DNA from: Bacilli bacterium
GTDB lineage: Bacteria; Bacillota_I; Bacilli_A; JAJDGJ01
Direction of reading: 5' to 3'
Assembly (NCBI GenBank): GCA_031272545.1
Contig: JAISTP010000050.1
Span: 1-41,821 of the forward strand
Length of the DNA stretch: 41,821 nucleotides
The position numbers and the translations under genes are program-made. Of this stretch, positions 1 through 41,821 are shown piece after piece. Each line of letters begins with the position of its first letter. Within the stretch, counting starts at the first letter, position 1. The notes under the pieces were generated by a model, which worked only from the letters and a program-made list of their open reading frames with translations, was not told the origin of the DNA and made no database searches.

Positions 1-177
1 AACAATTGTGTTTCGGAAGCATTCTAATTAACATGGCTCTAAAACTCATACCAGATTCATACTTATTTACTGTGTGTTTCGGAAGCATTCTAATTAACAT
101 GGCTCTAAAACAGCACAACTATTAGTGATAGCAATACATTCGTTTCGGAAGCATTCTAATTAACATGGCTCTAAAAC
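1..177 (-). CRISPR. Type II-A CRISPR array (leader-proximal end, cut by window edge)
   Basis: Three identical 36-bp repeats lie at 10-45, 76-111 and 142-177, separated by two 30-bp spacers (46-75 and 112-141). Bases 1-9 are the start of a further spacer, so the array continues outside the window. Read on the minus strand the repeat begins GTTTTAGAGCCATG and ends CTTCCGAAAC, the usual form of a type II-A repeat. The array is therefore transcribed on the minus strand, away from csn2, and 142-177 is the leader-proximal, newest repeat. The repeat matches the tracrRNA anti-repeat at 2203-2230 over 28 positions with one mismatch. Confidence 0.97.
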
Positions 178-259
178 CTCGTAACTACAAAATTTTAGCA
201 TTTTCCACTAAGTTTGGCAGACTTTCAAACTAAAAAGCTTCCTTTTTTATTTTTTAATA
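178..259 (-). promoter_or_regulatory. CRISPR leader with probable pre-crRNA promoter
   Basis: This is the gap between the csn2 stop and the first repeat. On the minus strand it ends TTACGAG directly at the repeat, close to the leader-anchoring motifs (ATTTGAG or CTRCGAG types) used by type II-A integrases. A promoter-like element can be read: CTGCCA at 215-220, 17-bp spacer, TAAAAT at 192-197, with an extended -10 TG one base before it. Transcription would start a few bases before the first repeat. The leader role is secure from position; the promoter is inferred. Confidence 0.7.
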
Positions 260-928
260 TTATATCATAATTCTTGCTGATAAGTAATAGTCATTATCTA
301 ATATATATTGTTTTTTTACACCATCAAATTCATTATTATCAATCATTAATACAATTACATTATTTAATTCTACATATTCTTCTATAACTTTAAATTCTTC
401 ATTAGAAAAATAATTGCTAGTATTTACTAAAACTAATATTCTTTTTTTATTCAAATATTTAAAAATTTGAATAATTTCTATTGTTCTTTCTAAGATAGTA
501 TCACTATCTACTTCAACTTTTATACCTAAAGCCTTAAATAATTCTAAAAAAGTTATTTCATCACTTTCTAAATCAATACTATATTCTATTAATTCATTAT
601 TAATTAAATAAGTTACTTCTTCAAGTAATTTTTCTATTTTATCTTTAACTTCTATTTTATTACTGAATTCAACTTCAAGATCATTATAAAGAAGTTTTAA
701 TAAACTTGCTGAATTAAAATCATATCCTAAAATATCAGTAACTAATAATAATTCATTTTCTTTTATTAATGAGTAATCATCATTTAATATTGAAAAATAA
801 TTCTTTTCTGAATTAAAAGAATATAATGATTGAATAATATTATTAAAAACTTTTTTATCATTAACTATTAAACTAGTTAATGTCTTTACTTCTATTGGTT
901 CATCTAATACATTAAAGTTAATCTTCAT
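260..928 (-). CDS. csn2: Csn2, type II-A adaptation protein
   Basis: At 222 residues this has the size of canonical Csn2, the ring-shaped tetramer that slides on DNA ends and supports Cas1-Cas2 spacer capture in type II-A systems. The sequence has the Csn2 pattern: an N-terminal beta-rich part ([14 protein letters not shown]), a charged helical middle, and a hydrophobic strand ([15 protein letters not shown]) followed by an acidic helix near residues 160-190. It begins 11 bp inside the end of cas2, with GGAG nine bases before the ATG, so it is probably co-transcribed and translationally coupled. The next element downstream is the leader and array. Its presence fixes the subtype as II-A. Confidence 0.93.
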
Positions 929-1259
929 TATAATTATCTCCTAAAAATATTAATCTACTATCTGTATTAGCAACACTATTATTTTTATGTCCAAATAAAT
1001 ATATCATTCTCGCAAATTGTTTTTCAGTAACAGTTAATATTGTAATAAGTCCTCTTTCAGGATTATTTTTCTCTAATCTTTTTATCATTAATTTATTAGC
1101 AGTATCATTTAATAAAATCTTACTATATACTGAATATTGATGCATAATAAAGCCTTCGCTTAATAAAAATTTTCTAAATTTAGTATATGCTTTTCTATCA
1201 TCATAAGTTGTAGTAGGCATATCAAACATTATAATTTGTCTCATAAATCGATAACTCAC
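918..1259 (-). CDS. cas2: Cas2, CRISPR adaptation endoribonuclease-fold protein
   Basis: Cas2 forms the central dimer of the Cas1-Cas2 integrase. This 113-residue protein has the ferredoxin-like Cas2 start [12 protein letters not shown] with the family aspartate (Asp13), then [13 protein letters not shown] and QYSVYSKIL. The start is a GTG: GAGGAG lies seven bases upstream of it, whereas the in-frame ATG five codons later would be too far from that site. It follows cas1 by four bases and overlaps csn2 by 11 bp. Confidence 0.95.
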
Positions 1260-1263
1260 TTTC

Positions 1264-2139
1264 TTACTCCTCTACTATTGTAAATATTGGTATATCATTA
1301 ATATTTTCATTTAAATTATCAATGATTTTTCTTACATATGAATTAATTATATTAGTTAAATACATAGATTTATTTTCATAAGTAAAAGTATCGACAAATA
1401 AATTAAATAACAGTACTTTAATATGATTAAATGTACAATCTTTATTATGATAAACAATCATATCAACTAATATTCTAAATGGTTCCATTAAATCACTAGC
1501 AAGATTAAAATCATTAAATTGATTAGAATGTTTTAATCCTAATTGTGATAAACAACCACATTTGACTATCTCTCTGGCAAAAATACTCAATATTATTTGA
1601 TAACCATAATTTAATGCAGCATTTATATCACAATCTAATTCACGAGTAAAATCATTACCAAATAAAGTATTAAAATATATTCTAGCAGCATGTCCTTCTC
1701 TATTAGTTGGATCAAGTATTGCTAATTTATCTTTTAACGTAAGTAATGATTCACTTTTATTATGCATACCTATTTTATTTAAAAACGTAGCTTGATTTAC
1801 AATTTTTTGACTAATAATTTCTGTCCATATATTAGCTTTTAAGTCTTCATTCCAATTTATCTGTTTATTAATTTGAAGACTTGAGTCATGCCTACCATAA
1901 TAAGCTGTCATTTTACATATTGGTAAGCGTTTATCATCACAAAAAATAATTAATACATTTTCATCAATTAATCTTTTTATTAGCATTGTTGATAATGAAA
2001 TATCTGTTGTTTCTAATATTAATATATCTATTTCTTGTAAATGTATTGCTTCTGTTTCAAATGCTGATTTATAAAGTAAATGATTATTCTTGTATGATAA
2101 TTTACAATGTTTATTAATAATAATAGTCCGAAATCCCAT
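1264..2139 (-). CDS. cas1: Cas1, type II CRISPR integrase
   Basis: Cas1 is the metal-dependent integrase that inserts new spacers at the leader end of the array. The 291-residue length is typical of type II Cas1. Expected catalytic residues are present: Glu148 in EGHAARIYF, His204 in GLKHSNQFN, and Asp216/Glu219 in [16 protein letters not shown] site precedes the ATG by about ten bases. The gene starts a unit cas1-cas2-csn2. Because a terminator sits on the cas9 stop upstream, this unit probably has its own promoter (see 2158-2196). Confidence 0.97.
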
Positions 2140-2157
2140 TTATTTTAATCCTCCCTC

Positions 2158-2196
2158 TTGAAATAAAATTTAATTGTGATATACTATATTTGTTAA
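2158..2196. promoter_or_regulatory. Overlapping divergent promoters for tracrRNA (+) and cas1 (-)
   Basis: Plus strand: TTGAAA at 2158-2163, a 16-bp spacer and TATACT at 2180-2185 with an extended TG at 2177-2178, firing toward the tracrRNA from about 2192. Minus strand: TTAACA at 2191-2196, a 17-bp spacer and TTAAAT at 2168-2173, firing toward cas1 from about 2161. The two footprints occupy the same DNA, so polymerase probably cannot use both at once. The tracrRNA promoter is close to consensus; the cas1 one is weaker and inferred. Confidence 0.65.
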
Positions 2197-2297
2197 TAGA
2201 ATGTTTCGGAAGCTTTCTAATTAACATGGCAAGTTAAAATAAGCTAAATGCGTAAACAACTTGTTAAACAAGTTAGACCTACTAGGTCTTTTTATTT
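2192..2297 (+). ncRNA. tracrRNA
   Basis: Bases 2203-2230 copy the CRISPR repeat with one mismatch and form the anti-repeat. They are followed by AAGTTAAAATAAG, nearly identical to the start of the S. pyogenes tracrRNA tail, a small nexus (GC-TAAAT-GC near 2243), a 7-bp hairpin (2258-2264 with 2268-2274) and a terminator hairpin (2275-2280 with 2284-2289) followed by T residues. The RNA is about 105 nt. It runs opposite to all cas genes, starting beside cas1 and ending just before the cas9 3' end, instead of lying upstream of cas9 as in S. pyogenes. Confidence 0.95.
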
Positions 2298-2299
2298 TT
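2275..2299 (+). terminator. tracrRNA intrinsic terminator
   Basis: AGACCT (2275-2280), loop ACT, AGGTCT (2284-2289), then TTTTATTTTT. This forms the last tracrRNA hairpin and its U tail. Confidence 0.88.
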
Positions 2300-2302
2300 C
2301 TT

Positions 2303-2332
2303 AAAAAAAGCAGAGTTATTACTCTGCTTTTT
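2303..2332. terminator. Bidirectional terminator embedded in the cas9 stop codon
   Basis: A 12-bp perfect stem (2305-2316 with 2321-2332) with a 4-base loop contains the cas9 stop codon (2319-2321). On the minus strand it is followed by seven T, a strong signal that should end most cas9 transcripts before cas1. On the plus strand it gives a backup terminator for the tracrRNA. Confidence 0.85.
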
Positions 2333-5300
2333 CTATATCTGATACTTTAATTCTTGTTTCATATAAGCCAGTAATAGAATGAAAAATAAGTGTTGCATCA
2401 TTTAATTCTAATCCTTTTTTATCTGTATACTGTATTTGTCCAGTTATACTTGAATTAGTAGTACCAAATTTAACTAGGTTCATCAATGAGTCAATTAATT
2501 TTTTAAATTCATCATAATTAAGTTCTTTATTTTTATAATTATCTATAAAATCAAATAATTTTTTCTTAGGTGTTTCATTTACAATTGGAATGATATTGTT
2601 TGAATCAATATAATTTACTAATTTATTAACCATCATTTGGCATTCCTCAGAATATATATCAATGTCTTTCTTATTTTTATATTCATTAATTAATTTATAC
2701 TCTTTAAATGACAATACCAATTGCTTACCTTTTGTTTTTTCTTGAAATGATGCGACTAACCAAGAAGACATGTCGCTATTAATGAATTTTTGAAATTTTT
2801 TAATTTTTAAAATATTGCCTTGATTAATATAATTACTAGAATCCTTTATTGTTATATTTTTTAATTTATTTTCATTATCTAATATTGAGAAAGCAGAAAC
2901 TTGTGCTTTTTGTCCACCATAATTTTTAAATGGTAAATTATTCTTCTTATTTACTTCATTACCAGTAATTTCCCCATTTTCCTTGGGTTTTTTATAAGTA
3001 GTCTCATCACTAAATTGTCCACTTTGTATCTCTGTTTTTTTAACTATATTCATTTGGTGATAATTTAAATTCTTATCAACTGTATTAAATAATTTTTCTT
3101 TTGAATAGTATTCACCTGTATCTTTGTCTATATATTGATCATCAACCATAGGTGTTAAAATTTGTTTAAATCTTCTTTTTTGTTCACTTGCACTTGTATT
3201 ACTCTTATTACCTTTATATTCACTATAAATAAACATATTTCTGAATTCATTTATATCTTTAAATCCAAAACTTTCATAATCACCAAAACGATATAAAAAT
3301 GTTGCTATAACATTTAAAATATAAGCGTCATGAGCATGATGATAATCATTTATATCTCTAACTTTTGCATATCCATCATGTATTTTTTCTTTTATAAATG
3401 GTGGATTTTTTTGTTGATAATCACTTAATTGTTTAGCTAACTCTTTATAATGATCATCTTTTTTATATTCATCTGGATCATCATATTTTTCTCTTATTTT
3501 TCTAAATTCTTCTTTAAACTTATTTCCATCATATTCTTCATTATTTAAGTAGACAACACCTTCTCTAAATTGACTAACTAAGCCTGCTTTTATAGTCATT
3601 ATCTTTGTATTAGGATAAGCTTTATCTAAAATTTGAGCTACATGTTTAGATATTTGTCTTGTTTCTACTAGTTGTCTATTGATAAATGAACTTGATTCTT
3701 TTTCAAACTCATCAGTTTTCATCTTTAAATATTTTAATTTTTTGGCACCAATTAACTTACAATCATATAAATATAGCCAAAAGCTGATAATTTTATCATC
3801 ATTAAAAATATCAAATGGTAAACTATTCAATTTTTGTTGATTAGCATTATTAGTTACCAAAACTTTATTTTCAAAAGAGTCGTCTTTAATAAATGATTGA
3901 GGAATTATATGATCAACTTGATAGGAAGATAAATTACTAATATCAAGATTTTCTAGGGTATATGCACATTTACCTAATTGTCTAAAATATAAGACATATT
4001 TTTCATTAGAAAAATTAGCTTCATTACAAGCATTCAATTCTTTTTTAAGTTCTTTATCTTTAATTTTATCATATAGTTTTTTAATTTGATCTTTTCTAGT
4101 TTTATTGGTAATTGAATCTTGATTTTCTCTAGCAAATTCAATAGCTATTTTAGATGGCTCATATCCCATAATTTTAGTTATTTCTTTTACTATTAAAATA
4201 CTTTGCCAAATACCTTTTTTAATAGCAGGACTTCCTGTTAAATTTTCAACATTCTCATAAGATAAAATATTATCATTTTCATTTTTTAAAAGTCTTTCTT
4301 GATAATCAGTTATTATTTTTTTAAAAGGAGCATTATCTCCTTCAACTAATTGCATGAAATTATAATGATATTCTTTATCTTTTAACCAATCTAAAATTGT
4401 ATCTTCTTGATTGTCTGTAATTTCATTTAATAATTCATAACTAAGATTTCCAAATCCTTTATAATGAATTTTTGATAATTCATCAATGATTTCATCATCT
4501 AAAAAATCATCATATTTACTTTTAATTTGTCTTTTAGTTTGCTTGTTATCAGTAAATACTGTTTGCATTTTTATTATATCTTCAAGCATTTTTAGGCCTT
4601 CATTGGTTTTTAGTAAAGCATCAAGTTTTTCTTCACTAAATATCTTTTCATAATCATGATATGTTTTTAAACTATTATTAAATTCAGTATTGTTTTTTGT
4701 ATCAACACCAAAAATAATTATGGTTTTACTATTTAAATTAGGATCTAAGTTTTCTTTAATAAAATCTTTCAGCATTTTTATAGTAACTTTTTTATTCTTT
4801 TTAAATAAATCTTCAAATATTTTGTTTCTTGTATCCTTATCAAAATAAGTTTTCTTATTTTTACTATCATAATATCCACATACTGCTAATTCATTTCTCA
4901 CACAATATTCTTGATATGTAAGACTTGCTTTAGGAAGAACTTTTTTATCAGGTAAATAAGTACAAAAAGATGTCATTCTTTCAATAAATTCTTTTGCACT
5001 TTCATCCACATCAATTACTTCATTAAAATTATATGGTGTTATAGGTGTATCTTCTTTACCTTCCTTTTTTTGCATCCATGCAAACTTAGAATAATCTGAT
5101 GTTTTATGTCCTTCTTCTCCTTTATTTGCTATTATTAAAGGTCCAACATAGTATGGAATTCTAAATTTTAATAAAGTTTCTATTTTATTAACTCTTTCAT
5201 TATTTCCATCTCTATTAATTACATCAATTTCATCATTTAAAAAAGGATAAAAATCTTTTTGATTTTCAATAATTTTTTTTAATTCATGCAAATGAACTTG

Positions 5301-6752
5301 GTATGGTAATGAACCATTTTTACTTGTTCTTTGTTTAGCTAAAAAAGTACCTAAATCCATTTTAGTTAGAATTTCTTGAGCATAACTTTTATTACTAATT
5401 TCTTCTTTAAATATTTGTTTTTCAGTAACATTATTTTCACTATCATTATTTTCAGAATCTGTTTTTTTTGAATCATTAAGAATCAATTTTTTTATATATT
5501 TATAAAAAGCTTCCTGAGAACCTTTTACCACTTGCCCAGATTTAGTTTTACCGTCAATGTAAGCAGCATAACTTGAGTTGGTTTTATCTATATTATCTCT
5601 ATCTTTAAATACTTCTTTATAAACCTCATACCCAAAGTCATCTTTAATAAAATTTTTAAACTTTTCTAAATCATCTTTATGTTCATCATATACTTTTATC
5701 ATTTGACTTGATAAAGGAGCATTTTTATCTTCAGGATTAACTAAAGAAGCTAATATAATACTATCATAAACTTGTTTCCCTAAAACTATAATTTCATATT
5801 CAACATCATCTAAAATACTTTCTAAGTCATTTAACTTTTCTTCAAAAGTATCTTTTGAATAATAAACATCTTTAATATCTGTTATTTTTTCATCATAATT
5901 CTCTTTATCAAATATATTTTTTAAATTTATTTTATTACCTAATAAAGCAGTAAATAATGATTCTATTTGCTTATTTATATTCTTATTATCTTTAAAAACA
6001 TCTAAATCTCTTAATTGCTCATTTTTTTTAGTTGCATTAAGTGTTTTATCTTTTAAAATTTCATTTATCTTATCTTTATTATTATCTATCATATTTTCAA
6101 TATCATCATCAATTTTTATAATATCATAATATTTAATAAATAATTCTTTTAATAAACCGACTATATCTAAATTCTCAAAATTATAATTTATACCTTCATT
6201 AATAAAATGACCTCGATATTTAATAATATGATGCATAGCAAGATATACTAATCTAATATCTGCTTTACCATTTTCATCAATTCCAAATTTATTGGTTTCT
6301 TTACTTGCTAGTGCCTTTCTTAAATGATATATCGTTGGATAATCTTTATAATATGCTTTTTCATCCTCTTCATTAATAAATAAAGGATATTTTATTGCTT
6401 TTATTTGTTCTCTTTTATCTTCTTTTTGAAAAAAAGAATCATCTAGTCTAATAAAAAAAGATGGATCAATTTTAGTTATTTCTTGATCAAAAATTCTTCT
6501 TAAATAAGTGATTCTATTTTTTCTTCTTTTTAAACGTCGTCTAGCATTTCTTTTTAATCTAGTATTTTTAGCTGTATCAGCTGAATCAAACAATCTTACT
6601 CCCCAAAAATTTTTATGTACTCTTTTCTTATCAGTATTACCATTTATCTTCATTTTTCTATTAACTAAATTAAAATTATCATCATAAGTAACTGCCCATC
6701 CAACACTAGCAGTACCGATATCTAATCCAATTGTATAATCCCTTTTATCCAT
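2319..6752 (-). CDS. cas9: Cas9, type II-A RNA-guided DNA nuclease
   Basis: Cas9 cuts DNA matching crRNA spacers, using the crRNA-tracrRNA duplex. Numbered from the upstream ATG at 6758, the nuclease residues are: RuvC-I Asp13 (IGLDIGTASVGWAV), arginine-rich bridge helix at about 66-80, RuvC-II Glu874 (IAIEFARENQ), HNH Asp949, His950 and Asn973, RuvC-III His1141 and Asp1144 (HHAHDAY). The C-terminus (LIFHSITGLYETRIKV) aligns with the PAM-interacting domain of S. pyogenes Cas9. There the RKR pair Arg1333/Arg1335 is replaced by Gln1441-Ile-Gln1443. The ATG at 6752 is chosen because AGAAAGGA ends only two bases before the ATG at 6758 but has normal spacing to this one. The protein is about 110 residues longer than the S. 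pyogenes enzyme; a low-complexity DSENN doublet lies near 434-443. Confidence 0.98.
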   Translation of the reverse strand: MDKRDYTIGLDIGTASVGWAVTYDDNFNLVNRKMKINGNTDKKRVHKNFWGVRLFDSADTAKNTRLKRNARRRLKRRKNRITYLRRIFDQEITKIDPSFFIRLDDSFFQKEDKREQIKAIKYPLFINEEDEKAYYKDYPTIYHLRKALASKETNKFGIDENGKADIRLVYLAMHHIIKYRGHFINEGINYNFENLDIVGLLKELFIKYYDIIKIDDDIENMIDNNKDKINEILKDKTLNATKKNEQLRDLDVFKDNKNINKQIESLFTALLGNKINLKNIFDKENYDEKITDIKDVYYSKDTFEEKLNDLESILDDVEYEIIVLGKQVYDSIILASLVNPEDKNAPLSSQMIKVYDEHKDDLEKFKNFIKDDFGYEVYKEVFKDRDNIDKTNSSYAAYIDGKTKSGQVVKGSQEAFYKYIKKLILNDSKKTDSENNDSENNVTEKQIFKEEISNKSYAQEILTKMDLGTFLAKQRTSKNGSLPYQVHLHELKKIIENQKDFYPFLNDEIDVINRDGNNERVNKIETLLKFRIPYYVGPLIIANKGEEGHKTSDYSKFAWMQKKEGKEDTPITPYNFNEVIDVDESAKEFIERMTSFCTYLPDKKVLPKASLTYQEYCVRNELAVCGYYDSKNKKTYFDKDTRNKIFEDLFKKNKKVTIKMLKDFIKENLDPNLNSKTIIIFGVDTKNNTEFNNSLKTYHDYEKIFSEEKLDALLKTNEGLKMLEDIIKMQTVFTDNKQTKRQIKSKYDDFLDDEIIDELSKIHYKGFGNLSYELLNEITDNQEDTILDWLKDKEYHYNFMQLVEGDNAPFKKIITDYQERLLKNENDNILSYENVENLTGSPAIKKGIWQSILIVKEITKIMGYEPSKIAIEFARENQDSITNKTRKDQIKKLYDKIKDKELKKELNACNEANFSNEKYVLYFRQLGKCAYTLENLDISNLSSYQVDHIIPQSFIKDDSFENKVLVTNNANQQKLNSLPFDIFNDDKIISFWLYLYDCKLIGAKKLKYLKMKTDEFEKESSSFINRQLVETRQISKHVAQILDKAYPNTKIMTIKAGLVSQFREGVVYLNNEEYDGNKFKEEFRKIREKYDDPDEYKKDDHYKELAKQLSDYQQKNPPFIKEKIHDGYAKVRDINDYHHAHDAYILNVIATFLYRFGDYESFGFKDINEFRNMFIYSEYKGNKSNTSASEQKRRFKQILTPMVDDQYIDKDTGEYYSKEKLFNTVDKNLNYHQMNIVKKTEIQSGQFSDETTYKKPKENGEITGNEVNKKNNLPFKNYGGQKAQVSAFSILDNENKLKNITIKDSSNYINQGNILKIKKFQKFINSDMSSWLVASFQEKTKGKQLVLSFKEYKLINEYKNKKDIDIYSEECQMMVNKLVNYIDSNNIIPIVNETPKKKLFDFIDNYKNKELNYDEFKKLIDSLMNLVKFGTTNSSITGQIQYTDKKGLELNDATLIFHSITGLYETRIKVSDIEKAE

Positions 6753-6784
6753 AATCATTGTCCTTTCTATATAGATATATATTT

Positions 6785-6800
6785 ACACAAATTATAACAT
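6785..6800 (-). promoter_or_regulatory. cas9: cas9 promoter (extended -10)
   Basis: On the minus strand TATAAT lies at 6791-6796 with a TG one base upstream (6798-6799), a perfect extended -10. No good -35 is visible. Predicted start near 6784, giving a leader of about 30 nt that carries the cas9 ribosome site. Confidence 0.6.
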
Positions 6801-6830
6801 TAATTTAGTAATAAAATTTATTTTTTTAAA

Positions 6831-6861
6831 CAAAAAAGAAAAAGGCAACTAAGTTGCCTTT
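6831..6861 (-). terminator. Terminator downstream of the ECF S-component gene
   Basis: An eight- to ten-bp stem (6841-6850 with 6852-6861, AAAGGCAACT and its complement) is followed on the minus strand by TTCTTTTTTG. It separates the transporter gene from the cas9 promoter. Confidence 0.85.
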
Positions 6862-6873
6862 AAGTATTCTCTA

Positions 6874-7455
6874 TTAATCATTTAATTCAACATGACTAAA
6901 AGCTTTACTTAATACTCTTACTATTGGCGGAACAATTACTCCGGCTAATACTATTTCAATCCAGCCATTAACAGTAACTACTCCCATGATAACAGCTACA
7001 AAACCATTTGGAAATAGTTCTTTTCCAAGTAAATACATCATTCCTAATACCATAACTGTATGTAAGAATGTCGCAATTACAGCACTTAATAAAGCAGCTA
7101 TAGTTATTCTTTCTTTAAAAGCTTTAAGTAATATTTTAAATAATAATAATGCTATTAAAGCAAATAGAATTCTTGGAAAGATACTTACTAAAGGATTTTG
7201 GAATAATAAATCACTTGGTGTTGAAGGTCTAGTCATAGCTACAAACCAACTACTTACACCAAATGTTGCTCCTGATAAAGCAGCTAACTTCCAATTTTTA
7301 AATGTTAAACTACCAATTAATACTGGAATGTGAATTATCGTAACTGCTGTTAATCCAATTTGAATATAACCAAATTGTGGTACCAACGCCATGATAATGA
7401 TAATAGCCATAATCAAAGCGGCAAAAGTAATAAATACTGTCTTCTTGTTTCTCAT
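6874..7455 (-). CDS. ECF transporter S component (substrate-binding membrane subunit), PanT-like
   Basis: S components bind a vitamin or similar micronutrient and pair with a shared EcfA-EcfA'-EcfT energising module, which is not in this window. The protein has about six hydrophobic segments, and its early part (QIGLTAVTIIHIPVLIGSL, then TFGVSSWFVAMTRPSTPSD, FQNPLVSIFPRILF) resembles S components of the pantothenate/folate-like group (PF12822). Substrate cannot be decided from sequence; pantothenate is my best guess. The ATG at 7455 is chosen since GGGAGG lies just before it; an upstream in-frame GTG overlaps that site. The gene stands alone with a long leader, which fits regulation by its substrate. 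Confidence 0.75.
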   Translation of the reverse strand: MRNKKTVFITFAALIMAIIIIMALVPQFGYIQIGLTAVTIIHIPVLIGSLTFKNWKLAALSGATFGVSSWFVAMTRPSTPSDLLFQNPLVSIFPRILFALIALLLFKILLKAFKERITIAALLSAVIATFLHTVMVLGMMYLLGKELFPNGFVAVIMGVVTVNGWIEIVLAGVIVPPIVRVLSKAFSHVELND

Positions 7456-7640
7456 TTTTCCTCCCACTACCCTCTTAATAAAGTAGGGTGTTTAAAAAAT
7501 AGTATTAATTCTTTAAATAAAGTTTTTTTCAATTTAAGACTGTAATAAGTTCTTAATTGTTATCTTTATTTAAGAATATAATTACTAGATAATTATTAAT
7601 TAGTTATTTACTATTAATACTATTACCCGCATCAATTATA
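7456..7640 (-). promoter_or_regulatory. Promoter and long 5' leader of the ECF S-component gene
   Basis: On the minus strand TATAAT at 7635-7640 is preceded by TGG, an extended -10. Transcription would start near 7628, leaving about 170 nt before the start codon. Directly before the ribosome site a hairpin can be drawn from ACCCT, a bulged A, CTT, loop TATT, then AAGAGGGT (about 7468-7490). I recognise no known riboswitch: TPP, FMN, THF and preQ1 core motifs are not seen. The stretch from here to 7730 holds no gene I can support. Confidence 0.45.
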
Positions 7641-7730
7641 CCACTACTATATTTTAAAGTATAGTTTTTTGTAAATACTAGAATTTTTAGATAATTATAA
7701 TGATATTTAAAAGTTTTTAAGTTTAAACTA

Positions 7731-7756
7731 AAAAAGAATAATATATTATTCTTTTT
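7731..7756 (-). terminator. Terminator of the 11.5-7.7 kb operon
   Basis: A near-perfect palindrome AAAAAGAATAATA/TATTATTCTTTTT overlaps the last codons of the upstream gene. On the minus strand it ends in six T. Confidence 0.75.
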
Positions 7757-8237
7757 CATCGGTATCGATATTAGTATTACTTAAATCTATTTTAGCATTA
7801 ATTTTTAAATCACCTATACTACTAATTAATTTATTATTTAAAAAAATAAAAATTGGACTATCACTAATTTTTTTAGAATAAAATTTATAAACAATGTCTG
7901 AGTCAAACATATTAAATAAAGAATCAGCTAATTCCTTAAAACCTTCAATTATTTCATTTATATCAGTTTTAATATGACAACCTTTAAAAGTATATATTTT
8001 ATTTTCAACAATTACTTCATCACAATTATTAGAATCATCTGACTTATTATTTATTATAAATTCTATCATAAAAGAAGCGTTCTCATCATTTAAGAAAAAA
8101 TCAACCACAATAGTATTAGAATCAATACTTGTTTGAAAAGTAAAAGGTGAATCATCTATATTAGATGCTTGATTTAATAATTGATTCAATTTCTTTTGTT
8201 CGATATTTATTGGTGTTTTAGTACTAAATAATCCCAT
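7746..8237 (-). CDS. Unknown 163-residue acidic protein, last gene of the murJ-rsuA operon
   Basis: I do not recognise the family. The protein has no signal peptide or membrane segment and is acidic, ending DTDEKE. It appears to mix strands and helices: TFQTSIDSNTIVVDFFL, then SFMIEFIINN, a polar Asn/Asp/Ser loop, and a helix EIIEGFKELADSLFNMF. It begins five bases after the rsuA stop, with an AAGGAG site, so it is co-transcribed with rsuA and the flippase. It is probably cytoplasmic. Confidence 0.6.
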   Translation of the reverse strand: MGLFSTKTPINIEQKKLNQLLNQASNIDDSPFTFQTSIDSNTIVVDFFLNDENASFMIEFIINNKSDDSNNCDEVIVENKIYTFKGCHIKTDINEIIEGFKELADSLFNMFDSDIVYKFYSKKISDSPIFIFLNNKLISSIGDLKINAKIDLSNTNIDTDEKE

Positions 8238-8242
8238 TTTTC

Positions 8243-8950
8243 TTACTCCTTATTCATTAATAATTGATATTCTTCATTACTTAGTAAACGATATTCTCCT
8301 AAATCTAAAGATTCATCTAAAGATAATAATCCTATTTTAATTCTTTTTAATTCAATCACCTCTTGATTAATAGCTTTTATCATTTTCTTAACTTGATGAA
8401 ATTTACCTTCTGTAATAACTATCTCAACTAAACTAGTCTTTTCAAATTCATCAATTACTTTTAATGTAGCTGGTTTACATTGATAATTATCATTAATAAT
8501 AATTCCTTTTTTAAATAATTCAATATCTTTATTTGTAATTTTATTAGTTATTAAAGCATGATATGTTTTAGTAACATTTTTATTAGGTTTAATTAAATTA
8601 TGAGCAAATGTTCCATCATTAGTAATTAATAATAAACCAGTGGTATCTTTATCTAGACGTCCAACACAAAATAAATCTTTATGATAATATTGATCAATTA
8701 ATGATATTACATAAGGATTAATATCATCACTAGTACAAACATAATTCTTAGGTTTATTCATCATTAAATAGATATGATCTCTTCTTTCAATAATTTCATT
8801 ATTTACTTTAATTACATCATTTTCTTTTAAATGATAAGCACTATTCATCATGACATGATTATTTATAATAACTTGTTGGCTTTTAATTAGTTTTTTTACT
8901 TCTTTTCTAGTGCCAAAACCATTATCAGATAAAAACTTATCAAGCCGCAT
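8243..8950 (-). CDS. rsuA: RsuA-family pseudouridine synthase (16S rRNA U516 type)
   Basis: An N-terminal S4 RNA-binding domain (MRLDKFLSDNGFGTRKEVKKL, about residues 1-60) precedes a catalytic domain with the signature GRLDKDTTGLLLITNDG; the Asp in RLDKDT is the nucleophile of this superfamily. The later motif GKFHQVKKM is typical of RsuA/RluB/RluE/RluF. The 235-residue size fits RsuA, which makes one pseudouridine in 16S rRNA, but RluB-like specificity cannot be excluded. The start overlaps the end of the upstream flippase gene by 11 bp with no clear ribosome site of its own, implying translational coupling. A flippase followed by this enzyme (ytgP-ytzG) is also known in Bacillus. Confidence 0.88.
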   Translation of the reverse strand: MRLDKFLSDNGFGTRKEVKKLIKSQQVIINNHVMMNSAYHLKENDVIKVNNEIIERRDHIYLMMNKPKNYVCTSDDINPYVISLIDQYYHKDLFCVGRLDKDTTGLLLITNDGTFAHNLIKPNKNVTKTYHALITNKITNKDIELFKKGIIINDNYQCKPATLKVIDEFEKTSLVEIVITEGKFHQVKKMIKAINQEVIELKRIKIGLLSLDESLDLGEYRLLSNEEYQLLMNKE

Positions 8951-10550
8951 GATTTCTTTTCAACTTTCTTAATAATAAATTCTTTATTTGAACAGGTATT
9001 ATTTTAAAGTGCCATGCTAGAAGTCCATAACATCCTAAGCCAATTATATATAAAATAGCTGTTTTTATAAACATAAGTAAATAATTACCATTTGGTATTA
9101 ATTCTTTAAAAATATAGACAATAACAAACATTACTAGACTACACAATAGGCTTATAATAGATACTCTAAAGAAACGATTAAAAGTTAAATGATAAATATT
9201 TTTTAAGACAATTAATGATGGAACTAAACTTAATAAACAAGCTATAGCACTTGATAAAGCTAATCCTAAAATACCAAATTGTTTAATTAAAAAGTAAGTA
9301 GCAGATAATTTAAATATTGTAGCGACAATAATAAATATTAAAGCTCTTTTACTTTGATTTAAAGTTAACATCATATTATCAACAATAATTGATAAAGTAT
9401 TAATAATGATGTAAATAGCAAAATAATTAAAAATAACTGCTCCATAAGATGCATTATGAATTTGACCAATTACATAAAATACTTCGTAACCAGTTGCGAC
9501 CATTAAAATAACAATTGGAATTAAAACAATCATTGTATTTTCTAAGATATTTAATATTGTATTTCTTAATTGTTTCTTATCTTTTTTAGCATAATATTCA
9601 GCTAAGTGGGGAACTAAAGCTACAGATATTCCCGTACTTAAAGTTAAAGGTATCGTCATTAATTTTATAACACTTGCACCATAAATAGTTGAAAATTCTT
9701 TAGCTTGTTCAATATGAAGACCATGAGCTGTTAGACCATTAATGGTATATAATAAATCAATTAAATCATTAGATTGAGCTAATAAGACAACAACGATAAA
9801 TGGTATAGAAATTTGTAATATTTCTTTAATTAATAATTTATTACTTACTTCAATATGATGATTACTATTATGATAATAATTATCAAAGATATCTTTTAAT
9901 TTAAAATATTTAAGAATTAAATAAATTAAAGAGCCAATACTAGCAATTGTCGCACAAAGAATAGCAAAATAAACAGCATATAAATTGTTTAATAAGCCGC
10001 CACCTGCTAATAATAAAGCCGCAATAATAAATCCTGAATTAATAAATTGTTCAACTAATTGTGATACTGAAGTAATCTTAATTTCCTGATATCCTTGAAA
10101 AAAACCACGCACAACACTTACTAAAGGAACAACGATTAAAGCTAAAGCTATAATTTTAATTCCAATACTAATATGAGTTATAACTTCAACACTTGCGGTA
10201 CTTGTTACAATAATATAGGCTAATGGTTTCGCAAATAAAAATAAAATAATAAAACAAATAAAGCCAATAATAAGCATAATAATAGTTGTAAGTTTTAATA
10301 TCTTTAAACTAATATGATAATTATTATTAGCATTATAACGAGCAATTAAATTAGCCACCGCAAAAGGAATGCCTGCTGTTGCAATTAACAAAACATAGGC
10401 ATAAATACGATATGAAGATGTAAAGACAATCTGTTGATCGACATCTAAAAATCTATTAAAAGGAATTAAATAGATAAAACCTAAAACTTTTGATAAAAAG
10501 ACCGCTAAAGTTCCCCACATAGCTCCTTTTAATAATGATTTCTTACTCAT
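8940..10550 (-). CDS. murJ: MurJ/YtgP-type lipid II flippase (MVF/polysaccharide export family)
   Basis: The 536-residue integral membrane protein has about 14 hydrophobic segments from KGAMWGTLAVFLSKVLGFIYL to the C-terminal GLLAWHFK. The N-terminal helix and GIPFAVANLIARYNA, then FFQGYQEIKITSVSQLVEQ, match the SpoVB/YtgP branch of the MVF family. YtgP moves lipid II across the membrane in Bacillus. The Shine-Dalgarno AAGGAA precedes the ATG. Its operon partner RsuA is unrelated to walls but this pairing recurs in Firmicutes. A SpoVB-like role is the alternative, but no sporulation genes are seen. Confidence 0.85.
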   Translation of the reverse strand: MSKKSLLKGAMWGTLAVFLSKVLGFIYLIPFNRFLDVDQQIVFTSSYRIYAYVLLIATAGIPFAVANLIARYNANNNYHISLKILKLTTIIMLIIGFICFIILFLFAKPLAYIIVTSTASVEVITHISIGIKIIALALIVVPLVSVVRGFFQGYQEIKITSVSQLVEQFINSGFIIAALLLAGGGLLNNLYAVYFAILCATIASIGSLIYLILKYFKLKDIFDNYYHNSNHHIEVSNKLLIKEILQISIPFIVVVLLAQSNDLIDLLYTINGLTAHGLHIEQAKEFSTIYGASVIKLMTIPLTLSTGISVALVPHLAEYYAKKDKKQLRNTILNILENTMIVLIPIVILMVATGYEVFYVIGQIHNASYGAVIFNYFAIYIIINTLSIIVDNMMLTLNQSKRALIFIIVATIFKLSATYFLIKQFGILGLALSSAIACLLSLVPSLIVLKNIYHLTFNRFFRVSIISLLCSLVMFVIVYIFKELIPNGNYLLMFIKTAILYIIGLGCYGLLAWHFKIIPVQIKNLLLRKLKRNHAA

Positions 10551-10554
10551 TTAA

Positions 10555-10959
10555 TCATTCCTTACTATTTATTTCATCAACTAAGTTATTATATTCATCA
10601 ACTAATTTATTTAACTTAGTCATACTTTCATTATAAGCATTAACATTTTTATCTTTAAAAGCTTGATGAGCTTTAATTATTTCTTCATTAATAGCTTCAC
10701 CTTTACTAACAATCTTATCTTTAATACTTTCTAATTCTTTACTTAATTCAACTTTTTTTAATGAAGTTATTTTATCTTGTAAAGTAGTAATTGAAGCTTC
10801 ATATTCTTTATCATCACTAGCTAGTTGAATACTCTCATTAACTTTTTTTGCATATTCACCAGCATATAGACGAGCATTATCAATAGGCTTCATTAAAGGA
10901 TTAGAACAACCAACTAATAAGAAAAGGACAAAGACAATACTTAGTTTTTTTTTATTCAT
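10555..10959 (-). CDS. Small lipoprotein, coiled-coil type
   Basis: A type II signal peptide is clear: MNKKKLSIVFVLFLLVGCSN with lipobox LVGC and lipid-modified Cys18. The mature part, about 115 residues, is almost all helical and charged, with heptad-like leucines (ITSLKKVELSKELESIKDKI, LNKLVDEYNNLVDEIN), so a short coiled coil on the outer membrane face is likely. I do not recognise the family. AAAGGAGG precedes the ATG. It lies four bases from the flippase gene and overlaps the nitroreductase-like gene upstream by eight bases, so it belongs to the same operon; a wall-related role is only inferred. Confidence 0.72.
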   Translation of the reverse strand: MNKKKLSIVFVLFLLVGCSNPLMKPIDNARLYAGEYAKKVNESIQLASDDKEYEASITTLQDKITSLKKVELSKELESIKDKIVSKGEAINEEIIKAHQAFKDKNVNAYNESMTKLNKLVDEYNNLVDEINSKE

Positions 10960-11512
10960 TTTTAGCCTCCTTTAGTAAAGCATCTTTACTTAGTTTATAA
11001 ACAACATGTTCCCCTTTTTCATTTTTAGCAGTTCCTGTTTTATCATTAGTAATTTCAATATTAACTTTCATATTACTTTTACCAATAGCTACAATATCTT
11101 CTGGATAAAAATCATCAATATTCAAGTAAGCTTTTAGCTTATTAATATCTATTGAATTAATACTAACACAATCTAATCCTTTATCAAATAAAGCTTCTTT
11201 AATTATTTCTAAAGCAACACCAATATCCATACCTAATAATTTAGTATCAGGCATCTTTTTTTCAGTTCCAATAACGATATAAGCACTTGGTTGATTATCA
11301 CTACTAACCATATGTTTTGTTGGAAAATTAGTCATATTAAAAACATCTTCACAAGGATGATCAATAATAACATAACGTAATACTTGAGCATTTAATGCAC
11401 TTTGCATATAAGTAAGATGTTTAATAACATCTACTAAATCTTCATGTTCTACTTTTGTAGGTTCCATTACTCTTTTAGTTCTCATTGCTTTTAATTTATC
11501 TAAATAATTCAT
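10952..11512 (-). CDS. Nitroreductase-family protein
   Basis: The protein looks like a short flavin-dependent nitroreductase-fold protein: an N-terminal Arg-rich element (KAMRTKRVMEPTKV), a helix HEDLVDVIKHLTYMQSALNAQ, a core strand PSAYIVIGTE, then GMDIGVALEIIKEALFDKGLDC and a final PEDIVAIGK strand. It is about 186 residues and may bind FMN as a dimer; substrate unknown. The ATG at 11512 is preferred over the GTG nine bases upstream because AAGGAG lies eight bases before it. It is the first gene of the operon to 7746. Confidence 0.68.
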   Translation of the reverse strand: MNYLDKLKAMRTKRVMEPTKVEHEDLVDVIKHLTYMQSALNAQVLRYVIIDHPCEDVFNMTNFPTKHMVSSDNQPSAYIVIGTEKKMPDTKLLGMDIGVALEIIKEALFDKGLDCVSINSIDINKLKAYLNIDDFYPEDIVAIGKSNMKVNIEITNDKTGTAKNEKGEHVVYKLSKDALLKEAKNE

Positions 11513-11531
11513 AATTACCACTCCTTTTTAT

Positions 11532-11576
11532 ATTATACTACAATATTAACAACTAATTAAATAATAGTAGTATAAT
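11532..11576. promoter_or_regulatory. Divergent promoters of cinA (+) and the nitroreductase operon (-)
   Basis: A perfect 10-bp inverted repeat (11532-11541 and 11567-11576) places GTAGTATAAT facing outward on each strand, so both -10 hexamers are TATAAT. The minus promoter has TTAATT 17 bp upstream; the plus one has TTAACA with a 19-bp spacer. The -35 of each lies between the two -10 boxes, so the promoters overlap. Confidence 0.6.
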
Positions 11577-11596
11577 TAAACAAGAAGGTGATAATA

Positions 11597-12808
11597 ATGA
11601 AAATAGCTATTTTATCAATTGGTGATGAATTATTACAAGGAAATGTTATTAATACTAATGCAGCCTTTTTTAGTAAAGAATTACATACTTTAGGATATGA
11701 TACTGATATACATTTAACTTTAAAAGATGATTTTAATAGTATTAAAGAAGGAATATTATTACTACATCAAAAATATGATTTAATTATTGTTAGTGGAGGT
11801 TTAGGTCCTACTAGTGATGATGTTACTAAGGAAAGCATTGCTAGTGCTTTAAATATCGAATTAAGAGTTAATGAAAAAGAACTATTTAAATTACAAGAAT
11901 GGTTTAAAAATAATAATATTACTTATGAAGATGTTAATACTAAACAAGCAATGTTTTCTGATCTAGATACTATTGTTTTAAATAAGAATGGGACAGCTAA
12001 TGGTTATTATTTTACTAAAGATGATACTACTTATTGGGTATTGCCAGGCCCTCCAAGTGAAAATAGAGTAATGTTTAAAAATTATCTTAATACTTTAAAT
12101 AAACAAGAATTATTTGAAGATAATTTATATATTATTAATTTAGGTGAAAGTAGTGCTGAAGCAATGATGCATCATCTATATCAAAAATATCCTACAATTA
12201 AAATAGGTACTTATATACAAGATTATGGTATTATTTATCGTTTGATAAGCCTTAATCAAAAGATAAATAAGCAATGTCTAAATGAATTAAAAGACATATT
12301 TAAAGACTATTATGTTTGTGAAAGTTCTGATCCTTTAAAAGAATTAGTAAATTATTTAATTGATAATAAGCTAACTATTTCAACAGCAGAAAGCTTAACA
12401 GCAGGAATGTGTGTCGCATTAATAGCTAATATTCCTAATAGTAGTACTATTCTTAAAGAAAGTATTATTACTTATAGTAATGAAACAAAAATCAAATATT
12501 TAAAAGTAAGTGAAGAAACATTAAATAAATATAGTGAAGTAAGTAAAGAATGTGCTAAAGAAATGGCTTATGGCTTAGCTAAAATAAGTAATAGTGATAT
12601 TTGTATTTCTTTAACTGGTATTGCTGGCCCTGATGGTGCTACTAAAGAAAATAAAGTTGGAACGGTGTATTTTGGTTTAAAAATTAAAAATGAATATTAT
12701 CCTTATCATATAATATTTAGAGGTAGTCGTAATCAAGTAAGATTAAGAGCAAGTAAATTTATTCTTTTTGAATTATATCGCCTCTTACAAAAAAATAATA
12801 ATATTTAG
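11597..12808 (+). CDS. cinA: CinA, competence/damage-inducible protein A (NMN deamidase / ADP-ribose pyrophosphatase type)
   Basis: Two domains are visible. The N-terminal molybdopterin-binding-like domain carries ILSIGDELLQGNVINTNA, IIVSGGLGPTSDDVTKE and WVLPGPPSENR (residues about 1-170). The C-terminal CinA/PncC domain has LTISTAESLTAG, SIITYSNETK and DICISLTGIAGPDGATK. CinA proteins act in pyridine nucleotide recycling and are often linked to competence. About 403 residues is normal. The ATG at 11597 is chosen because the AGAAGG site lies just upstream; the GTG nine bases earlier is part of that site. A strong terminator follows, so it is a single-gene unit. No recA follows here. Confidence 0.95.
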   Translation: MKIAILSIGDELLQGNVINTNAAFFSKELHTLGYDTDIHLTLKDDFNSIKEGILLLHQKYDLIIVSGGLGPTSDDVTKESIASALNIELRVNEKELFKLQEWFKNNNITYEDVNTKQAMFSDLDTIVLNKNGTANGYYFTKDDTTYWVLPGPPSENRVMFKNYLNTLNKQELFEDNLYIINLGESSAEAMMHHLYQKYPTIKIGTYIQDYGIIYRLISLNQKINKQCLNELKDIFKDYYVCESSDPLKELVNYLIDNKLTISTAESLTAGMCVALIANIPNSSTILKESIITYSNETKIKYLKVSEETLNKYSEVSKECAKEMAYGLAKISNSDICISLTGIAGPDGATKENKVGTVYFGLKIKNEYYPYHIIFRGSRNQVRLRASKFILFELYRLLQKNNNI

Positions 12809-12810
12809 AT

Positions 12811-12842
12811 AAAGAATAAACTACTTAAGTTTATTCTTTTTT
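12811..12842 (+). terminator. cinA terminator
   Basis: A 12-bp stem (12811-12822 with 12828-12839) with a 5-base loop, then TTTTTTATTT. Confidence 0.88.
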
Positions 12843-12898
12843 ATTTAATAATAAATATTAATTTATAAAACATATTACTAGTATTGTAAGTTTGCTAG

Positions 12899-12907
12899 TG
12901 GTATAAT
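12899..12907 (+). promoter_or_regulatory. Extended -10 promoter of the 12995 surface-protein gene
   Basis: TGGTATAAT at 12899-12907 has a perfect extended -10; no clear -35 is seen. A start near 12914 would give a leader of about 80 nt of AT-rich DNA. Confidence 0.5.
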
Positions 12908-12994
12908 TAATACATATAGCATATATATAAATATTTTATGATAAATTAAAGTAATTTATATTGTTATATAAGTAAATAAAAAAGGAGAAATATA

Positions 12995-14320
12995 ATGAAG
13001 AAAATATTAAAAGTTTTTTTATGCACTTTTTTTATTACTTGCTTAGCTTTATCAAGTAATATTAGTGCTAAACAAATAAATCTTGATGCTAAATTTATTC
13101 AAGGAATAAAAGATGTTGATGATATTGATAATGCTTATCAAATTACAACTGAATTAAATGAAGATGCTGATGAATATGTAGTCAACATTGGTTATGAGAA
13201 CTTAAATAGTGATTTAGGCATCATGTATAATCACTTTAAACTTAATGATGATGTATGGCCAACATTTAGTGCTTATTCTGATTTTATCATTAAAAATAAT
13301 ACTAATAATAAATATAAAATAAGTAAAGTAGAGTTTAATGCGGATACTTTAAATCCGACATATTTTGTTTTTAATGACGCTATTAAAAATGCTGGTTATA
13401 CTTGTAGCACCTTAAAAAATCTTACTCCTGAACAATGGTGGACTATTGTTTCCCAATATTATCATTTAAAAGCACATGAACATAATTCTCGTAATTTATT
13501 AATTGAAATATTAGGCAATAATATTAATAATAATCATTGTTATACTAAAACTAATCGTGATTTCTTTGAATGGAATAATAATGTAATTGGTGATCTAGTA
13601 AAAGATTTTTTATTCAGCGGTACTGAATTAACATTTAATCAAAATAATTTAAATTATGCTTTAGATATTAATGGTACTGCTGGTAATTATAATAAAAATA
13701 ATTTAACGATTAATGATTATTTATTGAACAATTCTTTAGATAAAATAAATAATATGTTTAATGATGGTATTGATAAACAAAGTATAAAACAAACAAAAAT
13801 GATGGTTCTGGTTAATGATGATATCAGTGATGCGACTAGAGGTATGTATTTTGATTTTGGAATAAGATTAACTTTAACTAAAGTAAATGAAGAAACAACT
13901 AAAACATATAATATTAATACTAAAGTAACTAATGGTATTATTGATAAAGATATCTTAAATATAAAAGAAGGAAACAATATTAATATTAATTTTAAAGCTA
14001 AAAAAGGGTATGTACTTCAAAGCATTATAGTAGATAATAAAGCCATTGATATAAACAAAGATATTAATTTAAATAAATTAAAAGATACTTATACTTTTAA
14101 TAAGATTAAGGCTAATCATACTATTCATGTTATCTTTCAAAAAGAAAAGATAGATAAACAAGTAAATAATAATAAGATAACTAGTGATAATAATAAAAAT
14201 AATAAGACTAATAAGAGAATAGTAACTACTGGAGATAACAGTCTAGTAATTTGTATATTTACAATATCATTTAGTGTTATTGGTTTAACCTTATTAAAGA
14301 AAAATCAAATAAATAGTTAA
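12995..14320 (+). CDS. Secreted surface protein with InlB-B-like repeat domain and variant sorting signal
   Basis: A signal peptide (MKKILKVFLCTFFITCLALS, cleavage likely after NISA) starts the 441-residue protein. The large middle part is unknown, rich in Asn, Asp and Tyr. Residues about 300-380 (TYNINTKVTNGIIDKD, GNNININFKAKKGYVLQSI, YTFNKIKANHTIHVIF) resemble the divergent InlB B-repeat/Flg_new-type extracellular module. An Asn/Lys linker leads to VTTGDNS, a hydrophobic helix and a KK tail: the layout of a sortase anchor, but with VTTG instead of LPXTG. The gene is paralogous to 16559-17629. AAAGGAG precedes the ATG. Attachment to the wall is inferred. Confidence 0.78.
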   Translation: MKKILKVFLCTFFITCLALSSNISAKQINLDAKFIQGIKDVDDIDNAYQITTELNEDADEYVVNIGYENLNSDLGIMYNHFKLNDDVWPTFSAYSDFIIKNNTNNKYKISKVEFNADTLNPTYFVFNDAIKNAGYTCSTLKNLTPEQWWTIVSQYYHLKAHEHNSRNLLIEILGNNINNNHCYTKTNRDFFEWNNNVIGDLVKDFLFSGTELTFNQNNLNYALDINGTAGNYNKNNLTINDYLLNNSLDKINNMFNDGIDKQSIKQTKMMVLVNDDISDATRGMYFDFGIRLTLTKVNEETTKTYNINTKVTNGIIDKDILNIKEGNNININFKAKKGYVLQSIIVDNKAIDINKDINLNKLKDTYTFNKIKANHTIHVIFQKEKIDKQVNNNKITSDNNKNNKTNKRIVTTGDNSLVICIFTISFSVIGLTLLKKNQINS

Positions 14321-14323
14321 AAT

Positions 14324-14505
14324 TTGACAAGTAATTTTTATTATATTATAATTAGTAAGCTTGAATTACAGCAGTCTATTAAGTACTTTAGGTATGAGAT
14401 ATGCGATAATTAGTAGCCAGCTGTAGGTGAACATTAATTATTTCATCACTAGAAGAAAAGATTAGATTTGTTTATTAAGCAATAAATAAACAAGGAGGAA
14501 ATTAG
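14324..14505 (+). promoter_or_regulatory. rpsD: rpsD promoter and structured leader, candidate S4-binding autoregulatory RNA
   Basis: The promoter is full consensus: TTGACA 14324-14329, 17-bp spacer, TATAAT 14347-14352. The leader of about 147 nt contains TAGGTATGAGATATGCGATA and CTGTAGGTGAAC, which resemble from memory the Firmicutes S4 leader. TACAGC at 14367-14372 can pair with GCTGTA at 14420-14425. A 9-bp hairpin (14468-14476 with 14485-14493) abuts the AAGGAGGA ribosome site at 14492-14499 and could mask it. The regulatory role follows from the family; here it is inferred. Confidence 0.65.
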
Positions 14506-15108
14506 ATGGCAAGATATACAGGACCATCATGGAAGTTAGCTCGTAGACTTAACTTCTCAGTATTAGAAAATGGTAAAGAATTACAAAAAAGACCTTATGC
14601 ACCAGGTCAACATGGTAAAGGTCGTCGTGTAAAATTAAGTGAATACGGATTACAATTACAAGAAAAACAAAAAGTAAGACGTATGTATGGAATGAATGAA
14701 AAGCAATTTAGAAAGACTTTCGCAAGAGCTAAGAAAGTTGCACAAATTCATGGACATGGTTTCTTATTCTTATTAGAATCAAGATTAGATAATATTGTTT
14801 ATCGTATGGGACTTGCTAATACAAGAAGAGGATCAAGACAATTAGTTAATCATGGTCATATCTTAGTAGATGGTAAGAAAGTTGATATTCCATCATATAC
14901 TGTTAAACCAGGTCAAACAATTTCATTAAAAGAAAAATCACGTAATCTAAAAGTTGTTAAAGAAGCATTAGAAAATGTAATGCATCGTCCAGAATATGTA
15001 ACATTTGATGAAACAAAAATGGAAGGTACATATGTAAGATTACCTGAAAGAAATGAACTTAATCAAGAAATTAATGAATCATTAATCGTTGAGTTCTATA
15101 ATAAATAA
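14506..15108 (+). CDS. rpsD: 30S ribosomal protein S4
   Basis: S4 is a primary 16S rRNA-binding protein that starts 30S assembly, and it represses its own mRNA in Firmicutes. The 200-residue protein starts [18 protein letters not shown], has [10 protein letters not shown], and the S4 domain [39 protein letters not shown] split over residues about 92-140, ending SLIVEFYNK. No zinc-binding cysteines are seen near the N-terminus, so it is the zinc-free form. The gene stands alone between its own promoter and terminator, as in Bacillus. Codon use is less AT-extreme than in the neighbours (CGT, GGT), as expected for high expression. Confidence 0.99.
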
Positions 15109-15121
15109 AAAGATAATATTT

Positions 15122-15151
15122 AAACTAATCATTAAATTGATTAGTTTTTTT
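15122..15151 (+). terminator. rpsD terminator
   Basis: A 10-bp stem (15122-15131 with 15138-15147), a 6-base loop, then a run of T. Confidence 0.92.
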
Positions 15152-15289
15152 ATGACTTAATTTAATTATACATATGTTATAGTTATTGATATTAATAATA
15201 TAATTAAAAAATAATCAAAACTTTTATTAATGATAATTGCAAAATAACAACTTTTATTAAAATTAATTTGTTTTTTTTAAGTTTTTCTG

Positions 15290-15319
15290 TTTACAAATAT
15301 ATTAGTATACGCATAAAAT
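15290..15319 (+). promoter_or_regulatory. ald: Probable ald promoter
   Basis: TTTACA at 15290-15295, an 18-bp spacer and TAAAAT at 15314-15319. The rest of the gap (15152-15391) holds two copies of AACTTTTATTAA but no gene. The leader of about 65 nt carries AGAAAGGAAG before the ATG. Confidence 0.5.
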
Positions 15320-15391
15320 ATACTTAGCGAAGGCAAACTATAAATGCTTTCACAAAAAGAATAATTTTATTTTAGAAAGGAAGAATAAATT

Positions 15392-16510
15392 ATGAAAGTT
15401 GGAATTCCAGCAGAAATTAAAAACAATGAAAGCCGTGTAGGTATTACACCTATTGGAGTTAAAGAATTAACTTCAGCAGGTCATACGGTAGTAGTAGAAA
15501 AAGGAGCAGGTCTAAACTCAGGTATTACTGATGAAGAATACATTGCAGCAGGAGCTAAAATGGGTTCAGTTGAAGAAGCTTGGGATGTGGACATGGTTGT
15601 TCATGTTAAAGAACCACAACCAGCAGAGTTTAAATACTTCAAAAAAGGTTTAATCCTTTATACTTATTTACATTTAGCACCAGAACCAGAATTAACTCAA
15701 GCATTACAAGATAGCGGAGTTGTAGGTATCGCTTATGAAACTGTACAAGAAACTGATGGTTCATTACCATTACTTGCTCCAATGTCAGAAGTTGCAGGTT
15801 TCCGTGCTGCTATTATTGCAGCTACATGGCAAGAAAAACATCGTGGAGGAAATGGTATTTTATTAAGTGGTGTTACTGGAACTCCTAAAGGTAAAGTTGT
15901 TGTAATTGGTGCTGGTGTTGCAGGTATGAATGCTGCTAAACAAGCTTTAGGTTTAGGAGCTCGCGTTACTATTTTGGATATTAATTTACATAAATTAAAA
16001 TTCATTGATGATGTATTCCCTGAAATGCAAACATTATATTCTAGTGAACATAATATTGCTGAAGAATTAAAAGATGCAGATGCAGTTATCTCTACTGTAT
16101 TAATCCCAGGATATGCTGCTCCAAAAGTAGTAAAAGAATACATGGTAAAAGCTATGAAACCAGGATCAATTATTGTGGATGTTGCAATCGACCAAGGTGG
16201 TTCAGTTGAAACTATTGATCATGCAACTACTCATGATGATCCAGTATTTGAAAAATTTGGTGTAAATCATTATTCAGTTGCTAACATGCCTGGAACTACT
16301 GCTAGAACATCTACTTATGCTTTAACAAATGCTTGCTTAAGATATATGATGGCTCTAGCAAAAGATGGAATTAAAGCTTGCTTGACTTATCCAGCATTAT
16401 TAAAAGGTGTTAACACTATTGATGGAAAAGTAACTTTCCCAGGTGTTGCAGAAGCATTAAATAAAGAATGCTATGATGCAAAAGCTATTATTGAAAGATT
16501 AGTTAAATAA
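15392..16510 (+). CDS. ald: Alanine dehydrogenase
   Basis: This enzyme catalyses NAD-dependent conversion of L-alanine to pyruvate and ammonia. The 372-residue length and sequence are typical: MKVGIPAEIKNNESRVGITP with the substrate-site Arg15, HVKEPQPAEF with the catalytic-region Lys, YLHLAPEPELT including the active-site His, the dinucleotide-binding GKVVVIGAGVAGMNAAKQALGLGA (about 165-190), and NMPGTTARTSTYALTNA. It is a single-gene unit closed by a terminator. An alanine/sodium symporter at 31397-33016 could supply substrate, though the two are unlinked. Codon use is of the highly expressed type. Confidence 0.98.
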   Translation: MKVGIPAEIKNNESRVGITPIGVKELTSAGHTVVVEKGAGLNSGITDEEYIAAGAKMGSVEEAWDVDMVVHVKEPQPAEFKYFKKGLILYTYLHLAPEPELTQALQDSGVVGIAYETVQETDGSLPLLAPMSEVAGFRAAIIAATWQEKHRGGNGILLSGVTGTPKGKVVVIGAGVAGMNAAKQALGLGARVTILDINLHKLKFIDDVFPEMQTLYSSEHNIAEELKDADAVISTVLIPGYAAPKVVKEYMVKAMKPGSIIVDVAIDQGGSVETIDHATTHDDPVFEKFGVNHYSVANMPGTTARTSTYALTNACLRYMMALAKDGIKACLTYPALLKGVNTIDGKVTFPGVAEALNKECYDAKAIIERLVK

Positions 16511-16529
16511 TTAAGAATTTAATTCTAAT

Positions 16530-16560
16530 AAAAAAGAAGTGAATAATCACTTCTTTTTTT
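16530..16560. terminator. Bidirectional terminator between ald and the convergent LPXTG gene
   Basis: A 12-bp stem (16530-16541 with 16548-16559) with loop AATAAT and A/T runs on both sides. It ends ald on the plus strand and overlaps the stop of the minus-strand gene. Confidence 0.9.
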
Positions 16561-17629
16561 AATGTCTTTTTAAAATAACAATTCCATTTATCGAAAACAG
16601 AAATAATAAACTTATTATAGTTAAATAATTATTACCAGTTTTTGGTAATTTAGATATTGCTTGATTATTTTTATTATTATTAATTATTACATTTTTTATT
16701 TTTTTATTATTACTATTAATATTAACATCATTGTTTTTATTGGTATTCTCATTTATTGTTGCAGGTAAAGTAATAGTTTGTTTAACATATTCTACTTTAA
16801 TACTATGATTTCTATTCATATTATTAAAAGTATAACTATTCATATTATTAATATTAGATAATTCTTTACCATCAATTATTACTTTACTAATTTCATATCC
16901 ATCATTAGCTTTAAAATTAATACTCCTATTACTTCCTTCAATTATATTATCAATATTAGTATCTATAGTACCATTAACTACTTCTGTACTTATTTGATAG
17001 GTATTAATATGTTCAAATAAAACATCATATCCTACTGCAAAGCTCATACCTCTAGTTCTATTATCTTGTTCATCACTAAAAGTAAAATCATAATAGATAC
17101 TTAAAGTATCATTAGGCATAATAATTAAATTATTACAAACTATATCAATATCTGTTTGAACGATTTGATAAGTATTATTGTAAACATAACTCCATTTAGC
17201 ATTACCAAAATTGGCGATTGTATTATCTTCAATATCTAAATTATTACCGCTTTTAAATGACATATAAAACCAATCTGTTAATACTATTTTCATGTCATCT
17301 TCATTCCATAATTGATTACCACGACTAGCACTAGTAGGTACTATCCCTGCAGGCATAATATTAGTTAACCTTATTGGTTTATTAGTATCATTAGTAATAA
17401 TAAGATTACTGTATACTCCATCTCCTGGGCTAAGATATTGAATAGAATTACTAATTTGATTGTTTAAATCAATCCATAAATCATTATCTTGTGCATCACT
17501 CACTTTAATATAATAATCAGGCATTGCTATAGGATTGCCGATGACATGATCCATATTAAGCGCTTTAATGTTTAAACATAATAAAAAACATAAAATGAAA
17601 CTGATAAATAATAGTATAATTTTTTTCAT
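16559..17629 (-). CDS. LPXTG-anchored surface protein, paralogue of the 12995 gene
   Basis: The protein of 356 residues has a signal peptide (MKKIILLFISFILCFLLCLN) and a canonical C-terminal sorting signal: LPKTG at 328-332, a hydrophobic helix and the tail LKRH. The middle part shares RTRGMSFAVGYDV with ATRGMYFDFGIRL of the 12995 protein, and both then have the same repeat module (here YQISTEVVNGTIDTNI, RSINFKANDGYEISKVI, YTFNNMNRNHSIKVEY). A low-complexity Asn/Lys linker precedes LPKTG. A sortase should link it to peptidoglycan; none is in the window. Function unknown. Confidence 0.85.
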   Translation of the reverse strand: MKKIILLFISFILCFLLCLNIKALNMDHVIGNPIAMPDYYIKVSDAQDNDLWIDLNNQISNSIQYLSPGDGVYSNLIITNDTNKPIRLTNIMPAGIVPTSASRGNQLWNEDDMKIVLTDWFYMSFKSGNNLDIEDNTIANFGNAKWSYVYNNTYQIVQTDIDIVCNNLIIMPNDTLSIYYDFTFSDEQDNRTRGMSFAVGYDVLFEHINTYQISTEVVNGTIDTNIDNIIEGSNRSINFKANDGYEISKVIIDGKELSNINNMNSYTFNNMNRNHSIKVEYVKQTITLPATINENTNKNNDVNINSNNKKIKNVIINNNKNNQAISKLPKTGNNYLTIISLLFLFSINGIVILKRH

Positions 17630-17799
17630 AAAATTATTCTCCTTTTAATAATATTTCCATTACTTAATAATATTAACAATTGATATATTATATTTCAATT
17701 ATCAATTTTTTTAATATTAAATATAAGTATTCATTTATATAATTAAAGGTGTAAATTATAATAAATTGATACATATCCTAAATTTAATTATCTAAAATA

Positions 17800-17828
17800 T
17801 TTACTTTTTATCAAAAATAGGTTATTAT
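17800..17828 (+). promoter_or_regulatory. tRNA-His promoter
   Basis: TTTACT at 17800-17805, a 17-bp spacer and TATTAT at 17823-17828, followed by ATTAAGGC. The same hexamers, spacing and downstream bases occur before tRNA-Asp (26870-26898). The gap 17630-17799 contains nothing else I can support. Confidence 0.68.
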
Positions 17829-17846
17829 ATTAAGGCAAACATTCAT

Positions 17847-17923
17847 GGCGGTTGTGGTGAAGTGGTTAACACAACGGTTTGTGGCACCGTCATTCGTGGG
17901 TTCGATTCCCATCAACCGCCCCA
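17847..17923 (+). tRNA. tRNA-His (GTG)
   Basis: A complete cloverleaf of 77 nt. The acceptor includes the extra G-1 paired with C73, the identity element of tRNA-His (GGCGGTTG with CAACCGCC). The anticodon loop is TTGTGGC inside a CGGT/ACCG stem, the T arm is GTGGG-TTCGATT-CCCAT, and CCA is encoded. Confidence 0.97.
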
Positions 17924-17931
17924 TAGACAAT

Positions 17932-17960
17932 AAAAGTCCCTATTTAAAGGGACTTTTCTT
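17932..17960 (+). terminator. tRNA-His terminator
   Basis: AAAAGTCCCT (17932-17941) pairs with AGGGACTTTT (17948-17957), followed by CTTAT. Confidence 0.88.
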
Positions 17961-18041
17961 ATATTTGAATGTTTTGTGATGTTAAATAGTAACTAAAATT
18001 TATTTTTATGAAAAAAAATTTACATTAATATAAATTTATAA

Positions 18042-18070
18042 TTGACATAGGATCAATATTACTTTATGAT
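18042..18070 (+). promoter_or_regulatory. ilvE: ilvE leader promoter
   Basis: TTGACA at 18042-18047, a 17-bp spacer and TATGAT at 18065-18070. Transcription should start near 18077, about 197 nt before the ilvE start codon, so the attenuator below lies fully inside the transcript. Bases 17961-18041 show no feature. Confidence 0.85.
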
Positions 18071-18102
18071 AAGAACAAGCTTTTTTAGAAAGGAAGATAA
18101 TA

Positions 18103-18147
18103 ATGAATAAAAAATTCTATAATTCATTATTAGCGATTATTCTTTGA
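18103..18147 (+). CDS. Putative ilvE leader peptide (14 residues)
   Basis: The reading frame MNKKFYNSLLAIIL ends with TGA. Its Shine-Dalgarno AGAAAGGAAG (about 18087-18096) lies six to seven bases before the ATG, as good as that of ilvE itself. Five of the last six residues are leucine or isoleucine (codons TTA TTA GCG ATT ATT CTT), the end products made by the downstream aminotransferase. The stop codon lies one base before the 5' arm of the first RNA hairpin. This is the layout of the E. coli ilv, leu and ivb leader peptides, though the peptide is much shorter. The peptide itself need have no function beyond being translated. Confidence 0.75.
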   Translation: MNKKFYNSLLAIIL

Positions 18148-18148
18148 A

Positions 18149-18251
18149 GGAAACTTTAATTGAACTTAATTCAATGGAGTTTCCCTTTTGTCATACTTCA
18201 TTGAATAGTCAAGCTTTTAAACTATTAATGAAGTAGTTTAAAAGCTTTTTT
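18149..18251 (+). promoter_or_regulatory. ilvE transcription attenuator with competing RNA helices
   Basis: Four helices can be read. Helix 1:2 pairs 18149-18155 with 18178-18184 and 18159-18164 with 18170-18175. Helix 2:3 pairs 18169-18180 with 18195-18206, 12 bp with one G-U. Helix 3:4 pairs 18194-18204 with 18225-18235, 11 bp with one G-U. The terminator is a perfect 14-bp stem, 18211-18224 with 18234-18247, followed by TTTTATTT. Helix 1:2 excludes 2:3; 2:3 excludes 3:4; 3:4 covers the terminator loop and the first bases of its 3' arm. No T-box core (AGGGTGG) is present. Confidence 0.75.
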
Positions 18252-18273
18252 ATTTAGAAAGGTAGGATTAAAA

Positions 18274-19326
18274 ATGAAAGAGATTAAATTTTATCCAGTA
18301 AAGAAAAGAAAGGAAAAACCACTTAACCCACCAAATTTTGGAACAATGTTTTCAGATTATATGTTTATTATGGATTATGATAGTGATTTAGGATGGCACA
18401 ATTATCGTATAGAAGAATATCATGATATATCATTAAGTCCTGCCGCTGCTTGTTTACATTATGGACAAACTGTTTTTGAGGGATTAAAAGTAATAAAAGT
18501 TGACGATAAACAAGTTTTATTTAGACCTTTAGATAATTTTAAAAGATTAAATAATTCAGCTTTAAGAATGGGTATGCCTAGTATTGATAGTGATTTTTTA
18601 GTAGAAGCATTAATTACTTTACTACAAAAAGAAGGATTATATTGGTATTATGATGTTCCTAATTTTAATATTTATATTAGACCTGTCTATTTTGCGACTG
18701 ATCCTTTAATTGATTTAATAGTTGCTAGAAAATATACTCTCATTATCTTTTTAGCTCCCTGTGCTCCATATCTTGAAAATGCTAAAGTTAACTTGCTTGT
18801 CGAGACTAACTTATCAAGAGTCGCTAGAAAAGGAACAGGAGAAGTTAAGAATGGTGGTAACTATGGTGGTGCCTTTTATGCTAGTAAAATGGCTAAAGAT
18901 AATGGTTATTCTGAAGTATTATGGTTAGATCCAATTGAAAATAAATATATTGAAGAGGCTGGTGGTATGAATATTTTCTTTATCATAAATAATAAAATTG
19001 TTACACCAGCACTTAATGGTTCAATCTTACCAGGTATAACTAGAGATAGTATTATAAAGATTGTTCCATTATTTAATATGGAAGTTGAAGAAAGAGATAT
19101 CAGTATTGATGAATTAGTTAAAGCATATCAAAATAAAGAAATTAACGAAGTATTTATTACAGGAACAGCTGCCAGTGTTAAACCAGTTGATAGTATTACT
19201 TATCAAGATCTTACAATGAATTTTAATTATCATAAAAACAGTACTTGGCTAAAGCTTTATAATTATTTAGAAGATTTAAAACAAGGAAAAATTAAAGATG
19301 TCTATAATTTCTTAGTTAAAGTATAA
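18274..19326 (+). CDS. ilvE: Branched-chain amino acid aminotransferase
   Basis: This PLP enzyme interconverts leucine, isoleucine and valine with their 2-oxo acids, using glutamate/2-oxoglutarate. The 350-residue size and sequence fit the BCAT II subfamily: FGTMFSDYMFIMDY, LHYGQTVFEGLKV, RPLDNFKRLNNSALRMGMP, FYIRP-like NIYIRPVYFATD, and the cofactor region KGTGEVKNGGNYGGAFYAS, where the Lys is the probable Schiff-base residue. SILPGITRDSII and FITGTAASVKPV bind the cofactor phosphate and substrate. GAAAGGTAGG precedes the ATG. No other ilv or leu gene is near, so the attenuator controls this gene alone. Expression is predicted to rise when charged Leu/Ile tRNA falls. Confidence 0.96.
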   Translation: MKEIKFYPVKKRKEKPLNPPNFGTMFSDYMFIMDYDSDLGWHNYRIEEYHDISLSPAAACLHYGQTVFEGLKVIKVDDKQVLFRPLDNFKRLNNSALRMGMPSIDSDFLVEALITLLQKEGLYWYYDVPNFNIYIRPVYFATDPLIDLIVARKYTLIIFLAPCAPYLENAKVNLLVETNLSRVARKGTGEVKNGGNYGGAFYASKMAKDNGYSEVLWLDPIENKYIEEAGGMNIFFIINNKIVTPALNGSILPGITRDSIIKIVPLFNMEVEERDISIDELVKAYQNKEINEVFITGTAASVKPVDSITYQDLTMNFNYHKNSTWLKLYNYLEDLKQGKIKDVYNFLVKV

Positions 19327-19354
19327 AAACAAGCAGTTTAAACTACTTGTTTTT
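19325..19354. terminator. Bidirectional terminator between ilvE and the helicase gene
   Basis: AAAAACAAGCAGTTT (19325-19339) and AAACTACTTGTTTTT (19340-19354) pair with one mismatch. T runs lie on both sides, so it serves both convergent genes. Confidence 0.82.
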
Positions 19355-20878
19355 ATTACCATATCTATTTTTGGTTTGTTTTCTTTTCTTACTACTCTTT
19401 ATTGTATAAGAACCTTTTTCAATCATTATATTTCTTTTACTATGTTTAGTTTCTTTATTTGAATGTTTTTTAGTAGAACTTTTTCTTTTACTACTATGAT
19501 TTTTGTTATTAACTTTATTAGTATTATTATTTTGTTGGTTACGATATTTTCCTCTAACTATTACTGATGGCTCACTAGTTAATGATACTTTATTATTCGT
19601 ATTCTTTTTACTAGTTAGATAATCTACTAATAAATATATTAAATTATCTTTACCAAATTCATCAATTAATTTATTAACTAAATCTTGCTTACTATTCATA
19701 TCAATTGCTTCTAGCTTATGATTTAATTTATCAAGCATGTTATCATAACGTATTTCTTTTAATAGTTGTGCTGAAGGAATAGGCTTTTCAGAAATAGTTA
19801 CTTTCTCTTCATCTTTAATTCTTCTAATATGACCTAATTCATTCTTCTTTACTAAAGAATAAGATACTCCTTTTTTCCTAGCTCTTCCTGTTCTACCAAC
19901 ACGATGAATATAGAATTCTACTTCTTGTGGTAAATCAAAATTATAAACATGTGATACATTACTAATATCTAAACCTCGTGCTGCAACATCAGTAGCTACT
20001 AGAATATTAATTTTATTATCTCTAAATTTTCTCATTACATGATTTCTTTGTTCTTGTGATAAATCACCATGTAATCCTAGAGCATTATATCCACATGATA
20101 TTAATGCTTCACTAAGCTCATCAACCCTTCTTTTAGTACGACCAAATATTATAGCAGAAGTTGGTTGATTAATATCTAATAAATTAGTTAACACTTCAAA
20201 TTTATCATTTTCTTTTAAAACAATATAGAATTGTTCTATTGTACTAGATACATTATTTTTATCTTTAACACTTATTAAATGATAATCACTCATTATTTTT
20301 TTACTTAACTTTTTAATATTCTCATTAATAGTTGCGCTAAATAATAATGTTTGACTTTTATTTATTAATGCTTCATTGATACTAATAATATCTTCAATAA
20401 AACCATCTTTTAACATTTCATCAGCTTCATCTAAAACAAAATATTTTATATCACTTAAATGTAATTTCTTATTATTAATATGATCTAAGATACGTCCTAA
20501 AGTTCCAACAATTATTTGTGGCTTCTTCTTTAAATCACTATATTGTTTTTTATAAGAACTACCACCAACCAAACAAGTAACACTTATATTTAAGTATTTA
20601 GCTAATTTTTTAATTTCTTCATTTATTTGTAAAGCTAATTCTCGAGTAGGACTAACAATTAAGGCTTGAGAAGTTTTATTTTCATCATTAATTTTATTTA
20701 ATAATGGTATTACAAAAGCAGCTGTTTTACCTGTCCCTGTTTCTGCTTCACCAATAATATTTTCTCCATTTAAGATAGCAGGAATGCTCTTTTCTTGAAT
20801 AGGACTCATCTTCTCATAATGTAAGTCATCAATAGCTTTAATAATTTCTTTTTTTATTGTTATTTCATTAAATTTCAT
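19343..20878 (-). CDS. DEAD-box ATP-dependent RNA helicase (CshA/DeaD type)
   Basis: All helicase motifs are present in order: Q motif (MSPIQEKSIPAIL), motif I AETGTGKTAAF (about 41-51), PTRELALQ, GGSSYKKQ, GTLGRILDH, motif II VLDEADEML, motif III LFSATI, ARGLDIS, and motif VI HRVGRTGRARKKG. The enzyme unwinds RNA during mRNA decay or ribosome assembly. After residue 400 there is a short helical domain and then a long basic, Asn/Lys/Ser-rich tail (KHSSKRKSSTKKHSNKETK) that probably binds RNA. The 511-residue length fits CshA. It is a single-gene unit with a GAGAGG ribosome site. Confidence 0.95.
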   Translation of the reverse strand: MKFNEITIKKEIIKAIDDLHYEKMSPIQEKSIPAILNGENIIGEAETGTGKTAAFVIPLLNKINDENKTSQALIVSPTRELALQINEEIKKLAKYLNISVTCLVGGSSYKKQYSDLKKKPQIIVGTLGRILDHINNKKLHLSDIKYFVLDEADEMLKDGFIEDIISINEALINKSQTLLFSATINENIKKLSKKIMSDYHLISVKDKNNVSSTIEQFYIVLKENDKFEVLTNLLDINQPTSAIIFGRTKRRVDELSEALISCGYNALGLHGDLSQEQRNHVMRKFRDNKINILVATDVAARGLDISNVSHVYNFDLPQEVEFYIHRVGRTGRARKKGVSYSLVKKNELGHIRRIKDEEKVTISEKPIPSAQLLKEIRYDNMLDKLNHKLEAIDMNSKQDLVNKLIDEFGKDNLIYLLVDYLTSKKNTNNKVSLTSEPSVIVRGKYRNQQNNNTNKVNNKNHSSKRKSSTKKHSNKETKHSKRNIMIEKGSYTIKSSKKRKQTKNRYGNKNK

Positions 20879-20893
20879 ATTTACCTCTCTTCA

Positions 20894-20926
20894 TAAAAAA
20901 AAGAAGAACCAAATTACTTGGAACTT
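20894..20926 (-). terminator. Amidohydrolase terminator
   Basis: GAAG-AA-CCAA (20903-20912) pairs with TTGG-AA-CTTC (20917-20926), with a run of T on the minus strand (20894-20902). Confidence 0.72.
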
Positions 20927-20976
20927 CCTAATAAAATGTATGTTAATTATACCACAAATTTTAAAATAATTCTTAT

Positions 20977-22596
20977 TTATTTACTTTCATATACTAAATT
21001 ACCATGGAAATATGTTTGAAATACTTTTACATTCTTAATATCACTTGGATTCATAGTGAAAATATCATCTTTTAATACCACAAAATCTGCTGTTTTATTT
21101 ATTGCAATTGTTCCTTTTATATCTTCTTCAAAAGATTGATAAGCTCCTTCTACATTATAAGCTTGTAATGCTTCTTGTAAAGTAAAACATTCATTTTTAT
21201 CAATAAATGGTTCACTATTACCATTTAAATCATCTCTAGTCATAGCACAATAAATATTATGAAATGGATTAACATCTTCTACTGGACTATCTGTACCAAA
21301 AGATACAGATAAACCTTTATTCTTAAATGTTTTAAAAGCATAAGAAGTATGCGCTGTTTTTTCTCCAACACGATCAGCTACCATATGAATATCATAATGT
21401 AAGAAAATAGGTTGAGCATAAATTGCACTTTTAGCTTTAACTATTTTATCAATTAATTGATGATCAGTTATTTGACAATGAACTATACCATGACGAGCAT
21501 TACTAGTATCATATTGTTCTTGTAATTTCAAATACATATCGGCAATCATTTCAATAGCTTTATCACCAATTCCATGAATAGCAATTTGAATATTATTCTC
21601 TTGAGCTAATTTTCCATATTCATATAATTGTTCATCATTATAAATTAATATTCCTTCATTACCTTTATCATCTGCATAGCCACCCCTTATCGCAGCACTT
21701 CTTGCGCCTAAAGAACCGTCTAATAATAATTTTAAAGGTCCAATTTTATAATTATTAAAACTCATACCTGTTTTAAATCCTTTATTAATAAATTCATTAA
21801 ATTGTGCAATTTCAGGAAATAAACATTGTTGATAAACATTGACCATTAATTTATTTTCTAAAGCTAATTCACGATATGCTTGTATTACTTCTAAGTAACT
21901 TACATTACTTAAAGCAGTAAAATCATCTGTTTGAATAGAAGTTATACCATTACTATTTAAATATTTAACATAATCAATAATTAACTCTTTTATTTCTTCA
22001 ATACTTTTCTTAGGAAAATTATCATAAACTAAAGATAAAGCTTTTTCTCCAAAGAAACCATTTAATTCATTATTCTCATCAATGCCAATATTATAATCAT
22101 CATCATTTAAATAATCTTTATAATCAACATTTATTATTTCTAAAGCCTTAGAATTTACCACACAGACATGGACACATGCTCTTATTAAGCATACAGGATT
22201 AGTACTACTTATTTGATCTAATTCTTTATTGGTAAAAAATTCTTTTACATCATAATAATCTTGATTCCAACCATAGCCTATAATCCATTCATTTTCTTTT
22301 AAATCACTTGGCATATTTTCTTTACAAATTCTAATTGCATCTTCTTTACTAGTCGCATTAGTTAAGTTTATTTGTTTTAACTTAGTCGCACTCATTAAAG
22401 CATGTAAATGTGAATCATTAAATCCTGGTAAAACAATATTATTATTTAAATCAATAACTTTGACACTGTTATCAATCTTAGTTTTAAGTAAAGCAGTACT
22501 ACCTACTTCTTTAATAACACCGTTATCTACTAACATCGCTTCTACAACTTCATTACCATTCATGGTATGTATCTGTCCATTAATATATAATTCCAT
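20977..22596 (-). CDS. YtcJ-like metal-dependent amidohydrolase
   Basis: This 539-residue protein belongs to the amidohydrolase_3 group (YtcJ/AepA-like). Seen in order: a small N-terminal beta domain with ELYINGQIHTMNG; the metal motif LPGFNDSHLHALM (HxH); NEWIIGYGWNQDYYD; GPLKLLLDGSLGARSAAI, whose Lys is the likely carbamylated ligand; IAIHGIGDKAIEM with a metal His; HGIVHCQITDHQLI; and VSFGTDSPVEDVNPFHNIY with the catalytic Asp. The fold is a zinc or iron TIM barrel that hydrolyses an amide or similar bond; the substrate is unknown for most members. There is no signal peptide, so it is cytosolic. GGAGG precedes the ATG. Confidence 0.88.
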   Translation of the reverse strand: MELYINGQIHTMNGNEVVEAMLVDNGVIKEVGSTALLKTKIDNSVKVIDLNNNIVLPGFNDSHLHALMSATKLKQINLTNATSKEDAIRICKENMPSDLKENEWIIGYGWNQDYYDVKEFFTNKELDQISSTNPVCLIRACVHVCVVNSKALEIINVDYKDYLNDDDYNIGIDENNELNGFFGEKALSLVYDNFPKKSIEEIKELIIDYVKYLNSNGITSIQTDDFTALSNVSYLEVIQAYRELALENKLMVNVYQQCLFPEIAQFNEFINKGFKTGMSFNNYKIGPLKLLLDGSLGARSAAIRGGYADDKGNEGILIYNDEQLYEYGKLAQENNIQIAIHGIGDKAIEMIADMYLKLQEQYDTSNARHGIVHCQITDHQLIDKIVKAKSAIYAQPIFLHYDIHMVADRVGEKTAHTSYAFKTFKNKGLSVSFGTDSPVEDVNPFHNIYCAMTRDDLNGNSEPFIDKNECFTLQEALQAYNVEGAYQSFEEDIKGTIAINKTADFVVLKDDIFTMNPSDIKNVKVFQTYFHGNLVYESK

Positions 22597-22631
22597 TGAT
22601 ATACCTCCATAATTTTCTAAATATTCTCTAT

Positions 22632-22659
22632 ATTATACTCAAGTAAAACAATTGTACAA
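22632..22659 (-). promoter_or_regulatory. Amidohydrolase promoter
   Basis: On the minus strand TTGTAC (22654-22659), a 16-bp spacer and TATAAT (22632-22637). Start expected near 22625. Confidence 0.65.
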
Positions 22660-22734
22660 TAGTATTTGTTATATTTATCAAAAAAAATAAATAATTATCT
22701 TTTAAACAATATAAAATTGATATATTTTTATATC

Positions 22735-23214
22735 TTACAATAGACTATTATCTAATACTAATAAATAAACTTCCATTTCATTAGTAGCTAAAAATTTATT
22801 AATCGTATCTTTAGCAACTTCTAATGCTTTTTTGGGTGGATAACCATAAATACCACTAGATATTAAAGGAAAAGCAATACTTTTACAATTATATTTTTGA
22901 GCTAATTTTAAACTATTTAAATAGCATTGTTCTAATAAATATTGTGCTTCATTTGGTCGATAATCATGATATATTGGTCCTGCAGTATGAATGATATGTT
23001 TAGCTTTTAAATCATATCCATTAGTTATTATCGCTTCTCCTGTTTTAATAGGAGCTAATTTTAGACACTCAGCTTGTAATTCTTTAATATGATTACTAGC
23101 TTTAAATATAGCATAACAAACACCACCTCCCATTAATAAATCAATATTAGCGGCATTAACAATACAATCAACTTCTATTTTAGTAATATCTAAATTCTTA
23201 ATATATAAACTCAT
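22735..23214 (-). CDS. Macro-domain protein (ADP-ribose binding/hydrolase type)
   Basis: A single macro domain fills the protein. The strand-loop ITKIEVDCIVNAANIDLLMGGGVCYAIF carries the conserved Asn residues and the glycine loop for ADP-ribose, and PLISSGIYGYPPKKALEVA is the second phosphate loop. Such proteins remove ADP-ribose from proteins or deacetylate O-acetyl-ADP-ribose. Usual family members have GGGVDGAIH; here it is GGGVCYAIF, so the catalytic details may differ. The ATG at 23214 follows AGGTGAT with good spacing, so the GTG at 23223 inside that site is not used. It lies downstream of the vWA gene, from which a terminator separates it. Confidence 0.88.
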   Translation of the reverse strand: MSLYIKNLDITKIEVDCIVNAANIDLLMGGGVCYAIFKASNHIKELQAECLKLAPIKTGEAIITNGYDLKAKHIIHTAGPIYHDYRPNEAQYLLEQCYLNSLKLAQKYNCKSIAFPLISSGIYGYPPKKALEVAKDTINKFLATNEMEVYLLVLDNSLL

Positions 23215-23245
23215 CTTGATCACCTATAATAATTATAACAATATA

Positions 23246-23285
23246 AATTAAAAATGAGCAGTTTAATTATTAAACATACTCATTT
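23246..23285 (-). terminator. Terminator of the vWA surface-protein gene
   Basis: AAATGAG (23252-23258) pairs with CTCATTT (23279-23285), with an inner GTTTAA/TTAAAC stem and a T run on the minus strand. Confidence 0.75.
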
Positions 23286-23289
23286 CTTT

Positions 23290-26200
23290 TTAGTTATCTT
23301 GATATTTTAATTTAATTATGTAATAAGAGGGTATTATAATTAATATCAATAATAGATAACTAATTTCACTAATATCATAACCAGCATTACTTAATTGCTG
23401 ATTATCTTTATTATTATTTACTTTATTATTACTATCTTTATTTTCTTCTTTATTATCTATATTATCTTCATTATCAGGAATATTAGTCATAGAATCATCT
23501 TCTTTATTACAACTTGCTTGATCTTCACATGTATCTTGTTTATCATCATTACTATTGAAATTAGGTTCGGTATTAGTAATAGTCGCATTACTTAATAATC
23601 TATTATTTAATTGCGGTTGAATTATTTCAATATTATAATTTTCATCAGTTGTATCATCATATGCTACAAACTTATTATCTATTAATTTACCTTCTTTAAC
23701 AGTATAAACATTTTCATCTAAAGTATTATTTGAATTAGATACTGGATCAAATATTAGTAAATTATCTATGTTAATTTCCCAATTATTATTGATATCTAAT
23801 TTAATTGGATTTAAATAAGGGATATTATTTTTATATATTTGAAAATATATTTCATTTAATTCTTTACCTTGCCATTTCTTTTTAATAGTTAATGAAGTTG
23901 GTTGAATTAATAAACGACCATTATTGCCTAAATAACCTTTAACATAAGTTTCATTATTTTGGTCTTCTGTAAAAACAGTAGCTTTTACATAATTATTAGT
24001 TTCAGTTAAATTATTACTTTTTAACATTGTACTACTAGCTCTAGTTTTATATTCACCTTGTTTAATATATGGTATTCCATTATCTTTAATACTTATCTTA
24101 GTATAATTAGTATTTACTGCAAGATAAGTTGTATTTAAGTAGCCATTTACATTAGCATCAAAATATTCTTCTTTAGTATAATACTGCTTACTAGCATCAA
24201 AATCTTGAGCTAAGACATAATCATTACCATCAAATTCATATAAACTACTTTCTATAGTGTAATAATAATATGGATTATCTAATGCTGGTTGAAAAACAGC
24301 TAAAGCTTTATTATTATCTTTATCAACAACATCATAATCTGCTTCATAAAAATAATAACCATCATTACTTTTATTATTCTTTAAATATTCATCACTAACT
24401 TTTGATAAATCAAAATCTTTTTGAAAACCAACTGTATAATTATATCTAACAGGAAAAACACTTTCATTAACATCAATATGTAATTGTTCTTGTTTACATT
24501 CTTTTAAATCAACTACATCTGGATCATCACAAGTAGGTTTAACACTTCTTAAAGGTAATAAACTAGCAGGAATACGCATTCTAACAAATTGTTGGTTCTT
24601 AATTAATTCAACAGTAGAACCGCCAGTAAACTTAAGATTAAAGGTAGTATCCTCTAAAGCAGTTGTAATACTAACTAAAGTAAATGATAAATTAGTTTCA
24701 TTTCCTGTCACATTATTATAAGTTCCTAAAAAATAAGCATGTAATTCTGCCACTCCTTTAGCATTACTAGGTTGAGCTAAAACATTACCATTGTTATCAT
24801 AGTATGATTGAATTACATTCATATTTTCATCAATATAATATTTAATAACATTTTTAAAATCATCATCACTATTATAATAAATATTATGAGCTTGATAATT
24901 ACTAATTAATAAATTACTAGCTTTATTCTCATTTATCGTTAATGCTTCTTCTAATACTCCAATATACTTATCCCATGCATCATTATTATCAGGACCACTA
25001 CCTACTACTCTCGCAAAATTACGTCCAAACCATAATTCTCCATTATAAAATATTCCTTTATCATTTTTATATTCCATATATTTACCAATAACATCTGAAA
25101 TAATTACAAAACCTGAATTATTAGGATTATTTGTGGAAATAGTAACATATCCTCCTTCACTAATGATATTATGCGAAATAGAATCTAAAGCATCTTCTAA
25201 AGCTTTTTCATCAGTAGCTGGATAATATTGATCATTATAACGATAATCACTAATATCATTATTATTAACTAAATTAGCTAAATACCATCTATTATTACTA
25301 TTTAATACATTTAAAGGAAAAGATATATCTAAATTATTAGTATAATCATCTAATAGATTTTTTAGGTTGTAATCAACACCATTTAAATTATGATTAATTA
25401 GGACTGCGGAATCTTTTGGATTTAAGACTGCAGCTGCATCATCAGAATTATCTCCAACACCTAAAGTATAGAAAATGGCTTTATCACTACCATTAGGATA
25501 ATAATGTTGAGAAACTTCTTCTTTAATATAACTTGCCGTAAGAATAGTTAATAAATCAGTTCCAATATCACCTTGTCGAGGCACCCCATTACCTGCATCA
25601 TAATTTTGTGCTGTGGCACTATTCATTGTATAGTCCAGCCAACCATAAGTAGGATCACCATCACTCATTAAAATAATAATTGGTTTTCTTTTGATATTAT
25701 AAGTTTGTTTACTATTTTCATCATAATATTCAAAATTAGTGTCTGCATTTAAAAATAATTCACTTGTAGCTTTTAACCCCATTTGGGTATTAGTACCACC
25801 AAGTACATTATAAGAAGAGTAATCTACGATACTATTATCACTTGCTTTAACATCATTATTAACAGAAATAGTATGAGCATTACCAATATTTTCAATTTTA
25901 AAATATGTTTCACTTGAAGAAGAATAATGATTTAATTCCAAAAGAGTAATAGTTTGTTGGCCACTAAATCCAACAACCGCAACTCTATTATATTCATTAT
26001 CGTTTAAAAATTCACTCATCGCCTTATTAAGCGAATTAACTAAAATGTAATCTCTTGTTTTTTCATTCCCATTAACATAGTTTCCATTCATTCCATAAGC
26101 AGACATACTTGCACTTAAATCAATGGTAAATACTGCATCTATAGGAGTTTTTACTTTAGAAACGGTATAACTTTGAGCTAATGATGATAAAGTAACAAGA

Positions 26201-26463
26201 AAGGTATCTGTATCCGCATTAATTGTTTTCTTTCTACTTAAATTATCTTTGGTATAACCAAAAGTAATTGATTTATTAACTGATTTATCAACCCAAACAC
26301 GACCATTATCTAAAGTATTAGGTAAAAAATTATTTTCTATTGTATGTGTTGTTAGATCATTAGTATATTGAAATTCATTATCAAATGTATTTGCTTTAAT
26401 ATTATTTAAATTAATAAATAACATAAATATTAAGCTAATAATAATTAATTTGTTCTTTTTCAT
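23290..26463 (-). CDS. Large von Willebrand factor A surface adhesin with variant sorting signal
   Basis: This is the largest surface protein here, about 1,058 residues. Numbered from the upstream ATG at 26472: signal peptide MKKNKLIIISLIFMLFINLN; a vWA domain at about 108-430 with a complete metal (MIDAS) site, Asp118-Ser120-Ser122 (DLSAS), Thr227 (GGTNTQ) and Asp271 (LMSDGD); a long beta-rich part; a Cna-B-like domain at about 890-980 (LTIKKKWQGKELNEIYFQIY, ENVYTVKEG); an Asp/Asn/Lys linker; then LSNAG (1027-1031), a hydrophobic helix and KLKYQDN. The order resembles pilus tip adhesins. The second ATG is used because AAAGGA spaces correctly only to it. LSNAG departs from LPXTG. Confidence 0.88.
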   Translation of the reverse strand: MKKNKLIIISLIFMLFINLNNIKANTFDNEFQYTNDLTTHTIENNFLPNTLDNGRVWVDKSVNKSITFGYTKDNLSRKKTINADTDTFLVTLSSLAQSYTVSKVKTPIDAVFTIDLSASMSAYGMNGNYVNGNEKTRDYILVNSLNKAMSEFLNDNEYNRVAVVGFSGQQTITLLELNHYSSSSETYFKIENIGNAHTISVNNDVKASDNSIVDYSSYNVLGGTNTQMGLKATSELFLNADTNFEYYDENSKQTYNIKRKPIIILMSDGDPTYGWLDYTMNSATAQNYDAGNGVPRQGDIGTDLLTILTASYIKEEVSQHYYPNGSDKAIFYTLGVGDNSDDAAAVLNPKDSAVLINHNLNGVDYNLKNLLDDYTNNLDISFPLNVLNSNNRWYLANLVNNNDISDYRYNDQYYPATDEKALEDALDSISHNIISEGGYVTISTNNPNNSGFVIISDVIGKYMEYKNDKGIFYNGELWFGRNFARVVGSGPDNNDAWDKYIGVLEEALTINENKASNLLISNYQAHNIYYNSDDDFKNVIKYYIDENMNVIQSYYDNNGNVLAQPSNAKGVAELHAYFLGTYNNVTGNETNLSFTLVSITTALEDTTFNLKFTGGSTVELIKNQQFVRMRIPASLLPLRSVKPTCDDPDVVDLKECKQEQLHIDVNESVFPVRYNYTVGFQKDFDLSKVSDEYLKNNKSNDGYYFYEADYDVVDKDNNKALAVFQPALDNPYYYYTIESSLYEFDGNDYVLAQDFDASKQYYTKEEYFDANVNGYLNTTYLAVNTNYTKISIKDNGIPYIKQGEYKTRASSTMLKSNNLTETNNYVKATVFTEDQNNETYVKGYLGNNGRLLIQPTSLTIKKKWQGKELNEIYFQIYKNNIPYLNPIKLDINNNWEINIDNLLIFDPVSNSNNTLDENVYTVKEGKLIDNKFVAYDDTTDENYNIEIIQPQLNNRLLSNATITNTEPNFNSNDDKQDTCEDQASCNKEDDSMTNIPDNEDNIDNKEENKDSNNKVNNNKDNQQLSNAGYDISEISYLLLILIIIPSYYIIKLKYQDN

Positions 26464-26495
26464 ATTAATCATCCTTTAATTACTAATATGTTTTA

Positions 26496-26501
26496 ATTAT
26501 A
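26496..26501 (-). promoter_or_regulatory. Possible -10 box of the vWA gene
   Basis: TATAAT on the minus strand 33 bases before the ATG; no convincing -35. The rest of 26464-26660 is AT-rich with no gene seen. Confidence 0.4.
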
Positions 26502-26660
26502 TTAGACTTTAAAGGTATTATTAGTATAGAAATAAACTAATTATTAATAATAGTCTTGTGTTGTTACTAAAACTACATATTTCATCAATATTATTTATAA
26601 TTAAATAAACTAAAATTAAAATATAGTTAATAATATTAACTATTAATTTGATTTTTTTCT

Positions 26661-26695
26661 AAAAAAAAATTATATTAATTTAATTAATATAATTT
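26661..26695 (-). terminator. tRNA-Asp-Gly terminator
   Basis: AAATTATATTAATT (26667-26680) pairs with AATTAATATAATTT (26682-26695), and nine T follow on the minus strand. Confidence 0.78.
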
Positions 26696-26707
26696 CGTTT
26701 AATAAAA

Positions 26708-26781
26708 TGGAGCGGGTGAAGAGAATCGAACTCTCACAGTCAGCTTGGAAGGCTGAAGTTCTACCATTAAACTACACCCGC
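26708..26781 (-). tRNA. tRNA-Gly (TCC)
   Basis: Complete 74-nt cloverleaf. Acceptor GCGGGTG pairs with CACCCGC, the discriminator is T, and CCA is encoded. The anticodon loop is CTTCCAA in a TCAGC/GCTGA stem, and the T loop is TTCGATT. It follows tRNA-Asp by one base, so both come from one transcript. Confidence 0.97.
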
Positions 26782-26782
26782 A

Positions 26783-26858
26783 TGGCGGTCCAGACGAGAC
26801 TCGAACTCGCGATCTCCGCTGTGACAGAGCGGCATGTTAACCACTACACCACTGGACC
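26783..26858 (-). tRNA. tRNA-Asp (GTC)
   Basis: Complete 76-nt cloverleaf. Acceptor GGTCCAG pairs with CTGGACC, the discriminator is G, and CCA is encoded. The anticodon loop is CTGTCAC in a CCGCT/AGCGG stem. Confidence 0.97.
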
Positions 26859-26869
26859 AACGCTTTAAT

Positions 26870-26898
26870 ATAATACCATTAATATATATAAAAGTAAA
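26870..26898 (-). promoter_or_regulatory. tRNA-Asp-Gly promoter
   Basis: On the minus strand TTTACT (26893-26898), a 17-bp spacer and TATTAT (26870-26875), then ATTAAAGC. It matches the tRNA-His promoter in hexamers and spacing. Confidence 0.7.
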
Positions 26899-26919
26899 TA
26901 TTTAAAGCAATTTTTTATC

Positions 26920-27510
26920 TTATAATTCTATTTCTTGGCCATCACAAACAATTAATTTATTTAAACCAGGCCATTCATTGGCTTTTTCAATAGAAAATAA
27001 GTTTAATGGATCTAGATGAATAGGTATATTATGTTTAGCATTAATTCTTGCAGTAGCTTCTTTAGCATCATTAAAAGGTATCGTATACATATTATCAGAA
27101 TTTAATATTGCATAATCAATATTTAAATCATGTAAATTATTCATCTCATCAATTAATCCTGTATCACCAGAACAATATATTTTTAAATTATCAAATTCCA
27201 ATAAATAACCAACACATTCATTTTTATTATGATGTGAATTATAAGCTGGTAATGCAGTAATTTTAATATCATTTAAATCAAAATGTTGATACTCGTTATT
27301 TATTAAAGCATTGTTATTAGAAATAATAATTGTATCTGGTTTTTGATTAATTAACTTAATTTGATTGTGATCATGATGTTGATGTGTTATCAAAACTAAA
27401 TCAGCTGGTAAATTATAACCTTTACCCGCAAATGGATCAACATAAACTACTTTATTATTATTAGTTATAAAACGATAACTACCATGCCCTTGATATAAAA
27501 ACTTTGCCAT
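26920..27510 (-). CDS. Metallo-beta-lactamase-fold hydrolase
   Basis: The 196-residue protein is a compact MBL-fold enzyme of the UPF0173/UlaG-like kind. It shows GHGSYRF, VVYVDPFAG, the metal motif THQHHDHNQ (HxHxDH), NSHHN with a further His, YCSGDTG with the bridging Asp, and the terminal IPIHLDP His. Two-metal hydrolase chemistry is expected; the substrate is unknown. A GAGGGG ribosome site precedes the ATG. It is the last gene of the run mnmG-rsmG-noc-tagD-MBL, with gaps under 20 bases. Confidence 0.85.
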   Translation of the reverse strand: MAKFLYQGHGSYRFITNNNKVVYVDPFAGKGYNLPADLVLITHQHHDHNQIKLINQKPDTIIISNNNALINNEYQHFDLNDIKITALPAYNSHHNKNECVGYLLEFDNLKIYCSGDTGLIDEMNNLHDLNIDYAILNSDNMYTIPFNDAKEATARINAKHNIPIHLDPLNLFSIEKANEWPGLNKLIVCDGQEIEL

Positions 27511-27526
27511 TATAACCCCTCAATTC

Positions 27527-27928
27527 TTATTTAATATTTTCTAAATCTTTTTTAATTTTAGTAGTTGAAATACCTTCAGTACGTGGCATATATACTACTT
27601 CACAATAATCTTTTAAAAAGTCAAATTGACCTTCCCAATCATCACCAATAACAAATTTATCTATTTTTAATAGTTGCACATCATTAGTTTTTTGATCCCA
27701 TGAATCTTCAGGAATAACTAAATCAACATATCTAATACTTTCTAACATCATTTTTCTTTCTTCATAAGAATGATAGGCTTTCTTTCCTTTTAAAGCATTA
27801 AATTCATCAGTTGATAAAGCTACCACTAAGTAATCTCCAAGTTGCTTAGCTCTTTTTAATAATCTAATATGCCCCCAATGAAGTAAATCATATGTTCCAT
27901 AAGTAATAACCCTTGTAAATTTTTTCAT
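27527..27928 (-). CDS. tagD: Glycerol-3-phosphate cytidylyltransferase
   Basis: TagD makes CDP-glycerol from CTP and glycerol 3-phosphate, the donor for wall teichoic acid. At 133 residues it has the family length. Motifs are YGTYDLLHWGHIRLLKRAKQLG with the HxGH nucleotide-binding site, the YHSYEERKMMLESIRYVD helix, DKFVIGDDWEGQFDFL, and the EGISTTKIK signature at the end. With the TagO-like protein at 36018 it suggests that this cell makes a teichoic-acid-like polymer. It starts eight bases after noc, an unusual place for a wall gene. Confidence 0.93.
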   Translation of the reverse strand: MKKFTRVITYGTYDLLHWGHIRLLKRAKQLGDYLVVALSTDEFNALKGKKAYHSYEERKMMLESIRYVDLVIPEDSWDQKTNDVQLLKIDKFVIGDDWEGQFDFLKDYCEVVYMPRTEGISTTKIKKDLENIK

Positions 27929-27936
27929 TTATATAC

Positions 27937-28701
27937 CTACTTTCTTAATTCAATAACAATTCTAACACCATGTTCATCATTGTCAATATTAATACTTGTT
28001 TTAGTGCCAAACTTTTCAATTAACGCTAGTGCTTCTTTTATCGTATTAATTTCTACTTGATAATTAGCTTTACTAATTATTTTTTTACCTTTTTTAGGCT
28101 TATCTTTAACTAATGAACTAACGTATTTATCTGTTTGTGCTACATTCATTTTATCATTAACTATTTTTTCAAAAGCTTCTTCTCTTACTTTGTCATCTTT
28201 AATTTTTAATAAAGCACGTCCATGTCTTTCAGTAATTTCTTTATTTAAAATACTCTTTTGCATATCATCATTTAACCCAAGTAATCTAATTTTATTCGCA
28301 ATACTACTTTGTGATTTACCGATACTTTTTGCAAGCTCTTCTTGAGTCATATCATAATTATCTAACAATTTTAAATAAGCATAAGCTTCTTCAATAGCAC
28401 TTAGATTTTCTCTTTGAATATTCTCAATAATACTTAATTTACTTGAGGCGCTATCATCCACATTATCAACAATAGCATCAATATATTGTTCACTTAGATA
28501 TTTAGTAGCCCTAAGTCTTCTTTCACCAGCAATTAATTCATAATGATTATCTTTGATTCTAACAATAATTGGTTGAATTAAACCATTCTCTTTAATTGAT
28601 TGAGCTAATTCCATGATACTCGCTTCACTAAAATGTTTTCGTGGTTGATTAGGATTTACTCTAACATCTACAACCTTAATTCTTTCAACTTTTTTGTCCA
28701 T
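27937..28701 (-). CDS. noc: Noc-like ParB-family DNA-binding protein
   Basis: The 254-residue protein has a ParB N-terminal CTP-binding domain (NPNQPRKHFSEASIMELAQSI, ELIAGERRLRATKYL, SIIENIQREN) and a helix-turn-helix (TQEELAKSIGKSQSSIANKIRLLGL). IANKIRLL followed by ITERHGRALL favours Noc, the nucleoid occlusion factor, over chromosome-partition ParB. Its place directly after rsmG is also that of noc in Bacillus. It begins MDKKVERIKVVDV and lacks the N-terminal amphipathic membrane helix of Bacillus Noc. No soj/parA or second parB follows here. A ParB role is the alternative. Confidence 0.78.
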   Translation of the reverse strand: MDKKVERIKVVDVRVNPNQPRKHFSEASIMELAQSIKENGLIQPIIVRIKDNHYELIAGERRLRATKYLSEQYIDAIVDNVDDSASSKLSIIENIQRENLSAIEEAYAYLKLLDNYDMTQEELAKSIGKSQSSIANKIRLLGLNDDMQKSILNKEITERHGRALLKIKDDKVREEAFEKIVNDKMNVAQTDKYVSSLVKDKPKKGKKIISKANYQVEINTIKEALALIEKFGTKTSINIDNDEHGVRIVIELRK

Positions 28702-28711
28702 TAAATCACTC

Positions 28712-29419
28712 CTATAGTGGTTTCTTTTTTATTTGAGCATACATTCTTGGATATTTAGTATTTGTTTTAGAAAACTTATCATATTTAATTAAATATCTAA
28801 CATCATTATCATTAAATAAATAATATTTCTCATACTTAACTAATTTTGCATTAAGCTTTTTAATTCCTTGGTCAGCTTCCTTAATTTCATCAAGAGCTTG
28901 TTTTCCTTTTAATGAAATAAAACTACCATTTACTTTAACCATAGGAATGCATAATTCATCTAAAATATTTAAACGAGCAACTGCTCTAGCTATTACTAAA
29001 TCATAATATTCACGATGTTCTAAAGCAAATTCTTCAGCACGGGCTGCTATTACATCAACATTAGTTAAATTTAATTCATTAATTAATACATTTAAAAAAG
29101 TTATTCTTTTATTTAAACTATCAACAATTGTTACTTTTAAATTAGGATAAACTATTTTTAAAGGAATACTAGGAAAACCAGCTCCTGCACCAACATCACA
29201 TATTACTTGATTATTAAAATCATAAATCTTTGATGATAATAAGCTATCATAAAAATGTTTTTCATAAACATCTTCTTCTTTAGTTAGAGCTGTTAAATTC
29301 ATCTTTTCATTCCAAGTAATTAATAAATGATAATAATCATCAAATTGCTTAACTTGATTATTACTTAATTCAATATTTAATTCTTCTTTTACTTTATTAA
29401 TAAAAGTTATTTTATCCAT
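28712..29419 (-). CDS. rsmG: 16S rRNA (guanine527-N7)-methyltransferase RsmG
   Basis: RsmG uses S-adenosylmethionine to methylate G527 of 16S rRNA. The protein has [25 protein letters not shown], the SAM motif [21 protein letters not shown] (about 66-85), [14 protein letters not shown], and [12 protein letters not shown], all typical. The ATG at 29419 overlaps the mnmG stop (ATGGATAA), so it is translationally coupled; a TTG four codons upstream is possible but has no better ribosome site. Order mnmG-rsmG-noc is the common Firmicutes arrangement close to the replication origin. Confidence 0.96.
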
Positions 29420-31283
29420 GGTAATTACCAACTTTTAAATAGATTAATAAATTTTGAATATCTGCAGGATTAACTCCTGATATTCTTGAAGCTTGCCCAA
29501 TATTAAGTGGTTTAACTTGTTTAAATTTTTGTACTGCTTCTAAAGCTAAATTAGTTACTTTATCATAATCAATACTTTCAGGAATAAGTTTATCTTCTAA
29601 CTCTTTAAATTTTTGAGCTTGTTTAATAGCTTTCTTAATATAACCTTCATATTTAATCTCAATTTCAACGCTATTAATAACATCATTACTATATTTAGTT
29701 ATATCCAAATAGTCTTTTAATAATTCCATTTTAATTTCTGGTCTTTTAATTAATTCATAGGCACTAATTCCAGCATGAATAGTCGCAAAATTGAACTTAG
29801 TTAATAAATTATTTATTTCATGAAATTCATTAAATTTTAGATTAGTAAGTTCTTCTTTTAATTCAAGAGCTTGTTTTTCTTTATTACAAAAAATATCATA
29901 TCTTAATTGTGAGACTAAACCTGCTTGATAAGCTATTTCAGTTAATCTCTTACTAGCATTATCACTTCTTAATAATAAACGGTATTCAGCTCTACTTGTA
30001 AGCATACGATAAGGCTCTTTTGTGCCTTTTGTAACTAAATCATCAATCATTACTCCAATATAAGCTTGATCTCTTCTTAATACTATTCCATCTTTATTTT
30101 CACAAGCTAAAGCAGCATTAATACCAGCCATTATTCCTTGACCAGCGGCTTCTTCATAACCACTAGTACCATTTATTTGACCTGCACAATACAAACCACT
30201 TACAATCTTTGTTTCTAAAGTAGGTTTTAATTGTAAAGGATTGATAGCATCATATTCTATTGCATAAGCATATTTTAATATTTTAGCATTTTCACAACCT
30301 ATTATTGAATGAATCATCTGTTCTTGAATATCATAAGGCATACTAGTTGAAAAACCTTGGACATAAATAGTATTCATATCTTTTGATTCTGGTTCTAGAA
30401 ATATTTGATGACGAGGTTTATCACTAAAACGAACTATTTTATCTTCAATACTTGGACAATAACGTGGTCCAACCCCTTTAACTACCCCAGAATACATACT
30501 AGATTTATTAAGATTTTCTTCAATTATTTCTTGTGTTAGTGTAGTAGTATGTGTTAAATAACAAGGAGTTTGTTTTTCAATATCAATATATTCATTAACT
30601 TTAGTTAATTCACTAAAACCAATTTTTTTATTTGTACCTGGTTCTACTTTAGTTTTTTCATAATCAATAGTATTAATATCAAGACGAGGAGGTGTCCCAG
30701 TTTTTAATCTTTGTAATTCAAATCCTTCTCTAATTAATGCTTCTGATAAACCAGCTATACTTTCATAATTATCTGGTCCTTGAACTTTAGTTTGATCACT
30801 TACCATTTGAACTGCATTTAAATAAGTACCTGAAGTAATAATTACTTTTGTAGCACGATAATTATTATCATTATAATCAATTACACCTTTAATAACTTTA
30901 TTTTCACAAATAATATCTTTAATATTAGCCTCAATAACATCTAAATTATTTTCATTTAAGCATACTTCTTGCATGTATTTAGGATATGCTTTTTTATCTA
31001 CTTGAGCACGTAAAGATTGAACAGCAGGACCTTTAGTAGTATTAAGCATCTTCATTTGTAAGTAAGTATGATCAGTAGTAAGACCCATTTGTCCACCTAA
31101 AGCATCAACTTCCCGAACAATTATACCTTTAGCTGGCCCACCAATGCTAGTATTACAAGGAAGATGTCCAATTGAATCAATATGGGACGTAATCAAAGCT
31201 GTTTTTTTATTCATTCTAGCACTTGCTAGAGCGGCTTCAATTCCAGCATGACCACCACCAATGACAATTATTTCATAGTTCAT
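29412..31283 (-). CDS. mnmG: MnmG, tRNA U34 carboxymethylaminomethyl modification enzyme
   Basis: MnmG, with MnmE, adds the carboxymethylaminomethyl group to U34 of several tRNAs, using FAD and methylene-tetrahydrofolate or a related donor. The 623-residue length is standard. It starts [24 protein letters not shown] (FAD dinucleotide motif), then [22 protein letters not shown] with a conserved Cys, [44 protein letters not shown] and [15 protein letters not shown]. The C-terminal helical domain ends GNYHG. AAAGGAGA precedes the ATG. mnmE is not in the window. Confidence 0.98.
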
Positions 31284-31352
31284 CTTAACATCTCCTTTAT
31301 AAGCTTTTAAATTATATCACTTTATAGTAGCTAATTCAAAAATATCCATTAA

Positions 31353-31380
31353 AAAAAGCTACTGTAATTAGTAGCTTTTT
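31353..31380 (-). terminator. Terminator of the alanine symporter gene
   Basis: AAAAAGCTAC (31353-31362) pairs with GTAGCTTTTT (31371-31380), with seven T on the minus strand. Confidence 0.88.
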
Positions 31381-31396
31381 ATCTAAATATTTGATG

Positions 31397-33016
31397 TTAT
31401 TCTTTTGCTTGAGCATGTACTTTTTTAGCATCACCAGTATGCCAGAAAGTAACACCCTTAAACGCTTTTTGTTCTTCTTCTGATAAAGAATCAATTGTAA
31501 AGAATTCATCTTCAGTTCCAGCTTTTTCACGGCGTTCATAATCTTTGAAACATATGATTGCTGGTGCCGCAATTATCAATATACCAATAACATTAATCCA
31601 TGCCATACAAGCAACACCAATATCAGCTACAGCCCATGCTACAGCATTTGATTGAATTGCAAAGAATCCTGTTACAAATAAGTAAATAATCTTTAAAATC
31701 CAAGTTGCAGCTTTACGAGTAGCAGCTGTTTTCTTTTCTAATAAGATTAGTAAATCAGATTCAGCGTAATAGTAAAGAGCCATTAATGTTGTGAAAGCAA
31801 AGAAGAATAATGAGATTGCTACGAATTTCCCACCAAAACCATGAATTAAAGTATTAAAGGCTTGTGGTGTGAACATTGAAATAGATTCTGCACTTCCAGT
31901 AAAATCTTTACCATTTACATTCGCAAAAATTGTACTAGTATGATCAGCATATGTTTGGAAAATACCATTTGCATCTGCTCCTTCACTTGTTTTAAATACT
32001 TGATAAGTACCAGTCATTAAAATCGCAAATGCAGTTGCACTACATACAAATAAAGTATCAAAATAAACTGAGAATGCTTGTACTAAACCTTGTTTAGCAG
32101 GATGAGAAACTTCAGCAGCTGCTGCAACGTGAGGTGCAGTACCTTGACCAGCTTCATTAGAGAATACTCCACGTTTAACTCCCCATAAAATAGCCCATCC
32201 AAGAGTACCAGCTAAAGCTTGTTTTAATCCTAAAGCTCCACCAAAGATATCTCCTAAAACTCGTGGTAATTCACCAATATTAACAATAATGATAATTATT
32301 GCCGCAAGAATATAAATACCACTCATGAAAGGTACAATAACTTCAGCTGCTTTTGCGATTGATTTAGTACCACCAATAATGATTAATGCTAATAATACAA
32401 CAGTAATAATCATTGGAATATAACTACTTACTCCAAAGTTTTCATGAATAGCTGTCGCAATAGCATTTGATTGAATACCAGGTAACGCAATACCGCAACC
32501 AACAATACAAGCAACGATAAAGACAATTTTTAATCCACCTAAACCTCTTTTACCAAAGTATAGAGCAGGTGAACCACGATACTCACCATCAATTTCATCT
32601 TTATAAATTTGAGCTAATGTTGCTTCAACGAATGCTGAACCAGAACCTAAGAAGGCAATCATCCACATCCAGAACACAGCCCCTGGACCACCATATGCGA
32701 TAGCTGTCGCTACCCCAACAATATTACCTGTTCCAACACGACCAGCTACTGCCATCGCAAATGCTTGGAATGAAGATACACCTTTTTCAGAAGATGAACC
32801 TCCAAATAACAATGTAACCATTTTTTTAATTTTACGCACTTGTGGAAAGGCCATACGAATACTAAAATAAATACCTGTACAAACCAATAGAATTACAAGT
32901 GGTGGTGACCAAAGCAACGACGCAAGTGCATTACAGAAGCCATCGAACCCTTGAAAAGTTGTCATGCCTTTGAATGCATCAATTGTTTGATCAATAAAAA
33001 TTTGAATAACACCCAT
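31397..33016 (-). CDS. Alanine/glycine:sodium symporter (AGCS family)
   Basis: A 539-residue integral membrane protein with about 11 hydrophobic segments. AGCS signatures are clear: FQAFAMAVAGRVGTGNIVGVA, GPGAVFWMWMIAFLGSGSAF, the long GWAILWGVKRGVFSNEAGQG and HPAKQGLVQAFSVYFDTLFVC. Members import alanine or glycine with sodium. AGGAGG precedes the ATG. It is a single-gene unit with its own promoter and terminator, with codon use of a well-expressed gene. Uptake of alanine would fit the alanine dehydrogenase at 15392-16510. Confidence 0.93.
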   Translation of the reverse strand: MGVIQIFIDQTIDAFKGMTTFQGFDGFCNALASLLWSPPLVILLVCTGIYFSIRMAFPQVRKIKKMVTLLFGGSSSEKGVSSFQAFAMAVAGRVGTGNIVGVATAIAYGGPGAVFWMWMIAFLGSGSAFVEATLAQIYKDEIDGEYRGSPALYFGKRGLGGLKIVFIVACIVGCGIALPGIQSNAIATAIHENFGVSSYIPMIITVVLLALIIIGGTKSIAKAAEVIVPFMSGIYILAAIIIIIVNIGELPRVLGDIFGGALGLKQALAGTLGWAILWGVKRGVFSNEAGQGTAPHVAAAAEVSHPAKQGLVQAFSVYFDTLFVCSATAFAILMTGTYQVFKTSEGADANGIFQTYADHTSTIFANVNGKDFTGSAESISMFTPQAFNTLIHGFGGKFVAISLFFFAFTTLMALYYYAESDLLILLEKKTAATRKAATWILKIIYLFVTGFFAIQSNAVAWAVADIGVACMAWINVIGILIIAAPAIICFKDYERREKAGTEDEFFTIDSLSEEEQKAFKGVTFWHTGDAKKVHAQAKE

Positions 33017-33303
33017 GTTTTTTTCCTCCTAACAATTATTTAAAATAACGTTGGATACATTATAAGACTTTATGGCTGTTTAACAACACAAAATAAACAT
33101 ATATAAGATAATAGCTAATAATTTTAAAGTTGTTTTTTTATTATTTTAATTTTATTTTAATATTTAATACCTTATATTAAATCTAAATTAAAATAATAGA
33201 TATTTTAACATATGTGTAATTTTACATTGTTAATAACTATAAACATATCTAATATTTTACTTAATATCCTTTATTAGATTTTTTTTTTAAATAATTATTT
33301 ATC
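33017..33303 (-). promoter_or_regulatory. Intergenic region with the alanine symporter promoter
   Basis: On the minus strand TTGTTA (33081-33086), a 16-bp spacer and TATAAT (33059-33064) form a good promoter, with a leader of about 35 nt. The rest of the gap (33087-33303) is AT-rich with no gene, RNA or clear repeat that I can support. Confidence 0.6.
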
Positions 33304-33345
33304 ATAAAAAAACTATAAGAATTAGCAAGTACTAATTTTTATAGT
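33304..33345 (-). terminator. Terminator of the GNAT gene
   Basis: ACTATAAGAATTAG (33312-33325) pairs, with one mismatch, with CTAATTTTTATAGT (33332-33345); a T run follows on the minus strand. Confidence 0.8.
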
Positions 33346-33367
33346 CTTATTTATTGTATTAAATCAA

Positions 33368-34210
33368 TTAAATATATTCTGAAATGTAATTTTGATCACT
33401 TATATTAAATTTATTTTTATTTAATTCTTTGACCATCATTACTAGTTCTTTATTATTAGTTTTAAAATTATAAGTATCACTTAATAATTCAATTTTATTG
33501 ACTTTATATTGAGAAATAATTGTTTTAATAAGATTTAATAAACTCATCTTATTAATAAAAGCACATTCACTTATCTTAAGAATATTATCTTTTATAGTAT
33601 AAAAACAATAAGCTTCTTTAGTAGTTACAGCTTGTATATTATCAATACTTAGATATGGTAATAATTTATCATAATATGCTTCATTTCTTAATTTATATCC
33701 AGATAAGTCTAAAACATACTTATTATAAATATTTAATAATAATGAACTAGATACTTCCTCTAATTCAATATATTCATTACTTAGTAAATCATCTAAATAA
33801 ATAATATTCAAACTTTTATAATATGCTTCATAAAAATCAAATTGTTTATATAAATTCCAATCATAAGCTTGTAAAATCATATAATTTTGCTTTAATTTAT
33901 TACTAGCATAATCAATAGCATAATTCATTATTGTCTTCATATAACCCTTATGACGATCTTTTTTAAGTGTTGCGACCCATGTTATAAAACTTACATTTTC
34001 ATAAGTACCATTAAAATATAGTTCATGTTGGGATAAGACAATGCTTGATTTAATTTCATTATCATCTATTAAAACAAAAGTATTATCATAATCTAAATAA
34101 TTAGTTAAATAATAATCAATGCTTGCTTGTGAATCATGTTCTAAAAAACACTCATACCATAATGCTTTTAGCGAAGTTAAATCATCAACTAATAATTTTC
34201 TAATTTTCAT
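33368..34210 (-). CDS. GNAT-family N-acetyltransferase
   Basis: The N-terminal half is a GNAT fold: KIRKLLVDDLTSLKALWYECF, a strand NVSFITWVATLKKDRHKGYMKTIM that carries the acetyl-CoA loop (RHKGYM in place of R/QxxGxG/A), and MILQAYDWNLYKQFDFYEAYY. The second half, about residues 140-280, has no match I know; it could be a degenerate second GNAT domain, as in Eis-like enzymes. The start overlaps the stop of the DUF2156 gene by 11 bases with no strong ribosome site, so the two are translationally coupled. Substrate unknown. Confidence 0.78.
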   Translation of the reverse strand: MKIRKLLVDDLTSLKALWYECFLEHDSQASIDYYLTNYLDYDNTFVLIDDNEIKSSIVLSQHELYFNGTYENVSFITWVATLKKDRHKGYMKTIMNYAIDYASNKLKQNYMILQAYDWNLYKQFDFYEAYYKSLNIIYLDDLLSNEYIELEEVSSSLLLNIYNKYVLDLSGYKLRNEAYYDKLLPYLSIDNIQAVTTKEAYCFYTIKDNILKISECAFINKMSLLNLIKTIISQYKVNKIELLSDTYNFKTNNKELVMMVKELNKNKFNISDQNYISEYI

Positions 34211-35108
34211 CTTTACGTCTAATGGTATATTTCTCTACTAAATATTCTGGTTGGTATGATAATTTTGATTTTCTTAGATTTTCTTCACCGACATCATCTT
34301 CACTATTAATAAATTCTAGATCATCAAAGAATGTTGTAACTAATTGTTGTCTAATAAAAGGATATAATCCTACTATTTTAGGATTGGCTTTTTCGACATT
34401 ACAAACTGCTGTTGTATCATTTAATTGTGTTCCATAAGAAAAAGCTTCTAATTTATTATCAATGTAAATAGCTAACCCCTCACAACTAAGTTTTGAGAAA
34501 TTATTTAATACATCAATTGTTCCTTTTACTTCTTGGTCAATATACATGTCTCTTTGAATTTTACTTTTATCCCAAGCTTTAGTAAAAGCAATACAATCTT
34601 GAATTACATCAGGATTATTCGCTATTAACTTAATTTCATATCTTCCTTCATAATTCTTTTTAAAATTATTTAAATGATTTCTTTTCTTTTGAAGTTTCTT
34701 CCCACTATAAGTCATTAACTTATCAACACGATATAAATAATCATAAGAATCTCTTGTTAATTCATAAGTAAAGAAATCTTTATATTTTTCTTCTATTTTA
34801 TTTTGAATCTTTCTAACACAATTATGAATAATAAAAGGTTTATTATTTTCTTTAAAATATTTAATTAAAAATTCAATAGCTTTATCTATTTTATCAAGTG
34901 AACATAAAGGATTTAAAGAAAAGAATTCTCCATTAAGATTACAAAAGACAATAATAAAATCTTCTTCTTTATTCTCATAAACACTTAATTTATACATATC
35001 ACGCCACATATACATGTTAGTAAAAGATAGGTTATGATCCTTATAATCTAAATTAAGAACTTGATTTTCAATAGTATCTTTTAAAGATAAATCAAATTTT
35101 TTAAGCAT
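34200..35108 (-). CDS. DUF2156 (phosphatidylglycerol lysyltransferase C-terminal-like) protein
   Basis: The 302-residue protein matches the DUF2156/PG_synthase_C pattern: an N-terminal substructure with FTNMYMWRDMY, then SGKKLQKKRNHLNNFKKNY, a central helix, EGLAIYIDNKLEAFSYGTQLN, and the end with NVEKANPKIVGLYPFIRQQL, FINSEDDVGEENLRKSKLSY and QPEYLVEKY. This is a double GNAT-like fold used by aminoacyl-tRNA-dependent lipid or peptidoglycan transferases (MprF, Fem). It has no membrane segment, so it is not a full MprF. An extended -10 (TGATATAAT, 35124-35132) lies just upstream, and AAAGGTGAT before the ATG. Confidence 0.8.
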   Translation of the reverse strand: MLKKFDLSLKDTIENQVLNLDYKDHNLSFTNMYMWRDMYKLSVYENKEEDFIIVFCNLNGEFFSLNPLCSLDKIDKAIEFLIKYFKENNKPFIIHNCVRKIQNKIEEKYKDFFTYELTRDSYDYLYRVDKLMTYSGKKLQKKRNHLNNFKKNYEGRYEIKLIANNPDVIQDCIAFTKAWDKSKIQRDMYIDQEVKGTIDVLNNFSKLSCEGLAIYIDNKLEAFSYGTQLNDTTAVCNVEKANPKIVGLYPFIRQQLVTTFFDDLEFINSEDDVGEENLRKSKLSYQPEYLVEKYTIRRKDEN

Positions 35109-35162
35109 ATTATCACCTTTTTTATTATATCACATTAAAATTTTTCACTTGTTTAGTTTGCT

Positions 35163-36014
35163 TTATTTAGGTACAACTAAAATACCTACAACATTTAAAC
35201 CTGTATGAGCTGCTATAACAGCACTAATTCCATAATTTTTATATTTAAATTTAGGATTTATTTTCATAATTTCTTCTTTTAATAATTTAACATTATCACT
35301 TGCCTCTAATTGAGCTATAGCAATCGTATAATTATTTTCATCGATACCATCTAAAGCTGTTTTGGCGAGCATTTTAATAGCTTTTTTGCTAGATCTAATT
35401 TTTTCAACAACATCAATACGTCCTTGTTGGGCAATATCTAATCTTAATAAAGGTTTAATTTTTAACATTGTTCCTAAGGCAGCTGCAGCTGGTGTTAAAC
35501 GACCACCATGCATTAAGAAAAATAAATCATCGACAACTAAATAGACACGTGAATTTTCGATATCTTTTCTAACAATATTCAAAGCTTCTTCAATTTCCAT
35601 ATGATCTTGTTCAATTAATCGTCTAACTTTTAAAAGAGGAACTGTTTGAACAGTACCAACACAACAAGAATCTAAAGGATAAATTTTAAAATTCATACTA
35701 TCAGCTTGCGCAATAACATTATTTAAAGTACTAGATAAACCACTACCAATAGAGGCATAAATAGCACAATCATATTTTTCTTTTTTTAATCTTTCAATTA
35801 ATTGTTCAACATCTAAAGGACTTGGTTGTGAAGTAGCTACATCTTTTTTATTTGATAAAGAATAAATTAAATAATCATGATCTAAATCACGACCCTCTTT
35901 AAAACATTTATTATTTATTACTACTTGTAGTGGTAAATAAATTAATCCATAATCATAAGCTTCTTGTTCATTTAACAAACAAGCACTATCAATAATATAA
36001 GCAATTTTTTTCAT
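35163..36014 (-). CDS. DegV-family fatty-acid-binding protein
   Basis: DegV proteins bind a single fatty acid and, as FakB, present it to the kinase FakA for phosphorylation and entry into phospholipid synthesis. The 283-residue sequence fits: AYIIDSACLLNEQEA, the TSQPSPLDV strand with the fatty-acid-site Ser, ASIGSGLSSTLNN, DSCCVGTVQT, DDLFFLMHGGRLTPAAAALGTMLKIKPLL, and the C-terminal AHTGLNVVGILVV. FakA is not in the window. It is the last gene of the run 40037-35163, four bases after the TagO-like gene. GGAGATA precedes the ATG. Confidence 0.9.
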   Translation of the reverse strand: MKKIAYIIDSACLLNEQEAYDYGLIYLPLQVVINNKCFKEGRDLDHDYLIYSLSNKKDVATSQPSPLDVEQLIERLKKEKYDCAIYASIGSGLSSTLNNVIAQADSMNFKIYPLDSCCVGTVQTVPLLKVRRLIEQDHMEIEEALNIVRKDIENSRVYLVVDDLFFLMHGGRLTPAAAALGTMLKIKPLLRLDIAQQGRIDVVEKIRSSKKAIKMLAKTALDGIDENNYTIAIAQLEASDNVKLLKEEIMKINPKFKYKNYGISAVIAAHTGLNVVGILVVPK

Positions 36015-36017
36015 TAG

Positions 36018-37076
36018 TTATCTCCTTTTCTTAAAAATTAAATCTTTACAACCAAGAATTGGTCGATATTTAGGACTTATCATTGATGTTTGTTCTACAA
36101 ATAATTCAATAACAATTAAAGCAATAATTAATAATATTAAAGAAGCTTTTTTATTAATTAAATAAACAAAAGATATTTGTGAAAAATAGAAAGATACAAA
36201 ATAAATAATTAATACTGTCTTTGTTTGTGATAAGCCCATTTTATACATTAAAGTATGATGTAAATGTTGTTTGTCAGGCGACATTATTTTAACGCCTTTA
36301 AGTTTACGCCTAATAATTGATATAAGTGTGTCTAAGATAGGAATAATAAGAATAAATAAAGCAGGACCTAGGGTTAGAAAAGCACTTGTTTTAAAACCTA
36401 ACAAAGAAATACCAGCAATCATAAAACCAATAAAAAGCGAACCTGTATCGCCCATGAATATTTGAGCAGGATGAAAATTAAAAAATAAAAAGCCTAAGAT
36501 TGCGCCTAATAAAATTAATGATAATAATAAAATATCGAAGCGATCTTGCATATAGGCTAACATTGAAAAAGTAGCTAAGATAATAGCTGAAACACCACTA
36601 CATAAGCCATCCATGCCATCAATTAAATTCAACGCATTAGTAATACCAACAATCCATATTAAAGTAATAAAGATGGAAAATGGTCCAAAATCAAAATGAA
36701 TACCTAAAGGTAAATTAATGGTTGTTAAGGCAATACCACCAAAAAAGACAACTATTAAAGCAGCACATATTTGAAATAATAATTTAACAAAAGGATTTAA
36801 TTGCATTAAATCATCTAAAGTACCACATAAAGCAATAATAAAACCTCCTAGTAATAAAGCCATAATTTGTTGGTCGGCCCTTAAAAAGAACATTGAGCTA
36901 ATCAAAAAACCAGAATATATGGCTAGACCTCCCATACGAGGAATAACTTTATGATGAATACGTCGTGAACCTGGCCAATCTACAATATATAATTTTAAAC
37001 TTACTTTAGCAATAATTGGTGTCAATACTAAAGACGATATTAAAGCAACTAATAAAGCCAATATAAATATATACAA
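36018..37076 (-). CDS. TagO/WecA-type undecaprenyl-phosphate sugar-1-phosphate transferase
   Basis: The enzyme moves a GlcNAc-1-phosphate-like group from its UDP sugar to undecaprenyl phosphate, the first step of wall teichoic acid synthesis. It has about ten hydrophobic segments and the family motifs VDWPGSRRIHHKVIPRMGG, CGTLDDLMQLNP (Asp-Asp), NALNLIDGMDGLCSG, NFHPAQIFMGDTGS and SPDKQHLHHTL. Start choice: the GTG at 37085 lies within the AGAGGTGAT ribosome site, so a TTG at 37076 is the likely initiator; other genes here show the same AGGTGAT-spaced arrangement. It lies three bases before degV and twelve after NUDIX. Confidence 0.92.
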   Translation of the reverse strand: MYIFILALLVALISSLVLTPIIAKVSLKLYIVDWPGSRRIHHKVIPRMGGLAIYSGFLISSMFFLRADQQIMALLLGGFIIALCGTLDDLMQLNPFVKLLFQICAALIVVFFGGIALTTINLPLGIHFDFGPFSIFITLIWIVGITNALNLIDGMDGLCSGVSAIILATFSMLAYMQDRFDILLLSLILLGAILGFLFFNFHPAQIFMGDTGSLFIGFMIAGISLLGFKTSAFLTLGPALFILIIPILDTLISIIRRKLKGVKIMSPDKQHLHHTLMYKMGLSQTKTVLIIYFVSFYFSQISFVYLINKKASLILLIIALIVIELFVEQTSMISPKYRPILGCKDLIFKKRR

Positions 37077-37088
37077 TAAAATCACCTC

Positions 37089-37688
37089 TTATTCAAAATA
37101 TGTTTCTTTATTATTATTATAGATATCCATAATAATTTCAAATTGTTCTTTAGTTGTTTTAGAACTCATTTTAGGTAAATTATTTAAATCAAAGAAAGCT
37201 ACATCATCTGTTTCATGAGATATTTGAGCTTTACCACCAATAATATGAGCTAAGAAATAAATACTAGTTTCACTAACACTAATTGGTTTTTCAAAATAAT
37301 TATTATTATTAAATATAGCTAAAACTTTAGCTACTTTAATATCAAATCCTGATTCTTGTTTAACTTCTTCAATAGCAGTATCAGCTACGCTATGATAATA
37401 ATCAACCCAGCCACCAGGTAAAGAATAAGTTTGAGTAACACTTTCCCTAACTAAAAGAATTTTATTATTTTTAATAACTAAACAACGAGCAGAAATATTA
37501 GGTGTAGGATAAACATCTCTAATAAAATAATTTTCTTTTTCAATAGTTTGATTAGTATATTTTTCTAACATTTCCTTACTTAATTCTTGAACTAATTTAT
37601 AATTTTCAATAGCATACGGATCAGTTGAAAAAGTTAATCCTATTTTCGCAATACTTTGCATTTTAATAATATATTCTAAATATTTCAT
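37089..37688 (-). CDS. NUDIX hydrolase with N-terminal helical domain and degenerate Nudix box
   Basis: The first 60 residues are helical (KYLEYIIKMQSIAKIGLTF, then NYKLVQELSKEMLEKY), as in the Nudix_N-containing group. The Nudix fold follows from PNISARCLVIKNNKILLVRES. Numbered from the GTG at 37697, the Nudix box is Gly96-x5-His102-x7-Glu110-Glu-Val-Lys-Gln114-Glu-Ser-Gly117-Phe; consensus has Glu, Arg and Glu at 102, 110 and 114. Two of the acidic residues of REuxEE remain. Activity on a nucleoside diphosphate derivative is possible but uncertain. The ATG at 37688 is preferred; it lies just past the murF stop, suggesting coupling. Confidence 0.8.
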   Translation of the reverse strand: MKYLEYIIKMQSIAKIGLTFSTDPYAIENYKLVQELSKEMLEKYTNQTIEKENYFIRDVYPTPNISARCLVIKNNKILLVRESVTQTYSLPGGWVDYYHSVADTAIEEVKQESGFDIKVAKVLAIFNNNNYFEKPISVSETSIYFLAHIIGGKAQISHETDDVAFFDLNNLPKMSSKTTKEQFEIIMDIYNNNKETYFE

Positions 37689-37693
37689 AATAA

Positions 37694-39286
37694 TCACACA
37701 TTAAATGCATCAGGTAAGTCATTTTCTAATAAGACATAACAATTAGGTTCTTTAATACGTTCAAGAGTATTGAATGCATCATAAATACGATTAACCACAT
37801 AAACATATTTCATATTAAATCCAGAATCTAATAAACCTTGATAGACAGCTTTCGTTTGTTTGCGACCAACCAAAATAACGCGATCACATCGATTAATAAA
37901 ATATGAACCAAATTCATAATTATATTGATCTTGTGATGCTCCTAAATCAATTAAACCAGGTGTAATACAAATTCTTAAACCAGGCATATGTTTTAAAACA
38001 TCTAAAGTTAATTTACTTGAAACAGGATTAGAATTAAAAGCATTATCAATAATTGTATAGTCATCTTGTTTTTTAACTTCTAAACGATGAGGAACATAAT
38101 TAAGTTGTTTAATTGCAATAACTAAATCATCAATGCTAATACCATAATGTAAACCAATTGCAATACCAGCTAAAATATTATAAATATTATGAATACCAAG
38201 TAATTTAGTTTGAAAATGAACTAATTTATTATCAATATTAACATCAAAAGAAGAACCATCTTTACTATAAACAATATTATTTGCTTTAATATCACACTCT
38301 TCATTAATACCATACCATATTTGTTTAGCTTTAGAAGTTATTGGATATTCTCTTATAAATTTTTCATCTTTATTTAGAACAACTAAACCATTTTCATCCA
38401 TTAATTCAACCATTTGCATTTTCTCATTAATTATATTTTCTTGTGTTTTAAATGTTGCAAGATGTTGATTCCCAATACTAGTAACAACTCCTATTTGTGG
38501 TCTAACAAAATTAACCAATTCAGTTATTTCTCCAACTTTATCAGCACCCATTTCACAAATAAATATTTCATGAATTGGTTGTAAATAATCATTAATCGTA
38601 ATTGATATTCCCATAGGAGTATTATAGCTTGCAGGTGTAACTAAACAATAGTATTTCTTAGATAATATTTCATTAATAATATTCTTACTACTAGTTTTAC
38701 CATAACTACCTGTAATACCTATTTTAGAAATAGCAGGCATACTATCTAATTTAGTTTTTGCTTTATTTAAAAACTTATTTTTAAATAAATTTTCTAAAGG
38801 TTGATTAATTAAACTTACAATACTAATAATATGCATTTGATATAAATGAAAAATAGCTAATAATAATAAGAATATGTAATAGTGATTTTTTAAAGCTAAC
38901 AATGATAATAATATAAAAATAATTAAAATAATAATATAAGTAAAAAGTTGTCTTTTAACACGATTAGTATAGACAAGCGGTTTAATATAAGTCTTTTTTC
39001 TTGATTTATTTAATTGAATTAAACCATAAATAACAAGAATAGTAATTAATAAATAAATTCTTAATTCCACAAAAGGATTGATTAAAGCACTTAAGATAAC
39101 TAAAAACCAAACAACCATTACTCCTAAAGGATAAGTTTTAGTAACATTATTTTTTTGCCACTGTCTAAACCTTACAATTTCATAACGATTTTGTTGGAAC
39201 ATATGAAAAGCTCTTAAACCAAATTTAACTACTAAATATAAGTATAATACATAAACAATTACAAGAAGGATATTATCTAACATCAT
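37694..39286 (-). CDS. murF: MurF-like Mur ligase with N-terminal membrane segment
   Basis: MurF adds D-Ala-D-Ala to UDP-MurNAc-tripeptide. The Mur ligase core begins near residue 180 with the P-loop IGITGSYGKTSSKN, PASYNTPMGISITIND, FICEMGADKVGEI, TSIGNQHLATFKT and GIHNIYNILAGIAIG, followed by the ligand domain with VPHRLEV, IIDNAFNSNPVS and ITPGLIDLGASQ. The first 170 residues are not the usual MurF domain: they hold four to five hydrophobic segments. I therefore call it MurF-like and membrane-bound. Ribosome site GGAGGG. It overlaps the alpha/beta hydrolase end by 14 bases. Confidence 0.85.
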   Translation of the reverse strand: MMLDNILLVIVYVLYLYLVVKFGLRAFHMFQQNRYEIVRFRQWQKNNVTKTYPLGVMVVWFLVILSALINPFVELRIYLLITILVIYGLIQLNKSRKKTYIKPLVYTNRVKRQLFTYIIILIIFILLSLLALKNHYYIFLLLLAIFHLYQMHIISIVSLINQPLENLFKNKFLNKAKTKLDSMPAISKIGITGSYGKTSSKNIINEILSKKYYCLVTPASYNTPMGISITINDYLQPIHEIFICEMGADKVGEITELVNFVRPQIGVVTSIGNQHLATFKTQENIINEKMQMVELMDENGLVVLNKDEKFIREYPITSKAKQIWYGINEECDIKANNIVYSKDGSSFDVNIDNKLVHFQTKLLGIHNIYNILAGIAIGLHYGISIDDLVIAIKQLNYVPHRLEVKKQDDYTIIDNAFNSNPVSSKLTLDVLKHMPGLRICITPGLIDLGASQDQYNYEFGSYFINRCDRVILVGRKQTKAVYQGLLDSGFNMKYVYVVNRIYDAFNTLERIKEPNCYVLLENDLPDAFNV

Positions 39287-40037
39287 TTAAGCCCTCCTTT
39301 AAAAATTGATTGCAATCGTTTTTAAAATCTTCACTTCTTTCTAAATAAGCATAATGTGAAGCATTAGGATAAACAATTAACTTACTATGTGCAATCTTAT
39401 TATTTAATATTTCACCCATCCATAAAGGAGTCGCATCATCTTCACTACCAAAAATTAATAGTGTTGGTACTTTAACTTTATCTAAGATAGGTTCTAAATC
39501 TTCATTAATTGTATTTTTTAAAACTTCTTTCATAATAGGACTACTGTTTTTATAATCTTCTGAACCACTATTATCCATATATTCTTGAATATAATATTTA
39601 ATAAAAGGAAAGTTCTTAAATTTCTTTACTATTTTATAAAAAGAGACTCTTAAATAATATAATAAAGTCTTTTTACTTTTTAAACCAGCTGCGCCAGTTA
39701 AAATCATACAATCTAAATTATCATTTTCACTAGCATATTTTAAGGCAATACGACAACCAAAAGAGTGCGCAATTATTATAGGATTATCAATTTTATTAAG
39801 TCTAATAAATTCCTTTAAAAAAGCTACATAATCACTAATTGTATATGGATAATCAGGTTCATCACTATAACCAAATCCTGGTAAATCAATATTATAAACA
39901 GTATAATTATCAACTAAATTATTTTCAATTGTATACATCATTTCTAAATTTTGACCCCAACCATGCATTAAAATAACAGGTTGTCCATGTCCTGATTTTT
40001 TATAATTAATAACTAAATTATTAACATTTATTTCCAC
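39273..40037 (-). CDS. Alpha/beta-fold hydrolase
   Basis: The 254-residue protein has HGWGQNLEMMYTI (oxyanion region), YNIDLPGFGYSDEPDYPYT, the nucleophile elbow IIAHSFGCRIALKYA with Ser, a four-helix cap, the acid strand LLIFGSEDDATPLW with Asp, and the catalytic His in YPNASHYAYLER. A carboxylic-ester hydrolase or similar is expected; the substrate is unknown. It is the first gene of the run to degV (murF, NUDIX, tagO-like, degV). AAGGAATGAT precedes the ATG. Confidence 0.85.
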   Translation of the reverse strand: MEINVNNLVINYKKSGHGQPVILMHGWGQNLEMMYTIENNLVDNYTVYNIDLPGFGYSDEPDYPYTISDYVAFLKEFIRLNKIDNPIIIAHSFGCRIALKYASENDNLDCMILTGAAGLKSKKTLLYYLRVSFYKIVKKFKNFPFIKYYIQEYMDNSGSEDYKNSSPIMKEVLKNTINEDLEPILDKVKVPTLLIFGSEDDATPLWMGEILNNKIAHSKLIVYPNASHYAYLERSEDFKNDCNQFLKEGLNDVR

Positions 40038-40059
40038 ATTATCATTCCTTTGCTTAGAT

Positions 40060-40068
40060 ATTATACCA
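40060..40068 (-). promoter_or_regulatory. Extended -10 promoter of the hydrolase-murF-degV operon
   Basis: TGGTATAAT on the minus strand (TATAAT at 40060-40065). No clear -35. The same TGGTATAAT precedes the genes at 7455 and 12995. Confidence 0.5.
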
Positions 40069-40115
40069 TATTAAGATAACTAAAAAAAATTAACATATAA
40101 TGTTAAATATAAGAT

Positions 40116-40151
40116 AAAAAAGAAAACTACTTTACATTAATGTAAAGTAGT
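40116..40151 (-). terminator. Terminator downstream of the acidic membrane protein gene
   Basis: A perfect palindromic stem ACTACTTTACATT with its complement (40126-40151), then TTTTCTTTTTT on the minus strand. Confidence 0.9.
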
Positions 40152-40168
40152 ATATAACTTTGAACTAA

Positions 40169-41377
40169 TTAATAACCAAAGACAATCTTAGTAATTAGAA
40201 AACCAACGATAATTATCATAATGATTAAGACAATCGTAAAGATAATATCTATAACTTTTGATTTAGGTTTTTCTTTATCAATATCTTTCTCTTCATTTTT
40301 TAAGATATCTAAATCTGATTTAGTTATATTATATTTAGTATTTTGATCTAAAGCTATTGAAAGTGTATCAGATAAATCTAATTCTTTCTCACTAGCTTTA
40401 TTTAAATTAGCAATTTCATTAGAAAAATCATTTTGTTCAATTTCTTTTTTTTCATCTACTGGATCAGATTTTAAATCATTTAAAATATCTTCATTTAAGG
40501 TGAATGAATCTTCAGTAGCATTAGTATTTAAACTATTATCTAAATTATCTAAATTATCTAAGGTTTCTAAATTATCTAAAGCATCTAAGTTAACTGCATT
40601 TGGATTAGAATGTGTTTTTTCAACTTTTATTGGTTGAGCTTCATCAACAATATTTAATGAATTTAATTGATTATCTAAATCATTAAATAAATCAGTATTA
40701 GCTTGTTCAATTTGTCCAATATTATCAGGAACAACAATTGGTTGAGCAGTATGAGCTTCAATATTAGAAGGTTCTTTTTTTCCATCAATAGCATTCAATA
40801 TTAATTTATCATGTAATAAATAATCGGTTTGTTCAAATTGATTAACATTTTCATTAACATTTTGTTTAGCTAGTTGTTCTCTCATTGGATTAGTTAAAAC
40901 AACATTACTATTTTCAAATGAAGAAGCTATTTCTTCTTGTGAAGGAAAATCACTTTTATAAGTTACATTATTTTGAACAACAGGTTGTTCAATAGGCGCT
41001 ACTTTTTCTTGTAAGACTTGTTTTTGAATATGATTATTTAAAGAATTAGCTCTTAAATTTTCATATAACTTATTAGCATTAGAATCATAATTAAAACTAT
41101 TTCTTTCTTGTTCTTTATTAGTTTGAGCTAAAGCAATTTCTTCTTTTAATTGCTCAACACTAAGTCTTTCCTTCTCTTTTAATTGGGCTTTGATATCATT
41201 AATGGTCGGAATGTTTTTAAAAGGATCATTGCTTATTTCTTGTGATTTTCTTTCATTAGCTTCATTAAAATAAGCAAGAGCATCATTTACTTTCTTTTCA
41301 TGACGAAAAGTAACACTATCTGACTCATTATTTAACATCTTATTATATTCTTCATCACTTTTAACTCGACTTCTCAT
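40169..41377 (-). CDS. Unknown acidic protein with C-terminal membrane anchor, next to whiA
   Basis: I do not recognise the family. About 402 residues: a charged N-terminal helical part (SRVKSDEEYNKMLNNES, then KAQLKEKERLSVEQLKEEIA), a long low-complexity Asn/Gln/Asp-rich middle with a short Leu-Asp repeat (LDALDNLETLDNLDNLDNSL), more acidic helices, and one C-terminal hydrophobic segment (VIDIIFTIVLIIMIIIVGFLI) ending VFGY. With no signal peptide it should face the cytoplasm as a tail-anchored protein. It begins about 16 bases after whiA and shares its transcript. The ATG at 41377 has AGGGTG before it; the GTG at 41386 is less likely. Confidence 0.65.
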   Translation of the reverse strand: MRSRVKSDEEYNKMLNNESDSVTFRHEKKVNDALAYFNEANERKSQEISNDPFKNIPTINDIKAQLKEKERLSVEQLKEEIALAQTNKEQERNSFNYDSNANKLYENLRANSLNNHIQKQVLQEKVAPIEQPVVQNNVTYKSDFPSQEEIASSFENSNVVLTNPMREQLAKQNVNENVNQFEQTDYLLHDKLILNAIDGKKEPSNIEAHTAQPIVVPDNIGQIEQANTDLFNDLDNQLNSLNIVDEAQPIKVEKTHSNPNAVNLDALDNLETLDNLDNLDNSLNTNATEDSFTLNEDILNDLKSDPVDEKKEIEQNDFSNEIANLNKASEKELDLSDTLSIALDQNTKYNITKSDLDILKNEEKDIDKEKPKSKVIDIIFTIVLIIMIIIVGFLITKIVFGY

Positions 41378-41393
41378 AACATACACACCCTAA

Positions 41394-41821
41394 CTAATTC
41401 TTTATTTTACTTGCTATTTCTTTTATTTTATTTAAACGATGATTAATAGTCGAACGACTAATTTTCTCATTATATTCTTCTTCAAACAATCCCACTAATT
41501 CACTTAAGCTAGCATCACTATATTTCTTTCTTAAATTGGCTACTTTTCTAACATTAGAATCTAATTTTTTTAAATAATCACTAGCAATTAATTTATCAAT
41601 AGCTTCTATTTGAGTATTAGCTGCTTTTTGAACTTTTTGTTCATTAGCAACATCCATATTATTAATTCGATTAATTGAATTAACAAAGTCTCTTTGCATT
41701 CTAATATCTTCAAAATTAAACATTGAATTAGTTGCTCCTAAATAATTTAGAAAATCTACTATTTCGCGAGCTGACTTAAGATATAAAACATAATTATTTC
41801 TTCTTTTAATCATTTTAAAAT
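41394..41821 (-). CDS. whiA: WhiA, C-terminal part (gene cut by the window edge)
   Basis: The reading frame stays open through the last base (Phe-Lys before the first Met), so the 5' part lies outside. The visible 141 residues match the C-terminal half of WhiA: IKRRNNYVLYLKSAREIVDFLNYLGA, the end of the homing-endonuclease-like domain, then SINRINNMDVANEQKVQKAA and the helix-turn-helix LSELVGLFEEEYNEKISRSTINHRLNKI. WhiA is a DNA-binding protein linked to cell division in Firmicutes. The first ATG, at 41813, is internal and should not be taken as a start. Confidence 0.93.
   Translation of the reverse strand, partial: FKMIKRRNNYVLYLKSAREIVDFLNYLGATNSMFNFEDIRMQRDFVNSINRINNMDVANEQKVQKAANTQIEAIDKLIASDYLKKLDSNVRKVANLRKKYSDASLSELVGLFEEEYNEKISRSTINHRLNKIKEIASKIKN

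Follow-up and report, generated by a model that had tools for sequence, protein, structure and literature searches.

A predicted leader-peptide attenuator upstream of ilvE in a member of the Bacilli, with homologues in a sister genus

The ilvE gene in the window (the whole stretch of 41,821 nucleotides that was analysed) is very probably controlled by a ribosome-mediated transcription attenuator that senses the charging of tRNA-Leu and tRNA-Ile. The predicted element (Table 1) occupies the interval from tRNA-His and its terminator (17848-17957) to ilvE, and, as far as can be read from the DNA, it appears to combine the features of its class: a translated-looking frame with a Shine-Dalgarno sequence, codons for the regulated amino acid, and a downstream gene whose product makes the amino acid being sensed. 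A preliminary description of the DNA had set out the promoter, ribosome site, 14-codon frame and pairing arms, and direct reading and scanning found all of these in place; the perfect 14-bp terminator (duplex energy -14.8 kcal/mol) and the identification of the downstream gene as ilvE likewise stood. Two of the helices, named here by the arms that pair, were present at lengths other than those first given: helix 2:3 has 11 bp rather than 12 (-12.2 kcal/mol) and helix 3:4 has 14 bp around one bulge rather than 11 (-11.8 kcal/mol).

Table 1. Features of the ilvE leader in the window.
Feature	Position	Strand	Remarks
Sigma-A type promoter, TTGACA-17-TATGAT	18042..18070	+	Read directly and scanned; 11/12 consensus matches
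Shine-Dalgarno sequence of leader peptide, AAAGGAAG	18089..18096	+	Sequence reading
Hairpin P0	18098..18132	+	18098-18108 pairs with 18122-18132; spans the leader start codon, which is paired to Ser-Leu-Leu codons
Predicted leader peptide, MNKKFYNSLLAIIL, 14 codons	18103..18147	+	ATG 18103, TGA 18145-18147; homologues in relatives
Arm 1	18149..18164	+	Pairs with arm 2; a ribosome at the stop codon reaches into it
Arm 2	18170..18184	+	Partner is arm 1 or arm 3
Arm 3	18195..18209	+	Partner is arm 2 (anti-antiterminator) or arm 4 (antiterminator)
Arm 4	18221..18234	+	Top of terminator stem plus loop; complementary to arm 3
Intrinsic terminator	18211..18251	+	Stem 18211-18224/18234-18247, perfect 14 bp; TTTTTT 18246-18251
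ilvE, branched-chain aminotransferase, the regulated gene	18274..19326	+	PRK13357/TIGR01123 above cut-off

The 211-nt leader folded with a z score of -6.3, none of 200 dinucleotide shuffles being equally stable, and a scan of the region gave three terminator-like sites against 0.1 expected. Promoter-like patterns by themselves were no rarer in the same region than expected by chance. Downstream of the leader frame, the terminator and the antiterminator (helix 3:4) are mutually exclusive; helix 3:4 can act as an antiterminator because arm 4 holds the terminator loop together with the top base pairs of the stem.

Searching the DNA of the family's four genomes for homologues recovered three further leaders in a sister genus, with 73-76% identity and BLAST E values of 1e-21 to 9e-15. 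Two genomes, designated G002 and G003 and belonging to two sister species, each carry one leader upstream of ilvD-ilvA-ilvB-ilvC-ilvE, in which ilvE is the last gene, and G002 has a second copy (L104:3583-6237, G002:C9) ahead of a gene for a class III aminotransferase, behind which lies a membrane transporter-like gene. This recurrence ahead of ilv and aminotransferase genes indicates that the element is not a product of chance, and the leader RNA is better conserved than the IlvE proteins, which are merely 51-55% identical. A TTGACA-17-TAnAAT promoter could also be read before both leaders of G002, and the G003 leader has a promoter that is cut by the contig end. The homologous frames encode MKNKQRYCSIIIII, MEQFNNYRSLLIII and MTYRKPFELLLLLFDEEL. 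In each of the four leaders a short frame with a Shine-Dalgarno sequence has five Leu/Ile codons near its end (18127-18144 in the window), and in each of the three homologues the stop codon lies beside or inside arm 1. In the leader before the aminotransferase gene (MTYRKPFELLLLLFDEEL) the same ATT repeat, read in a different frame, gives Leu instead of Ile; by our own reading, the Ile frame of that leader meets a stop upstream and lacks a start codon. The class III aminotransferase resembles leucine/methionine racemase, below the cut-off, and the five-Leu leader suggests a leucine-related function for the aminotransferase and transporter pair.

The alternative helices of the window leader recur in all three homologues with similar strength. 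In the four-sequence alignment, every counted cell of helix 1:2 and the terminator was paired (103/103), and changes on both sides occurred at four pairs of these two helices, whereas controls with slid partners paired only 36-59%. Compensatory changes affected 3 of the 13 counted pairs of the terminator, and the window has its own compensated versions, both of the terminator and of helix 1:2, where GGAAAC/GTTTCC replaces GGG/CCC. Since arms 2 and 3 must each fit two partners, their sequences hardly vary, and helices 2:3 and 3:4 accordingly offer little scope for covariation. Arm 4 varies at positions that the terminator leaves unconstrained, in its loop, yet still pairs with arm 3 by means of G-U changes and shifted bulges. 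Of what the preliminary description had proposed to look for in relatives, the Leu/Ile-rich frame and the pairings are conserved, and compensatory changes were found in helix 1:2 and the terminator, while helices 2:3 and 3:4 were too invariant to yield much covariation. Coming from four related sequences in two genera, this covariation evidence is modest but consistent.

The arrangement suggests the following sequence of events. When charged Leu- and Ile-tRNA are plentiful, the ribosome would reach the leader stop codon and its leading edge would enter arm 1; with arm 1 blocked, helix 2:3 would form, arm 4 would be left free, and the terminator would fold and stop transcription. Stalling at the Leu/Ile codons would instead hold the ribosome's edge upstream of arm 1, allowing helix 1:2 to form, so that arm 3 would take arm 4 as it emerged and the polymerase would pass the U tract. 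Whole-leader folds at equilibrium blurred these alternatives, the terminator always winning at the end, and it was therefore necessary to fold only the RNA beyond the leading edge of the ribosome (P-site + 15) at successive transcript lengths. The four leaders behaved alike: a ribosome placed on the early Leu/Ile codons left helices 1:2 and 3:4 standing at the stages that precede a complete terminator, and one placed at the stop gave helix 2:3 and then the terminator arm; the last control codon gave an intermediate state. The switch occurred with the leading edge between about 0 and +6 of arm 1 in the ilv leaders and between +1 and +13 in the aminotransferase leader. The switching logic first proposed for the window was in this way reproduced by modelling in four of four leaders. 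In the full-length RNA the terminator was favoured at equilibrium in every state, which means that read-through must be kinetic; classic attenuators are likewise understood as kinetic decisions.

These folds also bear on whether the leader could be a classic four-segment attenuator of the trp or Listeria Rli60 type, in which a stalled ribosome masks arm 1, helix 2:3 serves as antiterminator and transcription ends if the leader is not translated. The closest studied functional relatives do act in this manner, and mutants of Rli60 in the start codon or ribosome-binding site lose ilvD expression (PMC5864092). However, helix 2:3 ends at 18209 and the terminator starts at 18211, and since the two do not overlap or make contact helix 2:3 cannot be an antiterminator; only helix 3:4 overlaps the terminator. 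Moreover, in each of the four leaders a ribosome on any control codon but the last has its edge short of arm 1, or almost so. We therefore consider four-segment logic very unlikely, and favour helix 3:4 as the antiterminator.

No upstream segment that might protect arm 1 paired with it better than shuffled sequence did, in any of the four leaders. As arm 1 has no upstream competitor, a leader left untranslated is predicted to leave the gene ON. Ribosome-free folds of the whole leader agree with this default for the window and the G002 ilvD leader, and are less clear for the G003 and aminotransferase leaders. A hairpin at the position of P0 was found in 4/4 leaders, with differing sequences, pairing the start-codon or Shine-Dalgarno region with codons at and just before the control codons. 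Its significance against shuffles was about p = 0.03-0.07 in each leader, and among combinations of arms each leader's own was generally, not always, the most stable. The probable role of this hairpin is to allow each transcript only about one ribosome translating the leader. On balance we lean towards a distinct five-segment, lineage-restricted design without a protector, in which translation of the leader would be needed for the OFF state, the start-codon hairpin would limit re-initiation and the frame in which the ATT repeat is read would set Ile or Leu specificity.

The near-invariance of arms 2 and 3 could also be expected of a ligand site, in a leader that binds a protein or metabolite in the manner of a riboswitch and whose small frame plays no part. 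That invariance is explained by the two partners of each arm, all four frames have five Leu/Ile codons in the same position, the aminotransferase leader reaching them through another frame of the ATT repeat, and no Rfam family fits; we regard such a leader as very unlikely. In Rfam, no family reached its gathering score for the window leader. Weak matches (MIR1120, the PyrG leader and others) lay far below their gathering scores, and a T-box before ilvE was rejected, the Rfam model (RF00230) giving no match in the window.

When a covariance model was run against two overlapping samples, 395 genomes from the class and 392 from the phylum, scores above 100 bits were confined to the four known members. 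Other matches (28-44 bits), where inspected (G001, G166, G209 and G222), proved to be a tRNA or the end of a gene with an ordinary terminator behind it. Elsewhere in the class, the regions upstream of ilvD at about 26 loci had no frame rich in branched-chain amino acid codons with a terminator, 20 of the loci, checked against Rfam, gave no match, and the examined upstream regions of more distant ilvE relatives had no comparable leader. Across these samples of class and phylum no additional member came to light, leaving four leaders in two genera as the known family.

The window is one contig (C10) of the 1.32-Mb, 98% complete genome of a gut-type bacterium, and the closest named relative that we met was Erysipelotrichaceae bacterium OttesenSCG-928-M19. 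Elsewhere in the window (12995-14320, 16559-17629 and 23290-26472) several genes are predicted to encode surface proteins that carry a signal peptide and a membrane segment at the C terminus; one of these proteins is large and looks von Willebrand-like. In the host the attenuator precedes a lone ilvE, whereas in the relatives the same element heads the ilv operon; ilvDABC may have been lost directly between leader and ilvE, and the surrounding genes differ. The leader could accordingly be a decaying relic that lingers before ilvE after the loss of ilvDABC, as no ilvC or ilvD was detectable in the host genome and ilvE is the last gene of the operon that the leader precedes in relatives. Against this, the window copy retains every helix, including its own compensated helix 1:2 and terminator, and its helix 1:2 (-13.7 kcal/mol) is the strongest among the four leaders; we consider decay highly improbable.

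The preliminary description had held that low-GC Gram-positive bacteria usually control such genes by T-box or CodY. For the host genome the first part is borne out, with 12 T-box matches (RF00230) elsewhere, preceding serS, a methionine-pathway gene, valS, leuS, metG, ileS, cysS, asnS, asnA, thrS and alaS (gene names from reading the proteins), and the second is not, no CodY being found there. Two tandem T-box elements lie upstream of asnA, for asparagine synthetase A (L101; G000:C15:43935-44380).

Leader-peptide attenuators of branched-chain amino acid genes are already known in low-GC Gram-positives (Listeria and Staphylococcus), and the earlier view that this type of control, and so short a peptide, would be unusual there has to be given up. 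The tested ilv-leu attenuator Rli60 of Listeria monocytogenes has a peptide of 13 aa (PMC5864092); it resembles the present family in its very short branched-chain peptide, its ribosome-mediated action and its place before ilvD in a low-GC Gram-positive, and differs in its four segments, against five here, with super-attenuation shown by mutants, and in having CodY control on top. In Staphylococcus aureus, genetic evidence supports an ilvD attenuator with a 26-aa peptide, and a nonsense change in this leader was selected as derepressing (PMC5794164), which fits a default-ON design; Ile/Leu codons and a terminator, there before ilvD, are shared, whereas the longer peptide, a different proposed antiterminator pairing with the U tract and CodY control are not. 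The his attenuators predicted in Erysipelotrichales (PMC9413887) are also of leader-peptide type, and their order is probably that of the host or a neighbouring one; they have His codons and precede his operons.

The his leader of Salmonella has a helix, C:D, that we take to correspond to helix 2:3. Of its segments A-F, B:C and D:E give read-through, E:F is the terminator, and segment A makes untranslated RNA terminate (PMC4046918). As in the ilvE leader, the terminator there is governed by two alternative helices that lie upstream of it, and B-F map onto 1:2 plus 3:4 versus 2:3 plus terminator here. The sequences are unrelated, the control codons here are for Leu/Ile, and segment A is absent, so that the predicted untranslated default is ON, not OFF.

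What is new is the protector-less design, the hairpin at the leader start codon, the relative that reads Leu, and the retention of the element on a lone ilvE. The finding adds a conserved family of branched-chain amino acid leader-peptide attenuators in a low-GC lineage that has T-boxes on leuS, ileS and valS and in which no CodY was seen. One cell thus appears to read Leu/Ile charging with two RNA devices, T-boxes and a leader peptide, and the design predicts that abolishing leader translation would turn the gene ON, opposite to what happens in the Listeria and his attenuators.
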